Shown piece by piece: positions 1 through 64,000 of a DNA stretch of 64,000 bases (within the stretch, counting starts at the first letter, position 1; the number at the start of each line of letters is the position of its first letter). The DNA is from a virus, in IMG/VR virus record IMGVR_UViG_3300005607_000001, positions 1-64,000 of that record; one strand, written 5' to 3'. Position numbers and translations under genes: made by a program. Under the pieces are notes generated by a model. That model searched no databases. It was given only the letters and a program-made list of their open reading frames with translations, and was not told the origin of the DNA.

Positions 1-1
1 G

Positions 2-610
2 GGTGCCGAACAGCCGGGTATGCAATCGGGCGAGAAACTATCGCCCGACGATGAAAAGCTCGCAATCTTTCACTGGAAATCAGCCGCGAAATCGGCCCTC
101 AAACACGCACTGGAACTACAAACATTAGGCGTTCATAAATCAATCACCAATCGATTACTGGAACCTTTTCTTCACATTCGGGTGATTATTACCTCTTGTG
201 AACCGGGGTTGGTGAATTTCTTTCATCTGCGCCTTAACCCCTCCGCACAACCGGAGATGTTTATGTTAGCGGCGAAGATGTATGATTTATATTCAACACA
301 CACACCGCAAATGTTAAACGTCGGTGAGTGGCACTTACCATTTACCGATGAATTGACGTCTATGGACCTCAACATCCGTCGTCAAATCTCCGTCGCGCGT
401 TGTGCACGGGTGAGTTACAAATCATTCATCACCAATAAACCCTCACTTCCATCCGAAGACGTGAAATTATTCGATAAACTCCTAACATCGCGGCACTTAT
501 CCCCGTTCGAACACCAAGCCACTCCCGGCAATTCCGCATACGGCAACCTTCCCGGCTGGATTCAATTCCGTTCGATGGTCGAACCACGAAAAATAGGTGT
601 CGCATTATGA
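2..610 (+). CDS. thyX: FAD-dependent thymidylate synthase ThyX, C-terminal part
   Basis: ThyX makes dTMP from dUMP with methylene-tetrahydrofolate, FAD and NADPH. The reading frame is open from the first bases, so the start lies outside the window. Visible ThyX marks are NRLLEPFLHIRVIITS, a NFFHLR segment followed by AQPE, the stretch ARCARVSY and SPFEHQA near the end. The N-terminal part of a ThyX is found at the other end of the window (63895-64000), so both are very probably one gene on a circular sequence. It overlaps the next gene by an ATGA. It follows a dNMP kinase and a dCMP deaminase across the junction, which makes a coherent thymidylate route. Confidence 0.93.
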   Translation, partial: GAEQPGMQSGEKLSPDDEKLAIFHWKSAAKSALKHALELQTLGVHKSITNRLLEPFLHIRVIITSCEPGLVNFFHLRLNPSAQPEMFMLAAKMYDLYSTHTPQMLNVGEWHLPFTDELTSMDLNIRRQISVARCARVSYKSFITNKPSLPSEDVKLFDKLLTSRHLSPFEHQATPGNSAYGNLPGWIQFRSMVEPRKIGVAL

Positions 611-837
611 CCGATTATAAATGGGATGATCCTTATATGGACGGCACCGAAGGTGCTCATCCGGCATGGTGGCGCGGTAATGAAGCAGGTGTGCTGGCGG
701 TTATCAAAATCATCAATAAGGCCCTAACACTTCACCCGCGTACTGGATACGGTCTACCCGCACTCAACACCCTCTATGATCGCGTTCTTGAACTCGCTCA
801 ATTCCAGGCCGCTCATTCCCCTAAGGAGAATAAATAA
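607..837 (+). CDS. hypothetical protein, 76 aa
   Basis: Not recognised. The start overlaps the thyX stop (ATGA), which suggests translational coupling. The protein begins with a Trp/Asp-rich stretch containing HPAWWRGNEAG, followed by a helix-forming second half without Cys or a membrane segment. Its place between thyX and an ATPase suggests an accessory role in replication or nucleotide metabolism, but nothing in the sequence shows one. Confidence 0.75.
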   Translation: MTDYKWDDPYMDGTEGAHPAWWRGNEAGVLAVIKIINKALTLHPRTGYGLPALNTLYDRVLELAQFQAAHSPKENK

Positions 838-841
838 ATGA

Positions 842-2047
842 ATGGGTATCGTTATGGACGATTTTATCGACACGTTTGTCAATACAACCAGCGAAATCCC
901 TTCACCGGAAATCTTTCGGCGATGGGCAGCAATCGCGGTTGTTGCCGCGGCATTAGAGCGCCGGGTGTATTCCCCGTCACGTGCTACTAAACCCACGCGG
1001 CCGAATTTATTCATCACCCTCGCCGGCATGTCTGGTAGTGGTAAAACCGAGGCAATCAATCTCGCCCGCGAGTGTATCGCCGCGGGCGAAATCTACCTCG
1101 CGGAGGATAATCTCACGCCGGCGGCATTTTATGATTCCTTCGAAGAGGCATTTAACACCGACACATTGCGCCATGCAATGTGTGTCTGTTCGACCGAACT
1201 CGGAGTTTTGCTCCCCAAATATGACATGGGATTTTTATCCGAATTGAGTGATTTGTGGGACAATCGCGATACCTTCGTCGCCCGGCGACGTGCATCGCGA
1301 TCCGGGAAGGGTAATCTTACAGTCAAGCTTGAAGAGCCGACACTAAACATTCTCGCGGGCGTAACGCCGACGTTTTTGAGCGATCTGTTACCGGAAAGCG
1401 CCTGGGGACAGGGGTTTTGTTCGCGGATGTTATTCATTTACGGCATCCGTGAAGAACCGCCCGATGTTGACGTATTACAAACCCGCAAATCAATGGACAT
1501 GAAACCGCTGCATCAACGGGTGAAAAACATCAAAACCCTTCAAGGCGAGGTTACATGGAGTGAACGGGCGAGGAATGAATTGAATAAATGGTTCAACGCC
1601 GGCTTGCCGCCCGTTCCGGAGCATTCGCGCCTACGCGAATACCTCACCCGGCGTGTTGTCTCGGTGATTAAACTCTCTATGATCTCCGCCGCGAGTTCGT
1701 CGAATGACATCTACATCACCTTGAACGATTTCGAACGCGCGCGAGATTGGCTGATAACCGCCGAGCAATTTATGCCGGACGTATTCCGGGCGATGAAACA
1801 AAAATCCGATGTTCAGATCCTCGACCACTTGCACTATTATTTATATGCACAATATTCCAAAATGGATCGCCGCAAGGCCGAACCGTTGCCGGAATCGATG
1901 ATCTACAATTTCTTAAAGGACCAAGTCGAATCGTGGAAGATTAAACATTTAATCGAAACGGCCGAGAAGTGTAATATCATTTACCGCGGCCCCTTACCGG
2001 GAACATGGATTCCCTGTACCTTTGACAAGAGGATACCCTTAGTATGA
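842..2047 (+). CDS. DUF3987-like P-loop ATPase
   Basis: A P-loop protein of 401 aa. Walker A is GMSGSGKT (residues 62-69). It is followed by acidic stretches and a segment with LNILAGVTPTFLSDLLP that resembles the DUF3987 or primase-associated helicase family of phages and plasmids. The SD AAGGAGAA lies about 12 bp before ATG 842; a second ATG at 854 is possible but farther away. The ATG at 838 is in another frame. Family assignment rests on P-loop context and overall pattern; a replication initiation or helicase-loading role is inference. It sits between thyX and nrdJ and overlaps the next gene by ATGA. Confidence 0.8.
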   Translation: MGIVMDDFIDTFVNTTSEIPSPEIFRRWAAIAVVAAALERRVYSPSRATKPTRPNLFITLAGMSGSGKTEAINLARECIAAGEIYLAEDNLTPAAFYDSFEEAFNTDTLRHAMCVCSTELGVLLPKYDMGFLSELSDLWDNRDTFVARRRASRSGKGNLTVKLEEPTLNILAGVTPTFLSDLLPESAWGQGFCSRMLFIYGIREEPPDVDVLQTRKSMDMKPLHQRVKNIKTLQGEVTWSERARNELNKWFNAGLPPVPEHSRLREYLTRRVVSVIKLSMISAASSSNDIYITLNDFERARDWLITAEQFMPDVFRAMKQKSDVQILDHLHYYLYAQYSKMDRRKAEPLPESMIYNFLKDQVESWKIKHLIETAEKCNIIYRGPLPGTWIPCTFDKRIPLV

Positions 2048-2328
2048 GTGATGAAAACGCGACGGAAAACACCTCAAACACATCAAACACCAAAACCCGC
2101 TGCATCGACGATTACGATTTCATCCGTCGTCGCATGGAAGAACTTCGCGGCGAAAAACAAAAGGTATTGCAACAGGAAATACAAAAAGAGCAAGCATTAG
2201 ACCCCAGTGCCGGTCTTCGGTCCTCTGACGGGCTATGTTTTGGTCTATGGTGCACGAAATACAACACATCCTGTAATGACGTAGGCTTTGATTGTTACGC
2301 AATGGATGACATTTGCACCGAACCGTAA
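2044..2328 (+). CDS. hypothetical protein with Cys-rich C-terminus, 94 aa
   Basis: Not recognised. It starts within the stop of the ATPase gene (ATGA). The N-terminus is rich in Asn and Thr, a charged helical middle follows, and the last third holds five Cys (around CFGLWC and CNDVGFDC) that could bind a metal. It is directly upstream of nrdJ, whose activity needs thiol reductants, but a link is only a guess. Confidence 0.75.
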   Translation: MSDENATENTSNTSNTKTRCIDDYDFIRRRMEELRGEKQKVLQQEIQKEQALDPSAGLRSSDGLCFGLWCTKYNTSCNDVGFDCYAMDDICTEP

Positions 2329-2352
2329 TCTTTCATCAGGAGGTATCGTATT

Positions 2353-5106
2353 ATGAAATTCTCACAATTGATTTCCGCAAACTGCGATTTACTCTCCGGT
2401 AATCCCAACGATTGGAAATTCGCCCATTCGCATATCACCGGTTCGAATGGTGATACAGTCTTTCGATCAGTCCTCGTACCTGATCATTGGTCGCAAACGG
2501 CGACGGATATTCTCGTACAGAAATATTTCCGTAAAACCCTCGTACCCGATCGCACCGTTGGCGTTGAAGAGAATTCAATCCCTGATTTCCTTCAACGCCA
2601 AGTACCAGACAAAGGCGCGTCGTTCGGCGGTGAAACATCCGCCTATCAAGTCTTTCACCGCCTAGCCGGCTGTTGGACATATTGGGGCTGGAAACTTAAC
2701 GTCTTCGATTCGATCGATGACGCCTTGGCGTTTTATAAGGAATTATTTACCATCCTCGCCCTTCAAATCGCCGCGCCCAATTCGCCGCAGTGGTTCAACA
2801 CCGGTTTGCATTGGGCATACGGCATCACGGGCGATGATAATGGTCAATGGGTGATCGACCCTGTAACTCATTCCCCGCATGAAACCAAATATTCCTACAC
2901 TCGCCCGCAGGTTCATGCGTGTTTTATTCAATCATTAAGCGATAACCTCGTCAATGCCAATGGCATTTTCGATCTTGTAACCCGCGAGGCTCGGTTGTTC
3001 AAATTCGGCTCCGGTACCGGCTCGAATTTCAGCAACATTCGCAGCGCTGGCGAGAAACTTTCAAGCGGCGGGACTAGCAGCGGGTTGATGAGTTTCTTGA
3101 AAATATTCGATTCCGCTGCCGGCGCGATTAAATCCGGCGGTACGACGCGTCGAGCGGCCAAAATGGTTTGCTTGGACATCGACCACCCGGAAATTCAGGA
3201 TTTTATCAACTGGAAATTCCGCGAGGAAAACAAGGCGCGGATTTTGGCCGCAAATGGCATTCCATTAAACGACGCCATCGAAACCATTGGCGGGCAGAAT
3301 TCCAACAACAGCATCCGTATCACCGACGAGTTCATGGCCGCGGTTAAAAACGATTCCCAATGGCCTTTGCATTCGCGCACGACAAATGAAATCGTGAAAC
3401 ACGTTTCCGCCCGCGAACTCTGGAATGACATTTGCACCGCCGCTTGGCATTGTGGCGATCCGGGAGTGCAATTTCATGACACAATCAACGAATGGAACAC
3501 CTGCAAAAACGACGCAGATATCAACGCGTCGAACCCGTGCGGTGAATATAATTTCCTGGACGATACAGCATGTAATCTTGCCAGTATTAATCTTATCAAG
3601 TTTATTATGCCCGACGGGCGGTTTGACGTTTCTCTTTTTTCACACACAGTCAGAATCCTCACGACCGTCTTGGATATCAGCATCGACATGGCAAGCTATC
3701 CCAGTCGAGAGATTGCTATTCGTAGCCATGATTACCGCACACTCGGGCTCGGATACGCAAACCTCGGCGGGTTATTGATGCGCAGGCTTAGGCCGTATGA
3801 TTCCGACGAAGGACGTTCATACGCGGCGGCAATCACCGCGTTGATGCACGGGGTGGCATATAAAACCAGTGCCGAACTCGCGGCGAAACTCGGACCATTT
3901 CCGAGGTTTAAAGATAACGCCGCGTGTATGAAAGACGTCATTGAACGTCATACATTCGAAGCCTTATCGATTTCATCGGTCAATAAATCCGATTCCAACA
4001 TTCACGACGCAATTCGCGAAGTGTATTCAGGTTTATCGTCGGAGCAATTTCGCAACGCCCAAGTGACGTTGCTCGCCCCTACAGGCACCATTGCGCTTTT
4101 AATGGACTGCGACACAACCGGCATTGAACCCGCGTTTGCACTCAAAACGCACAAAAAGCTCGTCGGGGGAGGGAGTATTGAATCCTTGAACCAAAGCGCT
4201 GAAATTGCTTATCAATGCCTGGGACTTGAACCCGGGCAAGAAATCCCGGATGAGTTTAAGGGGATCTTTGCGACCGCGGTAGGTGACAATGCCCTGTCAC
4301 CCGAAGCGCATGTCAAAATGGTCGCGGCGGTGCAACCATTTCTATCCGGCGGCGTGTCGAAGACCGTAAACATGCCGCATGATTCCACAATCGAAGACGT
4401 GCAAAAAATCTACCGCTTGGCATATAACCTAAACCTCAAATCCATTTCCATCTACCGCGATGGGTGTAAGATTTATCAGCCACTAACGGCAATTAAACCG
4501 CAATCTACAACGCAAAAAACGCCAAACGTGATTGAACCCGCACCTGTCACTTCTTCAACCTCTATTGCTCGTCGCCCGTTGCCAAACAAGCGCCGCGCAA
4601 TGGTGCAAAAAGCCTACATCAACGGTCAGAAGATTTACCTCATAACCGGTGAATACGAAGATGGTTCTTTGGGGGAAATTTTCTGCCAACTGGCAAAGGA
4701 AGGATCGACGGCCAGGGCATTAATGGAAGGATTTTCAAAAGCCGTATCAATCGCATTGCAATACGGCGTCCCGTTAGAGGAATTCGTCGATGCATTCCTC
4801 TATACGCAATTCGAACCTCGAGGAATTGTCTCGGGGCACGAAAATATCAAATTGTGTTCGAGTATTTTGGATTACATCGTTAGGGATTTGGGGATTCGTT
4901 ACCTTAACCGCCCGGATTTGGGTCAAGTAAAATGGACCTCCGCGGCGGATAATATCATCACTCTCGAAGAACTCATGTCCTTCATCGAACCGCAAGCGAA
5001 TGAAACAACCTCCGGCGAATTCTGCCCCGAATGTGGCGCACAGATGATGCAAACCGGAAGTTGTTTCACTTGTTCTCAGTGCGGCAATAACACCGGCTGC
5101 GGGTGA
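2353..5106 (+). CDS. nrdJ: adenosylcobalamin-dependent (class II) ribonucleotide reductase
   Basis: Reduces ribonucleotides to deoxyribonucleotides using a radical generated from adenosylcobalamin. Visible family features in 917 aa: Cys190 in HACFIQS and Cys407 in TACNLASINL as the redox pair, NPCGE with the radical-site Cys396, a GSGTGSNFS loop, and LAPTGTIALLMDCDTTG for phosphate binding. The C-terminus carries a zinc ribbon with CPEC and two CxxC-type pairs, as in many NrdJ proteins. The SD CAGGAGG stands 8 bp before ATG 2353. The gene converges on a membrane-protein gene, and a strong hairpin lies just past the stop. The host must make or import B12. Confidence 0.97.
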   Translation: MKFSQLISANCDLLSGNPNDWKFAHSHITGSNGDTVFRSVLVPDHWSQTATDILVQKYFRKTLVPDRTVGVEENSIPDFLQRQVPDKGASFGGETSAYQVFHRLAGCWTYWGWKLNVFDSIDDALAFYKELFTILALQIAAPNSPQWFNTGLHWAYGITGDDNGQWVIDPVTHSPHETKYSYTRPQVHACFIQSLSDNLVNANGIFDLVTREARLFKFGSGTGSNFSNIRSAGEKLSSGGTSSGLMSFLKIFDSAAGAIKSGGTTRRAAKMVCLDIDHPEIQDFINWKFREENKARILAANGIPLNDAIETIGGQNSNNSIRITDEFMAAVKNDSQWPLHSRTTNEIVKHVSARELWNDICTAAWHCGDPGVQFHDTINEWNTCKNDADINASNPCGEYNFLDDTACNLASINLIKFIMPDGRFDVSLFSHTVRILTTVLDISIDMASYPSREIAIRSHDYRTLGLGYANLGGLLMRRLRPYDSDEGRSYAAAITALMHGVAYKTSAELAAKLGPFPRFKDNAACMKDVIERHTFEALSISSVNKSDSNIHDAIREVYSGLSSEQFRNAQVTLLAPTGTIALLMDCDTTGIEPAFALKTHKKLVGGGSIESLNQSAEIAYQCLGLEPGQEIPDEFKGIFATAVGDNALSPEAHVKMVAAVQPFLSGGVSKTVNMPHDSTIEDVQKIYRLAYNLNLKSISIYRDGCKIYQPLTAIKPQSTTQKTPNVIEPAPVTSSTSIARRPLPNKRRAMVQKAYINGQKIYLITGEYEDGSLGEIFCQLAKEGSTARALMEGFSKAVSIALQYGVPLEEFVDAFLYTQFEPRGIVSGHENIKLCSSILDYIVRDLGIRYLNRPDLGQVKWTSAADNIITLEELMSFIEPQANETTSGEFCPECGAQMMQTGSCFTCSQCGNNTGCG

Positions 5107-5107
5107 T

Positions 5108-5341
5108 TTATGTCACGGGGTTGTTTCCGAAGTCAAAAACCTTCGGAAACAACTTCTGAGCCAGGAACTTCAACCCGTGTACAATCGCCGTGACCAACAC
5201 CGTGGCATAAATGATATCCTGATTGGAGACGTTGATATGATTCGCGGTCAGAATGTCAGATACCAGACCCACAAATGCCACGGCAGGGGTGAGGGTGGTC
5301 ATGGTGCCGGTAAGAGTTGAGACGGGGGAATTATTGGGCAT
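5108..5341 (-). CDS. small membrane protein, possible holin
   Basis: A protein of 77 aa with one clear hydrophobic segment (around LTPAVAFVGLVSDIL) and a second weaker one (YATVLVTAIVHGLKFLA), ending in a short charged tail. The SD CGGAG lies 8 bp before the ATG. Size and shape fit a small two-segment holin, but no family motif is visible. It converges on nrdJ with one base between stops, and its 3' end contains a 13-bp inverted repeat that may end transcription from both sides. A different holin candidate lies at 30259-30501. Confidence 0.7.
   Translation of the reverse strand: MPNNSPVSTLTGTMTTLTPAVAFVGLVSDILTANHINVSNQDIIYATVLVTAIVHGLKFLAQKLFPKVFDFGNNPVT
5120..5153. terminator. 13-bp perfect inverted repeat at convergent gene ends
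   Basis: Perfect arms 5120-5132 and 5141-5153 with an 8-base loop. It lies just beyond the nrdJ stop and inside the 3' end of the convergent small membrane gene. No long T-run follows on either strand, so it may be a weak bidirectional terminator or an mRNA-stabilising hairpin. Confidence 0.6.
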
Positions 5342-5386
5342 GATAATGACTCCGTTAAAAAGATGGTTAAAGAAGCGGGTTATAAC

Positions 5387-5415
5387 TTGATAACCGGGTC
5401 CGGGCCGGGTATACT
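5387..5415 (+). promoter_or_regulatory. sigma70-type promoter TTGATA-17-TATACT
   Basis: A -35 TTGATA (5387-5392) and a -10 TATACT (5410-5415) are separated by 17 bp and point at the plus-strand cassette starting at 5480. The -10 is embedded in a 7-bp inverted repeat (5404-5410 and 5418-5424), which could be an operator. This is the best single promoter match I noticed in the window. Confidence 0.7.
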
Positions 5416-5432
5416 CAACCCGGCGCGCCCGG

Positions 5433-5457
5433 GCGAGACCCCCTCGCGGGGTCTCGC
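5433..5457 (+). promoter_or_regulatory. 10-bp hairpin in the 5' leader
   Basis: Perfect arms 5433-5442 and 5448-5457 with a 5-base loop, in the predicted leader between the promoter at 5387-5415 and the TTG start at 5480. No T-run follows, so it is more likely a leader structure than a terminator. Confidence 0.5.
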
Positions 5458-5479
5458 TAACATATGAGGATACCTCACG

Positions 5480-6127
5480 TTGCCAATCGCGAAGCGGTAC
5501 CTCCCCAACGCCGAAGTCACCGCACTAACCAACGCCGCGCGCGAAGCGGCAGAAACCCTACGCAAATCTTGGGACCATTGGATAATCATCGGCAAGGCCA
5601 TCGACGCCTATCGTCGGCAATTATTCCGCGTCCTAAAAATCAACGAACCGCGCGGCAAAGAATACCAAGACCTCATGGGCGAATATTTAATCGCCAACGA
5701 ATTTCACGAAACCTGTCAACACGGGTTCACAAAGGCCGAGAGGACGAATTTACAACACTGTATCGATAATCTTCAGGCGATTAACAAATACCGCGAAACA
5801 TTGCCCTTCAAAACCCGGCAGAGATTAAACAATCCATCGGCAATGTGGTTGCACTGGGTGAAGCAAACCCAAGGCACGCCACAAAAGCGCGTCACCGTTC
5901 GTGCAACGGTCGCATCATTACAAGAAGAAAACGACAAGCTTCAAGAGCGGGTTCAACAACTGGAAGAGGCACTAATCGTCAAAGATCACACTATAAACAC
6001 CATCAATCGTCAATCGGGCTTCATGTGGGATCAAAACCCCCGTGAGGTCGCCGAGGCGATGGTAAAGACGTCGAAAGACAAGGCTCGAGAAATGCTCATC
6101 GCTTTGCGTGAGTTGTTGGAAGAGTAA
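5480..6127 (+). CDS. hypothetical coiled-coil protein, 215 aa
   Basis: Not recognised with certainty. The frame has no early ATG; a TTG at 5480 is supported by GAGGA 9 bp upstream, and an ATG at 5464 opens a different, shorter frame. The first half contains a WDHWIIIGKAI segment with regularly spaced aromatic and charged residues, common in alphaproteobacterial phage proteins. Residues about 145-165 (LQEENDKLQERVQQLEEAL) form a clear coiled coil. It opens a three-gene cassette with its own promoter, placed between convergent genes on both sides. Confidence 0.8.
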   Translation: MPIAKRYLPNAEVTALTNAAREAAETLRKSWDHWIIIGKAIDAYRRQLFRVLKINEPRGKEYQDLMGEYLIANEFHETCQHGFTKAERTNLQHCIDNLQAINKYRETLPFKTRQRLNNPSAMWLHWVKQTQGTPQKRVTVRATVASLQEENDKLQERVQQLEEALIVKDHTINTINRQSGFMWDQNPREVAEAMVKTSKDKAREMLIALRELLEE

Positions 6128-6146
6128 AGGAAATGGTGTTCCCAAA

Positions 6147-6392
6147 ATGAGTGACGTGCTTAAAATCTTATATCGCGCATTCACCGCGTACGATCGTCTT
6201 AATTCTAGACGTCGTGATTACAATCCCTACGCGTTGGCGCAATATTTTGCAGCGGCAGAAGATATCGCCGTTGCAATCAACAAAGGCACGCCAATGGGCG
6301 AGGCATGTATCGCAAGGCTCAATGGCAAACTATTGGATATCGCCCTGAACGCTTTAGGCGAGGCCAAAGCTACACCCGACGAAAGGAAATAA
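6147..6392 (+). CDS. hypothetical protein, 81 aa
   Basis: Not recognised. I place the start at ATG 6147 (MSDVLKIL), after AGGAAA just downstream of the previous stop; the in-frame ATG at 6108 would overlap the previous gene and lacks a good SD. The sequence is mostly helical with several Ala-rich segments and no Cys pair or membrane segment. It is the second gene of the cassette. Confidence 0.7.
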   Translation: MSDVLKILYRAFTAYDRLNSRRRDYNPYALAQYFAAAEDIAVAINKGTPMGEACIARLNGKLLDIALNALGEAKATPDERK

Positions 6393-6396
6393 GACA

Positions 6397-6828
6397 ATGA
6401 CCGAAATCTCAATCTACGACATCACCGTCCGCGCCGCATCACGCCGGATGGAACCCGGTAGGGTTTTGGAAAACAACAAAATCACCGTGCGGTGTATCGC
6501 ACGAACCGATAGATTCATCCTCGGTTACATCGACGCTGTTGTTGATATCACGATCAACAACGCCTCGGCGGGTGATTACACACTCTCAACGCCGGTAATG
6601 GACGCCAAATGGACCCGGCACGGACTTGCCCTTAGTGATGACCTACAACTCGCAATCATTACTCAAACCGCGCCTGTAGCACTCTTACACGCGCAAGAAT
6701 ATCTCATCAAGGTCTTCAGTTCCGAACTGCTCGAAATTGTCGCGAAAAACCTACGCGAAGATGCGAATTTAAAGGTCGAAATCACAAAACTCCTCAAGGC
6801 CATGTATTTGCTCGCGCACAAACTCTAA
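6397..6828 (+). CDS. hypothetical protein, 143 aa
   Basis: Not recognised. AGGAAA stands a few bases before ATG 6397. The first two thirds look beta-rich (alternating ITVR, GYIDAVVDITIN) and the end is helical and Lys/Leu-rich. Its last bases overlap the tail of the convergent phosphoesterase gene, so it closes the plus-strand cassette. Confidence 0.75.
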   Translation: MTEISIYDITVRAASRRMEPGRVLENNKITVRCIARTDRFILGYIDAVVDITINNASAGDYTLSTPVMDAKWTRHGLALSDDLQLAIITQTAPVALLHAQEYLIKVFSSELLEIVAKNLREDANLKVEITKLLKAMYLLAHKL

Positions 6829-8048
6829 CCCTCAAACATTTGCGGGCTGACCGTGTATCTCTCAACCTCACCCAATTCTTTGTGATACACAATTCCTTGC
6901 AGACTCCTATTCGCCCTGTAGCCCATTTGATGTAAAAACGCATCCCGAGAAGCTAGAATCTGAAAACTCTCCACCATACATCCCGGAAGGTCAAACACCT
7001 TCCGGGAATGTATATGCCCCGTCCACCACGTTCTAAACTCCGTCTCTCCCCAGTCTTTGGGTCGATCGTGTGACATCACCCCGGGCAATTGTTCCGGTTT
7101 AATCCTATCCCCATGATGCGTACCGATGAGAGTCTTGCCAAATTTAAAATAATGCACATTCATCGGCGACGTGTCGATCGTCACATGCGGGATGTTTTCG
7201 TATAAACAACTCAGCGCCTCGGTGATAATCATCGTCGCAACGGGATCGTGATTCCCGGGTTCCATGATAAAATGCACATTATGAAACCTATTTGCTGCGC
7301 TGTTCAACACTCGCCGTAAAATCCGCATTCCCGTTCGGATCATTTTCGGAAACCGCGAATCGGCATCCAACCGATGCTTATGCTGCGGCGTTTCGGCCGT
7401 ATATGAATCATAATGGAAAAAATCCCCCAAGCTCGCAATCAAACACGACGAACAATTATGCGCGAGGGACATAATTCTTTCAATCGCATTAATGATCAAC
7501 GTTTCGGCGATTTTCAAATCCCAATCCGCGCCGGTTTCCTGCGCCCATGCGTGCATGCCGACGTGGAGATCACCGATTGGAATCCCGATTAACCACTGCT
7601 CTGAATTCATCACCGGTCGTGTAATTTCCGGGATCGGGGTTAGTTCCTCCAACAACCCCCGGGCAAATGCCCGCCATAACACCTCGCGTTCCTGTTCATC
7701 GCGCTTTTCACTCGCCCACTGGGCAATGATTTTCCCCTCGCCGTCGGTAAAGGTCGAAACTTTTGTGATGAGTTTCGGATCAGGAACATATTCCCCTTGT
7801 TCCCGATCCATGCGTTCCAAGCGCGTTTTATCCCATCTCTGTATCACACTCCCATCCGGGCGCGTGAGGATGCTTTGTTCTTTCAACACCTGTTGCCCTT
7901 GTGGGCTCGGCGGGATCGAATAACCCTTTCTCGCTAAAACATGCAGCCGATCCCTCAAACTCGACCTGCTGATCCCCAACCTTTCCGCGGCTTGAGTGCG
8001 ATTACCATCACATTCATTTAACACTCTCAATACATCATCAGGGGTCAT
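6825..8048 (-). CDS. calcineurin-like metallophosphoesterase with N-terminal HTH
   Basis: 407 aa. Residues 1-35 form a Fis-type helix-turn-helix (NRTQAAERLGISRSSLRDRL). After about 110 residues comes a full set of metallophosphoesterase motifs in order: GDLHVG, GDFFHYD, GNHDP, HHGD and GHIH. Such enzymes use a two-metal centre to cleave phosphodiesters or phosphomonoesters; phage members of this type are often near late genes, and a nuclease role is possible. The HTH suggests DNA binding. It is the last gene of the leftward late block. An 11-bp perfect hairpin (6981-6991 and 6997-7007) lies in its coding sequence. Confidence 0.9.
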   Translation of the reverse strand: MTPDDVLRVLNECDGNRTQAAERLGISRSSLRDRLHVLARKGYSIPPSPQGQQVLKEQSILTRPDGSVIQRWDKTRLERMDREQGEYVPDPKLITKVSTFTDGEGKIIAQWASEKRDEQEREVLWRAFARGLLEELTPIPEITRPVMNSEQWLIGIPIGDLHVGMHAWAQETGADWDLKIAETLIINAIERIMSLAHNCSSCLIASLGDFFHYDSYTAETPQHKHRLDADSRFPKMIRTGMRILRRVLNSAANRFHNVHFIMEPGNHDPVATMIITEALSCLYENIPHVTIDTSPMNVHYFKFGKTLIGTHHGDRIKPEQLPGVMSHDRPKDWGETEFRTWWTGHIHSRKVFDLPGCMVESFQILASRDAFLHQMGYRANRSLQGIVYHKELGEVERYTVSPQMFEG

Positions 8049-8059
8049 AATACACCTTC

Positions 8060-10345
8060 TTAAATCCCCGCGGTATCAATCACCACCCGCGCATTGGCGC
8101 GCAATTGATGTATAACGCGAACATTCGCCGGCGCGACGCGCTTAATCGCCGTGGTACCGAGGTTTTCAACGGGTACTGAAATTCTATTAATCACCGCGCG
8201 GCTGAAAATATTCGGCAATGGCGAATAACCCTGCGGGACGTATGTATATGGATTCACATCTGCAATATCTTGAATCTCTTGGCCGTAGGTGTTAAAGGAC
8301 AGGAATTTCAAATACAACTCTTTACCAACATATTGCGAGGCCAAGGTGGCTTGGAAAAATTGATTCGACCCCATGTACATAAACTGCGACCCCGCGGGTT
8401 TATCAGTTGCCGTGGTGCCATACAACCCGCGATACAAACCCGTTAACTGATACTGATTCGTATTAATCAACGTCGCCGTGGTGAATGATAAATATTCAAC
8501 ATTCCCTTGCGGGTCCATAATCGCGCACAAACTCGTTCCGGCCGCCGAGGCGGAAGATGAGACCGAGGTCAACTCGCCGTTTGATTCGCTCAAATCCACC
8601 GTCAACGTATCGGTGTTGTCCGGGTTCGAGCCCGAAAAGGCGGGTAGATCGTTCATCAACACACCCTGCGGGGTCGCGCCGCTCCAAGTCGCCAAATATC
8701 CATACGTCGAATTATCCGTCGAGATCATAATCTGCGCGCCACCCCAATTGGGGGAATAACTTCCATTCGGGCCGCCGGATAGACCAATGATAATTGTCGG
8801 TGACGAATACCCATACGCGCTCAACAACTCCGCCGTGGGTTCGGTGATGAAGGGCGTGTTGACGTTAGGCGGCACCGCAAACACATTCGGCCCGCTGCCG
8901 GCGGTGTTTTGCCGCTCAGTGACAATCAATGGCTGCCCGGAATTACTCGCAATCTCTCGACAAGTGACATCCAAATCCCCGTTATCATTCTCCTCAATCG
9001 CCGTCACCCAAACGAGTTTATTCACCCAGCCGAGGGTTGAATCATTGATCGCAATGACGTCCATCAGGTCCAATAACGAATGCCTGACGCCGAGGGTGAA
9101 TTTAATCGGATCGGCGCGGATCAATGTCTGATTTAACAATTGCACATTCGCGCTTGCCAAGGCCGAGGTTTGATTCGTAAACCCGTGTTCCGTCGAGGCC
9201 GGCTGTGTGCGCAACATAGTCGCATCAATCAACCCTTGATCCCACGTCGCGACTACGTCGATGTTATAGGCATTAACGCCATTTCGATATTCAATCGACA
9301 ACCAATTCGCGATCTGTGCGGGGTCTTTACGGGTGACGGTTATTGGATCGTCGGGGTTTTCATTAATCGTTTCATCCAAACTTCCCGCGCCGGGTAATAG
9401 AAGATCATCGTCGGTGAGGGTGAAGATGGGTAATAGGCTCGGGTTAAACGTCACACCTTGACCCGAAATCGCTACACTGGCATAAGGCACAATTCGCAAT
9501 TTGGTCCCGGACCAACAAATCGCGGCCGAAGTTACTTGCGCGATTTCCTCCAACCATTGACTCGCCGGCTGTTGCCGGTCCAACACCAACGACATTGCCA
9601 ATTGCGACGCGGTGCAGAATAACGCATAACTGTTAAAACTCCCCGTGCCGCCGCTGATATCCCCGTTCGAACTCCCGGTGTTATTCCCCCACCCGGTAAC
9701 GTCAATATTTGCAATCGGAAACCCCGCACCCCAACGAGAATCGGTCAATAAACGAATAATAATATTCGCCGGATTGGCGTCATTGCCGAAATTACTCCCG
9801 ACCGTACCGCGTTCGAAGCCACAGATTTCGAAATCAATATCCGGCAATGTCGGCGAATCTTGCAACGTAAGCGGCGTTGCAGTGACATAACATAAGCCCG
9901 AATAACCTATCGCCGGGATGTTAAATCCATCCGTGCTCAATACAGGATCAGGTGCTTGGCCGTCGGTGCCGTTGTAACCATTAAGCGGGATCGCCCCCAA
10001 ACCACCTTGTTGCACCCCACCGTTGGCCCAGATCAAATTATCCCCGCCGCCGTTCAACACACTCCCCACAAAACTCGCCGGGCCTTGGCAAATACCAACC
10101 GCAAGGTCGATTGAATAATATTTCTGCTTATTCCCTTTCTTTCCCCCGCCGCCACCTTTACCGCCACCCTTTTTGCCAGGTGAGTTTGTGCGAAAGTTTT
10201 GATACTGTAATAAATTCGACCCCAACCGATTCGTCCCAAACACAACCTGAATCACCGTCCCGGCCACCGAGGTGTTATACTGCAACCCCTGCAATTCCGG
10301 TGTCTTGAACGCATTCGAGAAATAATTCGGTCTATGCCCGCCCAT
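8060..10345 (-). CDS. tail tip / host specificity protein (J-like)
   Basis: 761 aa. The N-terminus reads GTVIQVVFGTNRLGSNLLQY, the usual opening of J-like or gene transfer agent tail hub proteins, followed by a GGGKGGGGGKKG linker and beta-rich domains. It would form the baseplate hub and central fibre and contact the receptor. It follows the DUF2460, DUF2163 and NlpC/P60 genes in the gene transfer agent order. The C-terminal third contains repeated beta-type segments and probably sets receptor choice. Confidence 0.88.
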   Translation of the reverse strand: MGGHRPNYFSNAFKTPELQGLQYNTSVAGTVIQVVFGTNRLGSNLLQYQNFRTNSPGKKGGGKGGGGGKKGNKQKYYSIDLAVGICQGPASFVGSVLNGGGDNLIWANGGVQQGGLGAIPLNGYNGTDGQAPDPVLSTDGFNIPAIGYSGLCYVTATPLTLQDSPTLPDIDFEICGFERGTVGSNFGNDANPANIIIRLLTDSRWGAGFPIANIDVTGWGNNTGSSNGDISGGTGSFNSYALFCTASQLAMSLVLDRQQPASQWLEEIAQVTSAAICWSGTKLRIVPYASVAISGQGVTFNPSLLPIFTLTDDDLLLPGAGSLDETINENPDDPITVTRKDPAQIANWLSIEYRNGVNAYNIDVVATWDQGLIDATMLRTQPASTEHGFTNQTSALASANVQLLNQTLIRADPIKFTLGVRHSLLDLMDVIAINDSTLGWVNKLVWVTAIEENDNGDLDVTCREIASNSGQPLIVTERQNTAGSGPNVFAVPPNVNTPFITEPTAELLSAYGYSSPTIIIGLSGGPNGSYSPNWGGAQIMISTDNSTYGYLATWSGATPQGVLMNDLPAFSGSNPDNTDTLTVDLSESNGELTSVSSSASAAGTSLCAIMDPQGNVEYLSFTTATLINTNQYQLTGLYRGLYGTTATDKPAGSQFMYMGSNQFFQATLASQYVGKELYLKFLSFNTYGQEIQDIADVNPYTYVPQGYSPLPNIFSRAVINRISVPVENLGTTAIKRVAPANVRVIHQLRANARVVIDTAGI

Positions 10346-10348
10346 TGT

Positions 10349-10774
10349 TTAATCCCTAATCGCATCAAAAAATTTCACCGGCCGGTTTTTCAGCGGATGT
10401 AAATCCGCGCGCGCTTCGAGGACATATTTCGCGGACCAAAACGCATGAATAATCCCCGGCCATTCAACGACGAGCGCGCCGTGCGAAAAACAGCGGCCGA
10501 ATTTGAAAAGCGCTACATCGCCTTTTCGCGGCGTTGTAACCTCGCTCGCGTATTTCATCACCCCGTGCAAATATCTCTCATCGTTTCTATGAAAATGCCA
10601 ATCGGCCGGGTAATGCTCAACCTCGAACTTTTCTACGACACCCACGGTTTCATACACGGCTTTGATTAATTGTAAACAATCAACGCCGACCTTTTTAACC
10701 CGGGCTTCGTGATGAAACGGCGTGCCTAGCCACGTCCGGGCTTCGCTGATGATTCTATCTCTCATGGATTCCAT
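10349..10774 (-). CDS. NlpC/P60 family tail peptidase
   Basis: 141 aa Cys-His peptidase of the type found next to J-like tail proteins, expected to cut peptidoglycan cross-links or process tail proteins during entry. Visible residues: catalytic Cys33 in GVDCLQLIK, His98 in FSHGALV and His110 in GIIHAFW. The opening GTPFHHEARVK is typical of phage members. It overlaps the upstream small gene by 20 bp. Confidence 0.9.
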   Translation of the reverse strand: MESMRDRIISEARTWLGTPFHHEARVKKVGVDCLQLIKAVYETVGVVEKFEVEHYPADWHFHRNDERYLHGVMKYASEVTTPRKGDVALFKFGRCFSHGALVVEWPGIIHAFWSAKYVLEARADLHPLKNRPVKFFDAIRD

Positions 10775-10937
10775 GGTTACGATCCATGATCAATGTCACG
10801 TGGGGTTTATTGCTCGGCAAATGCTTTAACATCTGCCTCACAATCTCCACCGCCTCATCGATATCAATCGCGTCTTCTAAACACGCGGCGAGGTTTTTTA
10901 ATTCCTGTAGGTGATAATATTCCTGCGCGGTCATCAT
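10755..10937 (-). CDS. hypothetical protein, 60 aa
   Basis: Not recognised. The start is placed at ATG 10937 because AAGGAA lies 6 bp upstream; a longer reading from 11015 would overlap the DUF2163 gene. The protein is helical with an acidic middle (LEDAIDIDEAVEIV). It lies between two well-known tail genes and is probably co-translated with the NlpC/P60 gene. Confidence 0.65.
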   Translation of the reverse strand: MMTAQEYYHLQELKNLAACLEDAIDIDEAVEIVRQMLKHLPSNKPHVTLIMDRNHGIHER

Positions 10938-10947
10938 GTGATATTCC

Positions 10948-11871
10948 TTACACTGCCAGTTCCGGCGGGGGAATATACGGCATACCGCCGTAATGAATGA
11001 GATTATTAAAGACATTCTGACACGTGTTCAATGTGTGATCACAACCCGGGAGTACGGTAAACGTATCACCGGGGTTTACGGTATACAAAAACGGCTGCAA
11101 TAATTGCGCAATGGTCCCCGACCAGTTCCTCACCGTGCGCTTGTAACCGTTATTATTCCCACTAGTGGAAATAATCGTCCCTTCGTTATACAACGTCACC
11201 GGGTTCGGAACAATGCCGGTGTTGATTTGCAATTGTGTGGTGTAGGAACTTTGCGCCGTGACATTCACCGCCATGGATTCACGGTTAAACAAACACATAT
11301 TATCCCCAAATACATGGGTGCATGTCGCGCCGTAAATCCTTCGCGGCATTTGTTGCTGATTCATGGTCGCCAAGAGCGAAAACACTTTCATCTTTATCGC
11401 CGACCGGCCGAAATCGACGTCGCCGACTTGGCCATAGAACCAAACAATCGCTCCATTTGACGTATCATTCCACCCATTTGGCCCGGCGAGGTAGCGATCC
11501 AATTCAACCGTGGCATAGTCAAACAACCCCAAGGACATCGCTTGTTGCCAAGTAAGATTCCCGATCAAATCATTCGGGCCGGCCATGATCGTGATTTCCA
11601 ATTCCGTGGGTTTGACCCCCACTTCTCGAGAAACCTTAGATCGTCCAAACGCGGGGCCGAGAATGAAATCAAACGTAGCGCCGGTAGGGGAATAATTCAA
11701 ACTGCCGCTATTCGACGCCCATTGCGTACCGCTTATTGTCAATGCTTGACTTCCGCCGGAATAACGCAATTGCTCTCCCGTTTGCAATTGAAACGTATAC
11801 AAATCAGCGAAGGTGTAATTGTTCACCTGGGCGAGATAATTCGCGAAATTCGTCAGTGCCGGTAAGGGCAT
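10948..11871 (-). CDS. DUF2163-type tail protein
   Basis: 307 aa. It corresponds to the gene between DUF2460 and NlpC/P60 in gene transfer agents, a component of the tail tip. The C-terminal signature is GCDHTLNTCQNVFNN followed by a YGGMPYIPPPE end, with two conserved Cys. The ribosome site AGAGGA is 9 bp before the ATG. Confidence comes from this C-terminal motif and the neighbours. Confidence 0.88.
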   Translation of the reverse strand: MPLPALTNFANYLAQVNNYTFADLYTFQLQTGEQLRYSGGSQALTISGTQWASNSGSLNYSPTGATFDFILGPAFGRSKVSREVGVKPTELEITIMAGPNDLIGNLTWQQAMSLGLFDYATVELDRYLAGPNGWNDTSNGAIVWFYGQVGDVDFGRSAIKMKVFSLLATMNQQQMPRRIYGATCTHVFGDNMCLFNRESMAVNVTAQSSYTTQLQINTGIVPNPVTLYNEGTIISTSGNNNGYKRTVRNWSGTIAQLLQPFLYTVNPGDTFTVLPGCDHTLNTCQNVFNNLIHYGGMPYIPPPELAV

Positions 11872-11885
11872 ATGATGAAATCCTC

Positions 11886-13886
11886 TTAAAAGAACAGAAC
11901 CCCGAATTGCGATTCAAAGAACTGTGGCACATCGCCGTTTGTTACACAGCCATAAATCCATAGATTACTTCCCTGTAAGGACGCCAAGGCGGAATGCAAG
12001 ACCCAGAACCCACCCACATACGGCAAATCCGCTAGAGTCCACACTTGGCAGAATTGATAAAAAATCTGCGTCGCAACCTGTGTCGAGGGTTGATATTGAA
12101 ACACCCTCACGGCGAAGTTGACGTAATTGGTATGATTCGTCGCCGCATCATCAATCCCAGGCATTAGAAAAATCACATACCACGACCCATCACCGCGAGG
12201 GATAACAGTTCCCGGTTGCATTCGATAACAATCCTGCCCGCCCGCAACACCGGTGGTGATGTAGTGGTATTCATCGGCGAATGGGATTTGGGCGTTGTTA
12301 TACTGATCGATCCAATTCGCGTTATCAACCACATATTGCGGTGCCGCACCGGGCGGTGAAGCGGCCAATGTTTCCCAGTTCAAAACCCCCAACGGAATCT
12401 TGATTATACACCCGTTTGGATACGCGGGTTGTAATACATTGTGCACTTCTTGGTCTACATCCGCGCCGGTGCCAGTGCAAAAATCCATGTACGAATGATT
12501 GAAATACATGTAAAAATTCGTACCGCCGTTGTTATCCGGGAGTGTAAAACCTCCCGCAGGCCCTACGGTTTCATCCGCGGTGCCGCCAGTAGCAAGAAAC
12601 AATCCCTCACCCAACGTCGCGGGTGTGAAACCATTGAAATGAACATTCGGCACTTCACACGGGTTAGAATAACTTCCACCGTAACCCGAGGCCTTGTATA
12701 CACCCGATATCATGGTATTGATACTCGGCAATACCATAATTGCCGTATTACCGCCGGCTAATCCAAATTGCCCGAGGGCTAAAATCGGGTCATTTAATGT
12801 CTGATTATTCGACTCATAAAACCGCGGTGGGTTTGGATATGGCGGTCCAAAAAGTCCAGAAACATATCGTATTGCACCTACGATATTCAACATTCCACTA
12901 ACCAACGGCGTAGAAACAGCTAACCATTCTTCGGTTATGCCAATAGTCGCATCCTCGGTATTAAACCACGCTAATACATATTGCCCTGAATGTATAGGCG
13001 TTAAAACCGGCGGCGTTCCACCTGTGCCGTTTACAACTGATGATCCAAACCACGCATCAATCGCTGCTCGCAACGCACTGGTGGTAATTTCATATACATT
13101 CCCACTGGCGTCAATTTGGTAATTGACATAATACGCCGCCCCATTGACATCCACGAACGGCATGTTGACAATATTCGTCGGCGCGTTTGTAGTGCGGTAA
13201 ATGAAATTACTAACACACGTAATCCCCGGCTGTACCGCCGCGGCTCCGGCAGACGGCCGGGTTTGTTGAAACCTAACCTTCTTCGCTTGCCACAATTGGC
13301 ACATAAAATTCTCGAAATCCATTTCTGTATCCGAGAATCTCACGAGCCACGAATATGTAAAACTCGCCGAGACAATCACGCCCGAGGCCGGGGGAGTGTT
13401 GAAGGTAATATATGCCCCGGGTTCACTTGGGGTGGTTAATGTATATGCCGTTGTCAACGACCCGTTCAAATAAACCGCCGAGACGCCAGTAACGTAATAA
13501 ATGGGCTCGAAATAATTCCCCATTGTCCGGCCCAATTGAAAGACCGTCGTCACTCCGTCGCCGGTTCCCAATGTCTGCGACGTGACCGAGTTATCCGTCG
13601 GGTCGTTGAACAGAAACGGCACCAATGGACCTTGTTGTTGTAAATAAAACCCGGCCAGTGAGCGCAGTTCGTCATAACCAATCCCCAACCCGCTCGGATT
13701 CGCCCGCGTGTCCCATTCATCACGTAGAACATCAAACGTTAATTCCCATCGCCACAATGGTACGGGCTGATCCATGACCCGTTTTTCTCTCTTACTCACC
13801 CCGCGCTGTAACCGCGTGTGCCAAAACGGTTCCTTAAACACACTCCAGGCCTGCGAGGGCAGATTCGGAAAACTATTATACGTCAT
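11886..13886 (-). CDS. DUF2460 distal tail protein with large C-terminal extension
   Basis: 666 aa. Residues 1-215 are a DUF2460 domain: FPNLPSQAWSVFKEP at the start, PLWRWEL, LRDEWDTR, and VRFSDTEMDFENFMCQLW near the end. The remaining 450 residues are beta-rich, Gly/Asn/Tyr-rich and not recognised; this could be a receptor- or sugar-binding appendage. It is a clear paralogue of the next gene upstream, which ends where the DUF2460 domain ends. Confidence 0.85.
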   Translation of the reverse strand: MTYNSFPNLPSQAWSVFKEPFWHTRLQRGVSKREKRVMDQPVPLWRWELTFDVLRDEWDTRANPSGLGIGYDELRSLAGFYLQQQGPLVPFLFNDPTDNSVTSQTLGTGDGVTTVFQLGRTMGNYFEPIYYVTGVSAVYLNGSLTTAYTLTTPSEPGAYITFNTPPASGVIVSASFTYSWLVRFSDTEMDFENFMCQLWQAKKVRFQQTRPSAGAAAVQPGITCVSNFIYRTTNAPTNIVNMPFVDVNGAAYYVNYQIDASGNVYEITTSALRAAIDAWFGSSVVNGTGGTPPVLTPIHSGQYVLAWFNTEDATIGITEEWLAVSTPLVSGMLNIVGAIRYVSGLFGPPYPNPPRFYESNNQTLNDPILALGQFGLAGGNTAIMVLPSINTMISGVYKASGYGGSYSNPCEVPNVHFNGFTPATLGEGLFLATGGTADETVGPAGGFTLPDNNGGTNFYMYFNHSYMDFCTGTGADVDQEVHNVLQPAYPNGCIIKIPLGVLNWETLAASPPGAAPQYVVDNANWIDQYNNAQIPFADEYHYITTGVAGGQDCYRMQPGTVIPRGDGSWYVIFLMPGIDDAATNHTNYVNFAVRVFQYQPSTQVATQIFYQFCQVWTLADLPYVGGFWVLHSALASLQGSNLWIYGCVTNGDVPQFFESQFGVLFF

Positions 13887-13887
13887 C

Positions 13888-14970
13888 TTACAACAACACC
13901 TTCATAAACTTCACGCTCTTGTTTTGCCAAATCTGATACATGAAATTCTCAAAATTCATCCCGTCATCAACGAAGCGGCATAAAAAGTAATATGTAAAAT
14001 CCACCGTGACATTCACCCCTTGGCCGGGGATGGTGGACAACGTAACAATCCCTGTATTTGGATCAACGCTATACGTCACAGGATTTTGCAACACGCCGCC
14101 GATGTAGAGGTTTATCACCGATTGATAGTTGGTAATGGGCTCAAAAAACCCGCCGCCGGCCAACGAACTCCCGAAGGTGCGACCTAATTGAAAACTCTGC
14201 GTGCGGCCGTCGCCGACACCAATTTGCTGACTGGTGATCGTGTAATCCGTCGGGTCTTGATACAGAAACAACCCATTCCCGCCGGCCATTTGATTAAAGA
14301 ACCCCGCCAATTCACGGAATTCATTATACCCAACTCCCAACCCACCGGAATACGTGCTCCGTGTATCCCATTCATCGCGTAATAACGTATAATTCAACTC
14401 CCATTGCCAAATGGGTATCGTTTGTTCATTAACGCGAAATTCAATCCCCGAAACCGACCGTTGAACCCGATAATCCCACTTTGCGGTCTTGATCACCGAC
14501 CACGCTTGCCCGGGCAATGACGGAAAAACCGGCAATGGCGCCGGGGGAATGATGCCTTTTATGATCTCAAAATTAACCGCCGTCGATTTGATAAAATATC
14601 CTTGAGGGGTTAAATCAATTGGTAAACGCGTGTGTACAGTGCATACAAAACTCTGAACGATTTCAATTGGAACAGGTAATGATCTGCCAGTAAGCGTTTC
14701 ATTACCTGCTGACATTAAGATTTCGCGAAGGGTATTTGAAACATTTATACCAATACGATTATCAGTTATTAATACTTCGCGAACTGTATTGGAAACGTTT
14801 ATGCCGTTACGGTTATCAGTTACCAACACCTCACGCACGGTATTGGATACATTCAACACCGTGCGGTTATCAGTTACCAAAACCTCACGAACAGTATCAG
14901 ATACATATAGTGTGGCGTTGTCCTCTAGTAATACTTCTCGGAGTGTATCCGAAACAATAAGGTTTACCAT
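13888..14970 (-). CDS. second DUF2460 protein with N-terminal 18-aa repeats
   Basis: 360 aa. Residues from about 145 to the end are DUF2460 (LPGQAWSVIKTAKWDYR, LLRDEWDTR, VDDGMNFENFMYQIW). Residues 6-90 hold five tandem copies of an 18-aa unit, consensus VSNTVREVLVTDNRxGIN, which I do not recognise. A linker of about 50 aa rich in Pro joins the two. It overlaps nothing and stops two bases before the paralogue starts. Two DUF2460 genes in a row suggest duplication followed by gain of different extensions. Confidence 0.85.
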   Translation of the reverse strand: MVNLIVSDTLREVLLEDNATLYVSDTVREVLVTDNRTVLNVSNTVREVLVTDNRNGINVSNTVREVLITDNRIGINVSNTLREILMSAGNETLTGRSLPVPIEIVQSFVCTVHTRLPIDLTPQGYFIKSTAVNFEIIKGIIPPAPLPVFPSLPGQAWSVIKTAKWDYRVQRSVSGIEFRVNEQTIPIWQWELNYTLLRDEWDTRSTYSGGLGVGYNEFRELAGFFNQMAGGNGLFLYQDPTDYTITSQQIGVGDGRTQSFQLGRTFGSSLAGGGFFEPITNYQSVINLYIGGVLQNPVTYSVDPNTGIVTLSTIPGQGVNVTVDFTYYFLCRFVDDGMNFENFMYQIWQNKSVKFMKVLL

Positions 14971-14982
14971 CTCGGTGCACCT

Positions 14983-16515
14983 TTATGATGCACATTTCGG
15001 CCCGGCATACGCCGCGTTTACACCCGAAGTCGTCCACGCCGCGCTTGTATGCGGGTCGGTATCGAAATATGAATCCTTAAACGCATACGATCCGGTGGGC
15101 GTTTGCCCGGGGTTACTACCTGCGGAATCGGTGCCACTAGATGACACACGACAATCAATCGTCCTAGTTCCCGAGGTACTTAACCTTGCACAGCACTTGA
15201 CCGCCATTGTATAAATATTCACCGGATTGGTCGTCAACGCGGGATACGAATACAAATCCTCATTCCCCGCCGTTGAGGATTGAATAGCACTTAAATCGCC
15301 GGCATTGGGGTTTTGTGCTTCGGCCCAGTGATTAACAGTATATGAACTGCAATTACCCCATATATTCCACGAGGGTTGACTCGGGGTCATAGTCGGACTT
15401 GTAGGTGCACCGGAGGTGTAAGTATTCGATGCCGAATATCCGGCCGATGTTGTATCCGTTTCTTGCAATACAACCGACGTATCGGTTATAAACCCGATCC
15501 AGTAATAATTCCCCGAGGTCAACGATACGCCGGAACTAAAGGTGCTGGTTAATGTCGTCCCCGAGGTCGTACCCGTAACCTGACCTCCAACCGCCAATGC
15601 CGCGCCGCTCGGCGATCCCGAAGAATCATTATACACAACGGCCTTAAAATTCGCCGTACCATTCGACGCTTCGGGAACACAAGACACACTATTCAACGTC
15701 ATTGCAACTTGTGCCTGATACCGACGCATGAAAATGGTATTCGCTCCCGGTGCATTGGTGTTTGTAGTAATCGAATACGATGTACCCAACAATGCCGTAT
15801 ACGCCGAGAATTGTGTCTGAAAATCCCCGGTCGGATACTGGGTTTCAATCCTCGGGTTCGTGTTCAACACCGCATTGTTCGTCGTGCCGCTTGAACTGAA
15901 CAGATAAAAATCATCCACCACAAATGCAAGCGTAGTATTGCCGTGAATCGCCCCAAAGCCAATCTCATTACACGACGCTTGACCATTTGCTGTATTTCCG
16001 GTACCGCTGAATAACGAAATACCATTCAACCAAATCTGATAAGCACCCGAAGAACCAAAGGTGATGTCAAATTCTACATATGTCGTAACACCTGAACCGA
16101 TACTACCGCCACTAGCAATGTTTGTACCGGAATACGAACTGTTAAATGCCGCCCCGCCGGTTTCTAAATGTAAAACGCCTGACGTATCGACATGAATCGC
16201 ACACATCGGATTGCCGTTGTTCAGAAACTGAAAAATGCAATCCGATACGTGCGCTGTTTGCATTCGAAAACCGCCAATCAACCGCGTATAACTCGTAGAT
16301 AAATTCAACCCAATACCCCAAAAGGAATTGCCATTATTCGGATTAAAGGCCAATGCGGTACCAGTTGAACTCAAGCCATTAGCGATCGATCCCAGAAACG
16401 CGCCGAAATAATTAAAACTCCAATCAAGATTAATCAGCGATGAAAGATTCCCGTTATTACTCGAATTCCCCACAGGGCCGTATTTATCAAACCCATCGAT
16501 GAAAATCGTGCTCAT
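14983..16515 (-). CDS. beta-rich tail appendage, lectin-like
   Basis: 510 aa. The N-terminal half (FIDGFDKYG, FRMQTAHVSD, YVEFDITFGSSGAYQIWLNG, VVDDFYLF) has the pattern of a concanavalin A/LamG-like jelly-roll. The C-terminal half (FMRRYQAQVAMTLNSVSC, SGNYYWIGFI) is a further beta domain rich in Ser and Thr. It would bind surface sugars. It lies between the tape measure and DUF2460 genes, where variable tail proteins are often found. The SD AAGGTG is 7 bp before the ATG. Confidence 0.75.
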   Translation of the reverse strand: MSTIFIDGFDKYGPVGNSSNNGNLSSLINLDWSFNYFGAFLGSIANGLSSTGTALAFNPNNGNSFWGIGLNLSTSYTRLIGGFRMQTAHVSDCIFQFLNNGNPMCAIHVDTSGVLHLETGGAAFNSSYSGTNIASGGSIGSGVTTYVEFDITFGSSGAYQIWLNGISLFSGTGNTANGQASCNEIGFGAIHGNTTLAFVVDDFYLFSSSGTTNNAVLNTNPRIETQYPTGDFQTQFSAYTALLGTSYSITTNTNAPGANTIFMRRYQAQVAMTLNSVSCVPEASNGTANFKAVVYNDSSGSPSGAALAVGGQVTGTTSGTTLTSTFSSGVSLTSGNYYWIGFITDTSVVLQETDTTSAGYSASNTYTSGAPTSPTMTPSQPSWNIWGNCSSYTVNHWAEAQNPNAGDLSAIQSSTAGNEDLYSYPALTTNPVNIYTMAVKCCARLSTSGTRTIDCRVSSSGTDSAGSNPGQTPTGSYAFKDSYFDTDPHTSAAWTTSGVNAAYAGPKCAS

Positions 16516-16526
16516 ATCATTTCACC

Positions 16527-19500
16527 TTAAAACGTCCGCATTGACAACGTATTATTCCTCGAGGCCTTCGACGCGGCTTTTAATATCGTCGATGCGTGTT
16601 TCATCAAGAACTCGGCGCCGGTTTTGGTATCAATGGCATGAATGTGAAAATGCGTATCGCCTGAGGCTTCGTTGGTTTCACTCACATTATGGCCAAACGA
16701 TTGTTTATTAATCATGGCCTGCATACCATTTGAAATATGCGCCGGGAGGACCATTTCCTGCGGATGGAGAATTGACAATTGCCCGCCGCGGCCATCGTTG
16801 ACAACCATTCCCCCGGCCGCCGACGGAACGATACCGCCCAACGCAAACCCAAACGGCTTTGGTGTCACTGCGTTAATCGCGGCACTGGTATTAATCGCCG
16901 TGACGATCGCCGTGTCGCCAGTTGTAATCGTCGTGGCGAGGGTGGTGCCGAGTGCCGTAGTTGCGGCGGTTAATGTTCCAGTTTGCGTCGCAATCGCCGC
17001 GGTAATCGGTGCCGCTGTTGTTGCAGCGCTTGTCGCTGCGCCGGTTACATTTCCAAACAATCCCCCGATCGCATTGCCCAATACGGCACTCAATCCCTTA
17101 CTCGCCACATCCGCCCCGACGCCTAACAACTTCGCCAAACCCTGCGCGGCCAATTGCTCGCCGAGTTTCAGAAACATATCCAGTGCCGCTTTGCCTGCGG
17201 CCTCTTCGAGTTTCCAAAAAATCTGTTGCTGAGCGGTGACGGTCTTAATACGTTCCGCGACGATCGGCAACCCATTCGCGGCGGTAGTTTGGAACAATTG
17301 CACCTGTTGCGTTCCGCGACTAAACCCTTCGATCATGCCTTTGATCTCGGAATCCAGTGCGCCTTTTAACCCCTCGCCGATCGAATTAAACGCATCGGTG
17401 AAGGTTTCATTAAACTTATCCGCCGACTTTTTCGCTTCGTCACTTAAACGCTTAAGGTCATCAGTCAATTTCGCCGTGGTTTGATCAGAGATTTCGGCGA
17501 TCTTACTCTCCGCCTGAATCCACGCATCAGAGCCTTTCTCAGACGCATTTGCAATTGCCTGCCAGCGGGCTTCACTTTGCTCGGCGATTGCTTCGGTCGT
17601 CTGTGCCTCATTTTCAATCATTTGCTGCGTGGTAAGCTTATGCTGCGCCACCAACGCCTGATCGCGAGAGGTGTTAATCCGAGCCTGATAGTTACCTATT
17701 TGATCCCCCAGTTCCGCGCTTTGGCGCATTTGTTGCTGTTTCTTAAGATCATATTCCTTTTGCGCCTGGGCCACTTCGCGCTGTTGTATACTCGCCGCCT
17801 CGGCGTCATTAGACGCCATTTGAGCATCGATGGCCGCGATCTGTTTCTTAATCGCCAAAACCTTTTCCGGTGTCTTCGCCGCGGCCTCTTCGGCTTCGAG
17901 AATATTTTTCTGCGCGCGTAACTGATCATTTGCCGCTTGGGCCGCTTGACGAATGGCCTGCGTCTGCAAGTTCACCAATTGCACTTGCGCCTGGTTGCCT
18001 TCGAGGAACAAATCCTTCTGTTGCGGGTCATTTGTTTGCGCCGCGAAGCTTTGACGGATTGATTGTTCCTTTTTAACCTGACCTTCAAGGTATTGAATCT
18101 TCTCCGCCTCGATAGCGTTTGCTTGTTCCTTGTTCGACCCAGCGAGGGCGATTTGTTTATTATATTCCGCCTCTTTCAAGGCCGTTTGTTGATGAAGAAC
18201 TTTTAGTTCTTCGTTCATTTTTCGCAGTGCTTGGGCGGAATTGAAGGGCAGGGGCTTTTCGCCCTGGTACCCATGACCTTCATGCGGCGCCGAGTCGTCA
18301 AACATACTCCGCGGGTTGGGGGATTTGAAACTCGCCGCCCACGGTTGATTGCCCCGTTGACGCTGCAACCAACGTGCCGCGGCGTCCTGCACCTCCGGCG
18401 GTGCATCACTCGCATGTGCGTATTTCCCTCCTTGCCCAATCGCGGCACTGGCTTCACGCCAAGTCGGATCGTCAAATTGATATGCCCCGTAATGCCCACC
18501 CTGTTTCGTTACCGGCCCAATTGCTTGATAATTCCCCCCACTTTCATCCATCTTAATCTGTTCAATCGTGCGTTTATCCGGCCCTTGAAGGTGCAACTGG
18601 GCATAATCTTCATCAATCGCATTCTGATTAAACGGATTAAACGAATCGCTAAACGCCCGCCAAAACAGCTCCCATTTATTCTGACTCTGCGTTAAGTCAT
18701 ACCACCCAGTAGCGGCGTCGTTCAAACTTTCGACCATCCGCGTGAGCCAGTCCAAAACCCCCGTACTGCCCGACATTGCCGTGAAATGTTCTCCCAAACC
18801 TTGCATCGCCTCGGACAACCTACGCGATGCAACGGCGGCCTTTTCCAATCCCTGGGCTAATTGAGTGTCCAATACACTTCCGGTTTCCGTTGCCGCCTGT
18901 TTGTTTCGCGCTAATTCCTCATCCGTTTGTTCCAAATACGGCACCAATTGCTCGAATTGCCGCCCGAACAACTGATGAAACACCCTCGTACGTTCAAGCG
19001 AATCCCCCATGCGCTGCCATTTTTCGCGCAACAATTCGATCATATTCGCCGGGTGTTGTAACCCATCGGCCAATTGCGAGAGGGATATTCCAAGTTCATT
19101 GAACGAATCGCGGGCCTTTGACGTAGGATTATTAATCCCCTCTTCGATTTGCTCTGACAAAACCCCAAACACGCGCGAAAGGTCTTGGCTCGACCCGCCG
19201 GCGAGTTTCATTACCTGTTCGAGTTCAGAGAAATCCTTAACACTCATCCCTACGGATTGGGCATTGATTCGTGTCTTTTGCGCAAATTCACCCATGCGCT
19301 CGGTGAATTCGGAAAACCGCGAGGCGGCCATAATGGCCATCAAACCGCCAACAGCAACCCCCAACGCGCCGATCGGTAAATTGGCATCTCTTGCCGCTGC
19401 GCCCAATGTCGCAAAAAACTGCCCACGGCGACCACTGGCCGCTTCGTCGAACATCGCAACCAAATGCCGCATTTCACGCGACGCTCGACGCGATCCAATA

Positions 19501-20465
19501 GCTACGTTTTCTAAATCCGTGGGTATCGCACGCAATTTGCCCAAGCCGCTAGTTACAAACCGCACTTTCATCTGCGGGGCGATCGTTTGCGCGAATTTAA
19601 ACGCCTCACGCTCGCTTTGCACTTGTTCTTGATTATATCTTCTCAACGCATCCGTCGCACGACGAATTAACGCCTCTTGTTCGCGGTAATGCTCCGAGAC
19701 GTTCGATTTGGCCGCTATTGATTCCTGATACTTAAACTGTTCCAGGTTCAATTTTTCTTGTTCTTGCGTCGCACGTTTAATCGCCTCGGCTTGTTCGCGG
19801 TAATGTTGCGCGACATTATCCGTCGGGGCGATTGATTCTTGAAACTTGAACTGTTCCTGATAATACTTATCCAGCGCGCCTGTTAATTGCCGAATTTGCT
19901 GTTCTTGCTCGCGATAATGCGCCGCAATGTTCATTCCCGAAGCGGCGTAAAACGAATTGGTGAATCTATTTCGTTCAAGAGCAATGCGCTCTTGTTCCTG
20001 TGCCGCTTTTCGAGCGGCATCGGTCTCCGCGCGCAACACCGCGGCCCGAACATCCGCCTCGGCCATTCCCGAGTGCGGAACCTTAACTCCCACACTTGTC
20101 GCGCTAATGCCTTCCGCCCGACGCGCAGCATCAGACATTTTCTGATACCACACCGGCCACGCATCGCTCGATGCCTGTATCTCACGCGTAATGCGCTTAA
20201 CATCATTCGCCATCTCGGCCGCAGCACTTCTCGACGCCGCGGCCATATTCGATTGCATATTGGTCATTGCACCAATCAATCGACGAAGCCGTTCGGCCTC
20301 ATCGCTCAATTTGTGCATCGCCTCAATCGGCCCAGTATCAAGCGCCTGAGCCATTTGATTCATTCGAGCGAATTGCGCTTCGATGCTGCGCAATTCATTT
20401 CTCAACAAGCGCAATTGATCCGAAAATCTATCTTCGGAAGTGATACTAAACCTGAAATCAGTCAT
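16527..20465 (-). CDS. tail tape measure protein with lytic domain
   Basis: 1312 aa. Long alpha-helical and coiled-coil stretches fill residues 1-330 and 720-1030, a hydrophobic Gly/Ala region lies around 1100-1200. Residues about 640-710 form a lysozyme or transglycosylase-like domain (MDESGGNYQAIGPV, GAYQFDDPTWREA, DAAARWLQRQ), expected to open peptidoglycan on entry. Using about 0.15 nm per residue the tail would be near 190-200 nm (rule of thumb). The SD AAGGATTAGG precedes the ATG. The TMP sits downstream of the frameshifted chaperone genes, as in lambda-like phages, with one small gene between. Confidence 0.93.
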   Translation of the reverse strand: MTDFRFSITSEDRFSDQLRLLRNELRSIEAQFARMNQMAQALDTGPIEAMHKLSDEAERLRRLIGAMTNMQSNMAAASRSAAAEMANDVKRITREIQASSDAWPVWYQKMSDAARRAEGISATSVGVKVPHSGMAEADVRAAVLRAETDAARKAAQEQERIALERNRFTNSFYAASGMNIAAHYREQEQQIRQLTGALDKYYQEQFKFQESIAPTDNVAQHYREQAEAIKRATQEQEKLNLEQFKYQESIAAKSNVSEHYREQEALIRRATDALRRYNQEQVQSEREAFKFAQTIAPQMKVRFVTSGLGKLRAIPTDLENVAIGSRRASREMRHLVAMFDEAASGRRGQFFATLGAAARDANLPIGALGVAVGGLMAIMAASRFSEFTERMGEFAQKTRINAQSVGMSVKDFSELEQVMKLAGGSSQDLSRVFGVLSEQIEEGINNPTSKARDSFNELGISLSQLADGLQHPANMIELLREKWQRMGDSLERTRVFHQLFGRQFEQLVPYLEQTDEELARNKQAATETGSVLDTQLAQGLEKAAVASRRLSEAMQGLGEHFTAMSGSTGVLDWLTRMVESLNDAATGWYDLTQSQNKWELFWRAFSDSFNPFNQNAIDEDYAQLHLQGPDKRTIEQIKMDESGGNYQAIGPVTKQGGHYGAYQFDDPTWREASAAIGQGGKYAHASDAPPEVQDAAARWLQRQRGNQPWAASFKSPNPRSMFDDSAPHEGHGYQGEKPLPFNSAQALRKMNEELKVLHQQTALKEAEYNKQIALAGSNKEQANAIEAEKIQYLEGQVKKEQSIRQSFAAQTNDPQQKDLFLEGNQAQVQLVNLQTQAIRQAAQAANDQLRAQKNILEAEEAAAKTPEKVLAIKKQIAAIDAQMASNDAEAASIQQREVAQAQKEYDLKKQQQMRQSAELGDQIGNYQARINTSRDQALVAQHKLTTQQMIENEAQTTEAIAEQSEARWQAIANASEKGSDAWIQAESKIAEISDQTTAKLTDDLKRLSDEAKKSADKFNETFTDAFNSIGEGLKGALDSEIKGMIEGFSRGTQQVQLFQTTAANGLPIVAERIKTVTAQQQIFWKLEEAAGKAALDMFLKLGEQLAAQGLAKLLGVGADVASKGLSAVLGNAIGGLFGNVTGAATSAATTAAPITAAIATQTGTLTAATTALGTTLATTITTGDTAIVTAINTSAAINAVTPKPFGFALGGIVPSAAGGMVVNDGRGGQLSILHPQEMVLPAHISNGMQAMINKQSFGHNVSETNEASGDTHFHIHAIDTKTGAEFLMKHASTILKAASKASRNNTLSMRTF

Positions 20466-20476
20466 TGACCTAATCC

Positions 20477-20893
20477 TTATAACTCTTCATCACGCTCAAT
20501 CACTGATGCCAATTGCGCTTCGATCCAGGGTTTTTGCTGATCGATTAATGCCTGATAATAACTCGAATACTTAAAATACGGGTGTTTATATACAAATGTA
20601 GTATATATCGGTTTACCTTCACTTGAAACAAAGAACATCACCCGGGCGTTTTTCACACCGAAACTATAATACCCCGATTTATTCCTAACCTCGATAAACC
20701 CGACGATGTCGTTACCGTATTGTTCCACACCGGCGTTGATAAATGACTTATCGATATACATCCCCGGTTTGACTCGATCGGCTTGGGCTTGTATCGTTTC
20801 AAGAATCGCCCGCACCTTTGCCCTGATTTCACGCCGCAGGCGTCCGGGAAGTTTACGAAGATGAATGGTTTCTGTGACTTGAAATTGTATCAT
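20477..20893 (-). CDS. hypothetical tail-module protein, 138 aa
   Basis: Not firmly recognised. The start overlaps the stop of the frameshift product by ATGA. The protein begins with a basic helix (KLPGRLRREIRAKVRAIL) and continues with a beta-rich part (YYSFGVKNARVMFFVSS), a shape compatible with HK97 gp10-like minor tail or neck proteins. Its position between chaperones and tape measure is unusual for that family, so I leave it as a tail-module protein. Confidence 0.75.
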   Translation of the reverse strand: MIQFQVTETIHLRKLPGRLRREIRAKVRAILETIQAQADRVKPGMYIDKSFINAGVEQYGNDIVGFIEVRNKSGYYSFGVKNARVMFFVSSEGKPIYTTFVYKHPYFKYSSYYQALIDQQKPWIEAQLASVIERDEEL

Positions 20894-21449
20894 ATCTTCA
20901 ACTTCCCGCCGCCTTTCAGCGATTCATACATCCGCCGGGTGTTTTCTAGGGCTTCCTTTTGTCGCAACTCGGGGGATTTGTAGCCTAAATATCCCGCCAC
21001 CAACCAATTAACCGGCGGGTGGCGGGAATAGGCGCGCATCAACGCATTGTACCGTTTCATCGTATAATTCTTCGCGATTTTCTCAAAATCCCCCGCGAAG
21101 ATACCATTTGCCGCTAGGTCGGCGACGATGGATTCGATGTCCCAGTCCCATCCGCCGTCGCCGCTCCGGCGTTTCCCATTTCAAATCCCGAAATCTCCAT
21201 CAATTGCAAAAACGTCGGACCGAGGTTGCGCATTTCCTGAACGGTACAGCGTTTTGCCAATTCATCGGGGTTTTTATCAAGCGCGCAGGCGATGATATTC
21301 ACCACCTTGCGCGCGTAAGACGTCCAACTGATTTCCGGCCCCAAGGTTTTTAGATCATTTTCACAATTCTCCAAAACCCACAACGTGAGAGCCGGGACCG
21401 AGATTTCTTCACCGCCGATGATAAATGTGACGGAATTCTTGTCAGACAT
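20890..21449 (-). CDS. tail assembly chaperone G-T fusion by -1 frameshift
   Basis: Reading 21449 to 21171 in frame 0, then slipping back one base at GGGAAAC, gives one 186-residue protein ending at the TGA 20892-20890. The downstream frame has no early ATG, but encodes a sensible sequence: GKRRSGDGGWDWDIESIVAD, then helical segments ending ESLKGGGKLKI. This is the classical G and GT arrangement of siphophage chaperones, made in a small proportion relative to the short form to load tail tube subunits on the tape measure. The end overlaps the next gene by ATGA. Confidence 0.85.
21114..21449 (-). CDS. tail assembly chaperone G (short form)
   Basis: 111 aa, the product without frameshift. It begins MSDKNSVTFIIGGEEISVPA and contains a helical LWVLENCENDLKTLG region, then a low-complexity tail (AATADGTGTSNPSSPT) that is read only in frame 0. 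Position between the tail tube gene and the tape measure identifies it. The last 18 residues lie past the slippery site and are replaced in the fusion. Confidence 0.85.
   Translation of the reverse strand: MSDKNSVTFIIGGEEISVPALTLWVLENCENDLKTLGPEISWTSYARKVVNIIACALDKNPDELAKRCTVQEMRNLGPTFLQLMEISGFEMGNAGAATADGTGTSNPSSPT
21171..21177 (-). promoter_or_regulatory. -1 ribosomal slippery site GGGAAAC
   Basis: On the minus strand the frame-0 codons are ATG GGA AAC; slipping -1 on both tRNAs gives GGG AAA, the textbook X XXY YYZ form. It is the same type of heptamer as in many tail chaperone genes. GC-rich sequence follows (CGCCGGAGCGGCGACGGCGG), which can stall the ribosome. Confidence 0.88.
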
Positions 21450-21474
21450 GAAAGTGTGATCCTTAAAATATCAA

Positions 21475-22233
21475 TTACTGCGCCACAGCGGCCAGACCGA
21501 CCGACCAAAGCCCGACATTGCCCGCCGCGTTGGCAAACGCCGAGAAATCGAGGTCTTGAATCACATAATCATCAATCCTCGTCGGGAAAGTCAATCGGCT
21601 CGAAACGCACGAATACAGCTGCAGAACCGTTTGCGTGTTTTCGAACGGCTGATACAACGTCACCTGAAACCGCGGCGTAGTGCCCATAAACGGATTCCCG
21701 ATCGCAATATTCGCCATCGGGGAATTTTGGGTGTAGGTATAATTCACCAAAATCCCCTTGGAGGCGTCATAGGTCGAAAATGCATAAACGCCCGTCGTGG
21801 GATTGAACGTATATTGCGCACTGCCCGGTGCGGAAGTGGTAAGGGTCAATTGCCCACCGTTCGATGCGTAAAACACGCCCATATCCTGCAACGGCGTCGA
21901 GGCGCTATTCGCCACGGTGTAAGTCGGCGCACCGGTGCTAAGGGTCGTAGATTCGTTATACGCAAAATTCTGCGACCCCGTATAACTCACCGTCTGACCG
22001 AAAAAGATCGAATTATACATTTCGGCCGAAATCTGCGCGACTTTGGCCTTGCCGGTGATTTTCACCTTACCACGCGCCGAGTCGATCGGAAACTGTTGTG
22101 TGGACCACAACATTTTAATCTCCCCGTCGAAATCAACGGTGACGTCTTGCAATGCCCCGAAACGGGTCGGGGTTTGATTCGGAATATCATTTCTCACCGC
22201 GGTCAACAGACCGCTGCCAAAACCGAACTCCAT
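21475..22233 (-). CDS. major tail tube protein
   Basis: 252 aa with ATG 22233 chosen because AAGGAG lies 8 bp before it; a GTG nine bases earlier is part of the SD. The sequence is beta-rich, starting MEFGFGSGLLTAVRND, with GEIKMLWSTQQFPID and ending WSVGLAAVAQ. Its place just upstream of the chaperone pair and below a tail terminator-like gene identifies it as the tube subunit. A central segment with Tyr/Ser/Thr repeats (about 90-165) may be a surface-exposed insertion domain. Confidence 0.85.
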   Translation of the reverse strand: MEFGFGSGLLTAVRNDIPNQTPTRFGALQDVTVDFDGEIKMLWSTQQFPIDSARGKVKITGKAKVAQISAEMYNSIFFGQTVSYTGSQNFAYNESTTLSTGAPTYTVANSASTPLQDMGVFYASNGGQLTLTTSAPGSAQYTFNPTTGVYAFSTYDASKGILVNYTYTQNSPMANIAIGNPFMGTTPRFQVTLYQPFENTQTVLQLYSCVSSRLTFPTRIDDYVIQDLDFSAFANAAGNVGLWSVGLAAVAQ

Positions 22234-22247
22234 GATTTTCACTCCTT

Positions 22248-22718
22248 TTAAGGCAACAAAATTCTAACCGGTAACACCAACAACGCAATGCCGTCGATGT
22301 CACCGGGGTCACGAATAAACACCCCGTCTTGCCGGGTGATTCTCACCCAATATGCAAGACCATTCAACGTCAACTCTTGTCTCGCCTGATCATCCGGTGC
22401 CAAGGCGGTTTCCAACGCGCTTTCAAAGATGTCTAAATAATCATCCCCAATTACATCATCCGCACCGGTTGACGCGTAACACCAAAAACCCATGTCCAAA
22501 TATCTACGCGTCAATCGGCCAACGCCTTTTGTTTCATATCCTTCTCGATGCTGAACCAAAAACATCGCCGGCATTTGCGATGAATCGATTTGATTAAACA
22601 TTTTCAAACGCCGGCTTGTATAAACCCACGTCGTGGAGTTGTTAACCGGCGCAGAAAACGTCGCCTGTTGACCCAAAGCAAACAGGGCGTTTTTTATCGC
22701 TTGTCTATTAACACTCAC
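22248..22718 (-). CDS. tail terminator-like protein
   Basis: 156 aa. The start MSVNRQAIKNALFALGQQA, a middle with LTRRYLDMGFWCYA and a hydrophobic end ALLVLPVRILLP resemble gpU-type or tail completion proteins of phages. It sits directly before the tail tube gene in transcription order, where tail terminators are found. The start overlaps the stop of the SpeD-like gene (ATGA). Confidence 0.65.
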   Translation of the reverse strand: MSVNRQAIKNALFALGQQATFSAPVNNSTTWVYTSRRLKMFNQIDSSQMPAMFLVQHREGYETKGVGRLTRRYLDMGFWCYASTGADDVIGDDYLDIFESALETALAPDDQARQELTLNGLAYWVRITRQDGVFIRDPGDIDGIALLVLPVRILLP

Positions 22719-23080
22719 GACGCGAAATTCCTATCCAATGTTACGTAATGAATTTCAACCACATCCAATTCCTGCAAGATTTCTAACACCACCTGCGGAT
22801 CGAATTCCTTGCACGAATATAGATCAAATTGTGCGTATGGTTTCGTGGCGCGATCCCAGATATGAATCGATACGTGGCTTGTGGTTAAAAGCGCAATGCC
22901 CGTGATACCCTCATTCCCCGCGTCGTAACACGTTGCAACATGCGGGCCGGATAGCACATTCATGTCGATCTCTTCGACCAAATGTTCCAACCATGCACGT
23001 ATTCGGTTCTCAGTAAACCGCGTAGGTTTCTGAAGCAAAATCGAGCAAACCATGTGAATATGATTTGGAACAAAGGTCAT
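22715..23080 (-). CDS. S-adenosylmethionine decarboxylase-like (SpeD) protein
   Basis: 121 aa. The stretch GITGIALLTTSHVSIHIWD followed by YAQFDLYSC matches the core of bacterial SpeD, a pyruvoyl enzyme that cleaves itself before the catalytic Ser. Ser68, His73 and Cys90 correspond to Ser63, His68 and Cys83 of Thermotoga maritima SpeD. The residue before the Ser is Thr rather than the usual Glu, so self-processing or substrate may differ. Length fits the short bacterial form. It is embedded, with an ATGA overlap, among head-tail genes. It could decarboxylate AdoMet or, as in some divergent SpeD proteins, another amino acid. Confidence 0.8.
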   Translation of the reverse strand: MTFVPNHIHMVCSILLQKPTRFTENRIRAWLEHLVEEIDMNVLSGPHVATCYDAGNEGITGIALLTTSHVSIHIWDRATKPYAQFDLYSCKEFDPQVVLEILQELDVVEIHYVTLDRNFAS

Positions 23081-23093
23081 CGAAGGTCAACCT

Positions 23094-23522
23094 CTAAAAA
23101 TAATTATCCGCATTCACCTCAATCCGCTGTTCACCAATGTGAACAACAAACCGGGCGCCTTTGGATAATTTGTCTAACATCCAACTTCTAACTGGTTCAG
23201 TGCGCCATGCGTTCGGGTGTTTTTCATCGCAATGGGCGTTTAACAACAACGGGTCCTCAGTGTCCTGAGGACCGAATACCACATGACATTGATCCGGGCG
23301 TAGAAATCTCGGCAATGCCTGTTCGCCCTCGATGATTTGCGAAACCAACCACACACAATGGAAACTTTTACACGCCCCCAAGGTCGGATCGGAATCTTTC
23401 AAATGATGCACTCGGCAACCACCATGAATGGTTGTATTCCAACAACGCATCCTTGGCGGTTTACCGATATCCGGTACGCCCAGTAACACACAACACAAAT
23501 TACACGCGCCGCAATCACGCAT
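23094..23522 (-). CDS. YkgJ-type CxxCxxCC putative metal-binding protein
   Basis: 142 aa. The N-terminus MRDCGACNLCC carries Cys4, 7, 10 and 11, the mark of the YkgJ family, which is predicted to bind Zn or an Fe-S cluster. Additional Cys at CWNTTIHGGCRVH and CKSFHC complete a typical set. In this family the substrate is unknown. It lies between SpeD-like and a hypothetical gene and overlaps the latter by 8 bp. A 9-bp hairpin (23252-23260 and 23265-23273) lies in its coding sequence. Confidence 0.85.
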   Translation of the reverse strand: MRDCGACNLCCVLLGVPDIGKPPRMRCWNTTIHGGCRVHHLKDSDPTLGACKSFHCVWLVSQIIEGEQALPRFLRPDQCHVVFGPQDTEDPLLLNAHCDEKHPNAWRTEPVRSWMLDKLSKGARFVVHIGEQRIEVNADNYF

Positions 23523-23814
23523 TGGTGATTTCGTGATTCGGTAAAATCACGCCGCCTTTCGTTGTGTGTTTAAGGTCCACATGCTTCCGGGTCATCGGGG
23601 CAAAGGACGCGACGAGGTCTTTGATTAATTCTTCCCTCGCCCCCGCGGGTTCAACTTGCGCCACTACAGAGCACAAATGATTCAACAACATCCCCAACAC
23701 CTTATGAACCGGCACGCCCATGCGCAGGCATTCCAATTCATACGCCGCGAGGGCATTGCCGAACGGTTTAAGCAACAGGTCCGAAATCGCAGGAATGGAA
23801 ACATTCTCGGTCAT
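23515..23814 (-). CDS. hypothetical protein, 99 aa
   Basis: Not recognised. Mostly helical (LLLKPFGNALAAYELECLRM), with a basic end. It overlaps the YkgJ-like gene by 8 bp and stops two bases before the cupin gene ends upstream, so the four genes 22715-24173 are tightly packed and probably co-translated. Confidence 0.7.
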   Translation of the reverse strand: MTENVSIPAISDLLLKPFGNALAAYELECLRMGVPVHKVLGMLLNHLCSVVAQVEPAGAREELIKDLVASFAPMTRKHVDLKHTTKGGVILPNHEITNA

Positions 23815-23816
23815 TG

Positions 23817-24173
23817 TTACATTTTTCCTTTGCCGGGCATCGAGGGAACGAGGCGCACGATGTCATTTTCGTCGATATATGACCCGATTTGAACCTCCAC
23901 CACCTCGGCATCGATCCAGCCGGGGTTATGGGCGGAATGATACGCGCCCAATGGAATATCAATCCACTCGCCCTCGGTTAGTGTATGATCTTCATCATTA
24001 ACCGTCACAATCAACGTACCACTGACAATAACCCACAATTCCTGCCGGTGATAGTGCATTTGATAAGACATCGTCGCACCGGGGGAAATGATCAACGTCT
24101 TCACTCTCGCCCGTTCAAAGTCCTCCAAAACCTCATATCTGCCCCATACCTTTTCCACAATCTCACCGCCCAT
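23817..24173 (-). CDS. cupin, mannose-6-phosphate isomerase type II-like
   Basis: 118 aa single cupin like the C-terminal domain of bifunctional mannose-1-phosphate guanylyltransferase / mannose-6-phosphate isomerase. Metal ligands visible: His40 and His42 in MHYHRQE, Glu45 and His79 in GAYHSAHNP. The ends match too (KVWGRYEVL, VEVQIGSYIDENDIVR). It would act on a sugar phosphate, perhaps for surface or virion glycans. ATG 24173 is preceded by AAGGAG at 8 bp; an in-frame GTG overlaps that SD. Confidence 0.82.
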   Translation of the reverse strand: MGGEIVEKVWGRYEVLEDFERARVKTLIISPGATMSYQMHYHRQELWVIVSGTLIVTVNDEDHTLTEGEWIDIPLGAYHSAHNPGWIDAEVVEVQIGSYIDENDIVRLVPSMPGKGKM

Positions 24174-24185
24174 GGTTTTCACTCC

Positions 24186-25055
24186 TTACACATCCGCACC
24201 AATTGCCGGCGGGATGACGTTGACGTATGGTTGCAACATGTATTTTGCATACAACGGGATACCGGTCGAGAGATCGAATTGCATCGTTTCTTGGCCCGCG
24301 AGACCTTGACCTCGCACCGCAACGCGCTTGCGATACGTCGCTCGTTCGGCGATCATTTCCAAACACACTTGTTCTAAATCACTCGGGATGTAACCGTAAT
24401 TGATCAATAACCCTTGTGAGATGTCAGAGGGATTGAAGATGTAAACGTTCGTGGGCTGTGCGGCATCGGGTGCCGGCGGGGTGTAAAACCCCGGTGACGG
24501 ATTCGGGTTATTCACCGCGACCAATTGAACACCGGACGATTTATAAAACACCCCATTATCACTTGCCCAGATGCCATAAGGTGCCAACGGCTGCCACGTA
24601 GGGGTCAATGGCACCTCATTTGTCACCCCGTAACCGAACGTGTAATTCAAAACCACATTCTGATTACCCTGCACAAACCATGCATTGATTAATTCCAAAT
24701 CATATGCCTCACCAGGCGGAATGCCGTTCCACGGAACAATGCGGTAACCATAAACCGGCGCGTTGATATTCGGCGTATTGTTGTTAATCTGCGGTGCAAC
24801 TGGAATGTTAATGCCGGAGATGATCAATGAATTTACTTTAATAATCGGCCACCCCGCTGGGACCAATTGCTGCGTGCCTTGGCCGTTGTAATATTCTGTC
24901 ACTGTACGCGGAATGATTAAACCGCGGTTCAAATACCCGAGAATAAACCGCGAAATCCGAGTGATCAATGGGCCTAAAACCGCATCACTCGGTGGGGAAT
25001 CGAGATATGCCTTGGCAGTTGCCAAAACAGTTAAATCACCACCTAACAGTGACAT
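24186..25055 (-). CDS. head-tail connector (gp6-like adaptor)
   Basis: 289 aa. Opens with LTVLATAKAYLDSPPSDAVLGPLITRIS and RFILGYLNRGLI, the helical start of gp6-like connectors; ends with LEQVCLEMIAERATYRKR, a helix typical of the same family. A long beta-rich insert (about 60-215) lies between the helices. It lies after the major capsid gene in transcription order, as expected for the first adaptor of the neck. Confidence 0.78.
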   Translation of the reverse strand: MSLLGGDLTVLATAKAYLDSPPSDAVLGPLITRISRFILGYLNRGLIIPRTVTEYYNGQGTQQLVPAGWPIIKVNSLIISGINIPVAPQINNNTPNINAPVYGYRIVPWNGIPPGEAYDLELINAWFVQGNQNVVLNYTFGYGVTNEVPLTPTWQPLAPYGIWASDNGVFYKSSGVQLVAVNNPNPSPGFYTPPAPDAAQPTNVYIFNPSDISQGLLINYGYIPSDLEQVCLEMIAERATYRKRVAVRGQGLAGQETMQFDLSTGIPLYAKYMLQPYVNVIPPAIGADV

Positions 25056-25478
25056 CTAATCCCCCTTCTTTTCGTCGTCATCATCCTCTTTTATTCCGTC
25101 GCGTAGGTTGTTGTATTTAGTCTGTGCTTCGTGCAAGCGCAGAACCAACGAATCACACTTGGCCGCCATTTCCTCCAATCGAGCGCGGAGTTCTTGATTT
25201 TCACTCAAAAGTGCATCGTTTCTCGCCGCCAATTGTGAAATGGCATTGTCCTTTTCGGGTGTTTCCTTTGGCAAATCCTCCGGTGCACCTTCACCTGGTA
25301 CGGCGACCTTGAACCCGGGAATATCCAGGATCAAAGGCGCGAAATGATCCGGTGCACGGAAATAATGCGCTTCGTATTCATTCCCATCCTTATCAACCGC
25401 CATGCCGAGGAATTCCGTGCGGAACTCCTGCAACTGAATGGAAATAAAATCCAGACCGCGCGGAAATTCAAACCACAT
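25056..25478 (-). CDS. hypothetical coiled-coil protein, 140 aa
   Basis: Not recognised. ATG 25478 is preferred over upstream starts because an AGGA is about 10 bp before it. The N-terminal half is beta-like (MWFEFPRGLDFISIQLQ) and residues about 75-125 form a coiled coil (LLSENQELRARLEEMAAKC), with an Asp/Glu/Lys tail. It sits between capsid and connector genes; a minor head or head-completion role is possible. Confidence 0.75.
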   Translation of the reverse strand: MWFEFPRGLDFISIQLQEFRTEFLGMAVDKDGNEYEAHYFRAPDHFAPLILDIPGFKVAVPGEGAPEDLPKETPEKDNAISQLAARNDALLSENQELRARLEEMAAKCDSLVLRLHEAQTKYNNLRDGIKEDDDDEKKGD

Positions 25479-25500
25479 TGTAAAGTGATCCTTTAATGGA

Positions 25501-25533
25501 TAAGTGACGCGTGAAATTATCACGCGTCACTTA
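25501..25533 (-). terminator. 14-bp perfect inverted repeat after the capsid gene
   Basis: Arms 25501-25514 and 25520-25533, loop of 5. It stands between the stop of the major capsid gene and the next gene in the same direction. No T-run follows, so it may be a partial terminator or protect the 3' end of the abundant capsid mRNA. Confidence 0.6.
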
Positions 25534-25555
25534 ACGAGGGTTGGAACGTTGAACC

Positions 25556-27193
25556 TTAAAACGTCATCGTTCCGGTGGACGGGTTCTTGTTCGTGATCAG
25601 GGCAAACGCCGGCGAGAAATACAGCGAGAATACCTCATCGACATACACGCCATATTCATAACGCCGCGATTTCCACGGCCACTGAACCTGATAATAATCC
25701 TGCCGAACCCGTGCCTCCAACAAATTCGCCACGCTGGAAAGTTCATAGGGCGACCGATCCGACCAGAACATAATCGTTCCAGGCGGCAAATACGGGTGCA
25801 CTTCAACGTCAAGCGTGTTGTTAAAGAACTTGTTCAGATACGACGTGACCTTTCGACCCGCAACAATGCGCCCGGTTTCCTGATCGGCGTCAAAGAAAAT
25901 CCGATACAGGTTCGCCGCCGAACTTTCGGTCAACATCGCGCCGAAAGTATCAAGCATATCCGCGGCCGAGATCAGAATGCGATCGTAGCCCAATTTATAC
26001 TGATCATAAGCCGCGCGAAGAACCTGGTCGAACTCGAGGATATTAGTCCCCGAAAGGGTCAAACCGCTATTGCCGGTGGGGCAGTTGTAAATGATAGACC
26101 CGCCTTGAGACAACGACACGCCCGACGGGAGAATCGGATTCGTCGCCATCGCTTGACCCGGCGACGGACCAAGGATCGCCCCAAAGATTTGCGGCAAAAT
26201 CCCATCCGGCAACAGGACGTTGGTGCTGTTATCTTGCGGGTTGCCATTCACATACAGCGACGACAGCGGCTGATTGGTACTCGCGGGGATTTTAGTGAAG
26301 ATCGCTGCATTCGACGGGGTGATACCGGCCAAATACATGTTGCTAGCAGCACCCGACGAGCCTACAAACCAAGCGTAGGCCATTGCACCCGGAACAATCG
26401 ACACATTCGCCGAAATGACCTGAGTAGTACCGCTCGGGGTCGCGGAGGCAATAGCACTCGGCGCAGCAGAACCGCCACCGAATACATCCGAACTTCCATC
26501 CGCATTGATCTTCGTCACCTGACCTTGAATACCGCCCAAACCGGTCGCAGAATTATACGCAGTATAATTCACAAATCCCAAACCGGTCATCGCGACACAA
26601 GCGACATAAACCGCTGAACCAGTAAACGACGAACTTCCACTCGGAGTCGTAAGCGTCGGAGTGGGAGTTGTGCCCAGCGGCATCGAAGCATTGGCATTAA
26701 TCAGGATTTGTTCTTCCTGAATCATCAAGCTCCGCAACGCGGATTGAATACTAATGCCCAACACTTCCGGCGACAGATTCCGGGACCCCAATCGGGCCTC
26801 GAACGTGACGGACGATTCCAGACCGAGGGTTTTGTACGCCGCGGTCATATCCTGTTCGGTGATCGCAATGCGCGCACCACGATTACCTTCCGAGACACCC
26901 GCCGAAACGTTGTTCGGATTGATGTTCACAATCCGCTTCCAGTGATACGCATTACCACCATCGGCCTGAACTCGCGGGAGTTTGGAAATCCTCGGAATCA
27001 ATTCCCGATACGGGTAAAGCATCTGAACGACGGGTTTGAGATCGTACCAAAGCAGATTCGTACCCTGTTGGATCGTATCCGCCTTGGTCAAACCCTTAGC
27101 TTCGAGATATTTGTTAAACTTTTCATTGGCCATCAAGGCTTGCAGGAATTCATTCCCGATGCCATTCGGGCCGGTAAACGGAACCGTAACCAT
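25556..27193 (-). CDS. major capsid protein, HK97 fold
   Basis: 545 aa. Typical start LLWYDLKPVVQMLYPYRELI, then E-loop-like region with WKRIVNINPNN, a spine helix (LRSLMIQEEQILINA), and the end with VHPYLPPGTIMFWSDR and YYQVQWPWKSRRYEYGVYVDE. Residues about 185-370 are Ser/Thr/Ala/Gly-rich and look like an inserted beta domain, making it longer than the usual 300-400 aa. SD GAGAGGA precedes the ATG. Follows the protease gene. Confidence 0.93.
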   Translation of the reverse strand: MVTVPFTGPNGIGNEFLQALMANEKFNKYLEAKGLTKADTIQQGTNLLWYDLKPVVQMLYPYRELIPRISKLPRVQADGGNAYHWKRIVNINPNNVSAGVSEGNRGARIAITEQDMTAAYKTLGLESSVTFEARLGSRNLSPEVLGISIQSALRSLMIQEEQILINANASMPLGTTPTPTLTTPSGSSSFTGSAVYVACVAMTGLGFVNYTAYNSATGLGGIQGQVTKINADGSSDVFGGGSAAPSAIASATPSGTTQVISANVSIVPGAMAYAWFVGSSGAASNMYLAGITPSNAAIFTKIPASTNQPLSSLYVNGNPQDNSTNVLLPDGILPQIFGAILGPSPGQAMATNPILPSGVSLSQGGSIIYNCPTGNSGLTLSGTNILEFDQVLRAAYDQYKLGYDRILISAADMLDTFGAMLTESSAANLYRIFFDADQETGRIVAGRKVTSYLNKFFNNTLDVEVHPYLPPGTIMFWSDRSPYELSSVANLLEARVRQDYYQVQWPWKSRRYEYGVYVDEVFSLYFSPAFALITNKNPSTGTMTF

Positions 27194-27227
27194 GTTATAA
27201 TCCTCTCACATTTAACGCATTGTTAGA

Positions 27228-29072
27228 TTAATTCATGCCCGCCGTGCCGTGAAAATCGGCATCGAAGACACTTTTACCCATACCGTTTAGAATCATATTC
27301 CCAATGACCTTGCCGACGGCTTGTTTACGCACTTCTTCTTCACCCGACGCCAATGCGGCCGGATCGACGCCGTTAAACAACGCATTGGCCTGAGTTTTAT
27401 CCTTGACGCCCAATTTAGTCACGTCGAAGGCATAAGGCCGCTGACGATTAACGCCCGGAAGCGGCAGGGCTTCCAATGCTTCAGCCTTGCCTTCAGCCCG
27501 CGCCGCACGTTCAATGAGTTCAACCATTTCCGGCGTGATCTTTTTTGCCATCTTCGGATACGGGGTTTCCATGTTATAGGTCACCGGCTCCGAACCTTTA
27601 CCGGGACCGCCCGGGCTGGCGGTTGCAAGATCAGCGGGGGACAATTCCTTAACACCCGCCGGAACTTCATAACAACCCGCTTCCGGATCGGTTACTTCCT
27701 GCCCTTTCTGCCCAGCGCGCGGCGCGGCCTTTTTCAAGTGCATCGACGCGGCCTTAGAAAACGTCCGGGCTTTAGTCAAATGCTGATGCGCCTCAGAGAC
27801 CTTTTCCATAACCTTTTCCAGATCCATATCCGGATCATTCGCGTTCTTCTGCGCATTCGCCCGCTTAGCGAGATACGCACTCTTGCACATCGCATGCGCG
27901 GCCTTCATGCACTTATCGGCATTCTTTTGCGCCATGCGGGCTTTTTTCATATTTTCGCGTGCCATGTGAAACCGCTGCGCCCGCGAAGGATTCTTCGCGG
28001 CCTTAACCAGGTTCATAATCACGCTGTCGAGATTGTCAGTAGTCATAGCAAATCCTTTTTCAAAATAATCCTCATCACTCACCTTTTTTGTGAGTGCTTT
28101 GGCACGTTTGGTGATTTCCTTATCACTGATCGTTTTAAGCTCGGGGATGGTAACGGGCGCGGGGACCTTAACCCGTTCCATTTCCGCCGCTTTGATCAAC
28201 GACAAGGCGTATTTTTTAGTATATGACTCAGGAAGCTTAATTCCCAATTCCTTCGCTCGGCGGCGAATAAATCGCTTGGCCTTTTCCGGGTTTTTTGCAT
28301 GCCCGACAAGGCGTTCGGCGTTGACCAAATCCTCTTTGTTTTCAATCGGAAAACTGCCATCCGGCAGGGCTTTGCCTTCAGACGCCAGTTCCTTGCGCTT
28401 TTGTTCCTTAAATTTCCGCTTTGCGAGCTTTTTCGCGCATTTCGGGCAACCAGCCATACCGTGTTTCTTGCACAACGGCTGATTATCCATTTTCACGGGT
28501 TTCACCGGAGCGGGTTCGAGGTCAGTTTTATTTTCAGCTTTGGACAAAACCTCGACGGCTTTTGCCAAGTGATTAATCACTTTAACCTCCGGCCGCTTAG
28601 GCGTTTTGGCTTTCACCAAATACGCCCCCTCGCTCGCGGTTTTAGCGCTTTTCGACACCGAAATCCTACAATCGGGATTCGATGGGCGATCGACAACGGA
28701 GATTTCGACCAATTCAATCTCGGTGATTACATCACCGCTTTTCGCCAATTTGCGTCCGCCGATTGAAAAGCCTTTATACACCTCATCGAGACATTTCTGC
28801 ACCGCAATGGGGTCGATGATTTTCGCGGTGAGAAATAAACCCTTATCATCGACATTCGCCTCTTTCGCGACACCGACTGCGCTAGCGGTGTGCATCTCGC
28901 GAATGTTTCGCCATTCCCAATATCCCGGCAATGCCGCCTTGACGGCATCGAGGGAAACAATTTCGCCGTCTAAATCTCTGGTCGGCGTTGAAGCGTAACC
29001 GCTGACTGTGCAAGAACCATCTTTGTGCTTTTCCACCTTGGTCAGCGGTAGAAATAAATTGAAATCATTCAT
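27228..29072 (-). CDS. prohead protease / scaffold, XkdF-like
   Basis: 614 aa from ATG 29072, which has AAGGA at about 8 bp. The N-terminal 140 residues look like a phage head maturation protease: SGYASTPTRDLDGEIV, His in MHTASAVGVA, Ser in VYKGFSIGGR and a final VEISVVDRPSNPDCRI. The rest is Lys/Ala-rich helix, consistent with a scaffold, and contains a zinc-type CKKHGMAGCPKC and a segment ALPDGSFPIENKEDLVNAER seen in DUF6582-type proteins. Fused protease-scaffold is common. It directly precedes the capsid gene. Confidence 0.87.
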   Translation of the reverse strand: MNDFNLFLPLTKVEKHKDGSCTVSGYASTPTRDLDGEIVSLDAVKAALPGYWEWRNIREMHTASAVGVAKEANVDDKGLFLTAKIIDPIAVQKCLDEVYKGFSIGGRKLAKSGDVITEIELVEISVVDRPSNPDCRISVSKSAKTASEGAYLVKAKTPKRPEVKVINHLAKAVEVLSKAENKTDLEPAPVKPVKMDNQPLCKKHGMAGCPKCAKKLAKRKFKEQKRKELASEGKALPDGSFPIENKEDLVNAERLVGHAKNPEKAKRFIRRRAKELGIKLPESYTKKYALSLIKAAEMERVKVPAPVTIPELKTISDKEITKRAKALTKKVSDEDYFEKGFAMTTDNLDSVIMNLVKAAKNPSRAQRFHMARENMKKARMAQKNADKCMKAAHAMCKSAYLAKRANAQKNANDPDMDLEKVMEKVSEAHQHLTKARTFSKAASMHLKKAAPRAGQKGQEVTDPEAGCYEVPAGVKELSPADLATASPGGPGKGSEPVTYNMETPYPKMAKKITPEMVELIERAARAEGKAEALEALPLPGVNRQRPYAFDVTKLGVKDKTQANALFNGVDPAALASGEEEVRKQAVGKVIGNMILNGMGKSVFDADFHGTAGMN

Positions 29073-29082
29073 AATCCAATCC

Positions 29083-29565
29083 TTAATCCGGAATATCAAT
29101 ACCCGTCAAACCCCAATTGGTATTCCATTGCGATTCGGTCGCGGCCCCGGAATAGGTATTGAACCATTGCTTATAATATCTCCACAAACCCGACCGCGTA
29201 TTAGGCGGCAATGAGTAAGGAACGTTCCAGTACCACACTCGGCACAACATTGCAGCGAGACAAAGATTTGTCACCAATTCCCCCGCATTGGTCGCGTCGT
29301 TGTTGATTGACCACGAATTGATGAAATTCCGCTGTTGATCAGTGAGTTTCGCGAGCTGCATGGGGATTAGACTCGGCGTGAGCATGAACGGGCTCACACC
29401 CGGGCCACTCTGTTGAACGAGATACGTACCAAGCAATGATTCCTGAGCCGCAGTGCCCATAAGCAAATTATGCGCCGTAGTGGAATATGGAATACCAACC
29501 TTATTCAATTCCAACAGTGCGTTTTGAACTACGTACTGCGAGAAATCTGCGGCGAGGATGCTCAC
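29083..29565 (-). CDS. lysozyme-like protein, possible endolysin
   Basis: 160 aa. The segment GTAAQESLLGTYLVQQSGPG has the Glu-Ser and downstream Gln/Gly pattern of muramidase or transglycosylase catalytic regions, followed by Trp- and Tyr-rich helices (CRVWYWNVPYSLPP). No signal peptide. It is the first of a small group with a lipoprotein and a coiled-coil membrane protein, which looks like a lysis cluster. Assignment is by local motif only. Confidence 0.6.
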   Translation of the reverse strand: MSILAADFSQYVVQNALLELNKVGIPYSTTAHNLLMGTAAQESLLGTYLVQQSGPGVSPFMLTPSLIPMQLAKLTDQQRNFINSWSINNDATNAGELVTNLCLAAMLCRVWYWNVPYSLPPNTRSGLWRYYKQWFNTYSGAATESQWNTNWGLTGIDIPD

Positions 29566-29900
29566 GGGATAAGTCCCGCAAACGGGCCGGCGAGACCATG
29601 GGCGACATTGTTCAATAGATCAACCGCCAGCGGGGCGCATTGGGTTTTGATCACATTTTCCACACTGCGAACGGTTTCGATCTTCATCGCAATTCCGGTC
29701 GGGCCGCTGACGTTCACCGACGCGAGTTTATTCAATCCCGTGAAACATTGCACCCCCGCGGTATCGCCTGCGGCATTGGCAACCGCGACCGCGGCGGCCG
29801 TATCACTCGCCGTAAGTTGCATCAGCGGATTCGTACCCGAGCATGATGTAAGACACAAAATCCCCACCGCTGAAAGACAGATTTGCAATCCTTTAATCAT
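29562..29900 (-). CDS. small lipoprotein, 112 aa
   Basis: A signal peptide with lipobox: MIKGLQICLSAVGILCLTSC, predicted cleavage before Cys20. The mature part is Ala/Val-rich, with two further Cys. It overlaps the lysozyme-like gene by 4 bp. It may be an outer membrane lipoprotein for lysis or superinfection exclusion; it is longer than an Rz1 spanin. Confidence 0.75.
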   Translation of the reverse strand: MIKGLQICLSAVGILCLTSCSGTNPLMQLTASDTAAAVAVANAAGDTAGVQCFTGLNKLASVNVSGPTGIAMKIETVRSVENVIKTQCAPLAVDLLNNVAHGLAGPFAGLIP

Positions 29901-30022
29901 TTCTTCACCTGTTTCGTGAATTTCACACTCGCCAATCGTTTCAATGCCGCACGGCGATGCTTACGCGCATAGCGAGGGGAGTGGAGTTTTTTCCGCCGTG
30001 CAGCCTTGATTTGGGAAATCAT
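29897..30022 (-). CDS. very basic 41-aa protein
   Basis: Short frame with 15 Lys or Arg in 41 residues (MISQIKAARRKKLHSPRY at the start). Its stop overlaps the lipoprotein start by ATGA, which supports expression. No good SD is visible. It may bind nucleic acid, or only serve to couple translation of the lipoprotein. Confidence 0.5.
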   Translation of the reverse strand: MISQIKAARRKKLHSPRYARKHRRAALKRLASVKFTKQVKK

Positions 30023-30037
30023 TTGAAAAATGATATA

Positions 30038-30247
30038 TTATGGCACCAAACCGGTTTGCAAAAGCAAGAGAAGATTCGACACCATTGCGAGGCCATCGGG
30101 ATGCAACGCGCCCGAAGACGTGAAAGTCACACTCAACGGCGTAGTTTGCGGGTTTTGCGAAACCTGCAAGGTCAGGGTATTGTTTTCCATATCGGTGATA
30201 ACATAAGTAGTAGTGCTACCACTCACACTCTTCGTCTGACTAGCCAT
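30038..30247 (-). CDS. hypothetical protein, 69 aa
   Basis: Not recognised. Beta-rich with Thr/Ser repeats (TTTYVITDMENNTLTLQV) and a Leu-rich end. It lies between the holin-like and basic protein genes in the same direction. Confidence 0.65.
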   Translation of the reverse strand: MASQTKSVSGSTTTYVITDMENNTLTLQVSQNPQTTPLSVTFTSSGALHPDGLAMVSNLLLLLQTGLVP

Positions 30248-30258
30248 GTTATGAACTC

Positions 30259-30501
30259 CTATTTAAGCGTTAGAATCACATGATGGTCTAAAAACCACAT
30301 TAGACCACTAATAAACCCGCCGATTGTGGTAATTCCACCCACGACCAGCGCACAAATTCGAACAATTGCCCATGAGACACCGTTAATTCGTTGGTGCATT
30401 TCAACCAAATCTTCCAACGTTTGTTCGATGCCGTTTAAGCGATCGCCCATGATTTCGATTTTTGTTTCAATTGACGCAACGCGTTCTGTAATGTCGGCCA
30501 T
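30259..30501 (-). CDS. XhlA-like or holin-like membrane protein
   Basis: 80 aa. Residues 1-40 are an amphipathic coiled coil (IETKIEIMGDRLNGIEQTLE), followed by one membrane segment (ICALVVGGITTIGGFISGLMWF) and a short basic tail. This layout matches hemolysin XhlA and similar holin-associated proteins, which act in the inner membrane at lysis. Confidence 0.75.
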   Translation of the reverse strand: MADITERVASIETKIEIMGDRLNGIEQTLEDLVEMHQRINGVSWAIVRICALVVGGITTIGGFISGLMWFLDHHVILTLK

Positions 30502-30519
30502 TTAATATTCACCTTCTGA

Positions 30520-31281
30520 CTACGTAGCAATGATATTCTGCCCCAATACTCGAGTTTGGTATTGGTGCGAATGTAGAAATTGTTCCAATGGATCGCGGCC
30601 GACTTTGATCCATTCAATAACCAATGCAGGGTGGTGGTTAGAGATGGTGTTAATTGCACCCTGTAATGCCTCGGATTCCATGCCCTCGATGTCGAGTTTA
30701 ATGAAATCGACGTGAGGAAGATTGAGCGATTCCACAAACGAATCAATGGTCATCATTTTCACGGGTAATCCGTGAGAATAGGAAATCGATTGACCTATGA
30801 ATTCGGTATTAGTTGAAAATCGCATTTCCAACGAACCGAACGATCCGCGGGTGGTGTAATCCGGCTGCGGACAGGTGATTTCCGCGTCCTCGTTGCCCAA
30901 CGCGTAATTAAACACCCGGCAATTGAAGAGATTATTCAGCGCGATATTCCCGCACAACGCGTAAAACAATCTCTCTTGGGGTTCGAATGCAAACACCTTA
31001 CCACGCGATGAAAGATGTTTACCGAGTTCAATGGTCATTACGCCTATATTAGCGCCACAATCCAAGGCAATAATATCACGTTTACGCTGTTGATGTAAAT
31101 CATCGACCAATGAACGAATTTCTTTAACTTCTTCCGCATCGTAATGACCCTTGGATAAAAGCTGAAAACCTACGCCATATGCAGCATGCGGGAGATAATG
31201 CACATCCAAGTGATTGAAGATCAGTGGACCATGATCCGTCGCGGCGAGAATGAAAGGGCGCGAATAATTAGGCATATTCAT
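30520..31281 (-). CDS. FkbM family methyltransferase
   Basis: 253 aa SAM-dependent methyltransferase. Motif I DCGANIGVMTIELGKHL, the FkbM hallmark VDFIKLDIEGMESEALQGA, and VFAFEPQERLFYALC. FkbM enzymes methylate hydroxyl groups, often on sugars. The start overlaps the TPR-glycosyltransferase gene by 14 bp, so the two are probably co-translated and may decorate a virion or cell surface glycan together. Confidence 0.88.
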   Translation of the reverse strand: MNMPNYSRPFILAATDHGPLIFNHLDVHYLPHAAYGVGFQLLSKGHYDAEEVKEIRSLVDDLHQQRKRDIIALDCGANIGVMTIELGKHLSSRGKVFAFEPQERLFYALCGNIALNNLFNCRVFNYALGNEDAEITCPQPDYTTRGSFGSLEMRFSTNTEFIGQSISYSHGLPVKMMTIDSFVESLNLPHVDFIKLDIEGMESEALQGAINTISNHHPALVIEWIKVGRDPLEQFLHSHQYQTRVLGQNIIAT

Positions 31282-32641
31282 TATCTTTCACCGCCTTTCG
31301 AAGATCATGATAGATCGTGTTCAAACACGTCTCCCAATCATTGGGGTCCGATTGGCGATAGATTTTCATCGTATCGTACCATGGTAGACCGGTGCCATGA
31401 TCGATATCTTTCCAACGCCAGCAATTAACATATTGCGACAGCATCCACGTGGGTTTACCCATTCCGGCCGCAACATGTGCCACCGCGGTATCGACTGTGA
31501 TTACAAGGTCCAATTTCGCAATAAACGCCGCCGTATCGGCCCACGTGTGTAACAACCCCGAAACGTCATTCACCAATGCCTCGCAGGATAACGATTCAAT
31601 ATCCTGTGAATTCTCACCCTTTTGCAACGACCAGAGGTGAACATTGGGGATCGTCGCGAGTTGAAGCCATAATTTCAACGGTGCGATCCTGCGTCGCCAA
31701 TCGAGTTCCGTGTTACGCTTCCCGCTCGCCCAACAAATACCAACGTTGAAGACATTATCACCCTCATACACCCGCGGGGTGACAATTTGCGGCGGGGTGA
31801 TATACGGCGCGGGGGAAATGTCTTCCCATTCAATGCCTAAATGATACATCGCCGAATACATCGGCGTATGGAAATTGAACTGGGCCATTGAGTGCTCGTT
31901 ACAGTCTTCGAGCGGTAGAACCCCATCGCAGAAATTCTCAAACAATCCGCACAATTCCCGCGGGAGACTTAACGTAACATGCGCCCCCAATGCTTGCAGG
32001 TTTTTCGCAAACCGTGCGCACATTATCGAATCGCCATAACCCTGTTCACCGTGCAACAACACGCACTTTCCATCAATATCCTCACCTTGCCATTCGGGAA
32101 TGCGATAATCCCAAGGTGGAAGATGAAGCAATTGTTCCCAACGGCATTCGTAGAACTCTAATGCCTGATGCAAATTTTTCCCACTTCGCAAATGCGCATG
32201 GGCGATGTCGTTGCGGAGTTGGTAATTATCACCCCCAAGACCCACAACGCGCTGAAAGCTCTCGATTGCCTTGTCACACAATCCCATGCGGTAATATAAA
32301 AGCCCGAGATTGTGCCACACGCCGGGGTTGTCGGGCGTGAGTTCACCCGCACGCTTCAATGCACTAAATGCCGAGGTGTATTTTTCGCGCCGCGTGAGAA
32401 CATTGCCGTAATTGTTCCACAAATTGCCGTCAAATGGTAAATAATTCACTAAACGGCCATAAACCGCCTCAGCGGCTTCCAGGGAATTATCCGCCGCCAA
32501 TACCAAACCATAATTCGCCAACGCCGGGAAGAACATTGGGTCACAACGCAGCGCCGACCAAAAATGCAATCGCGCGCCGCGATGATCACCATTTAACAAC
32601 AATTGAACGCCAATGTTATTCAATTCACTAGCATCGGGCAT
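31268..32641 (-). CDS. TPR protein with glycosyltransferase family 9-like domain
   Basis: 457 aa. Residues 1-165 form TPR repeats (LNNIGVQLLLNGDHRGARLH and NPGVWHNLGLLYYRMGLCDK). From about 190 it resembles TPR-GT9 or heptosyltransferase-like proteins: LLHGEQGYGDSIMCARF, VGICWASGKRNTELDWRR, and VITVDTAVAHVAAGMGKPTW near the end. These transfer sugars to proteins or glycans. Context with an FkbM methyltransferase and capsid-region genes suggests capsid or tail glycosylation (inference). Confidence 0.85.
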   Translation of the reverse strand: MPDASELNNIGVQLLLNGDHRGARLHFWSALRCDPMFFPALANYGLVLAADNSLEAAEAVYGRLVNYLPFDGNLWNNYGNVLTRREKYTSAFSALKRAGELTPDNPGVWHNLGLLYYRMGLCDKAIESFQRVVGLGGDNYQLRNDIAHAHLRSGKNLHQALEFYECRWEQLLHLPPWDYRIPEWQGEDIDGKCVLLHGEQGYGDSIMCARFAKNLQALGAHVTLSLPRELCGLFENFCDGVLPLEDCNEHSMAQFNFHTPMYSAMYHLGIEWEDISPAPYITPPQIVTPRVYEGDNVFNVGICWASGKRNTELDWRRRIAPLKLWLQLATIPNVHLWSLQKGENSQDIESLSCEALVNDVSGLLHTWADTAAFIAKLDLVITVDTAVAHVAAGMGKPTWMLSQYVNCWRWKDIDHGTGLPWYDTMKIYRQSDPNDWETCLNTIYHDLRKAVKDNEYA

Positions 32642-32914
32642 AAATTAAAAGCCTTGAAATAAGGGTGAGAATTGGCATGCGGACGGGATTAGAAATGCAT
32701 TCGTCTCCCGTCCGGCCAAAACAACATTTGCAGCCACAGCACAAGTAGGCACGCAAGCGATACATGTGGTGTGGTGCGCACAAGTTAGAGAACCGGGATT
32801 TTATCATCCGGGCTGGTGCCTCCGAGGCGACTTTTGCCGCCTCGTAACCAACTACGATCGAATGACTCTTGACGCGGACACCCGGACTAACCGCGGTGTT
32901 GCGCGTTTAAGAGA
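32642..32914. other. intergenic stretch with two hairpins
   Basis: No gene seen in about 270 bp. It contains a 9-bp inverted repeat (32680-32688 and 32706-32714, loop 17) and a 7-bp hairpin (32823-32829 and 32838-32844, loop 8). No T-run follows either, so they may be processing or weak stop sites between the structural genes and the glycosylation pair. Confidence 0.55.
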
Positions 32915-33610
32915 TTAAATATCCGGCGTAGTGTAACTGTACCCAAAGGTATAAGTCGCCGTGCCATTCGGTGCCACAGACGGCGCAATACACGCGGCCG
33001 ACGCGTACACAGTTCCGTTGGTTTCTTTAGTTCCCGTGCGATATTCAGCCAATTCCACAAAATCCTGGAAGCCGGCATCGACGGGGCACGCGATGTAATT
33101 GTTAGAATCCATTTGAACATGCGGAGAACCGCCGCCGGCCAAATTGGTGACAATGACGGAATTAATGGAAATCATTCCCTTCGAGGTAAAGGCCGTGAGC
33201 ACCGTGTTGGCGGGGGTGACCGGGGAAATGTTATCGACCTGTGTAGTGCCGTCGTTCGCGAGGTACGTCACGGCGATGTTGCCGGCCGTGATTGCCAACG
33301 TGCCGGGATCAACTCGCACCTGCCCCATGCGCGGCACGTCCGGCTGATTCGCAATCGACAATGTTCCGTTGGTGAGACTTGTAGACGCGACGAATTGGCC
33401 GGCAGTGGCAGCGACAATCGCGGTGGTATAGGTTACGAAATTCGTCCGCGAGTTGACGTATGTGCACCCCGCCGCCAACAGCGCCGGAACGTCAAGCACA
33501 TTCACCACGATAAACCCATCCGGACCAACGGTCACGTTACCCGAATACTGCGTCTGAATAACCCCGCCAATACTCTTGGCGTTAAGTTTCACTGTAGTCA
33601 CGTTAGCCAT
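32915..33610 (-). CDS. hypothetical virion-type protein, 231 aa
   Basis: Beta-rich, Thr/Val/Asn-rich, like capsid decoration or minor head proteins. ATG 33610 has an AAGGAG at a good distance; an earlier GTG overlaps that SD. Segments such as GTLAITAGNIAVTYLA and GYSYTTP are structural in type. It lies in a group of three such genes after the portal, before capsid genes. Confidence 0.75.
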   Translation of the reverse strand: MANVTTVKLNAKSIGGVIQTQYSGNVTVGPDGFIVVNVLDVPALLAAGCTYVNSRTNFVTYTTAIVAATAGQFVASTSLTNGTLSIANQPDVPRMGQVRVDPGTLAITAGNIAVTYLANDGTTQVDNISPVTPANTVLTAFTSKGMISINSVIVTNLAGGGSPHVQMDSNNYIACPVDAGFQDFVELAEYRTGTKETNGTVYASAACIAPSVAPNGTATYTFGYSYTTPDI

Positions 33611-33622
33611 AACAATCACTCC

Positions 33623-34066
33623 TTAATTGGGATTAACACACATAAACCTTGTGCTCGCCTCGACCGAATCGCCATCCGACCGCGGACACGAAACACTTAC
33701 AACATACATCACCCCCGGCACACATTGCGTGACTTGCCACGCAATACCGGCATTAATCGCCCCCGTGCCATTCAATGCCGTGGGAATCGTAACAATCCCC
33801 GGGCCGAGCACGAACCTCTGTCCGGGGTTCGGATCAAATCCATACAACGTCCCGATGTTCAACACCGGACCGTTAACGAGCATTACACCCTCGGGGAGAA
33901 AATTCCCGAAATCCAAGGCCATAGACTGCGTTTGATTCGGTTCGATGTTCGGCATCGAGACCGCGAACGGGGAGGATGATACCTGTTGCACAAATGCCCG
34001 CGTTGAAGGATACGCGGTGTGAAGGAATTCGAAAACGAACAATGTCTTACCACTCAACGCTGTCAT
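33623..34066 (-). CDS. hypothetical virion-type protein, 147 aa
   Basis: Not recognised. Beta-rich with a central GVMLVNGPVLNIGTLYGF and several Pro-Gly turns, plus two Cys near the end. The position between two other beta-rich proteins downstream of the portal suggests a structural component of the head. Confidence 0.7.
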   Translation of the reverse strand: MTALSGKTLFVFEFLHTAYPSTRAFVQQVSSSPFAVSMPNIEPNQTQSMALDFGNFLPEGVMLVNGPVLNIGTLYGFDPNPGQRFVLGPGIVTIPTALNGTGAINAGIAWQVTQCVPGVMYVVSVSCPRSDGDSVEASTRFMCVNPN

Positions 34067-34087
34067 GGTGTAATGCTCGGTAAAATG

Positions 34088-35203
34088 TTAGGTGGTACTG
34101 CCTGCGATTTGAACGTTCGCAGCGCCGGCATAGGCGGTAGTGCCGGCCGGCAGGGTCAGACGCAGCCAAATCCCTTGTGCACCGGACGCATTAGGCGCAG
34201 CACCGTGCGGCAATGAACCCGGCGACTGAGGAATCGATACGGGCGACGGCTGAGTTACAAATGTAATCGACGTCGAATCGCCATTTGTGGGCAATGTTTG
34301 CCGATTGGTACTCGTACCCGTATCATTCAACACGTCGTTTAATCCGAGGTCCAACAACGCCCCCGAGGGCAACGACGGGCTGTCACTCGCAATCTGAATA
34401 TTCGCCCCGGTCAAATCCGTCGCGGTGTCGTTATTCACCGCGAAGACTTTTTCGTAAAACACCCTGTTACTTCCACCGGGTATATCCGCCTGCGCGGTCG
34501 CAAAACACCGTGTAATCGCCGTGACGGGGTTCGGGGAAATATCAAACAACATACCTTGAACGACGTTGTATGTCGTGGTGTTATCCGGCACGGTTCCCCA
34601 ATCCCGATTCACCGCGACAAAATCGGTGCCATAGCCGGTGTTGGCGATAATCATTCGGATTTGGCCTACACCGGTGCCGCCCGTACAGATAATGATCTGC
34701 CCAGGCGCGACGCTCGCCCCGTCACCGGATTGCAACTTTGCCAGCGGGGGAGTTGTCCCCGACGTGTTTGCACTGCCGGTTTGCATGGTATGCGCGGAAA
34801 TAACCGGCGTATGCCGATAAACCGCGACATCACCCGTCGCCGCAGTTCCGCCGGGATTGGTCAGCGGAAACGTACTTCCCGATGCGGTGTTGCCGTTGGT
34901 GATAATGGCGTATTCTAATCGCGCGATGGTGCCCAAGGTGCCGACGTTTGTGATGGGCGTCGTACCGTTAAGGGTCGCGACCGCGGAAGTGGTAAGTGCG
35001 CCCGAAACATTCCGCCCTGTGACCTGCAACTTCACTCCCGTATCGCTCGTCGCGGATGATACGGCGTCGATGGTATCGTTGGCCGATAGGTCATAGAACG
35101 CAACGCGCTTAGTGAAATCAACCGCGCCTCCGACCGTCACGCCATCGGCCTCGGGCATCTTTACACTTCCATACAACACAAGTTCATTAGGAGTAACAGA
35201 CAT
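34088..35203 (-). CDS. capsid-region structural protein, 371 aa
   Basis: Thr/Ala/Gly/Asp-rich, all-beta sequence (LVLYGSVKMPEADGVTVGGA at the start) as in decoration or head-fibre proteins of alphaproteobacterial phages. ATG 35203 preferred over the TTG directly before it. It follows the portal gene. No enzymatic motif seen. Confidence 0.75.
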   Translation of the reverse strand: MSVTPNELVLYGSVKMPEADGVTVGGAVDFTKRVAFYDLSANDTIDAVSSATSDTGVKLQVTGRNVSGALTTSAVATLNGTTPITNVGTLGTIARLEYAIITNGNTASGSTFPLTNPGGTAATGDVAVYRHTPVISAHTMQTGSANTSGTTPPLAKLQSGDGASVAPGQIIICTGGTGVGQIRMIIANTGYGTDFVAVNRDWGTVPDNTTTYNVVQGMLFDISPNPVTAITRCFATAQADIPGGSNRVFYEKVFAVNNDTATDLTGANIQIASDSPSLPSGALLDLGLNDVLNDTGTSTNRQTLPTNGDSTSITFVTQPSPVSIPQSPGSLPHGAAPNASGAQGIWLRLTLPAGTTAYAGAANVQIAGSTT

Positions 35204-35215
35204 CAAAAACCTCTG

Positions 35216-37633
35216 TCAATGAATAACATTTTCTTCCTTGCGCTTCTTTTTGCGACGTTTGGGAGGTTTGGTGACCGCTAAGGTCTGATCATACCACCCC
35301 AAACCCGTCGCCGCGCTAATCGTTGAGCCCTGGGTGAATGTTTTCTCAATCACCGTTCCAAACTTCTGTTTGCGCAGGGGTTTGTGTAATTTGCCGTGTT
35401 TTAACCACTGTTTGAATTCGTCCATAGACATTTCAATCACGGCCCGCATGCGCTCATGACCGTGACCGTCTAAATGCGTCGCGAGGTAATCGCGCTTAAC
35501 GGCTTTGAGTGACTTATAGCCAATGAAACACTTGTGCTCGTCAAACCCCTTATTTTTCCCGTGTTTGCCGACCTTATTTTGATCAATCACCCACACGGTT
35601 TGGGAATTAACGTCCTTGCCCAAATAGACGTCAATCGGGTCACCGTCGGCGTCGATGAAATTCCCGCGGATGTACCCGTAGGCGCAGGGCATTCGCACCT
35701 GCCATTTAATTCCCTTTTCGTCTTTTTCACCGCGTAAACTCCCCGGGGCGTTTTCGATCGAAATGTTTAGACCTTGGACCCAAATGTGCCCCTTGGGAAA
35801 GTTCCCGGCCTTGAGCTTTGCGTGCGAAAAGTCGTTCAAATGGCCCTTGGCGTCGTTGATTGCCCGTTCGTAGTCTTCGCGGGTGGCTTTAAAGATTAGG
35901 TCATCGAGCTTTTTGATCGGGGTGGCCTTTTCAGGCGGCGCACCGGTCAACGGCTTAGCCCCGCCCGACTGCGGATTGTTATTCCGCGGTGTTGTGTGCG
36001 AATTAATCGCCCCGTGGGGGTTCGCGTCACCTGTTTGCCCGTGTCCACCCATGACCGGCATAGCATTCCCGCTCGCCGCTTGTTCGAGTGGTATCACCGC
36101 ATTGCCGGTGTAGATCAATGGCACGTCGCCCATTGGGCCTAATGTTTCGAGCCCTAGTTCCTCGCGGACTTCATTTATGGGCCTAATGCCTTCCTTGACC
36201 TGAATGCTATGTATCGTCGCCTGTTTCTCTTGATCCGGGTCCGGCCGCGGGAGAAACACGAATTCAATATCATCGTATCCGAACTTTTCCTGAATAATCA
36301 CGTCCATGATGTCGTCTTTCCAGTACGACATCAGGGGATACAAACCCTCTTCCTCGGCCATTTGCTGGGCGTTTTGGGCCGTGGAGCGATTGGTTTGTTT
36401 AATAAACGGCGTCGGCGATACCGAATACGCATAACACGCCAAACGAATTAGCATCTCGTCGCGTTGCGACCACAAACTCTCGCCGCTGGAATTTTTGACG
36501 TCAAACGGCTTCATGTCCCCCGGAAGAAAGCGCACCTTGCTTTTAAGGTTCAAATTCCCGCTCAACAGCGCGTCGAAGTGCGCCTGAAACATTGCAATCT
36601 GCCGCGGGGTCCATTCTTTCGGCACCGTGACGATTAAATCCGGAATCGTCCCTTCGGCCCAGAAGTTTAATTGATAAATGGTCTTCCGTACGGCCTCGCT
36701 GGCTTCGATGTATATTTGTTCGGTGCCCGGGAAACCGAAAATGGGCAAATCCGTCCTTGGCCGCATCGGGACGTACATTATTTCCGATTCGTCCAAATCA
36801 ATCATCGGCAGACCTTTGATGATCTGCTGAAAGGCCGGTTGACGTTTGAGGTATGTGATTCCCTCGGGAGTGACTTCGATTACCGAATCCGGCCGGCGGC
36901 CCGCATCGTCGATAATCGGAAAAATCGTCGCGCCATCTAACACCTCCGCGTGCAACGGCCGGCCTTTACGATCGCGGGCGAAATAAATCGTCGGGGCGTC
37001 TAACACCAACAAATCATCGGTCAATTTGCGCGCCCACTGCGAATAGCTCAATTTGCCGTCGGGGCGTTTGAAAAACTTCCGCATGGCCTCGACGCCCGCG
37101 CTCGACATGCGGGGTTTGTCTTTTCGCTGAATCGTCCAGGGAATACGGAGTAATTGATCCTGTCGGGTGGCGATGATTGTCGCCAAAACGCCCCACGACG
37201 CCCGCATGCCACGGAGCATGGAGAATAATTCAATGCGCCCGGGGATGTAGTTGAGGTTGTAACCAACCGGGAAATCCCATTCGCGCGGTCGGGTGATGGT
37301 CGGTGGACCGTATGGCCAAATCGGTTCGAACGGCGACCACCAATTGCTCGCCATGTCGATATCATCAACCCACGGCTGCGGTTGTTCGCCACGCTCGTAG
37401 AAATATTTCGACTGTGTATTCGCGGGCGAGGGCATGCCCGGCGGGTTGTAAGGGTTGATGTTGTACGGGTTTGCGAAACTCGCCGTATTGCCCGGCGGAC
37501 CGGCCATACCGTAACCGGGATTGATAATTCCGGCATTAACTGGCGCACTCACTCCGCCCCTTGCAGGGGCCTTTTGGAGATACTTTTGCTGCCGATACCA
37601 TTCATCGAATGGCATGTCGAGTTTTCTAGCCAT
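35216..37633 (-). CDS. portal protein with C-terminal inorganic pyrophosphatase-like domain
   Basis: 805 aa. Residues about 90-520 are portal-like: SMLRGMRASWGVLATIIATR, LIRLACYAYSVSPTPFIKQT and TAQNAQQMAEEEGLYPL. The portal is the dodecamer through which DNA enters the head. Residues about 590-760 form a separate domain with KGHIWVQGLNISIENAPGSL, YGYIRGNF and DGDPIDVYLG; D663-G-D-P-I-D-V669 fits the family I pyrophosphatase signature. Similar domains occur fused to phage head and polyvalent proteins. Full catalytic competence is not established. The rest is Pro/Gly-rich linker. Transcribed toward protease and capsid. Confidence 0.88.
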   Translation of the reverse strand: MARKLDMPFDEWYRQQKYLQKAPARGGVSAPVNAGIINPGYGMAGPPGNTASFANPYNINPYNPPGMPSPANTQSKYFYERGEQPQPWVDDIDMASNWWSPFEPIWPYGPPTITRPREWDFPVGYNLNYIPGRIELFSMLRGMRASWGVLATIIATRQDQLLRIPWTIQRKDKPRMSSAGVEAMRKFFKRPDGKLSYSQWARKLTDDLLVLDAPTIYFARDRKGRPLHAEVLDGATIFPIIDDAGRRPDSVIEVTPEGITYLKRQPAFQQIIKGLPMIDLDESEIMYVPMRPRTDLPIFGFPGTEQIYIEASEAVRKTIYQLNFWAEGTIPDLIVTVPKEWTPRQIAMFQAHFDALLSGNLNLKSKVRFLPGDMKPFDVKNSSGESLWSQRDEMLIRLACYAYSVSPTPFIKQTNRSTAQNAQQMAEEEGLYPLMSYWKDDIMDVIIQEKFGYDDIEFVFLPRPDPDQEKQATIHSIQVKEGIRPINEVREELGLETLGPMGDVPLIYTGNAVIPLEQAASGNAMPVMGGHGQTGDANPHGAINSHTTPRNNNPQSGGAKPLTGAPPEKATPIKKLDDLIFKATREDYERAINDAKGHLNDFSHAKLKAGNFPKGHIWVQGLNISIENAPGSLRGEKDEKGIKWQVRMPCAYGYIRGNFIDADGDPIDVYLGKDVNSQTVWVIDQNKVGKHGKNKGFDEHKCFIGYKSLKAVKRDYLATHLDGHGHERMRAVIEMSMDEFKQWLKHGKLHKPLRKQKFGTVIEKTFTQGSTISAATGLGWYDQTLAVTKPPKRRKKKRKEENVIH

Positions 37634-37656
37634 GAATTAAAAATCCCCTAAAAATC

Positions 37657-37851
37657 TCACGCGCTCGATTCACGAAATTTTTTGCGCAATTTCTTCGGCG
37701 GTTGGTCGCATAAATGAACATCGGGCAGTGAATAGTGCGTTAGTTGCCCGGTTGAAAGTAAAACAATTGCTTGCGGTTGGCCCTTTGAATTCGGGCAGTA
37801 ACCGACAATGACGCCCAATTCGCCGGATGGCGTGGTGACCATTAGACGCAT
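37657..37851 (-). CDS. hypothetical protein, 64 aa
   Basis: Not recognised. A short beta-type domain (MVTTPSGELGVIVGYCPN, QAIVLLSTGQLTHYSLPDV) resembling small SH3-like folds, with a basic C-terminus (PPKKLRKKFRESSA). It precedes the portal gene. Confidence 0.7.
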   Translation of the reverse strand: MRLMVTTPSGELGVIVGYCPNSKGQPQAIVLLSTGQLTHYSLPDVHLCDQPPKKLRKKFRESSA

Positions 37852-37883
37852 ATTTAAGGGTTCCAGTGAGTGTTAAATGGTAA

Positions 37884-37911
37884 GTGTTGGGTGTTAAGCG
37901 TTGGGTGTTAG
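37884..37911 (-). repeat. heptameric linker repeat, copy 1
   Basis: On the transcribed (minus) sense the linker reads as repeats of AACRCYY (AACACCC, AACGCTT). It lies between the 37908-38243 gene and the 37657-37851 gene. See the finding on heptameric linkers for the other copies. Confidence 0.65.
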
Positions 37912-38243
37912 TTCCCGACGTAACCTTGCGCGTTGCAAAATACGGCGTTGATGGCCGCCGAAGAGGTCATTGTGAGACCGGTGTTGAGTGGCAGCCTTAG
38001 ACCCGCATCCGGATGGAAGTTCATGTTCTGACTTGCACCGGCGCCGGGTGGTAGAACGATCACGGAATTATTCAGATCGTTGAACGTGAGCGTGATCGCC
38101 GTTGTGCCGGCATCAGTGCGACCGCATTGAAGGCTAGTGATAACCAATCGACGGTTAGTGTCCGGGTATGCGGGAATAATCGTCACCGCCGTTGTGCCGG
38201 TTGTAGTCGCCGAACCGGCGACAGGTGGAAAATAATGCGTCAT
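37908..38243 (-). CDS. hypothetical virion-type protein, 111 aa
   Basis: Small beta-rich protein from ATG 38243: MTHYFPPVAGSATTTGTTAV, LVITSLQCGRTDAGTTAITL, then a Ser/Ala end. Composition and size are like small head decoration proteins. The start is preceded by a GAGAAA. Confidence 0.65.
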   Translation of the reverse strand: MTHYFPPVAGSATTTGTTAVTIIPAYPDTNRRLVITSLQCGRTDAGTTAITLTFNDLNNSVIVLPPGAGASQNMNFHPDAGLRLPLNTGLTMTSSAAINAVFCNAQGYVGN

Positions 38244-38272
38244 GTATTTCTCACTGTAATTCGCGCAATGAA

Positions 38273-38300
38273 AAAGGGGGTTCACAAGTGAACCCCCTTT
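38273..38300 (-). terminator. rho-independent terminator
   Basis: 13-bp stem (38273-38285 and 38288-38300) followed on the minus strand by TTTTTC. It ends transcripts coming from the 38336-38530 gene and separates the integrase side from the structural genes. On the plus strand the tail is only TTTCC, so it is mainly directional. Confidence 0.8.
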
Positions 38301-38335
38301 CCGTTGTGTGTTGACGGAGGTAAAAGGTGCGCGGG

Positions 38336-38530
38336 TTAACGTTTGGGGCGCTTTTTAAGGCGCTTTAGTGCGTTTCTGACCGCCGCTTCCGTTGCCCAGC
38401 GCGGGGAGTGATAGAGTAGTGCCAATAAACTCCCCGCGACGGAATTATCGACGTCGGCCCCGTGAAAAGACTCGGGGCCGTATTCTTTGTATATTTCTAG
38501 GGCCTTGGAGATTAGGAAGTCGTCGGACAT
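38336..38530 (-). CDS. hypothetical protein, 64 aa
   Basis: ATG 38530 with AAGGGA 9 bp upstream. Helical protein (MSDDFLISKALEIYKEYGPE), basic C-terminus (ALKRLKKRPKR). It is followed by a terminator and lies just outside the attP-like repeats, so it may be a regulatory or accessory protein of the integration module. Confidence 0.65.
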   Translation of the reverse strand: MSDDFLISKALEIYKEYGPESFHGADVDNSVAGSLLALLYHSPRWATEAAVRNALKRLKKRPKR

Positions 38531-38615
38531 TGAATAAGGTTCCCTTGTGGTAGGGGAGGGTAGGGTCCCCCAAGGGAAGTGTAGGGTAGGGTGGTGAGAG
38601 TGCAAGGAAAAAGAG
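38531..38615. other. short non-coding stretch outside the attP-like repeats
   Basis: Between the gene at 38336-38530 and the first attP-like repeat lies GGTAGGGGAGGGTAGGG, a G-run that could form a quadruplex on the plus strand. No gene seen. Confidence 0.4.
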
Positions 38616-38800
38616 GGTTAGTCACTGGCCCGCGGAGGGCCTTGAGTGACGGTGCGCCTCGGTGCCGGGTTAGTCACCGTAAGTGCTTGAAATCGCTCAG
38701 TTATTCCACTCCCCTTGGGGATACCACGGGCGGCCAAAACGCGGTGTATTTCAAGCACTTAGACCCCGGTTAGTCACTCCGTGATCGGCGGTTAGTCACT
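38616..38800. repeat. candidate attP: four direct repeats around an inverted repeat
   Basis: GGTTAGTCAC occurs at 38616-38625, 38668-38677, 38768-38777 and 38790-38799, all in the same direction. Between copies two and three lies a perfect 14-bp inverted repeat (38680-38693 and 38748-38761). Two direct copies on each side of a central inverted repeat, directly at the integrase 3' end, is the layout of arm-type sites flanking a core in phage attP. Inference from pattern. Confidence 0.65.
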
Positions 38801-39863
38801 TCCGCGTTCTCGGCCCGTTTCCCTTCCCCTTTAACCTTTCGACCCTGATTTGTTTCTCGATTGCACTTTCCGCCAATTGTATCTGATCCGCGGCGTCTAT
38901 GTAGGGTTGCAATTCCATTAGTGATCGATGGCCACTGATCGCTTGAAGTTCTTTTGACGTGCAACCTAATTCCGCCAAGCGGCGCAATTGGGCCTTTCGT
39001 AGCCCGTGCGCCGAACATTTCACCAACCCCGCGTCGTTGCACCATTTTCGAAACAGGTTTCCGAAACCGGCCGCCGAGAACGGTTTGCCGTAATCGGTGA
39101 CTAAAAACGTCAAATGAAGTGATTTGTGCGCGTTTAAGATCGCGCGCAATTCCGGGTGAATGGGGATCATTAGCACCCGGTCGGTTTTGTCCATTTTCGT
39201 TTTCTGTTGGCGAATTACGATCTTGTCGCCTTGAATGTGTTGTGGGCCGAGTTTGATTACATCGCTGCGCCGTTGGGCGGTATAGAGCATTAAACCCATC
39301 GCCAAGCGGGCCTTGGTGCCGATTGGATATTTGGCCTCGAAGCGCGCGATTTCGCTTTCCGTCCAGGTATGAATGTGCCCGGCAGTGACCTTCGGGGGTT
39401 TAATTCCCTGCGTCGGGTCGGATTTTATCACATTTGTATTCACCGCGAAGGTCATCAACCCGCGGAGGGTTTTGAGATAATTCTTCGCCGCGAAGGGTTT
39501 TTGACTCGCGATGATTTCTGTTACGTGTCGGGGTTCCATGAGGAATAATCTCTTGGAACCGTGTTTCGCCACGAATCTTTTCAACACCGCCCGACGCATT
39601 TTCTGCGTCGAAGGTGAGAGGTGTTTGAATGATTCGGATGCGAGGTAATCACTCACCACCCGCTCGACGGTGCCGGGTGAGGGTGGTTGATGATCACTGT
39701 GCGTTGTAGCTTGCGCAATAATGCGCGTGTAGTTCTCTAAAAACTCTTGTGTCCCGGGTTCGCCTTTGATCTCCACCCGGGGATAATTTTTGCGGCGGAA
39801 ATATCTGCGAATCTTTCCGTGCCGGTCGCGGTATTCGTTGATGTACGGCAGTTTGGTGATCAT
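38796..39863 (-). CDS. int: tyrosine recombinase (integrase)
   Basis: 355 aa. N-terminal SAM-like domain (residues 60-150) and catalytic domain with Arg199 in QRRSD, Lys221 or a near neighbour, His286 and Arg289 in SAHGLRK, His312 in GHRS and Tyr321 in QPYIDAADQ. All key residues are present, so it should be active and the phage can lysogenise. It is preceded by an excisionase-like gene and its 3' end overlaps the last attP-like repeat. Confidence 0.95.
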   Translation of the reverse strand: MITKLPYINEYRDRHGKIRRYFRRKNYPRVEIKGEPGTQEFLENYTRIIAQATTHSDHQPPSPGTVERVVSDYLASESFKHLSPSTQKMRRAVLKRFVAKHGSKRLFLMEPRHVTEIIASQKPFAAKNYLKTLRGLMTFAVNTNVIKSDPTQGIKPPKVTAGHIHTWTESEIARFEAKYPIGTKARLAMGLMLYTAQRRSDVIKLGPQHIQGDKIVIRQQKTKMDKTDRVLMIPIHPELRAILNAHKSLHLTFLVTDYGKPFSAAGFGNLFRKWCNDAGLVKCSAHGLRKAQLRRLAELGCTSKELQAISGHRSLMELQPYIDAADQIQLAESAIEKQIRVERLKGKGNGPRTRK

Positions 39864-39865
39864 GG

Positions 39866-39906
39866 GGTGTTAAGGCTCGAGGTCCATGTTAGGGTTCGAG
39901 GTCCAC
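39866..39906 (-). repeat. tandem duplication at the excisionase 3' end
   Basis: On the minus strand the last codons and stop of the excisionase gene (TGGACCTCGAACCCTAACA) are followed directly by a near copy (TGGACCTCGAGCCTTAACA). The second copy lies between the stop and the integrase start and is not translated in frame. Confidence 0.6.
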
Positions 39907-40116
39907 ATCCCATTCATTATCACACATTTTCTCGTTAATGTCAAGCCCGTCGAGGAATGAATCTAAACGTCTTACGTCCCACAATTTCCTTCGGCCGAAT
40001 TTATACGGTGGAATCTTCTCGCCGATGTGTTTCAGGAAATGATTCACACTCATTCCGCAGTATTTCGCCGCGTCACGGCGGTTTAACAACCGGGGGTGAT
40101 GGGTGCTATCAATCAC
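39889..40116 (-). CDS. excisionase / AlpA-like HTH protein
   Basis: 75 aa with a winged helix: LNRRDAAKYCGMSVNHFLKH and KIPPYKFGRRKLWDVRRLDS, as in MerR/AlpA-type Xis proteins. It begins with GTG at 40116. Such proteins bend attachment DNA and direct the integrase toward excision. Located immediately upstream of int in the same direction. Confidence 0.82.
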   Translation of the reverse strand: MIDSTHHPRLLNRRDAAKYCGMSVNHFLKHIGEKIPPYKFGRRKLWDVRRLDSFLDGLDINEKMCDNEWDVDLEP

Positions 40117-40120
40117 TTCG

Positions 40121-41566
40121 TCACCCTAAACATTCCACGTGCCACACCCGTTCCCCGTCCCTGATGACCGTCGAGGAATTAATCTCCTTTTCGCACTTGA
40201 AACACGTTACCGCTTGGGCTTCGTATTGTTTCAGGGTCGAGAGGTATAATTCCGTCAGTTCGTTGTCCGGGAAGTTTAGTTCTTGGGTTAGGGTTTTCTG
40301 TTTGGCCTGGGTGGAATAGTATTCGATGAGGTTTGTTCCGGGTTGAGTTTCGGCCCATTTGTGCCGGGCGAGTGCCAAGGCGCACACGCAGTCATCGTGT
40401 TCCCCTTGCGGGGCTGTGTACCTTACACCCGTGCGCGTGTATTCGTATTCATACGATTCCAATTCCAGTTTCAACACGCCGTTCGGAAATCTGATTTCGT
40501 GCGATTGAATTGAAACCGCCAAGCCTTCCATCAAGCGCTGCTTTGATACCTGGGAGAACAGAAACCCGTGAATATTCCCGTGGCCGACCTGTAACTCTTC
40601 CAACACCGGATCACCGACGCCGGTCGAATCAACCAACGCCGGGCAATCCTCGCCGATGATATTCCACACGCGATTAATCGACTCCCGCCACGGAACCCGT
40701 TGCCAGCGATGAAACCTGCAAACTTGCCCGTGTTTGTCCAAACCGATTACTACGAAGAAATCTTGTTTCTTCGCGAGGTCGATGCCGAAGGCGACGGGAG
40801 GATAAGGACTCAAACCCTCAACCGTGCATGCTTCGATGTGTTGTAGCCCGAATGGATTCCCTCCATCGTCGGCCGGTTCGGCCATGTACAACTCGCGGAA
40901 TACGTTTTCCGGCAGTTGCTTCCGGGCGTCTTCCATTTCCTCTTGCGTCACCACCCCGGCTTCGATCGCATCGAGCACGGTGATTTTCGCGTAATTCATG
41001 TTCGACGTTTCATCCCCTTGCTCTTTTTCCGCGGCGCGAGCAAGGCGATAGAACCAATTTTTGCGGCCTTTGACGTTGCCGATGATGTTAATCGGCCCGT
41101 GGGTCGCGGTGAGTGTCGATCGCACCGCGTACCATGATTCTTCCTTCACACGCGACGCCTCGTCGATAACCGCCGCGTAAACGTCTTCACCGTACAATGA
41201 ATCCGGTTTATCCCCGGACTTGAACCAAATCGTCACGCCGTTCATGAGTTGAATCTTTGGTTCCGGAGATTCTTTAGCGGTGAATGTACCGGTGGTGAGA
41301 CCGCGTTTAATTCGCCGGAAGGCGATTTCGGATTGGCCGGAAATGGGCGCGATCCACCAAACGTTATCACCCGGTGAACGTTGCAGGGCCTGTTCAATGA
41401 TCCATGCGATTGCCGCGACGGTCTTGCCCGCTTTCGTAGAGGCCTCGGTCAGGCCATACCTTTTTCCGTGAAAGAATGCCTGTTGTTGTTTCGGATAGAG
41501 ATATGGTCGGGTGTAGGAGACAGTTTGGGTCGAGGAATCGAGGTTTATGGGGTTCGGGGAGGGCAT
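40121..41566 (-). CDS. terL: terminase large subunit
   Basis: 481 aa packaging motor. Walker A ASTKAGKT (42-49), Walker B YAAVIDEA with Asp135-Glu136, and a C-terminal RNase H-like nuclease starting at GIDLAKKQDFFVVIGLD. The last 30 residues carry a CFKCEK...HVEC pattern, a zinc-finger like tail not common in TerL. The gene precedes the excisionase and integrase, which is unusual because the portal usually follows TerL. Confidence 0.93.
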   Translation of the reverse strand: MPSPNPINLDSSTQTVSYTRPYLYPKQQQAFFHGKRYGLTEASTKAGKTVAAIAWIIEQALQRSPGDNVWWIAPISGQSEIAFRRIKRGLTTGTFTAKESPEPKIQLMNGVTIWFKSGDKPDSLYGEDVYAAVIDEASRVKEESWYAVRSTLTATHGPINIIGNVKGRKNWFYRLARAAEKEQGDETSNMNYAKITVLDAIEAGVVTQEEMEDARKQLPENVFRELYMAEPADDGGNPFGLQHIEACTVEGLSPYPPVAFGIDLAKKQDFFVVIGLDKHGQVCRFHRWQRVPWRESINRVWNIIGEDCPALVDSTGVGDPVLEELQVGHGNIHGFLFSQVSKQRLMEGLAVSIQSHEIRFPNGVLKLELESYEYEYTRTGVRYTAPQGEHDDCVCALALARHKWAETQPGTNLIEYYSTQAKQKTLTQELNFPDNELTELYLSTLKQYEAQAVTCFKCEKEINSSTVIRDGERVWHVECLG

Positions 41567-41571
41567 GGTGA

Positions 41572-41601
41572 AGCGTTGAGCGTTGAGCGTTGAGCGTTAT
41601 T
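41572..41601 (-). repeat. heptameric linker repeat, copy 2
   Basis: Tandem GCGTTGA on the plus strand, or AACGCTC in the transcribed sense, between the 41597-41809 gene and terL. Confidence 0.65.
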
Positions 41602-41809
41602 TGGCCTGGTAGTTTACGCGGCCGGTGAAGATCAAGGGCGGGATAATTCGTCGGCGATGACGCTTCACGGGCTCGAATGCGTGAAAGGTTTTCAGGTCTT
41701 GAGACCATAAAAAATGCGGCCACCAACCCCAATCGGATTTGCGGCAGATGATATACCCGCCGTGTTTCGCGGTTTGGGTTAGAGCCCAGAATAAACAGTT
41801 CGTGCGCAT
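41597..41809 (-). CDS. hypothetical protein, 70 aa
   Basis: Not recognised. Contains WALTQTAKHGGYIICRKSDW and WWPHFLWSQDLKTFHAFEP, a Trp-rich sequence that is common in small proteins next to terminase genes in proteobacterial phages; the end is basic. Read from the ATG at 41809. Confidence 0.65.
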   Translation of the reverse strand: MRTNCLFWALTQTAKHGGYIICRKSDWGWWPHFLWSQDLKTFHAFEPVKRHRRRIIPPLIFTGRVNYQAK

Positions 41810-41870
41810 GGTGAACGCAAGAATAGGGGTAAAGGGTTTAAATCGGGTTAAAACCCGTGTGAGAAATATG

Positions 41871-41899
41871 TTGTGCCCGTGCGCGGGGTGTGGTATGGT
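41871..41899 (+). promoter_or_regulatory. candidate promoter for the plus-strand insert
   Basis: TTGTGC (41871-41876), 17 bp, TATGGT (41894-41899) with an upstream TG extension (TGG before TATGGT). It points at the gene starting at 41940, which lies inside a block of minus-strand genes and needs its own promoter. Confidence 0.6.
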
Positions 41900-41939
41900 G
41901 TTGTGCCGGTGAGGTCCGGCGTTAAGGAGATGTTAACCG

Positions 41940-42398
41940 ATGGAAATCACTTCCATTCTCGACGCCCGCGTGTCGGGAATAGTCTTCAACACCATTCACC
42001 CCGACCCGTTACCACCCACCACCCGGGCGATGATTCAAGATTTGCTTCAACACCGCAATCATTGCCCGGATACCGAAGTCCCTCTAATCGACGAACAAAT
42101 TCTCACCCTGATCAAGAACAATGTCACTCGGATTAAAAGGCAGCAATTCGGTTGGGGGCCGGGTGATGTACCATATACCGAACAAGATATTAAGAATATG
42201 AACTCCCAGTTCCAAGAAATCCTCGATTCTCTAAAAGATATTTGCGATGAATTAACTGAAAATCAATGGATCGAGTTATTTCTCGCAATTGAGCATGAGG
42301 TCACTGGGAATTATGATCGAGAGTTAGGTTACGCCCCCGGCGATTGTATTCCCATCGAGTGGCAAAGGGTTATTTCGCGCCTTCGGAAGGGGAAGTGA
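41940..42398 (+). CDS. hypothetical protein, 152 aa
   Basis: Not recognised. AAGGAG is 10 bp before the ATG. Mostly helical and acidic (NSQFQEILDSLKDICDELTE, WIELFLAIEHEV). It is the first of two plus-strand genes inserted among minus-strand terminase genes, with a promoter of its own; a moron-like accessory unit is plausible. Confidence 0.75.
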   Translation: MEITSILDARVSGIVFNTIHPDPLPPTTRAMIQDLLQHRNHCPDTEVPLIDEQILTLIKNNVTRIKRQQFGWGPGDVPYTEQDIKNMNSQFQEILDSLKDICDELTENQWIELFLAIEHEVTGNYDRELGYAPGDCIPIEWQRVISRLRKGK

Positions 42399-42709
42399 TG
42401 ATTAATCCGCGCTGTAAATATTGCCGCCGTCGGGCGGTGATGGTTGTGAGGAAAACGATTAATTCGACGTTATCGGGCGGGTACGAATATCCGTGGCCGG
42501 TGTGCGCGTGGCATGCGCATTACCTCGATCCGGAAATAGACCACGGTATGCCCGATGAAGTCCGGGATAGAATTTTAAACTTAAAACAAATGAATTATCA
42601 TTCCCCGGCGTATAAAACCGCGCGCAAGGAATTGAAGGACATGTTAATCAACATGTCCACCGAAGTATCAGGTGTTAATCGCCGAACTTCGCCTTGTAAC
42701 CGGGTTTAA
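42398..42709 (+). CDS. hypothetical protein with zinc-type Cys pair, 103 aa
   Basis: Start at ATG 42398 overlaps the stop of the previous gene. Near the N-terminus CKYCRRRA and VCAWHAHYL form a possible Cys2-Cys-His zinc site. The C-terminal half is helical. Its 3' end overlaps the end of the convergent methyltransferase gene by 35 bp. Confidence 0.72.
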   Translation: MINPRCKYCRRRAVMVVRKTINSTLSGGYEYPWPVCAWHAHYLDPEIDHGMPDEVRDRILNLKQMNYHSPAYKTARKELKDMLINMSTEVSGVNRRTSPCNRV

Positions 42710-43253
42710 GCCACTTTAATTCACATGGGCCGGAATGGGTCTTATCCCACACGTACCACGCGTAGGCGGTAGGACCACTTCCGGCTCTTATTGCGCCCTT
42801 GGGATAAAACGTGATGCGTTCACTAAAAACCCAAACCCTTGCGGGCGGGTGTTTGTGAAAAATCGTCCGACAGCGGTTCGCGCCTTCCAAGAACGCCAAG
42901 CGCAACAACAGGGCGAATTTTTTCCTCGCCTGACCGAGCGCGATCGTGATGAAACTTTCTGCGCTATTAAACGGCGGATTAGTGATGATATTATCACTCA
43001 CGCGCGTTGAAGTGAGGAAATTACACCCCGTATCGCCGTATCCGTGATCGTAAAGATCGGAGCTGTAAACGTCGCAGCCCGTGGTTTTTAACACTTCCGC
43101 CATTCGCCCATCACCGCAGGCGCATTCCCAGATTTCACCGGTGAATGATTCGTTGTCTATTAGTGCGTAGGTCGCCCAGCGTGGCGTGGGGTAAAAATCC
43201 GGTCCGGTGCGATCGGCGAAACGTTTTACGGTTGGTTGAAAAGGTAAATTCAT
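42675..43253 (-). CDS. DNA methyltransferase-like protein with NPPF motif
   Basis: 192 aa from ATG 43253 (a GTG at 43277 would add 8 residues). Motif I IWECACGDGRMAEVL, an acidic SSDLYDHGYG, and the catalytic NPPF (92-95) in DNIITNPPFNSAESF. The NPPF form points to an N6-adenine (or N4) methyltransferase. No partner nuclease is adjacent in the obvious sense, so an orphan role such as protection from host restriction is likely. Confidence 0.85.
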   Translation of the reverse strand: MNLPFQPTVKRFADRTGPDFYPTPRWATYALIDNESFTGEIWECACGDGRMAEVLKTTGCDVYSSDLYDHGYGDTGCNFLTSTRVSDNIITNPPFNSAESFITIALGQARKKFALLLRLAFLEGANRCRTIFHKHPPARVWVFSERITFYPKGAIRAGSGPTAYAWYVWDKTHSGPCELKWLKPGYKAKFGD

Positions 43254-43334
43254 TGAAGAATGAAAGGTTGGGGACACACGCGGATGTGTGTCGGTTGATG
43301 TGGATACAGTGCGCGGAATTGTAGCGGGAGGGTA

Positions 43335-43850
43335 TCAGGAAACGGGCCGAATGTCAACGCCCGAGTCCGGCAATTTGAGAATCTCTGTTATGAAAAATAG
43401 TCGTATGCGGCACATCTTCTGATACCTATCACCATCACCATTAATCCTTTCACACACTTCTTTCAACGCCGCAATATGCCACCGTTTCACTGTTCGCCGG
43501 TCGGTTTGCAATAACTTTGCGATGTGCGTCCAGTGAAACAAACAGCGGTGGGTGATGGGGTTTACGATACTGCGCGCGTGAAGCAAACGGCGTTTGTATG
43601 GGTCGGAACAGAGGTTTGGAAGGAGAAGGATTTCGTCCATGAAGGGGATTTCGTGGTTTAACGGCGCCGGGAAGGTGAGGGGTTTCGGGTCTTGCGGCGC
43701 GGGTTCGGAATCGTCAAGCTCGCGGACGTAATCCGGCCAAAGGCTCCGAGCGTTGCAGGGTTTTAACCGGGTGACGGGCAATGCGAGAAGTTTTCCGCCG
43801 GCCCATTCGAGCCACGTTTGAAGTTCATCGGGGGATAACGGGATGAACAT
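43335..43850 (-). CDS. HTH protein, DUF6362-like
   Basis: 171 aa. It opens with LSPDELQTWLEWAGGKLLAL and has an HTH-like HWTHIAKLLQTDRRTVKRWH near residue 110-125. This layout is that of alphaproteobacterial phage proteins (DUF6362 group), which sit close to terminase genes. DNA binding is likely, the target unknown. Confidence 0.75.
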   Translation of the reverse strand: MFIPLSPDELQTWLEWAGGKLLALPVTRLKPCNARSLWPDYVRELDDSEPAPQDPKPLTFPAPLNHEIPFMDEILLLPNLCSDPYKRRLLHARSIVNPITHRCLFHWTHIAKLLQTDRRTVKRWHIAALKEVCERINGDGDRYQKMCRIRLFFITEILKLPDSGVDIRPVS

Positions 43851-43860
43851 GGGGTGAAGG

Positions 43861-43891
43861 TTGGGCGTTGGGCGTTGGGCGTTGGGCGTTA
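43861..43891 (-). repeat. heptameric linker repeat, copy 3
   Basis: Four tandem GTTGGGC units on the plus strand (AACGCCC in the transcribed sense), between the nuclease gene stop and the HTH gene start. Confidence 0.7.
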
Positions 43892-44374
43892 GACCCAGGG
43901 AATCTTTCCCTTACCCAACCACTGCAAAACCGGTATCGAGGGTTGGTAATTGTAAACCGCCGAATGAACGTTATCGATGAGGTTTGTAGTGAGGGGCGTG
44001 ATGTTTTTACAGATAATCAACGGCCTCACTTGCCCGAGGGTCTTTTTCGTCGCGTCCATGATCACCGGAATATACAACCCCGCGAGTTTCGTCATCGCGT
44101 CTTGAACGAATGTTAGTTTCACCTCGATGATAAGGGTTATGTTTTGTACGTGAAGCAATAAATCCGGCACGCATTGCCCCGGACCGTTCAGGTCTTGAAA
44201 TCTAAACCACGGTTCGACTTCGAGTTTACCGTTTGCGACCTTGCATACCTCTTCCATTGCCTTGGTGACTTTTTTCTGATAGGCCAAACCGCGGCGAGCG
44301 TGGACATTCGCCGCTTTGGGCATTTGACGTGGCGGGCAGCGAGAAGAATCAATCACCCCGGTAACAAGCCGCAT
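43889..44374 (-). CDS. PD-(D/E)XK-type nuclease, VRR-NUC-like
   Basis: 161 aa. The nuclease core is Pro70-Asp71 in QCVPDLLLHVQNI followed by LIIEVKLT with Glu84 and Lys86, the PD...EXK pattern of small phage nucleases. The start at 44374 has AAGGA 9 bp upstream. It may act in recombination or packaging; it lies right below the terminase small-subunit candidate. Confidence 0.75.
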   Translation of the reverse strand: MRLVTGVIDSSRCPPRQMPKAANVHARRGLAYQKKVTKAMEEVCKVANGKLEVEPWFRFQDLNGPGQCVPDLLLHVQNITLIIEVKLTFVQDAMTKLAGLYIPVIMDATKKTLGQVRPLIICKNITPLTTNLIDNVHSAVYNYQPSIPVLQWLGKGKIPWV

Positions 44375-44408
44375 TAATTCGGTCCTTGAAAATGAGGGTT
44401 GATGTTTA

Positions 44409-44486
44409 ATGGAAATGGAAATGGAAATGGAAATGGAAGGTTGGGTTATGGGTGTTAGGCGTTAGGCGTTAGGCGTTGGGTGTTAG
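44409..44486 (-). repeat. hexamer and heptamer linker repeat, copy 4
   Basis: GGAAAT hexamers (44411-44437) are followed by GTTAGGC heptamers (44452-44486). In the transcribed sense the second part reads AACGCCT and AACACCC. Located between the TerS candidate and the nuclease gene. Confidence 0.7.
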
Positions 44487-45064
44487 TCTTCGTGATCGAT
44501 AACCTTGATTCCCGGCCCGGGGATGTTAAACGTGATATTCGTCGGCGTGGCAGCGGGCGGCACTGCGGTCTTGGGCGGCAAATGCGTCCTATCGCCCGCC
44601 AATTGCGCAATCTGCCTAATTTCGCTCGTTGAAATCTTCGCGCGCTTTTCGTCATCTTCCAATCGCTCGCGCAATTCCATCCACGCCAATTGTGCGACGT
44701 CCAGCGCCTCGTTTCTCAGCGCCTCGGCGACATCGAGGGTCGAGTTTTCGATTTGTTTCTGAAACCCTTCGACCAATTCGCGAAACGCCGGATCGGAATT
44801 GCGCCAGCTGTTAATACTCGCCGGTGTCCGCCCGACCATGATCGCGATATCAACGTCCGAAAACCCGGCCGCGACCAACATCGCAGTCTTGCGATGTATC
44901 GCCCGGATGACCTTTAACGGCTGCACCGCCCGGGTGGGGGAATTGGTTGTATCTTGCAGTTGGATTAAATCATCGTGCGTTAGGTCGCGAATGAATTCGA
45001 AGTTCAATAAAATCCGCGGCCGGGTTTGCGGGTCGATGGGGAGGAAATCAATGGGGCGGGGCAT
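44483..45064 (-). CDS. probable terminase small subunit
   Basis: 193 aa from ATG 45064. A HTH-type region RKTAMLVAAGFSDVDIAIMV followed by GRTPASINSWRNSDPAF fits small terminases and terS-like proteins that recognise DNA ends; an acidic helical middle and a Pro/Ala-rich tail follow. It is first in the group of packaging genes. No stronger motif is available, so TerS is a context-based call. Confidence 0.65.
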   Translation of the reverse strand: MPRPIDFLPIDPQTRPRILLNFEFIRDLTHDDLIQLQDTTNSPTRAVQPLKVIRAIHRKTAMLVAAGFSDVDIAIMVGRTPASINSWRNSDPAFRELVEGFQKQIENSTLDVAEALRNEALDVAQLAWMELRERLEDDEKRAKISTSEIRQIAQLAGDRTHLPPKTAVPPAATPTNITFNIPGPGIKVIDHED

Positions 45065-45095
45065 GGTGATAACCGTAAGCGACACACGAAAAAAG

Positions 45096-45134
45096 TCTAA
45101 AAAATTGTGTAGGGGATTCGAACCCGCTGGCGCA
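45096..45134 (-). other. tRNA T-arm-like sequence, possible att remnant
   Basis: On the minus strand a GCGGGTTCGAATCCCCTACACA sequence contains a perfect TTCGAAT T-loop with only three good stem pairs, followed by a T-rich stretch. No matching acceptor or D-arm is found upstream, so it is not a tRNA. It may be a fragment of a host tRNA 3' end taken up as an integration site. Weak. Confidence 0.3.
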
Positions 45135-45166
45135 TTGCAAAGTTTGATTGGGACCCTAAAGTGGGC

Positions 45167-45194
45167 AGGGGAGTGGGACGAATCCCACTCCCCT
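45167..45194 (-). terminator. 12-bp hairpin with UUCG loop
   Basis: Perfect arms 45167-45178 and 45183-45194. In the minus-strand RNA the loop is UUCG, an exceptionally stable tetraloop, directly after the 45202-45783 gene. No T-run follows, but the position fits a stop or mRNA-end structure. Confidence 0.7.
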
Positions 45195-45201
45195 CAAAAC
45201 C

Positions 45202-45783
45202 TCAAAGATCGCTGATATCCGCGATCTTTGAAGCTTCGCCGATCATCTCTGAGCGGACCTCGGACAAGGTCCGCTCAAATAGGTCGTAATTCGCCGACAA
45301 AACGCCCTGAGGAGCGTTCTTCGTCGGCCGATCTGAAAGGAAATGGTCGACGAATTGATCGACCATCACCTTTGAACCGCGACCCGAGGGCAGCTTTTGG
45401 CCCCGCTGAGCCAAAAGCAGCGAGAGAACCCGCTTCGCGGCCTCGCGCCGCAAAGCGGTTTCGTCGATGGTGCGCGATCCGCGTTCGTTCAGGAACGCGA
45501 CAAGGCGGCCTTCGAGGGCCGCCTCACGCAACGCAGCGCTTATCTCGGCTTTCCAGCCGAGATAGCTTTTCAAATTCGCGGCGCTAGCACGTTTCCACGT
45601 GCTGACGTCCGCGAGCGAATAGTCGCTCGCGTTGCCCCCGCTTTCCGCTGCCATGGCCTTTTTCGCCATGGCGTCGGCGCGTTTGAAGGCGCGCGCGGCA
45701 ATCGCTTCCGCGCCTTCAACCAAGAGCTTCTCGCTCTCAGGCAATTCCGAGAGCGAAAGCCCGTCATACCAAACCTCGCTCAT
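45202..45783 (-). CDS. hypothetical protein with hairpin-dense coding sequence, 193 aa
   Basis: Not recognised. It is the first gene leftward of the divergent hub. ATG 45783 is chosen (AAGGAG at 12 bp); an ATG nine bases upstream is too close to the SD. The protein is helical and Ala/Glu/Arg-rich (LLVEGAEAIAARAFKRADAM). Its coding sequence carries at least 13 inverted repeats with arms of 7-12 bp and short loops, one every 40-50 bp; two have GGAA loops in the mRNA. Base use is richer in GC than the flanks. A promoter lies at 45894-45922. A regulator or early protein is possible. Confidence 0.7.
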   Translation of the reverse strand: MSEVWYDGLSLSELPESEKLLVEGAEAIAARAFKRADAMAKKAMAAESGGNASDYSLADVSTWKRASAANLKSYLGWKAEISAALREAALEGRLVAFLNERGSRTIDETALRREAAKRVLSLLLAQRGQKLPSGRGSKVMVDQFVDHFLSDRPTKNAPQGVLSANYDLFERTLSEVRSEMIGEASKIADISDL

Positions 45784-45849
45784 AACTATCATTAACTCCT
45801 TCCTACAACACACAACAGCTTGTTCTACGTTGCGCAAGGAAACAATGCA

Positions 45850-46230
45850 AGGAAAATGTGTGTGGTGAGGTATTGAAAGTGTGGTTAAGAGGGATTGTAA
45901 CAGTTTGTAACAAAGGGTACAATAATGTCATAAACATTATGATTAACGTTGTCTGATATGCGAAATGACGCGTTCCCATGCCGGCCGGCAGGTAACCTGT
46001 CGTTAACCATACGGGATAAAGCGGCACACATTTGGATATACATATATATATAATATATAAAAAATTAACCATACTCTATGTAAGGATATACCTCCCGCCC
46101 TCCCGCCCGCCGAACACGTGCCATCTCGCATATCAGACAACGTTGCTCATAACGTTTAGCTGCACGTGCATCCCTTTGTTACAATCTGTTACACACTCGC
46201 TCCCGCTCGCTCCCGCCCCTCACCACCTTC
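45850..46230. repeat. imperfect palindrome with AT-rich centre (divergent hub)
   Basis: Two arms mirror each other around position 46044.5: a perfect 19-bp pair (45945-45963 and 46126-46144), a 21-bp pair with one mismatch (45897-45917 and 46172-46192) and a 9-bp pair (45862-45870 and 46218-46226). All share the same centre within one base, in a run of TATATA. The two arms align without gaps over more than 80 bp. Genes to the left run leftward, genes to the right run rightward. A replication origin or a divergent operator is likely; which one is not decided. Confidence 0.8.
45894..45922 (-). promoter_or_regulatory. leftward promoter TTGTAC-17-TACAAT
   Basis: On the minus strand -35 TTGTAC (45922-45917) and -10 TACAAT (45899-45894) are 17 bp apart. 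The spacer is exactly the 21-bp repeat arm, so a protein bound there would control it. The mirror-image position on the right arm gives only TGCATC and TACACA, a weaker promoter. Confidence 0.65.
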
Positions 46231-46354
46231 CCAAAAATCGCCTAGGAACGCACTACACGCCACCTCGAACACTTTTCCGCCACCAACTTGGCGACGCCTA
46301 CCCTAGGCGTCGCCACCGTTAAAAGGCCGCGGATCAAAAACTAGCGGCCTTTTT
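46196..46354 (+). ncRNA. candidate small leader RNA with attenuator-type hairpins
   Basis: Between the right arm of the palindrome and a terminator there is no credible protein gene. A 12-bp perfect hairpin (46289-46300 and 46304-46315, loop CCC) is followed at once by the terminator at 46321-46354. CGCCTAGG (46239-46246) can pair instead with CCTAGGCG (46302-46309) and would break that hairpin. Either a small RNA or an attenuated leader; inference. Confidence 0.4.
46321..46354. terminator. bidirectional terminator AAAAGGCCGC/GCGGCCTTTT
   Basis: Stem 46321-46330 and 46344-46353 with a 13-base loop, T-run on the right and A-run on the left. It isolates the hub from the following small gene. 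Same GGCCGC core as the next two terminators. Confidence 0.82.
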
Positions 46355-46402
46355 AATGCCTACATATCTTGCATTTATCTCAAACTCGAAACATGCCACG
46401 CC

Positions 46403-46441
46403 TTGACATTCAACGCCACTTTGTGCTATGGCGTTGAATGT
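46403..46441 (+). promoter_or_regulatory. promoter TTGACA-18-TATGGC within a 13-bp palindrome
   Basis: TTGACA (46403-46408) is the consensus -35; TATGGC (46427-46432) with a TG extension is the -10. A perfect inverted repeat, 46406-46418 and 46429-46441, covers both elements and is a good operator candidate. It serves the gene at 46465. Confidence 0.65.
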
Positions 46442-46464
46442 TGTGTGTTGAGAAGGAATGAATG

Positions 46465-46857
46465 ATGTTTTACAACCTAACGCCTCATGAAATCTCAGCC
46501 GATGAGGCCGAGCTTGGCGTGATCGACGTAACGGAGCGCAGGAAGCTCATTGAGCTTCTCACGTTCCGCGAAAGGCCAACTGAGATTGAGGTTTGGGATA
46601 GGGCGCGCGAAATCGCGCGTCTATTATTGCGCGAAATCGACCGCGCTGAGCAGCGCGGAGATTGCTATCGCGATGACGATCACAGTGTCGTCATCTTCGG
46701 GCCCGCCTATTTGATGGGCCCGCTCGAAAAGGTTATATCCGGCATTAATGTACGGGTTTATCATCCGTACTATTCCCTTGATAGTCATGGGAATGCATCC
46801 TTTGAGGGATACATCCCAGTTACAGCGCACCGAATAGGTGCACCGTTGTTTGGATAA
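46465..46857 (+). CDS. hypothetical protein in a terminator-bounded unit, 130 aa
   Basis: Not firmly recognised; it opens FYNLTPHEI, a start seen in small phage proteins of unknown role (NLTPH type), and has an acidic helical region (WDRAREIARLLLREIDRAEQ) and a beta end (GINVRVYHPYYS). AAGGA is 7 bp before ATG 46465. The gene stands alone between two terminators with its own promoter. Its coding sequence contains about eight hairpins, for example 46672-46679 with 46688-46695, and 46698-46704 with 46716-46722. Confidence 0.7.
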   Translation: MFYNLTPHEISADEAELGVIDVTERRKLIELLTFRERPTEIEVWDRAREIARLLLREIDRAEQRGDCYRDDDHSVVIFGPAYLMGPLEKVISGINVRVYHPYYSLDSHGNASFEGYIPVTAHRIGAPLFG

Positions 46858-46861
46858 ACCC

Positions 46862-46892
46862 AAGGCCGCAGGCAAAAACCTGCGGCCTTTTT
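46862..46892 (+). terminator. rho-independent terminator, GGCCGC type
   Basis: Perfect 11-bp stem (46862-46872 and 46879-46889), loop CAAAAA, tail TTTTTATT. Directly downstream of the 46465 gene. Confidence 0.92.
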
Positions 46893-46940
46893 ATTTCGCG
46901 CATTATATGGCATTTTACACAAATGCCACGTAACGCGCGC

Positions 46941-46970
46941 TTGACGCGCAGCGCTAAAGCGAACTACAAC
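46941..46970 (+). promoter_or_regulatory. promoter-like TTGACG-18-TACAAC
   Basis: TTGACG (46941-46946) and TACAAC (46965-46970). Upstream the sequence shares ATGCCACG with the region before the promoter at 46403, so the two units have a similar control region. Between the elements lie small palindromes (GCGCGC, AGCGCT). Confidence 0.45.
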
Positions 46971-47001
46971 GCGTATGGTTCAACTAAAGTGGAGTATGGT
47001 T

Positions 47002-47142
47002 ATGGTCACTTATGGGGTTTTCAAGATCGTCGCGGGCGTCGCGCCCGTGCTTTGCTGGCGGTTGGCAAACCGCCAGCGCGCCTTGCAAGTGGCGCGCGAG
47101 ATGCGCGCCAGTGGCACCTATTTCGTGCGTCCTTGCCGTTAG
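47002..47142 (+). CDS. small membrane-type protein, 46 aa
   Basis: ATG 47002 has GGAG 7 bp upstream. The N-terminal half is hydrophobic (YGVFKIVAGVAPVLCW), followed by a basic stretch (RLANRQRALQVAREMRASG). It is flanked by a promoter-like site and a terminator 22 bp after the stop. A longer overlapping frame (46923-47165) has no SD. Short hairpins run through it, one across the stop codon. Confidence 0.55.
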   Translation: MVTYGVFKIVAGVAPVLCWRLANRQRALQVAREMRASGTYFVRPCR

Positions 47143-47163
47143 GACGCACGAAACCCTTCCCTT

Positions 47164-47192
47164 AAGGCCGCGATCTTTTCGCGGCCTTTTTT
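47164..47192 (+). terminator. rho-independent terminator, GGCCGC type
   Basis: Stem 47164-47173 and 47179-47188, loop TCTTT, followed by TTTTTT. Third terminator with the same AAGGCCGC core within 900 bp. Confidence 0.92.
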
Positions 47193-47791
47193 ATTGCCCT
47201 CGCTCATATCTAAAATTTTATCCGTTTTCGCCACAAATCGACCTGGCACAAATTAACCTTCAACACGTGCCAAATAATGCGCGCAATCGACCTGGCCCTT
47301 TTTAGAAATATTTTATCCATTGAAATTAACCTAAAACCCTCATCAAACACGTAACATATCTGCGACATACGCGTTAACCTAAAACCCTCACCAAATCTCT
47401 TACATTCCCTATCCTTTTCCACTTGACATTTAACACATTTTCACTTCCGCGTGATTTGAACAATTAACCCTAGGGCATTAACTCTTTTTCAACCTTTTGC
47501 AACGCACGAAATAAAACCTCAAACTCACATACAATGCGCGTTGAAGGTTTTACGGTGCGCGAACATGTGCCGCATAACAACCTATCATACAACACCATAC
47601 ACATTAACCATCTTATAACTACGTCTACAACCCACCACCATATTAAAGTCAGCCTTCCCTAAGTGCTCAGGTCAGCCTTTACACAGAAACCCTAAGTCAG
47701 CCTTAGGTTAGTGCTCACTAAGTGCTTACGTCAGTGCTCACCTAAACGACACACATTACCCTTCCCTTCAACCCTCAACCCACAAAACCCT
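47193..47791. other. AT-rich non-coding region with TTAACC boxes and iteron-like repeats
   Basis: No credible gene. TTAACC, always in this orientation, occurs at 47253, 47326, 47374, 47464 and 47604; further copies lie at 46003, 46065, 48372, 48391 and 48427. A 22-base repeat starting TTAACCTAAAACCCTC is present at 47326-47347 and 47374-47395. ATCGACCTGGC occurs at 47237-47247 and 47286-47296. The right part holds GTCAGCCTT and AGTGCTCA repeats. This is the strongest origin candidate besides the palindrome. Confidence 0.6.
47648..47744 (+). repeat. iteron-like cluster
   Basis: GTCAGCCTT at 47648-47656, 47671-47679 and 47696-47704; AGTGCTCA at 47662-47669, 47710-47717 and 47733-47740, with one variant AGTGCTTA at 47721-47728. 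Two units are alternated over about 95 bp. Spacing and repetition fit binding sites for a replication initiator or a repressor. Confidence 0.65.
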
Positions 47792-48172
47792 ATGCCAATA
47801 ACTCAAACTCGCATTCAAGGCCTTTTATCAGTCATTGAAAACATTCAAACCCGGATTGGACACTTACAACACGTAATACAAGCCCGCGCACAAGACGCGC
47901 GAATGCAAGCGGCAAATAACGCGAACAACGCAAGTGATGCAAGTGATGGAAATAATGCAAACAATACACCTTCACAAAACGTGATCTTAGATCTCTATAA
48001 CGCAATCAATCAACTCGAAGACCTTATTGTTAACTGGGAATTCCTTTCACGCGAGGATTTCGAAATCTTCACGCGCGAAAAAGTGCACTTTGAATTTGCA
48101 CACAAACGCAACGATTACTCCCGGCGATATATGCAAAAGCGCCGAATGACGCTAAAAGGCAGTGATCAATGA
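47792..48172 (+). CDS. hypothetical protein with Asn/Ala-rich linker, 126 aa
   Basis: ATG 47792 follows a C/A-rich leader without an SD. A helical N-terminus (LLSVIENIQTRIGHLQHVI), a low-complexity middle (MQAANNANNASDASDGNNAN) and a second helix (LYNAINQLEDLIVNWEFL) with a basic end. Ends in an ATGA overlap with the next gene. Confidence 0.65.
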   Translation: MPITQTRIQGLLSVIENIQTRIGHLQHVIQARAQDARMQAANNANNASDASDGNNANNTPSQNVILDLYNAINQLEDLIVNWEFLSREDFEIFTREKVHFEFAHKRNDYSRRYMQKRRMTLKGSDQ

Positions 48173-48345
48173 TCAACGATCAATTCATCGTATCTCTAAC
48201 TCTAACTCTAATCCTCGCGTATCTTGTAATAAAACTCATTGACCTGATATTTAATCACAAACACAAAACCCTCTTGCGTACCATTTTCTTTCAACAAGCA
48301 CTTTATGAGAAAATAACACGTCACATGCGGAATAAAACGCGCTGA
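48169..48345 (+). CDS. small membrane protein, 58 aa
   Basis: Begins inside the stop of the previous gene (ATGA). One long hydrophobic segment (FIVSLTLTLILAYLVIKLID) followed by a basic tail. Direct coupling with the coiled-coil protein suggests they work together. Function unknown. Confidence 0.6.
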   Translation: MINDQFIVSLTLTLILAYLVIKLIDLIFNHKHKTLLRTIFFQQALYEKITRHMRNKTR

Positions 48346-48511
48346 AGGTTAGATAAAATGCCACCTTTTAATTAACCATACCAACCCTCCTTAACCTCTT
48401 GATAACCTTGTCACATTTCTTGCCTGTTAACCATCTTCCGCCCTTGCCATTCCTTAAAATCCATGCTTTAATTACTCTACCTATACCTACGTTCAGTATC
48501 CAGGATACACT

Positions 48512-48868
48512 ATGCCGGCAATCATTCTCACGTTATCTCCCGATTCCGCGCGCGTCATCGCGCGAGATGAGAATGGTCAGGAACTGAACATTTCCGTTCC
48601 TGACCATTTTATTTGTCATTTGCGCACTCAACGCGCAAAAGAAATCGAACGTGAAAAAGCGCGTTCTACGCGGCAAAAGATTGCCGCGAAACATTCCCTT
48701 TCACGGCATTTTGGTCCGCAATACGCGGATCAAATCATTCCCTCGCCGCGGCTCAAACCGCGGCTCGAATCCGTGCGGAGTCTTAAAGACTTCGACCATC
48801 TGTTTGGTTTGGAAGATTTCCAAACCAAACAACAATCGCAACTTAGGAAAAAAGGACAAGTAAAGTGA
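48512..48868 (+). CDS. hypothetical protein with long hairpins in its coding sequence, 118 aa
   Basis: Not recognised. Start ATG 48512; an AGGA lies within the palindrome GTATCCAGGATAC (48497-48509) just upstream, so ribosome access could be controlled. The protein is basic and helical (RTQRAKEIEREKARSTRQK). Perfect hairpins inside it include 48572-48584 with 48596-48608 (13 bp), 48669-48676 with 48681-48688 (loop AAGA) and 48801-48814 with 48818-48831 (14 bp, loop GAT). Ends in a GTGA overlap with the next gene. Confidence 0.7.
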   Translation: MPAIILTLSPDSARVIARDENGQELNISVPDHFICHLRTQRAKEIEREKARSTRQKIAAKHSLSRHFGPQYADQIIPSPRLKPRLESVRSLKDFDHLFGLEDFQTKQQSQLRKKGQVK

Positions 48869-49044
48869 AGTCTGTTGACGACAAAGCGTCAGCCTTTGAC
48901 GCGATCTTAAATCACGTGCGCGAGATGAAATCGCGTGGCGATTCTCATTTCAATCAATGGGAATCGTTGGTCGGTTTTTGGGTTGTCGGATTCCTTTCAT
49001 CGGAATTGGAATCCGAAAATGAGGAGTCAAACAACGATGAATGA
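48865..49044 (+). CDS. hypothetical acidic protein, 59 aa
   Basis: GTG start at 48865 within the previous stop, AAGGA 10 bp upstream. Sequence opens MKSVDDKASAFDAILNHV, has a hydrophobic SLVGFWVVGFLSSEL and ends in an acidic tail. It could be membrane-anchored. Hairpins continue in its coding sequence. Confidence 0.6.
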   Translation: MKSVDDKASAFDAILNHVREMKSRGDSHFNQWESLVGFWVVGFLSSELESENEESNNDE

Positions 49045-49114
49045 TTTCGTATTCGGTTTATGTCTGGGACTCGTCCTTGGCGTTTCCCTTTGCGGATTCA
49101 TAGTAATCCTCTAA
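49037..49114 (+). CDS. 25-aa membrane microprotein
   Basis: A strong GAGGAG lies about 10 bp before ATG 49037. The peptide is one hydrophobic segment (LCLGLVLGVSLCGFIVIL) with almost no flanks. Overlaps the previous gene by 8 bp. Similar microproteins act in membrane complexes, but this one has no known match. Confidence 0.5.
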   Translation: MNDFVFGLCLGLVLGVSLCGFIVIL

Positions 49115-49131
49115 GCACAAGGACAAACCCA

Positions 49132-50469
49132 ATGGATATTGATCATTTCAAAAAACTCCAAGAATTGGAGAAACTAATCGGTTGTCCACCAGGTGGACAA
49201 TGGCCAAGTTTAGGCTCTACAGAGCCACTTAAACAGTGGCTAAACCTGCAAGGCATACCATTCGCTTCACTTGAAAAAGTGAGCGAGTGGGCGATGAAAC
49301 GGGCTTATCAAGAGCCCAAATATCTCGCCGGATGGTTGCGAAAACTTCGCGGATATACTCCGCGATCAAAATCGCGACTAAGAATTGATCACTATCTTTC
49401 CGCAATCGATGACGTGATTGCGGAACGCAACGCGCAAACTAACGCGCAATTTTCACCTGAACCGTCATCGGATAATAATTCCGCGCATAACAACAATCAC
49501 ACAACCGCCAACGTCGATGAGCAAGCACTCAAAGAATACATCGACCATAAATTCGATCGCTTGCCCGAATTGGTATCGAATACAATAAAAGAAATCGACT
49601 TCGCCTTAAACGAAAGATCTAAGGCGAAGATCATTGAACTTGTAACTCAAACCGCCCAAGCGGCGATCGAAAAACGTCGCGAAATTCGCGTCATTGACGA
49701 TCAACGTCAAATATCACACGACGTTGGTCATCAACACAAAAACTTCGACCTATTGCTCAAAGTCTGCAGCACTCGTTTGCCGAACGGTTTTAGACCCAAT
49801 ATCTGGCTTACCGGTCCTACCGGTTCCGGCAAAACCCATGCCGTTGAAACCGTGGCCAAATGTTTATCCACGTCATTTCACGCCGATTCATCCCTTGACG
49901 CGGATTACAAAATCACGGGTTTCATAGACGCCAATGGCAACTACCACACAACACAATTCCGTCAAGCGTTCGAAAACGGCGGGATATACCTCGCCGATGA
50001 AATCGACAATTGGGAACCAAGTGCATTGTTAGCCTTCAATGCACCGTTAGCCAATGGTTGGGGCATTTTCCCAGATAAACTCATCAAGCGGCATCCGGAT
50101 TTTCTCTGTATTGCCTGCGCGAATACTTGGGGTTTAGGCGCGACAAGCGATTACGTCGGCCGCGCAAAACTTGACGCGGCGACCTTAAACCGCTTTATTC
50201 CCAAACTCGATTGGCCATATGACGAAGACCTGGAACATTCACTAGCCCTTTCATTCGGCGACGAATGGAACTGGGCTCGTAAGGTTCAAAAGTGCCGCGA
50301 ATATGCGCGGATCAGCGGCACGAAAATCATCATTTCCACGCGTGATATCCTCACAGGCATCTCTCTTTTGCGCGTTGGTTTCCCACAAGATGAAGTCATC
50401 GCAATGACATTCTGTGCTGGCCTACCGCGCGAGCAACTGGATATCTATACCGCGTTGGTGAAACAATGA
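49132..50469 (+). CDS. AAA+ ATPase (MoxR/CobS-like)
   Basis: 445 aa from ATG 49132, AAGGA 9 bp upstream. Walker A GPTGSGKT (228-235), Walker B GIYLADEIDN with Asp289-Glu290, sensor-like FLCIACANTWG. The first 200 residues are helical and of unknown type. Such AAA_5 or CobS-like ATPases remodel partner proteins and in phages stand next to a von Willebrand A-type or related partner. The next gene overlaps by 4 bp and is the likely partner. Many short hairpins lie in the first 300 coding bases. Confidence 0.85.
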   Translation: MDIDHFKKLQELEKLIGCPPGGQWPSLGSTEPLKQWLNLQGIPFASLEKVSEWAMKRAYQEPKYLAGWLRKLRGYTPRSKSRLRIDHYLSAIDDVIAERNAQTNAQFSPEPSSDNNSAHNNNHTTANVDEQALKEYIDHKFDRLPELVSNTIKEIDFALNERSKAKIIELVTQTAQAAIEKRREIRVIDDQRQISHDVGHQHKNFDLLLKVCSTRLPNGFRPNIWLTGPTGSGKTHAVETVAKCLSTSFHADSSLDADYKITGFIDANGNYHTTQFRQAFENGGIYLADEIDNWEPSALLAFNAPLANGWGIFPDKLIKRHPDFLCIACANTWGLGATSDYVGRAKLDAATLNRFIPKLDWPYDEDLEHSLALSFGDEWNWARKVQKCREYARISGTKIIISTRDILTGISLLRVGFPQDEVIAMTFCAGLPREQLDIYTALVKQ

Positions 50470-51281
50470 TCAAAATCTATAACTCAATCTCCGACGCCGT
50501 CGCCGAATCATTACGGTTCGGCGATGGCGAGATTTATTATCCTAAGTCTGACAGCAATGACCTCAAATGGTTCGGATATGAAACCCCGGAAAACACTCTA
50601 CGTTTATCAAAAACCGGCAACGTGCAACTAGTTCCCGAGGCCGAAAAGGTTATTTCTCAACTCGAAACGCAATTAAACACCCCGCGCAAGGTTTGGCGCC
50701 GAAATGTCGCCGGTGCGTATGCATCGGTGCCGGATTACCTCGCCGGTTTACCGACCAATATGTGCGTCCTGCGCCATGAACCGACCGAACATTCACCTAT
50801 AAACATCTACGTTCGACCTAATGCTAGTGCAGGTGTAACCGCGCAACAATTACAAAAACGCGGCACAGTTATACTTGCATTAGTCATGGCACTGTCGCGG
50901 TCGCGACCGGTGTCATTGTGGTATTATTTCTGTGGCGATTCCAAGCACATGCAATCCCCACGCGATTACGCAAACCACACTGTAATCGCAATCCGAATTG
51001 AAACCGCACCATTAAACCTCGCCCAAGCTTGTTACCTTTTAACATCCGCCGGTTTTTATCGCCGGTTGTGTATGGGCTTGGGTCATAAACTCAACAAATT
51101 CATTGGCGGTCCGGTTGTTTCCCTGAACGTTTCACAAACAATTTGTTTCGACCTTATGGGAAACGATCCGGAAAGAACCTTAGTCATTGGTCCTTCGACC
51201 CGTGACGACCCATTGTTGGAAAATCCCATACAATGGCTAAACGAGCAACTGAAAAAGTTCAACCCTCAAACTGGAGAGTAA
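50466..51281 (+). CDS. partner protein of the AAA+ ATPase, 271 aa
   Basis: Overlaps the ATPase gene (ATGA). Contains WRRNVAGAYASVPDYLAGLP and INIYVRPNASAGVTAQQL, then helical LVMALSRSRPVSLWYYF. This pattern occurs in phage proteins (DUF7192-like group) paired with AAA+ ATPases; a degenerate von Willebrand A-type fold is possible but the usual DxSxS metal site is not obvious. Probably works with the ATPase as a two-part machine. Confidence 0.7.
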   Translation: MIKIYNSISDAVAESLRFGDGEIYYPKSDSNDLKWFGYETPENTLRLSKTGNVQLVPEAEKVISQLETQLNTPRKVWRRNVAGAYASVPDYLAGLPTNMCVLRHEPTEHSPINIYVRPNASAGVTAQQLQKRGTVILALVMALSRSRPVSLWYYFCGDSKHMQSPRDYANHTVIAIRIETAPLNLAQACYLLTSAGFYRRLCMGLGHKLNKFIGGPVVSLNVSQTICFDLMGNDPERTLVIGPSTRDDPLLENPIQWLNEQLKKFNPQTGE

Positions 51282-51283
51282 AA

Positions 51284-51604
51284 ATGACATATGAACACGA
51301 CTTCGAACTCGACGAACACGGTTTGATCATCGATTCCGGAAAGTTCGAAGGGCAACCCATTTGGGTGCCGTATTTCTTCGACTTCGCCGATGAGGGCGAA
51401 GTTCTCTCAACCCTCGAAGAGGGTTGTGGCGAGTATGTATCCCTCATCAAACTTGATAACGAGGACAAACAACGTTTTCTTGATCTCAAAGACGATCTTT
51501 ACATCATCATCATTGAAACCGATGACGGATTCGCATCTGGTTACACACTAACCACAGAACAGGAGGCCGAGAATCTCCGAAAAGAAATGCAGGAATATTA
51601 CTGA
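51284..51604 (+). CDS. hypothetical protein, paralogue of 52781-53104, 106 aa
   Basis: ATG 51284 with GGAGAG at 7 bp. Acidic protein: LDEHGLIIDSGKFEGQPIWV, PYFFDFADEGEV, YVSLIKLDNEDKQRFLDL. The same order of segments appears in the 52781 gene. Not recognised. Two perfect 8-bp hairpins, 51381-51388 with 51395-51402 and 51408-51415 with 51419-51426, lie within it. Confidence 0.75.
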   Translation: MTYEHDFELDEHGLIIDSGKFEGQPIWVPYFFDFADEGEVLSTLEEGCGEYVSLIKLDNEDKQRFLDLKDDLYIIIIETDDGFASGYTLTTEQEAENLRKEMQEYY

Positions 51605-51631
51605 GAACCACCTGAAAGAGGAGAAAGACAA

Positions 51632-52708
51632 ATGACTAGCAACATCATCGTATGTTTCGGCGCTTCAGATCCCGAGGCCGAATTGGCGGAAAAACTCTGC
51701 CACGAAGTCGGCATTGAAACCATCTACGCGGTCCATTCGGTGACACAGAAAAGAGTGTCACCAATGGTCGCGTACAGCGATTCTTGTCGCGTCGAAATTC
51801 CCTGTGACGTCGATCAACTTGTGTTGTTCGAATGTCGCCCGACGAATGTTCCGAACGACATTCACACATTCGTCATCGATCATCACAACCCGGGCGATCC
51901 GGGTTTCGGAAAACCGGCAAATGAATTCCTACCGGCATCGTCAATTGGGCAATTGATATCATTTCTCGTTCTCAACCATCATTTGCCCAAGTCTTGGAAT
52001 ACCGGATTCCAAGGCGTTGCGAGTCGAAAATTCAGTCCACCGCGCGCGGGAAAATTAAGGTTCTTTCCGCGCGAAATGATTAAATATGCCGGCTGGCAGG
52101 ACGAAATCGAACTGCCTGAACTTGGTTGGACAATCGGCACCGGTAACGTGCAGTATCATCCGGATGATAACGAATATTGCGAACCAATCGCTTACGAAAC
52201 CATTCAGATCCCTGACGAATATTTGCTCGCCGCCGCCGCGGATCATTGCCTGACCGCTGCTTACAAAGGTCAATGTCCAGGTGTTGATCCGCAACGTTTA
52301 ATGATTTGGCGCGCAGAATCACGCGCCAAATACCAACGCCGCAAGGTTGAAGACGTTCTAAAAGACGTCGAATCCACAACACAAGCGCTGCTCAACGCGC
52401 AACGCGAATGCGCACACTGTGGATATCCCGAACCACAGTGCAAATGTCCGCAGCCGTTGTTAATTGCGGACATGACGCGCGCACTCGAAGATGGCGGCCC
52501 ATATCCGGAACTTCCTGAAGCCGCGGCACGTATCGGCATCGGATATGTCGCCGGCCCAATGATTGCCGAAAGCCGAACCAAATACGTAATGTCTGGCACG
52601 CCGGACGAAGTTCGCGCATGGATTAATTCCGCAAGCGGATTTCTCATCGATATCTACGGCGATCCGGAACGCGGATTCGCCGGTGGATATCTGCCACCGA
52701 ACCACTAA
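51632..52708 (+). CDS. DHH-like phosphoesterase
   Basis: 358 aa. FVIDHHNPGDPGFGKP carries a DHH motif and is followed by EFLPASSIGQLISFL; later AAAADHCLTAAYKGQCPGVD and a Cys-rich CAHCGYPEPQCKCP. This combination suggests a metal-dependent phosphoesterase of the DHH superfamily (RecJ, oligoribonuclease or nucleotide hydrolase), though the DHHA1 part is not visible. It is bracketed by two paralogous small genes. Perfect hairpins include 52305-52313 with 52322-52330 and 52415-52422 with 52433-52440. Confidence 0.65.
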   Translation: MTSNIIVCFGASDPEAELAEKLCHEVGIETIYAVHSVTQKRVSPMVAYSDSCRVEIPCDVDQLVLFECRPTNVPNDIHTFVIDHHNPGDPGFGKPANEFLPASSIGQLISFLVLNHHLPKSWNTGFQGVASRKFSPPRAGKLRFFPREMIKYAGWQDEIELPELGWTIGTGNVQYHPDDNEYCEPIAYETIQIPDEYLLAAAADHCLTAAYKGQCPGVDPQRLMIWRAESRAKYQRRKVEDVLKDVESTTQALLNAQRECAHCGYPEPQCKCPQPLLIADMTRALEDGGPYPELPEAAARIGIGYVAGPMIAESRTKYVMSGTPDEVRAWINSASGFLIDIYGDPERGFAGGYLPPNH

Positions 52709-52735
52709 ACCACTAACCACTACCCTCTAACCTTC

Positions 52736-52762
52736 AAGAGGCGATCTTTTGATCGCCTCTTT
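52736..52762 (+). terminator. rho-independent terminator
   Basis: Perfect 11-bp stem (52736-52746 and 52751-52761), loop TTTT, then a short T stretch (TTTATC). It ends the ATPase to DHH transcript. Confidence 0.8.
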
Positions 52763-52780
52763 ATCACACAAGGATCTGAA

Positions 52781-53104
52781 ATGACCGAATACAAACTCGA
52801 TTGCGAATACAAACTTGATCGCTACGGGAAAATTAAAAACCTCGGCAAATATAAGGGCGAATACTTATGGTGCCCTTATTTTCACTCAATCGCTCACACG
52901 GGCGAAATCATTTCGAGGTTTGATGAAAACCACAAAGGTCGATTCATATCGCTAATCAAAGTCACGCCGGAACACGTCGAGAAATTTTCGGGCTTGCACC
53001 GCGCTATTCTCGTCGCAATTACTGAAACCGAAAACGGCAGCGTTTACGGTGAAGCGCTGTACAGCGACGATGAAATCGCTGAGTTTCGCAAATATCCCTG
53101 GTGA
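52781..53104 (+). CDS. hypothetical protein, paralogue of 51284-51604, 107 aa
   Basis: Same layout as the 51284 gene: LDRYGKIKNLGKYKGEYLWC, PYFHSIAHTGEIISRF, RFISLIKVTPEHVEKFSGL, AILVAITETENGSVYG. The two share spacing of the WVPYF/WCPYF, SLIK and IIETD/AITETE parts. It follows the terminator and probably has its own promoter. Confidence 0.72.
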   Translation: MTEYKLDCEYKLDRYGKIKNLGKYKGEYLWCPYFHSIAHTGEIISRFDENHKGRFISLIKVTPEHVEKFSGLHRAILVAITETENGSVYGEALYSDDEIAEFRKYPW

Positions 53105-53117
53105 AAGGATCCTCGAA

Positions 53118-53330
53118 ATGAAAAAGATCGAAACCGTTCGCGTGCACAAGGTTTGTGATTCCGTGGCAAATGACGCATCTTGGAACCGAAATGTTCGCCA
53201 ATTAACAGAAGAGGCGAACAACGCACATCTCTACAATGGTCAAATCCGTTGGCCATTGTTGTCACTTATCACTCGTCGCACACTCGCGACGGATGATGAG
53301 AAACTAAACGCTCTGTTCCACATTAAATAA
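53118..53330 (+). CDS. hypothetical protein, 70 aa
   Basis: ATG 53118, AAGGA about 8 bp upstream. Basic helical sequence: KKIETVRVHKVCDSVANDAS, RNVRQLTEEANNAHLY, ending in LFHIK. Not recognised. Confidence 0.65.
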   Translation: MKKIETVRVHKVCDSVANDASWNRNVRQLTEEANNAHLYNGQIRWPLLSLITRRTLATDDEKLNALFHIK

Positions 53331-53334
53331 CCTC

Positions 53335-53697
53335 ATGCCACGTCATTCCGAAATCGTAGGGGCGTTTTACCGCCCCTACGGAGAACTAATTCTTTCTCAT
53401 CTCCCATTACACGCGGAGCTTTTTCTCGTACCTGAACCGACAAATCCCCACGACACAAACGCAATCGCGGTTTGGGTCTCATCCGAAGAAATCCTAAAAT
53501 CACAATCTCAGTCCTTTGACGGACAAAATGATTTGGATCTTCTCAATACGGAGTTTCACCATATCGGATATTTACCGCGCACCGTGGCCGAAACGCTCAA
53601 ACCTCAATGGCCACATGAAAACGGTGAACCACAATCAATCGCCGCATATTTCACCATACTTTCAACCGGCAAATATGGGGTGATTTTTGACCTCTAA
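53335..53697 (+). CDS. HIRAN domain protein
   Basis: 120 aa. EIVGAFYRPYG, then LVPEPTNPHDTNAIAVWV and HHIGYLPRTVAETLKP are the HIRAN pattern. HIRAN domains bind damaged or single-stranded DNA ends and are found in Rad5-type proteins and as standalone phage proteins. No clear SD; follows the previous stop closely. Confidence 0.82.
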   Translation: MPRHSEIVGAFYRPYGELILSHLPLHAELFLVPEPTNPHDTNAIAVWVSSEEILKSQSQSFDGQNDLDLLNTEFHHIGYLPRTVAETLKPQWPHENGEPQSIAAYFTILSTGKYGVIFDL

Positions 53698-53710
53698 CGG
53701 AGGATAATTC

Positions 53711-53932
53711 ATGACCCTCGACCAGGCGCAAAAACACGCGCGCAATATGGCCCATTCACTGGGCATTGGGTTTAAGGTTCTCAAAGACACCATAACCGAA
53801 AACTACATCATAACAACACTTTCCAGCGTCGAATATTCAAATTACGAGTTAATTTCCGTCATCACTCCGCCCGAGACCTCAAACCCCGTGGTTAACACTC
53901 ACGGGCGCTTTAACCCTCACTCTAACCTTTAA
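53711..53932 (+). CDS. hypothetical protein, 73 aa
   Basis: GGAGG precedes ATG 53711. A helix (QAQKHARNMAHSLGIGF) then beta-type residues (NYIITTLSSVEYSNYELISV). Not recognised. Confidence 0.65.
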   Translation: MTLDQAQKHARNMAHSLGIGFKVLKDTITENYIITTLSSVEYSNYELISVITPPETSNPVVNTHGRFNPHSNL

Positions 53933-53936
53933 CACC

Positions 53937-54152
53937 ATGTCAAACCTCACAAACCTTCAATCCTCCGAACTCGCGTCGTTGATTAACATTTCCAGCGGAT
54001 CATTGATCACTGAACTTACAAAACGTGGCTACACCGTCTTCCCTACATCGCGCATCACAGAACACGATAACATGTGGTGCATAACCAAAACCTCCAAGGA
54101 ACAACGCATAAAACGCGGCCGCATATCAAAACGCATATGGAAACCTCGCTAA
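53937..54152 (+). CDS. hypothetical protein, 71 aa
   Basis: No SD, C/A-rich leader. N-terminal helix with repeated Leu (LQSSELASLINISSGSLITE), basic C-terminus (QRIKRGRISKRIWKPR). The short pattern resembles a degenerate DNA-binding helix pair. Not recognised. Confidence 0.55.
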   Translation: MSNLTNLQSSELASLINISSGSLITELTKRGYTVFPTSRITEHDNMWCITKTSKEQRIKRGRISKRIWKPR

Positions 54153-54166
54153 CCGGACCATTTCCC

Positions 54167-54427
54167 ATGAACCCTCAAACTTTCAAAGACCTCTCTCGCG
54201 TTAAACCCCGTGTTTGCCACTATTGTAAAAAGGAATTCCTACCACTTCCCAACGAACCGCGGAACAAATACAAAAACCGCAATCATTGCGGCGCTGAACG
54301 TTGTATATCACTTCACAACCAAAAACGTTCGCGGGTTCATGATAAACTTAAAATTCTCAAAGAATGGCCCGTGGACCCCAATGATCCGTTTCCATTTGCG
54401 AGGGGGAATTATGAAGGGCCGAATTGA
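54167..54427 (+). CDS. zinc-finger protein, 86 aa
   Basis: ATG 54167; an ATG at 54137 is possible but overlaps the previous gene. CHYCKKEFLPLP and CGAERC form a Cys4 zinc site, with a basic segment HNQKRSRVHDKLKIL after it. A DNA- or RNA-binding regulator is plausible. Confidence 0.65.
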   Translation: MNPQTFKDLSRVKPRVCHYCKKEFLPLPNEPRNKYKNRNHCGAERCISLHNQKRSRVHDKLKILKEWPVDPNDPFPFARGNYEGPN

Positions 54428-54458
54428 AGTGAGTTAGAGGTTTGACGACGGGCGGTTA

Positions 54459-54567
54459 ACGGCACACAAACGGCACATTCACGGCACATCTATTTGACGC
54501 CTATTGGACGCACGAAAATCTTGTGCCCGCTAACCGCCTTGCCTACAACCGACACATTCACGGCACA
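54459..54567 (+). repeat. ACGGCACA repeats and inverted repeat upstream of 54574
   Basis: ACGGCACA at 54459-54466, 54470-54477, 54481-54488 and 54560-54567. GGCGGTTA near 54451 is complementary to TAACCGCC near 54531, so two copies sit at the feet of a long hairpin. Possible operator for the 54574 gene. Confidence 0.5.
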
Positions 54568-54573
54568 CAATTC

Positions 54574-54894
54574 ATGCATCTATACGACACACATCGCCCG
54601 ACCCTAAACTCTCATCCCGTATTCCTTTGCGGGACAATCATCCCGGGCCTAACCTTTTTCCCCAACGAGGACCCAAACCTCGTTACTCTCGAAGTGTTTC
54701 TGCCCATCGAAGGTTTCACCTGTAAGCGATTCGAGAAAGTGATTGCCGTGAACGATATCGCACATTTAATCCTCCAATTCACCCTCGATCCCGAGCAAAC
54801 GCTCGAGGAATTGTTTCACGACTCACCCATAAAACCCCAATTACGCAAACCGCGCGCAACGAATACATTCAGCGCGCTGTTTGACGCCCTATAA
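54574..54894 (+). CDS. hypothetical protein, 106 aa
   Basis: ATG 54574 (MHLYDTHRPTLNSHPVF); a GTG at 54523 would start inside the repeat region. Beta-type N-terminus and helical end (LTLDPEQTLEELFHDS on the acidic part). Not recognised. Confidence 0.55.
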   Translation: MHLYDTHRPTLNSHPVFLCGTIIPGLTFFPNEDPNLVTLEVFLPIEGFTCKRFEKVIAVNDIAHLILQFTLDPEQTLEELFHDSPIKPQLRKPRATNTFSALFDAL

Positions 54895-54908
54895 CCCGGT
54901 TTCATTCG

Positions 54909-55187
54909 ATGGACGAATTATTCCAGCGCCAACGGGCAATCGCGATTCTCGAACAAGCGGAAGCGAGCCCGTATGGAATTATCATCACCGCGTCAGTCGC
55001 CCGCACTGATTCCCGCCCGGAAAAATCCGTGGCACTAAACGTCACCAGACGGGCGAAACTTTACCTCGCACAAATAATCCGCGAATTCAACTTCAACCTC
55101 ATGCTCTTCTTCGATAAAGAGGATCCAGATAAATACCTATGGATCATCAAAAAACGGAGTGACGCCATGACGAACAACAGCAATTAA
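54909..55187 (+). CDS. hypothetical protein, 92 aa
   Basis: No SD. Helix then beta (AIAILEQAEASPYGIIIT), later KLYLAQIIREFNFNLMLFF and a Lys/Asn end. Composition is like small phage DNA-binding or modifier proteins. Not recognised. Confidence 0.55.
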   Translation: MDELFQRQRAIAILEQAEASPYGIIITASVARTDSRPEKSVALNVTRRAKLYLAQIIREFNFNLMLFFDKEDPDKYLWIIKKRSDAMTNNSN

Positions 55188-55263
55188 CCGCGGATTCTAA
55201 CACTCATTACGCGCGCCTCGAACATTTGATCTTTTACCTCTTTCATTCACGGACCCACGTCAA

Positions 55264-55461
55264 ATGCCTCGCTTAATGCCCGAACCCTTGGATCGAATTC
55301 ACATTCGAATCCGTCGTTCGACGAACGAAAAACTACACGAAATGTTCGACAACACAGAACTCGGATGGACCGGGGCCATTCGGGAAATCCTCGATCGTTT
55401 TGTCTACGAAAACGATATCAACCACAAACCCAAACTCGGAGCGTCGTTGGATGATCTCTGA
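55264..55461 (+). CDS. ribbon-helix-helix DNA-binding protein
   Basis: 65 aa. IHIRIRRSTNEKLHEMF forms the strand and first helix, TGAIREILDRFVYEN the second helix of an Arc/MetJ-type fold. RHH proteins act as dimers on operators. It could be the regulator for nearby control regions. Confidence 0.75.
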   Translation: MPRLMPEPLDRIHIRIRRSTNEKLHEMFDNTELGWTGAIREILDRFVYENDINHKPKLGASLDDL

Positions 55462-55657
55462 ATTTCTCAGATTACTAGATGGCTCGATCGACGAAATGCG
55501 TAAGATAATGCTCATCTATGCCACTGACCCGGATAATGACTTTTTCATCGACACGATGACGGCCATCGTTTTCCTAGAACTGATCCGGTCTCAGTTCATG
55601 ACTCACTATACCAATAAGGAACACTTTCCATGTCCAGTGAATCAAAGGCCGTGTTGA
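55451..55657 (+). CDS. hypothetical helical protein, 68 aa
   Basis: ATG 55451 overlaps the end of the RHH gene. Helical and acidic (MISEFLRLLDGSIDEMRKIM). Its end overlaps the next start by 28 bp. Coupling to the RHH gene suggests a partner; support is modest. Confidence 0.45.
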   Translation: MISEFLRLLDGSIDEMRKIMLIYATDPDNDFFIDTMTAIVFLELIRSQFMTHYTNKEHFPCPVNQRPC

Positions 55658-55902
55658 AATCGATGCTAAAATCCAGCGTCGAACCCACTACAATCCCCGA
55701 TCCGGCGTCGATCGAAATCTTATTCGACCGGATTAATCAGAAGTTGTTGGATGGCGTTCCGGAATCAATCACCGACGAGGATCTAGAACCCGTCGTTGCG
55801 ATCTTGCGGCAAAAGCGCTTGGAATTCCTGGCCGATAACAACGCCCGGCCGAAACGCGTGAAAAAAGAGAAACCCCAATCCATTCTCTTCGACGACCTCT
55901 AA
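55630..55902 (+). CDS. hypothetical protein, 90 aa
   Basis: AAGGA precedes ATG 55630. Two helices (SIEILFDRINQKLLDGVPES, VVAILRQKRLEFLADNN), a basic middle and a final acidic FDDL. Not recognised; lies in front of the nuclease gene, possibly an accessory subunit. Confidence 0.6.
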   Translation: MSSESKAVLKSMLKSSVEPTTIPDPASIEILFDRINQKLLDGVPESITDEDLEPVVAILRQKRLEFLADNNARPKRVKKEKPQSILFDDL

Positions 55903-55917
55903 AACAAGGCACACACC

Positions 55918-56913
55918 ATGACCGCCGAAATCACCGCGAATCAAGATCACGATCAAGATTCCAACTCCCCGTTTTCGCCGGTCTTGCCGACGTTGCAATT
56001 ATACATCGACGCGACGTCTCTAACCGCGCTCAAAACCTGTCCGGAATACTACAACAACCGGATTCGCTTGGGTTATGTCTCTCAAGCCCGCGCTACAAAC
56101 CCCGATCTCTTTTGGGGCGGCGAATTTCATGCGGCGTGTGAATTATACGACCATTTGCGCGTGCAAGGTCTTTCACACGACAAGGCCGTGTTGAAGACCG
56201 TGAAACACCTTTTCATTCGTACTTGGGACTTTGAAACCAACCGCCCCTGGGTGAGCGAAAAACCCGCCAAAACCCGCTATACCTTAATCCGCGCGGTCGT
56301 TTGGTATTTGGAACAGTTCAAAGACGACCCACTGGAAACGATCATTCTCCACAACGGCAAACCGGCTGTTGAGTTGAGTTTCCGATTCTCGACCGAAATC
56401 AAAACCATTTCCACGAACGAAACCTTCATCGCCTGCGGGCATTTAGATCGCTGCGTGAAGTTCCATGGCAAAATCTACATCACCGATAAGAAAACGAGTT
56501 CATTTGAACTCGATGATAAATTCTTTGCCCTCTTTAACCCCGATGTGCAAATGGGATTGTACGCCATTGCCGGGGCGATTGTATTTGACACAGAAATCGA
56601 CGGCCTGATTATCGACGGGGTGCAATGCTTGGTAACAGGTAATCGTTACCGCCGCGAATTCATCCAACTGACCCAAGCCCAGCGCGAGCAATACCTCGAA
56701 GATTTGCGTTTTTGGCTTCAGGTCTTGGAACACCTGGCGCTTAACGAATACAAAAACCCCAATAAACCCTGGCCGAAAAACGAAACCCAATGTTTCAAAT
56801 ACAATCGCCTCTGCGAGTTTCACAGAGTGTGTAGCGAAGACCCAGCGCACAGAATGCGCTTGTTGGAAACGTATTACACAAAACAACCCTGGAACCCGCG
56901 CGAAGTGCGATAA
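55918..56913 (+). CDS. PD-(D/E)XK exonuclease with Fe-S cysteines, Cas4/RecB-like
   Basis: 331 aa. Cys41 in LKTCPEYYNN and a C-terminal group QCFKYNRLCEFHRVC give the four Cys of a Cas4 or AddB-type Fe-S site. The nuclease core is His71 in GGEFHAAC, Asp177 in GHLDRCV and Asp190/Lys192 in ITDKKTS, with Glu152 in VELSF before it. These enzymes resect DNA ends. It precedes a RecA-fold ATPase, suggesting phage recombination. Confidence 0.88.
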   Translation: MTAEITANQDHDQDSNSPFSPVLPTLQLYIDATSLTALKTCPEYYNNRIRLGYVSQARATNPDLFWGGEFHAACELYDHLRVQGLSHDKAVLKTVKHLFIRTWDFETNRPWVSEKPAKTRYTLIRAVVWYLEQFKDDPLETIILHNGKPAVELSFRFSTEIKTISTNETFIACGHLDRCVKFHGKIYITDKKTSSFELDDKFFALFNPDVQMGLYAIAGAIVFDTEIDGLIIDGVQCLVTGNRYRREFIQLTQAQREQYLEDLRFWLQVLEHLALNEYKNPNKPWPKNETQCFKYNRLCEFHRVCSEDPAHRMRLLETYYTKQPWNPREVR

Positions 56914-56968
56914 CTAACACCCAACACCCAACGCCCACCACCCAACTCTCAACTCTCAACCTCTAACC
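56911..56968 (+). repeat. heptameric linker repeat, copy 5
   Basis: Tandem AACACCC, AACGCCC, AACTCTC units between the stop of the nuclease gene and ATG 56983. It matches the transcribed sense of the minus-strand copies. Confidence 0.7.
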
Positions 56969-56982
56969 ACGGTCCATAATCC

Positions 56983-58002
56983 ATGGTCTCGCTTCTCGAA
57001 TCCCAAGATGAACCTGCAAAGTTCACCCTCACGGGCGAATCTGGTTCCGGTAAAACCGGTGCCAAGGCGTCATTGATCTGCGCGGGTTATAAAATCCGCT
57101 CAATCGATACGGATAAAGGTTCGCGCCTCTTACGCGCACTTTTAACCGACGAAGAACACTACCCATACGCCAAATGGATTAAACAACACGGAATTGACCT
57201 CAACACGGCGTATGATTACATCCCAATCGACACCGAGATGGTTTTACGCCAAGCGATACAGAAAAACCCTCGCGGTGAGATTGTATCCAAGGAAGAAATC
57301 CTCGCGCCGAAATCCGCCGATGCGTGGCCAAAGATCGTAAACTTGCTTGAAAACTGGCCGCGCTATGGAAAAGTCACCGATTGGGGACCGGATACAATCC
57401 TCGACATTGATACTCTCACCTCCGTCGCCCAGGCGAGTTATTACTACCTGCAAAACCTCAACGCTCGCCTTGGAGTCCGCGAGGATGGTTATTCGCACCA
57501 ACAGGACGTCGGCGGTACACAATCTCAACTCCGTCGCATGTTGGAGAAACTTTCCTCATCGTATGTCAAATGCCACGTGATCTTAAACTGCCACATCATT
57601 TGGATCGATAACTCCTCGGGTTATAATCAATCACCCGACGAGCGCGCTCGGCAGGGGAAATCAATTGATCCTAAAGGTTATCCAAAGGCCGTCGGCAAGG
57701 CGTTGTCGACGGATATCAATTCCAAGTTCAACGACGGTTTCACCGTTCATCAACAAGGCGCAGGGGCGAACGTTAAACGTTTCATTTCCACCGTCCCGCG
57801 CGACAATATCAGCGCCAAAAACTCCGTCTACCTCGACCGCGAATATCCCATTTCAACCGGTCTGGCGGAAATTCTCGCCGCGCTGACGTATCAACCCAAA
57901 CCATGGGATTTGATCCAAGCCATTCGGGGAAATGAATTGCGCAATGATTCGCGCGATCTATCCCCAAAACCCGCACCCGGACCATCGGGTGTTAAACGGT
58001 GA
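56983..58002 (+). CDS. RecA-fold ATPase, Sak4/AAA_24-like
   Basis: 339 aa. Walker A GESGSGKT (18-25), Asp in RSIDTDKGSRLLRALL, Walker B-like ILDIDTLTSVAQAS, sensor stretch CHVILNCHIIWID. This is the AAA_24 group of phage proteins related to Sak4 single-strand annealing recombinases. Neighbouring nuclease and ssDNA-binding candidate support recombination or replication. The end lies in a hairpin shared with the next gene's boundary. Confidence 0.85.
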   Translation: MVSLLESQDEPAKFTLTGESGSGKTGAKASLICAGYKIRSIDTDKGSRLLRALLTDEEHYPYAKWIKQHGIDLNTAYDYIPIDTEMVLRQAIQKNPRGEIVSKEEILAPKSADAWPKIVNLLENWPRYGKVTDWGPDTILDIDTLTSVAQASYYYLQNLNARLGVREDGYSHQQDVGGTQSQLRRMLEKLSSSYVKCHVILNCHIIWIDNSSGYNQSPDERARQGKSIDPKGYPKAVGKALSTDINSKFNDGFTVHQQGAGANVKRFISTVPRDNISAKNSVYLDREYPISTGLAEILAALTYQPKPWDLIQAIRGNELRNDSRDLSPKPAPGPSGVKR

Positions 58003-58027
58003 ATGACAAATCATTCCATCATTCACC
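57998..58027 (+). promoter_or_regulatory. GGTGAATGA hairpin before the ssDNA-binding candidate
   Basis: Arms 57998-58006 and 58019-58027, loop of 12. The stop codon of the ATPase gene is in the left arm. Pairs with a similar hairpin after the next gene (58542-58599). Confidence 0.55.
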
Positions 58028-58054
58028 ACTTCCAGTGAAAGGAAACTGAACTCC

Positions 58055-58528
58055 ATGACCACCCATTTCACCGATCTCCTGGATTATACGTCCGACGACG
58101 TATCAAAGCCCCGCGGTTGCCCCGAAGCGTGGCTTACCGCGGACCTTGGGCCGTTTATCCGCGACAAATCCCGTTCCGGCACGGAATTCATCCGGTTTGA
58201 TCTTCTCAACGTTCAACCACACGAAGACAATCCGCCGGACGTGATGGAGTCTTTGAAAGACATTGATTTTTCAAAACTCCGCTCGCCGTTTTGCCCTAAT
58301 CTCACGGTTGATTATTGGCTGACGGAAGATGCGCTTTATCATCTCTCCGGCATGCTCGACCGCGTGATTGGTCATCCGAACGCATCTCTGCGGTCGCGTT
58401 TGGAAGAAACGCGCGGGGTGAGGGTAATGTTTAAGGTCAAACCCCGCGTACGTGAAAACGGCGAACAAACGGGCGAAACTCAGGTCGATGGACGGAGTCT
58501 CGGACCAGTAACTTACATCAATCCGTAA
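58055..58528 (+). CDS. possible ssDNA-binding-type protein, 157 aa
   Basis: AAGGAAA precedes ATG 58055. LTADLGPFIRDKSRSGTEFI and FDLLNVQPHEDN then LEETRGVRVMFKVKPRVREN, ending in GRSLGPVTYI. OB-like beta pattern and the position after a Sak4-like ATPase suggest a single-strand DNA-binding role. No firm motif. Confidence 0.6.
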   Translation: MTTHFTDLLDYTSDDVSKPRGCPEAWLTADLGPFIRDKSRSGTEFIRFDLLNVQPHEDNPPDVMESLKDIDFSKLRSPFCPNLTVDYWLTEDALYHLSGMLDRVIGHPNASLRSRLEETRGVRVMFKVKPRVRENGEQTGETQVDGRSLGPVTYINP

Positions 58529-58541
58529 ATCCATGATCCTT

Positions 58542-58599
58542 GGTGAATGAATGGAGTGATGGAATGATAAGTATCATGCGTCATTTCCATTCATTCACC
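58542..58599 (+). terminator. long nested hairpin after the ssDNA-binding candidate
   Basis: Outer arms 58542-58555 and 58586-58599 (14 bp, perfect), inner arms 58564-58569 and 58572-58577. It starts with GGTGAATGA, the same as the hairpin at 57998. No T-run; may stop or stabilise RNA. Confidence 0.6.
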
Positions 58600-58633
58600 G
58601 CATAAAGGGTCTTTAACCGCTCAATAACCAATT

Positions 58634-58903
58634 ATGCGCGAATTTCACCCCATGACAAACGACGTTGCCGATTCGATTTTCAACCGCGGACTGAAAGTCA
58701 TCAACAACCCGCCGCGCAAATACCCGCGCATCAAACCCTCGCAGGAACCCCAATTGCGCGCGGAGATTGATCAATGGGTCAAAGACGGCCGGGTGACGTA
58801 CATCACTCTCGAAATGGCCCAAAAATACGACGAAGAGAAAGAGCGCCAAATTCTTTCTCGACAGCGTGAAAAGATAAGACGGATGCTTTATCTTAATCAA
58901 TAA
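58634..58903 (+). CDS. hypothetical protein, 89 aa
   Basis: Start at 58634, or ATG 58652 (MTNDVADS). Basic, helical C-terminus (EEKERQILSRQREKIRRML). No known match; lies ahead of a replication group. Directly abuts the next start. Confidence 0.6.
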   Translation: MREFHPMTNDVADSIFNRGLKVINNPPRKYPRIKPSQEPQLRAEIDQWVKDGRVTYITLEMAQKYDEEKERQILSRQREKIRRMLYLNQ

Positions 58904-59215
58904 ATGCCGGACTACAACACCCCGCGGTTCTTTTGCGTATGGATTGACCTCGGGTTGGAGAGATTAAAGAAACTACAACGCTTGAATAATCACGCGTTAC
59001 AAATCTCTCCAACCATGATTCTAATCCCCAATGGAACCCCAGAGGATCCACAGTACATTCACTTGCGCCCGTATAAATCCGGGACGTTAATCAGCGAACG
59101 CACCTCGACGGGCACATCACAAGGGCAATTATTCAACATTCCATGGTCCAAGGCTACGAATTACATCATCAACCGCGCGGCGAAATTGAAATGTCACTTT
59201 CAAGTGCAAAAATAA
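58904..59215 (+). CDS. hypothetical protein, 103 aa
   Basis: Begins where the previous gene ends. Helix ERLKKLQRLNNHALQI, beta pieces (TMILIPNGTPEDPQYIHL), basic C-terminus. Overlaps the UDG-exonuclease start by 25 bp. Not recognised. Confidence 0.6.
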   Translation: MPDYNTPRFFCVWIDLGLERLKKLQRLNNHALQISPTMILIPNGTPEDPQYIHLRPYKSGTLISERTSTGTSQGQLFNIPWSKATNYIINRAAKLKCHFQVQK

Positions 59216-60342
59216 TCCTCATCGGCGAGGCTTGGGGCGTTGATGAACAACGTCACAAACACGCATTCGTTGGCGCGGCGGGCAGGGAACTAGCGGCGCA
59301 AATTGCGCATTCCAACCTCGCCCCGGCAATTACCACTAAATACCCTTCCTGCGAGGAACTAATCTCCTATTGGCAAAATTTATCCACTAATCACGGAATA
59401 CATTTATTAAACGTCTTCAACCTTCATCCAGAGAATAATAAAATCGATTTATTCTTTTCCCGTGATGGCAACCGTTCCCTCGCACCGTATCGCGTGGGGA
59501 AATACCTCATTCCCGAATACATGCCGCATGTTTTGCGCCTATGGGAAAACATCCGATCATTGAACCCGAACCTAATCATCACCCTAGGCGGAGTGGCATC
59601 TTGGGCCGTTTTAGGCAAAACAATCAAAATCTCCGAAATCCGCGGCACAATAAATCCCGCGCGCACGGAACTACACAACCTAAAAACCCTGCCCACCTAT
59701 CACCCGTCGTACATCATGCAATACGGTTATTCCGACCGACCGATTGTCATCGCGGATTTAATCAAGGCCAAATCCGAATCCCAATTCCCCGAAATCCGGC
59801 GCACGGAACGATTTATCACCATTCCCAATCCGGATTCCGTACAAGAAATCATCTCCTGGATCCAACGTCCCGCGGATATGTACGCCGTGGATATTGAAAC
59901 CGGGTATGCCCTTTATACCCACATCGAATTAACCTCCATGCTCCCGCGGCATAGATTTTATCTCTCATCGCAGATTTCAATGATCGGTTTCGCGCGGTCG
60001 AAAAGCGATGCCCTGGTAATACCGTTTATGGCGCGCAATGCCGATAACACCTCACTCGATTTTTGGTCAACGCCTGAGCTGGAAACCCAAGCTTGGCGCT
60101 TAACCCGCGAACTCTTACAGTCACCAATTCCGAAAATCTTCCAAAACGGCATGTTCGACATACAACGTTTGTTAGAAAAAGGTCTCGTACCGCGCAATTG
60201 CCTCCATGATACCATGTTACGTCAACATGCGCTATATCCCGAATTACAAAAATCCCTCGGATTCCTGGTCTCCATTCATTGCAACGAATTCCCATGGAAG
60301 GGGATGTATTCCAACCGCGATCATTTGAAACGCGACGAATAA
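59191..60342 (+). CDS. uracil-DNA glycosylase fused to a 3'-5' exonuclease domain
   Basis: 383 aa from ATG 59191. Residues 1-about 200: IILIGEAWGVDE, HAFVGAAGRELAA and LPTYHPSYIMQYG, motifs of family 4/5-type UDG. Residues about 225 onward: DIET (234-237, exo I), KIFQNGMFDIQRLLE (exo II) and CLHDTMLRQHALYPELQKS (exo III) of a DnaQ/Pol A-type proofreading exonuclease. The polymerase itself is a separate gene. It may remove uracil and proofread near the fork. Confidence 0.85.
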   Translation: MSLSSAKIILIGEAWGVDEQRHKHAFVGAAGRELAAQIAHSNLAPAITTKYPSCEELISYWQNLSTNHGIHLLNVFNLHPENNKIDLFFSRDGNRSLAPYRVGKYLIPEYMPHVLRLWENIRSLNPNLIITLGGVASWAVLGKTIKISEIRGTINPARTELHNLKTLPTYHPSYIMQYGYSDRPIVIADLIKAKSESQFPEIRRTERFITIPNPDSVQEIISWIQRPADMYAVDIETGYALYTHIELTSMLPRHRFYLSSQISMIGFARSKSDALVIPFMARNADNTSLDFWSTPELETQAWRLTRELLQSPIPKIFQNGMFDIQRLLEKGLVPRNCLHDTMLRQHALYPELQKSLGFLVSIHCNEFPWKGMYSNRDHLKRDE

Positions 60343-60362
60343 TTAACGGAGAATTAAACACC

Positions 60363-60758
60363 ATGCCCACATTCGACCCGGCGCTTTTGCAGATGCCGAC
60401 CGATTTAACCGAAATCCAACGTCTTTGTCACTTTCAAAGTGATAAAAACGGCTGGTGGAAGGATTTGCCGCAAATCGAACCGCAAAGATCATTTTTCCTG
60501 GCGACTAAAATCGCGCTTATTCATTCCGAACTAAGCGAGGCACTGGAAGGCCTGCGCACTAATGCACAAGACGCACACTTACCACAATATTCATCAATCG
60601 CCGTCGAACTCGCGGATGCGCTTTACCGTATCCTCGACTTGGCGGAATCACTAAACATCAACCTCAATCAAGTGTGGTGGGAAAAGCATCTTTATAACAT
60701 CATGCGCGAAGATCACAAACCCGCTAATCGTTCTAAACCGGGCGGTAAAAAGTTCTAA
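60363..60758 (+). CDS. MazG-like nucleotide pyrophosphohydrolase
   Basis: 131 aa from ATG 60363 with GGAGA 10 bp upstream. KIALIHSELSEALEGLR and VELADALYRILDLAE give the EExxE and ExxD metal-binding helices. MazG enzymes hydrolyse NTPs or (p)ppGpp-related nucleotides and keep host metabolism active. Located inside the polymerase operon. Confidence 0.85.
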   Translation: MPTFDPALLQMPTDLTEIQRLCHFQSDKNGWWKDLPQIEPQRSFFLATKIALIHSELSEALEGLRTNAQDAHLPQYSSIAVELADALYRILDLAESLNINLNQVWWEKHLYNIMREDHKPANRSKPGGKKF

Positions 60759-60779
60759 TCATTCACACGGTGCATTTCC

Positions 60780-62237
60780 ATGCCTGTCTTTGCAACGCAT
60801 ACCTTAGACATTAACACCCTTCCGCAGGAATTTTACATCCCCGTTTACAACGGGCTTGATAATTGCCTAACCTATGAAGTCAATGAAATAATGTCCCCCC
60901 TGGCGGAAGGGAATTTTATCTATGACTTCGAACGCGCATTGCAAGCCCCGGTCATGGAAATGCAACTTCGAGGGTTTCGCATCGATCCCATCGCGCGCGA
61001 AGAGGCACTAAAACTCACAAAACAAAAACTAACTGCGACATTGGGCGTTTTAACGCGCTTGTGCAATTATCCCATAAACCCCAATTCAGGCGATCAATTA
61101 AGGAATTTGTTTTATAACCAATTCGGCCTCAAACCCGTAAAGCGTTATTACAAGGGCGAGGTCGCATCTCCGATGGACCGAAAAGTCCTCGAATCCTTCA
61201 GGCATCATCTGTACGCCGAACCAATCACCAACGCCGTTCTGCTCGCCCGGGATTTGGTGAAAATCATTCAGGTTCTCGAAACCGACATCGATCTTGATTG
61301 GCGCTGGAGGTGCAGTTACAACATCGCCGGAACGACAACCGGGAGGTTTTCGAGTTCCAAATCCGGCATCGGCACCGGGTCGAATTTTCAAAACATCACC
61401 GAAGACCTTCGCCGGATTTTCATCGCCGATCCGGGTTACAAACTCTGCGGCATTGACGGCGAACAGGCCGAGGCGCGATTTGTCGGCTGGTTTTGTGGTA
61501 TAACCTTCAACGATTGGCGTTATTTGAACGCCGCCGAAAGCGGTGATTTACATACCTACGTCACCCGATTGGTCTACCCAGATTGGCCGTGGACGGGCGA
61601 TTTATCCAAAGACCGCAAACTTGCCGAGCGGACATTTCACAGGCATTTCACATTCCGCGATGCGAGCAAACGCCTTGCACATGGCACGAATTACCTCGGC
61701 CAGCCGGATAACATGGCCCGGCAAACTCAAATCCCCTTGCCACTCGTCAGAGATTTTTACGATCGCTATATGACCGCCTTTGAGTGCATCGACAAGATGC
61801 ACAAATTTATCATCAGTCAATTGCAAACCAAACGACGTTTGACGTCAATGATGGGCCGGCCACGGGATTTCTTCGACCGGCCAAATGATCCCGAAACCTG
61901 GCGTGCGGCCGTGGCATTTATGTTTCAATCCTCAACGAGCGATTACATCAACCTCGGTCTGTGGCGCATCTGGCGCTATATGGGCCTCAGAGTGCAAATT
62001 CTCAGTCAACTTCACGACGCGGTTTATTTTCAATTCCGCACTGACGACGACGAACGCGACGTTGTGCGCGAGGCGTTGGATTTAATGCAAATCAAACTTC
62101 GGCACAATGATCGGGAGTTTTACATCCCCTGCGAGGCCCAAACGGGGTTTAATTGGGGGCACAAATGGAAACTTGATTCCAAAGGGAATAAATACGAGGC
62201 GAACCCCAAGGGGTTGGATAAAGTGAAATGGGATTGA
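60780..62237 (+). CDS. DNA polymerase family A, polymerase domain only
   Basis: 485 aa. Motif A IDGEQAEARFVGW with Asp226, motif B ASKRLAHGTNYLGQP with Lys297, motif C LSQLHDAVYFQF with His412-Asp413. GTTTGRFSSS and QNITEDLRRIF are the usual fingers/palm residues. Exonuclease and 5' nuclease domains are absent; the exonuclease is in the preceding UDG fusion. It is the replicative polymerase candidate. Confidence 0.93.
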   Translation: MPVFATHTLDINTLPQEFYIPVYNGLDNCLTYEVNEIMSPLAEGNFIYDFERALQAPVMEMQLRGFRIDPIAREEALKLTKQKLTATLGVLTRLCNYPINPNSGDQLRNLFYNQFGLKPVKRYYKGEVASPMDRKVLESFRHHLYAEPITNAVLLARDLVKIIQVLETDIDLDWRWRCSYNIAGTTTGRFSSSKSGIGTGSNFQNITEDLRRIFIADPGYKLCGIDGEQAEARFVGWFCGITFNDWRYLNAAESGDLHTYVTRLVYPDWPWTGDLSKDRKLAERTFHRHFTFRDASKRLAHGTNYLGQPDNMARQTQIPLPLVRDFYDRYMTAFECIDKMHKFIISQLQTKRRLTSMMGRPRDFFDRPNDPETWRAAVAFMFQSSTSDYINLGLWRIWRYMGLRVQILSQLHDAVYFQFRTDDDERDVVREALDLMQIKLRHNDREFYIPCEAQTGFNWGHKWKLDSKGNKYEANPKGLDKVKWD

Positions 62238-62241
62238 ATTC

Positions 62242-62454
62242 ATGAGCGTCACGTATCACGCCGATGCGGTTGTCAAAGTCTCTATCACTCACGATGAAGT
62301 GACGACGACCTATCACTTAACCACAAGACGCGTATCTGTATATTGCGAATACGACCACGGTTCAACACCTGATGCTAAAACGTTGAAAGAACTCACCTTC
62401 ACGTTCCATTACCCGGAAATGAGAGGATTAAATGTTGACGCGCCGGTGGGATAG
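62242..62454 (+). CDS. hypothetical protein, 70 aa
   Basis: Beta-rich (TTTYHLTTRRVSVYCEYDHG), ends inside the deaminase start by 23 bp. Not recognised. Confidence 0.6.
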   Translation: MSVTYHADAVVKVSITHDEVTTTYHLTTRRVSVYCEYDHGSTPDAKTLKELTFTFHYPEMRGLNVDAPVG

Positions 62455-62929
62455 GCATTTTTTACGCCTCGCACTCGAACATTCCCGGATGTCAAAAGAC
62501 CCGCGCACAAAGGTCGGGGCGTTGATCGTCAGTCCGGATCGTGGAATTATCTCCGCGGGGTTTAACGGTTTTCCACAACGCATAACCGATTCCGCCGAAC
62601 GGTTGAATGACCGCAACATAAAACTCGACCTAATCATCCACGCGGAGATGAATGCCATACTTTTCGCCGCGCGACGTGGCATCGCGACTAAAGGCAACGC
62701 GATGTATATCATCGGCCATTCGGCCTTGACGGGTGATATTCTAGGCCTTCCGCCTTGTGTACGTTGCGCGGTGCAAATGATTCAAGCGGGGATTACACAG
62801 GTCATAACCTGTCCCCTGAATACCTCACTTCAACATTGGGAAGACAGTTGCCTCACCACACAACGCATTATGCACGAGGCGGGGGTTGAATACATTGAAA
62901 TCCCTGCCGATGCCCTCACGGAGAAATGA
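62432..62929 (+). CDS. dCMP deaminase
   Basis: 165 aa zinc enzyme. HAE motif with His70 and Glu72, PPCVRC with Cys109 and Cys112, TKVGALIVSPD and ISAGFNGFP before it. It converts dCMP to dUMP, feeding ThyX. SD GAGAGGA precedes the ATG. Confidence 0.93.
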   Translation: MLTRRWDRHFLRLALEHSRMSKDPRTKVGALIVSPDRGIISAGFNGFPQRITDSAERLNDRNIKLDLIIHAEMNAILFAARRGIATKGNAMYIIGHSALTGDILGLPPCVRCAVQMIQAGITQVITCPLNTSLQHWEDSCLTTQRIMHEAGVEYIEIPADALTEK

Positions 62930-63289
62930 ATGTCCTACTGGTACCTCGCGTCGCCGTATGCCAAATATCCTCACGGCAAAGAAAAAGCAGTCGAACACAT
63001 CGCGGAAAACGCCGCACTGTTGATTAGAAACAACATTCAAATCTTCTGCCCGATCCTTCACAGTCAAGCCGTGAAGCCATTTTTGCCCGAGGATTTGCGC
63101 GATGATCACTCCTTTTGGTTATCATTCGACAAGCATTTCATCGATCATTCATGGGGGGTTATTGTTTGCAAACTCGATTCCTGGCACGAATCAAAAGGCA
63201 TCGCGGAGGAAATGGAATATTGCCTCTTCCGTCATAGACCCGTGATCTTTATGGAACCGGGAATTGTGCCTGATTTTTTCCTTGGATAA
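62930..63289 (+). CDS. DUF1937 protein, nucleoside deoxyribosyltransferase-like
   Basis: 119 aa. YLASPYAKYPHGKEKAVEHI at the start, FCPILHSQAVKPF and VCKLDSWHESKGIAEEME are the DUF1937 pattern, related to nucleoside 2-deoxyribosyltransferases; the Glu in ESKGIAEE region is a likely catalytic residue. It may process nucleosides in the phage pool. Starts directly after the deaminase stop. Confidence 0.82.
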   Translation: MSYWYLASPYAKYPHGKEKAVEHIAENAALLIRNNIQIFCPILHSQAVKPFLPEDLRDDHSFWLSFDKHFIDHSWGVIVCKLDSWHESKGIAEEMEYCLFRHRPVIFMEPGIVPDFFLG

Positions 63290-63297
63290 CACCTCCA

Positions 63298-63888
63298 ATG
63301 ATCACTAACTTGAAACTCATCGCTATTTGTGGCCCTAAAGGCTCGGGGAAATCCTTGTTATCCAGGTATTTAACAACACACCACAATTACACCCGTTTGC
63401 CGTTTAGTGAATCGCTGAAATGGATGGTTTATAACCTCTTGCGCGATCAAGGCGCGTCGCACGAACTCGCGACGAAGTTATTAAACGATCCTGAATACAA
63501 AGAACAACCCACGCAATATTTCATGAACCGTTCGCCGCGCCATGTAATGCAAACCTTGGGAACGGAATGGGGGAGGAATTACATACACGATAACTTTTGG
63601 GTCAACATCTGGCTCAATAAACTTCGCACTCTGCACCTCTCGAAGGTCGTGGTTGATGATTTGCGATTTGTGAACGAAGCGCAAATGATCAAGTCACTTA
63701 ACGGGTTTATCATTTGCCTCTCGCGGCCTGAACCGAACACTATCACAGCCACAACCACAAATATCATCGACACTCACGTTTCCGAGTGCGAATACAAATA
63801 TCTCGACTATGATCTTTTTCTTGTAAACGATTCAACCCCCGAACAACTTCTTCGCCGCGTGCAAGAGACACTGGGCGATAGGATTTAG
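63298..63888 (+). CDS. deoxynucleoside monophosphate kinase
   Basis: 196 aa. P-loop GPKGSGKS (12-19), LPFSESLKWMVYNLL, HVM-QTLGTEWGRNYI and VVVDDLRFVNEAQMI. This matches phage dNMP kinases (T4 gene 1 type), which phosphorylate dNMPs including dTMP from ThyX. It stands directly before thyX. Confidence 0.85.
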   Translation: MITNLKLIAICGPKGSGKSLLSRYLTTHHNYTRLPFSESLKWMVYNLLRDQGASHELATKLLNDPEYKEQPTQYFMNRSPRHVMQTLGTEWGRNYIHDNFWVNIWLNKLRTLHLSKVVVDDLRFVNEAQMIKSLNGFIICLSRPEPNTITATTTNIIDTHVSECEYKYLDYDLFLVNDSTPEQLLRRVQETLGDRI

Positions 63889-63894
63889 CGTTCA

Positions 63895-64000
63895 ATGATC
63901 GACGTCAAAATCATAGCCGATTCGATCGCGGAAAATTCCCCGCGCTTAATCACCTTCGAGTGTTCCTATCCTCGGTTCATTCATAGCGAGGTTATGACGC
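63895..64000 (+). CDS. thyX: thymidylate synthase ThyX, N-terminal part
   Basis: Starts at ATG 63895. Reads MIDVKIIADSIAENSPRLIT then FECSYPRFIHSEVMT, the usual opening of ThyX, where the next residues would be the HRxxxRN flavin and substrate motif. The window ends here. It joins the ThyX fragment at the beginning of the window (2-610). Confidence 0.9.
   Translation, partial: MIDVKIIADSIAENSPRLITFECSYPRFIHSEVMT

What the first reader, a model, noticed from the sequence alone, without database searches (positions are those of the whole stretch)
45850..46230. Giant imperfect palindrome with an AT-rich centre at the point of transcription divergence
Three paired segments (19/19, 20/21 and 9/9 identical bases) share one centre near 46044.5, in a TATATA run. 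The arms align without gaps but have diverged between the matched blocks, as if one arm was an ancient inverted copy that kept only selected sites. The left arm contains a good promoter whose spacer is one of the conserved blocks. The arrangement fits either a replication origin with a melting core or a divergent operator that switches between the leftward and rightward halves.
Basis: partly seen in the sequence, partly recalled or inferred. Interest (0 to 1): 0.82.

Follow-up and report, generated by a model that had tools for sequence, protein, structure and literature searches.

The report
Inverted-arm control hub in phages
A 64-kb phage genome has a very AT-rich DNA core flanked by two mirror-image sequence arms exactly where its genes part into left- and right-going sets, and its relatives keep the same layout with entirely different arm sequences, which points to a replication-origin/promoter switch whose matched recognition sites change together.

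Summary
Two 78-bp arms (45896-45973 and 46116-46193, 59/78 complementary, no gaps) face each other across 142 bp at the only major divergence of transcription. The score of 40 compares with 19 at most in 20 shuffles and 18 at the next best place. The core is the least stable 60- and 100-bp stretch of the circular genome. I then tested relatives. Eleven loci (nine unrelated arm families) have arms of 33-89 bp around an AT-rich core at the same gene boundary. A test fixed beforehand on 80 loci fetched by another gene picked five, and the four new ones are exactly those with syntenic terminase-side genes. Arms match within each genome (scores 20-42) but not between genomes (6-12), except in two related pairs. 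GC skew drops across the core in 10 of 10 genomes. Outward sigma-70 promoters lie at matched columns of both arms in L168/L169, weaker elsewhere, absent in several lineages. Best reading: paired binding arrays for one cognate factor around a melting core, probably the replication origin merged with the divergent promoters; function is inferred. A single ancient inverted copy is not supported. New variant of a known kind.

The parts
45896..45917 (+). left arm, outer block TGTAACAGTTTGTAACAAAGGG (two TGTAACA 10 bp apart)
   Evidence: I2; lag-10 self-match
45931..45973 (+). left arm, inner block with 12-bp spaced repeat (AACATTATGATT/AACGTTGTCTGA) and 19-bp invariant block
   Evidence: I1
46030..46065 (.). 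AT-rich core (candidate unwinding element / shared upstream element)
   Evidence: least stable 60-bp window of the genome centred 46059, 100-bp window centred 46042
46116..46158 (-). right arm, inner block (mirror of 45931-45973)
46172..46193 (-). right arm, outer block (mirror of 45896-45917)
45936..45964 (-). candidate outward (leftward) sigma-70 promoter TTCGCA-17-CATAAT in the left inner block
   Evidence: 9/12; the same columns of the right arm read CTCGCA-17-CATAAC (sequence)
46156..46185 (+). candidate outward (rightward) promoter TTAGCT-18-TACAAT in the right arm
   Evidence: weak (joint outward test for this genome p=0.14)
46289..46358 (+). two strong hairpins, the second followed by T5: terminator-like leader end between right arm and first rightward gene
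   Evidence: fold (z -3.5)
46403..46441 (+). TTGACA-18-TATGGC overlapped by a 13-bp dyad (46406-46418/46429-46441): possible own promoter/operator of the first rightward gene
   Evidence: I3; sequence
45202..45837 (-). first leftward gene (likely start 45792, after AGGAAGGAG)
46462..46857 (+). first rightward gene, no family found

Best explanation
A cis-acting control hub: a DNA core that melts easily, flanked by two inverted copies of a long binding array for one cognate trans-acting factor (probably phage-encoded). Binding of the factor to both arms brings them together or loads proteins on the core; this most likely fires DNA replication from this site and sets the activity of the promoters that read leftward (structural) and rightward (replication genes). 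The specificity of factor and arms changes together between lineages, so geometry is conserved and sequence is not. Shown: geometry, position, core instability, skew change, within-genome matching of arms. Inferred: protein binding, origin function, promoter control, identity of the factor.
For: Inverted arms around the AT-rich core at the same gene boundary in 11 loci / 9 arm families; observed scores 20-42 against null maxima of 13-17 where the flank null was run. Validation fixed in advance: of 80 loci fetched by the CobS-like protein only 5 pass, four new ones with syntenic terminase-side genes plus the already known G004. Core is the least stable 60-bp stretch of the genome or contig in W, G001, G003, G010, G011, G012, G002, 2nd to 8th in G004, G013, G014. 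GC skew falls from the left 5 kb to the right 5 kb in 10/10; detrended cumulative skew peaks at 46024 in W and 23685 in G001, 20 and 27 bp from the arm centres; in W the sign of GC3 skew does not follow gene direction. Arm motifs found nowhere else in their genomes for W, G001, G004 and the long motif of G003. Arms unrelated between genomes; in the pair L247/L249 eight columns changed in both arms together and none the other way. Twelve-bp tandem periodicity in the arms of the first six families taken together (mean z 4.1 at lag 12).
Against: No initiator or arm-binding protein was identified. GC-skew evidence is confounded with divergent transcription, its sign (leading strand C-rich if this is a bidirectional origin) is unusual, and the drop is the most extreme of the genome only in W. 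The 12-bp repeats and outward promoters are absent or weak in the four validation lineages. L167 has only a marginal inverted repeat (p=0.05). In this window a terminator-like structure lies between the right arm and the first rightward gene, so the right arm is not simply that gene's promoter.
Confidence: 0.5

Rival explanations
1. Divergent promoter-operator only: each arm is an outward promoter overlaid by operator repeats for one regulator; the AT core is a shared UP element; replication starts elsewhere.
For: Outward sigma-70 hexamers at the same columns of both arms in L168/L169 (TTGCCA-18-TAAAAT and TTGTGA-18-TATAAT, p=0.003), also joint support in L028 (0.007) and G004 (0.010), and a strong single one in L034 (TTGACT-18-TAAAAT). 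By reading the sequences, the repeats overlap the -10 region in W, L023, L028, L168. Divergent genes need promoters here.
Against: No matched outward promoter in L174, L247, L249 and only a marginal one in L188. Arms are 33-89 bp, longer than usual operators. The distance from arm to gene start varies widely, while the arms stay roughly 50-190 bp from the core.
Confidence: 0.33
2. Paired single-strand initiation sites (as in the ssi pair of IncQ plasmids): each arm folds on its own strand and primes synthesis once the core is open.
For: Two inverted elements around an AT core; some arms can fold (L249 right z -2.6, L034 right z -2.6).
Against: Mean z of the 20 arms about -0.75, and left and right arms of the same genome often fold differently.
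Confidence: 0.04
3. Attachment site of the tyrosine integrase encoded at 38796-39863.
For: An integrase gene exists in this genome; attachment sites can have an AT-rich core between arm sites (own knowledge).
Against: None of nine relatives with the element has a Phage_integrase match; some of those records may be fragments. The gene is about 6 kb away.
Confidence: 0.02
4. Packaging start or genome end.
For: Terminase genes are about 1-6 kb away; skew breaks can mark genome ends.
Against: The window record is circular by 90-bp end overlap and most contigs read through the core; two contigs (L027, L166) do end in it, which low-complexity DNA alone can cause.
Confidence: 0.05
5. Relic of one ancient inverted duplication.
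For: Diverged arms with islands of identity.
Against: Orthologous arms are unrelated while paralogous arms match in each of nine families.
Confidence: 0.03

Closest known systems
Herpes simplex oriS/oriL
   Same: Inverted binding sites for one origin-binding protein on both sides of an AT-rich spacer, whose bound dimers are thought to destabilise the spacer (PMC12543377); that oriL lies between divergent genes is from own knowledge.
   Different: Unrelated virus; arms here are longer, the gap between them is 96-335 bp, sequences unrelated, no origin-binding helicase identified.
Lambda ori and iteron origins
   Same: Repeated initiator sites next to an AT-rich region that opens; transcription helps opening (PMC5043065).
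   Different: Here arrays lie on both sides in mirror image; direct 12-bp repeats only in some lineages; no O/Rep-like gene found.
PLE satellite origin of Vibrio cholerae
   Same: Origin in a repeat-bearing noncoding region, with the argument that an origin fits between divergently transcribed operons (PMC7145576).
   Different: RepA_N initiator there; the passages read describe no mirrored arms about a core.
Divergent phage operator-promoters (lambda OR/OL type, own knowledge)
   Same: Operator repeats over back-to-back promoters.
   Different: Much longer arms, absent promoters in some lineages, complete turnover of arm sequence.

Membership tests
Inverted-site/AT-core replication origin (herpes oriS type) | inverted protein-site arms flank an AT-rich core | tested here: met
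   geometry only; that proteins bind the arms is not shown
Inverted-site/AT-core replication origin (herpes oriS type) | cognate origin-binding protein encoded | tested here: inconclusive
   Pfam/PHROG scans of a subset of the genes gave no initiator
Inverted-site/AT-core replication origin (herpes oriS type) | replication starts here | not testable with these tools
   GC-skew change agrees but is confounded with transcription
Iteron origin (lambda/plasmid type) | tandem initiator repeats beside an AT-rich element | tested here: inconclusive
   12-bp lag strong in the first six families taken together, weak in the four validation loci
Divergent promoter-operator | outward promoters in both arms | tested here: inconclusive
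   met in L168/L169; one-sided or weak in W, L023, L028, L034, G004; not met in L174, L247, L249, marginal in L188
Divergent promoter-operator | one regulator binds both arms | not testable with these tools
   needs binding assay
Tyrosine integrase attachment site | integrase encoded wherever the site occurs | tested here: not met
   1 of 10 records
Protelomerase target (N15 type) | near-perfect palindrome across its centre, with a protelomerase gene | tested here: not met
   142-bp largely unmatched gap; the only tyrosine recombinase found is a 355-aa integrase absent from relatives

The most novel reading that the evidence does not exclude
A widespread class of phage origin/switch in which the geometry (AT core, two long inverted arms, divergent genes) is fixed but the recognition sequence of both arms is replaced as a matched pair in each lineage, giving many mutually orthogonal initiator-site pairs.
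Probability: 0.35. Interest if true: 0.75.

Novelty: new variant of a known kind. Interest (0 to 1): 0.6.

Why it matters
It gives a simple, alignment-free signature (least stable DNA plus flanking inverted arms at a divergence point) for finding candidate origins/control hubs in uncultivated phages, where sequence comparison fails because the arms share nothing between relatives. If the arms really are cognate sites of one factor, the nine families found here would be natural orthogonal protein-DNA pairs and a case of concerted change of two distant sites that can be tested directly.

Tried and rejected
Nucleotide search of named phages: no match. First-gene and single-sequence terminase queries found no relatives. 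GGCATAC motif: several copies near the core in L027, L028, L023 and elsewhere, but not near the core in W or L034; not pursued. DnaA boxes: none at the element in any of four genomes. Hairpin-forming arms: not consistent. Rfam on the region: only sub-threshold hits. Integrase attachment site and protelomerase site: rejected. Cultivated relatives Polewnik and Strzyga (first 30 kb of each record only): no mirrored arms at their least stable windows. The conserved 'MPIT...' early protein is a candidate binder by position only; no fold or family. No structure prediction was run: alignments were too shallow.

Full report
1. The observation. The inverted repeat is real and strong. Gapless about 46044.5, it scores 40 against at most 19 in 20 shuffles of the whole window and 18 at the next centre; 59 of 78 positions pair between 45896-45973 and 46116-46193, in two blocks, 21/22 and 43 nt at 86%. 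A search of the record itself finds the two arms only as mirror images of each other, and core motifs of the arms occur nowhere else in the genome. The record is a virus contig of 64187 bases with a 90-base end overlap, so circular, about 64.1 kb. Leftward genes are structural (terminase, portal, capsid, tail), rightward ones are for replication and nucleotides (exonuclease, DNA polymerase in two ORFs, primase/helicase-like DUF3987 protein, dNMP kinase, reductase).

2. Relatives. Portal and terminase searches gave contigs of the same phage group, with extensive shared gene content in three long ones, G001, G003 and G004. At the same divergence L023, L028 and L034 have inverted arms around an AT-rich core, but with other sequences. 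A formal test (best inverted repeat between the two 220-bp flanks of the least stable point of the divergence region, 400 dinucleotide shuffles of each flank) gives 20-40 in W, L023, L028, L034, L168, L169 and G004 against null maxima of 13-17; L167 is marginal. Around the 24 next least stable windows in each of four genomes no such flanks occur, the best being 16 apart from G004's own element, which ranks below first there.

3. Validation. I then fetched 80 loci through the CobS-like ATPase on the other side of the junction and applied the test, unchanged, to the least stable 60-bp window of each locus with a threshold of 17. Five pass: L174 (41), L176 (which is G004 again), L188 (35), L247 (25), L249 (42). 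The four new ones are exactly the ones that carry the syntenic terminase-side genes. So the layout reaches phages whose portal protein is no longer recognisable and was not seen in the other 75 loci, which share only the CobS-like gene.

4. What is conserved and what is not. Conserved: place, least stable core (rank 1 of the genome or contig at 60 bp in seven of ten, 2nd to 8th in the other three), arms of 33-89 bp with 69-88% complementarity and a gap of 96-335 bp. Not conserved: the arm sequence. Within a genome arms score 20-42 against each other; between genomes 6-12, except L168/L169 (49) and L247/L249 (23). In L247/L249, whose adjacent gene product is 89% identical, eight columns changed in both arms of one genome together and none in the orthologous pattern; in the closer pair L168/L169 ten differences between left and right arm are kept in both genomes. 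Constant copying of one arm onto the other would have erased those ten, so joint selection by one binding partner is the simpler reading, though copying at longer times is not excluded.

5. Clues to mechanism. (a) Tandem repetition at 12 bp stands out among lags 5-21 in the first six families taken together (mean z 4.1; next 1.4 at lag 6; weak in L034) and in the surviving arms of L027 and L166, but is weak in the four validation loci. (b) Outward sigma-70 hexamers at the same columns of both arms: L168/L169 p=0.003, L028 0.007, G004 0.010, W 0.14, L034 0.16, L023 0.25; inward, only L023 is low (0.013). They are absent in L174, L247 and L249 and marginal in L188. So promoters are a common but not general part. 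(c) GC skew: detrended cumulative skew peaks 20 and 27 bp from the arm centre in W and G001, but 2.5 kb away in G003, and the skew falls from the left to the right 5 kb in 10 of 10 contigs (for G004 only 534 bases of the left side are present). In W it does not simply follow gene direction, since the convergent junction at 6.8 kb shows no change. It remains confounded with divergence, and only in W is the drop the most extreme of the genome. (d) Arms do not fold consistently as single strands. (e) In this window two hairpins with a T run (46289-46358) would end a transcript from the right arm before the first rightward gene, which has a possible promoter of its own at 46403 (sequence).

6. Conclusion. 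Sequence supports a paired-site element around a melting core, one per genome, at the divergence. What works most like it is the herpes oriS plan (inverted boxes, AT spacer; PMC12543377) and the iteron plan of lambda and plasmids (PMC5043065); an origin between divergent operons has precedent in the PLE satellite (PMC7145576). It is not filed as a member of any of them, because no initiator was identified and initiation was not measured. I put about even odds on an origin merged with promoter control and one in three on promoter-operator alone.

Noticed in passing
window 38796-39863 (-): Tyrosine integrase gene between terminase and portal genes; no Phage_integrase match in nine relatives' records, so probably a late insertion into the structural operon.
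   Followed up: partly
window 59143-60342 and 60780-62237 (+): PolA-type DNA polymerase split into an exonuclease ORF and a polymerase ORF with another ORF between; both parts are also separate genes in G001, G003 and G004.
   Followed up: partly
window 46003 and 46065: Two exact TTAACCAT, which as I recall is the CtrA half-site of Alphaproteobacteria, flank the AT core; six copies in the genome, none in G001 or G003.
   Followed up: no
L027:1-100, L166:1-130: Contigs of two relatives begin inside the AT core, as if assembly broke there.
   Followed up: no
L027, L028, L023, L166 around the core: Repeated GGCATAC motif on either strand near the core in several relatives.
   Followed up: partly
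window 47792-48172; L023:3195-3773; L034:561-1091; L028:1535-1912; L161:225-911: Small early proteins beginning MPIT/MPIR, most with a basic ARxYM-type motif, encoded within about 2 kb of the core on the early side; no known family.
   Followed up: partly
window 46289-46364: Sub-threshold full-length Rfam match to the alphaproteobacterial sRNA mmgR/suhB (19.4 bits, gathering 41), probably just two hairpins with a terminator.
   Followed up: no
G004 1738-2301 against window 62432-62929: dCMP-deaminase-like gene has changed sides of the genome between relatives (50% identity).
   Followed up: no
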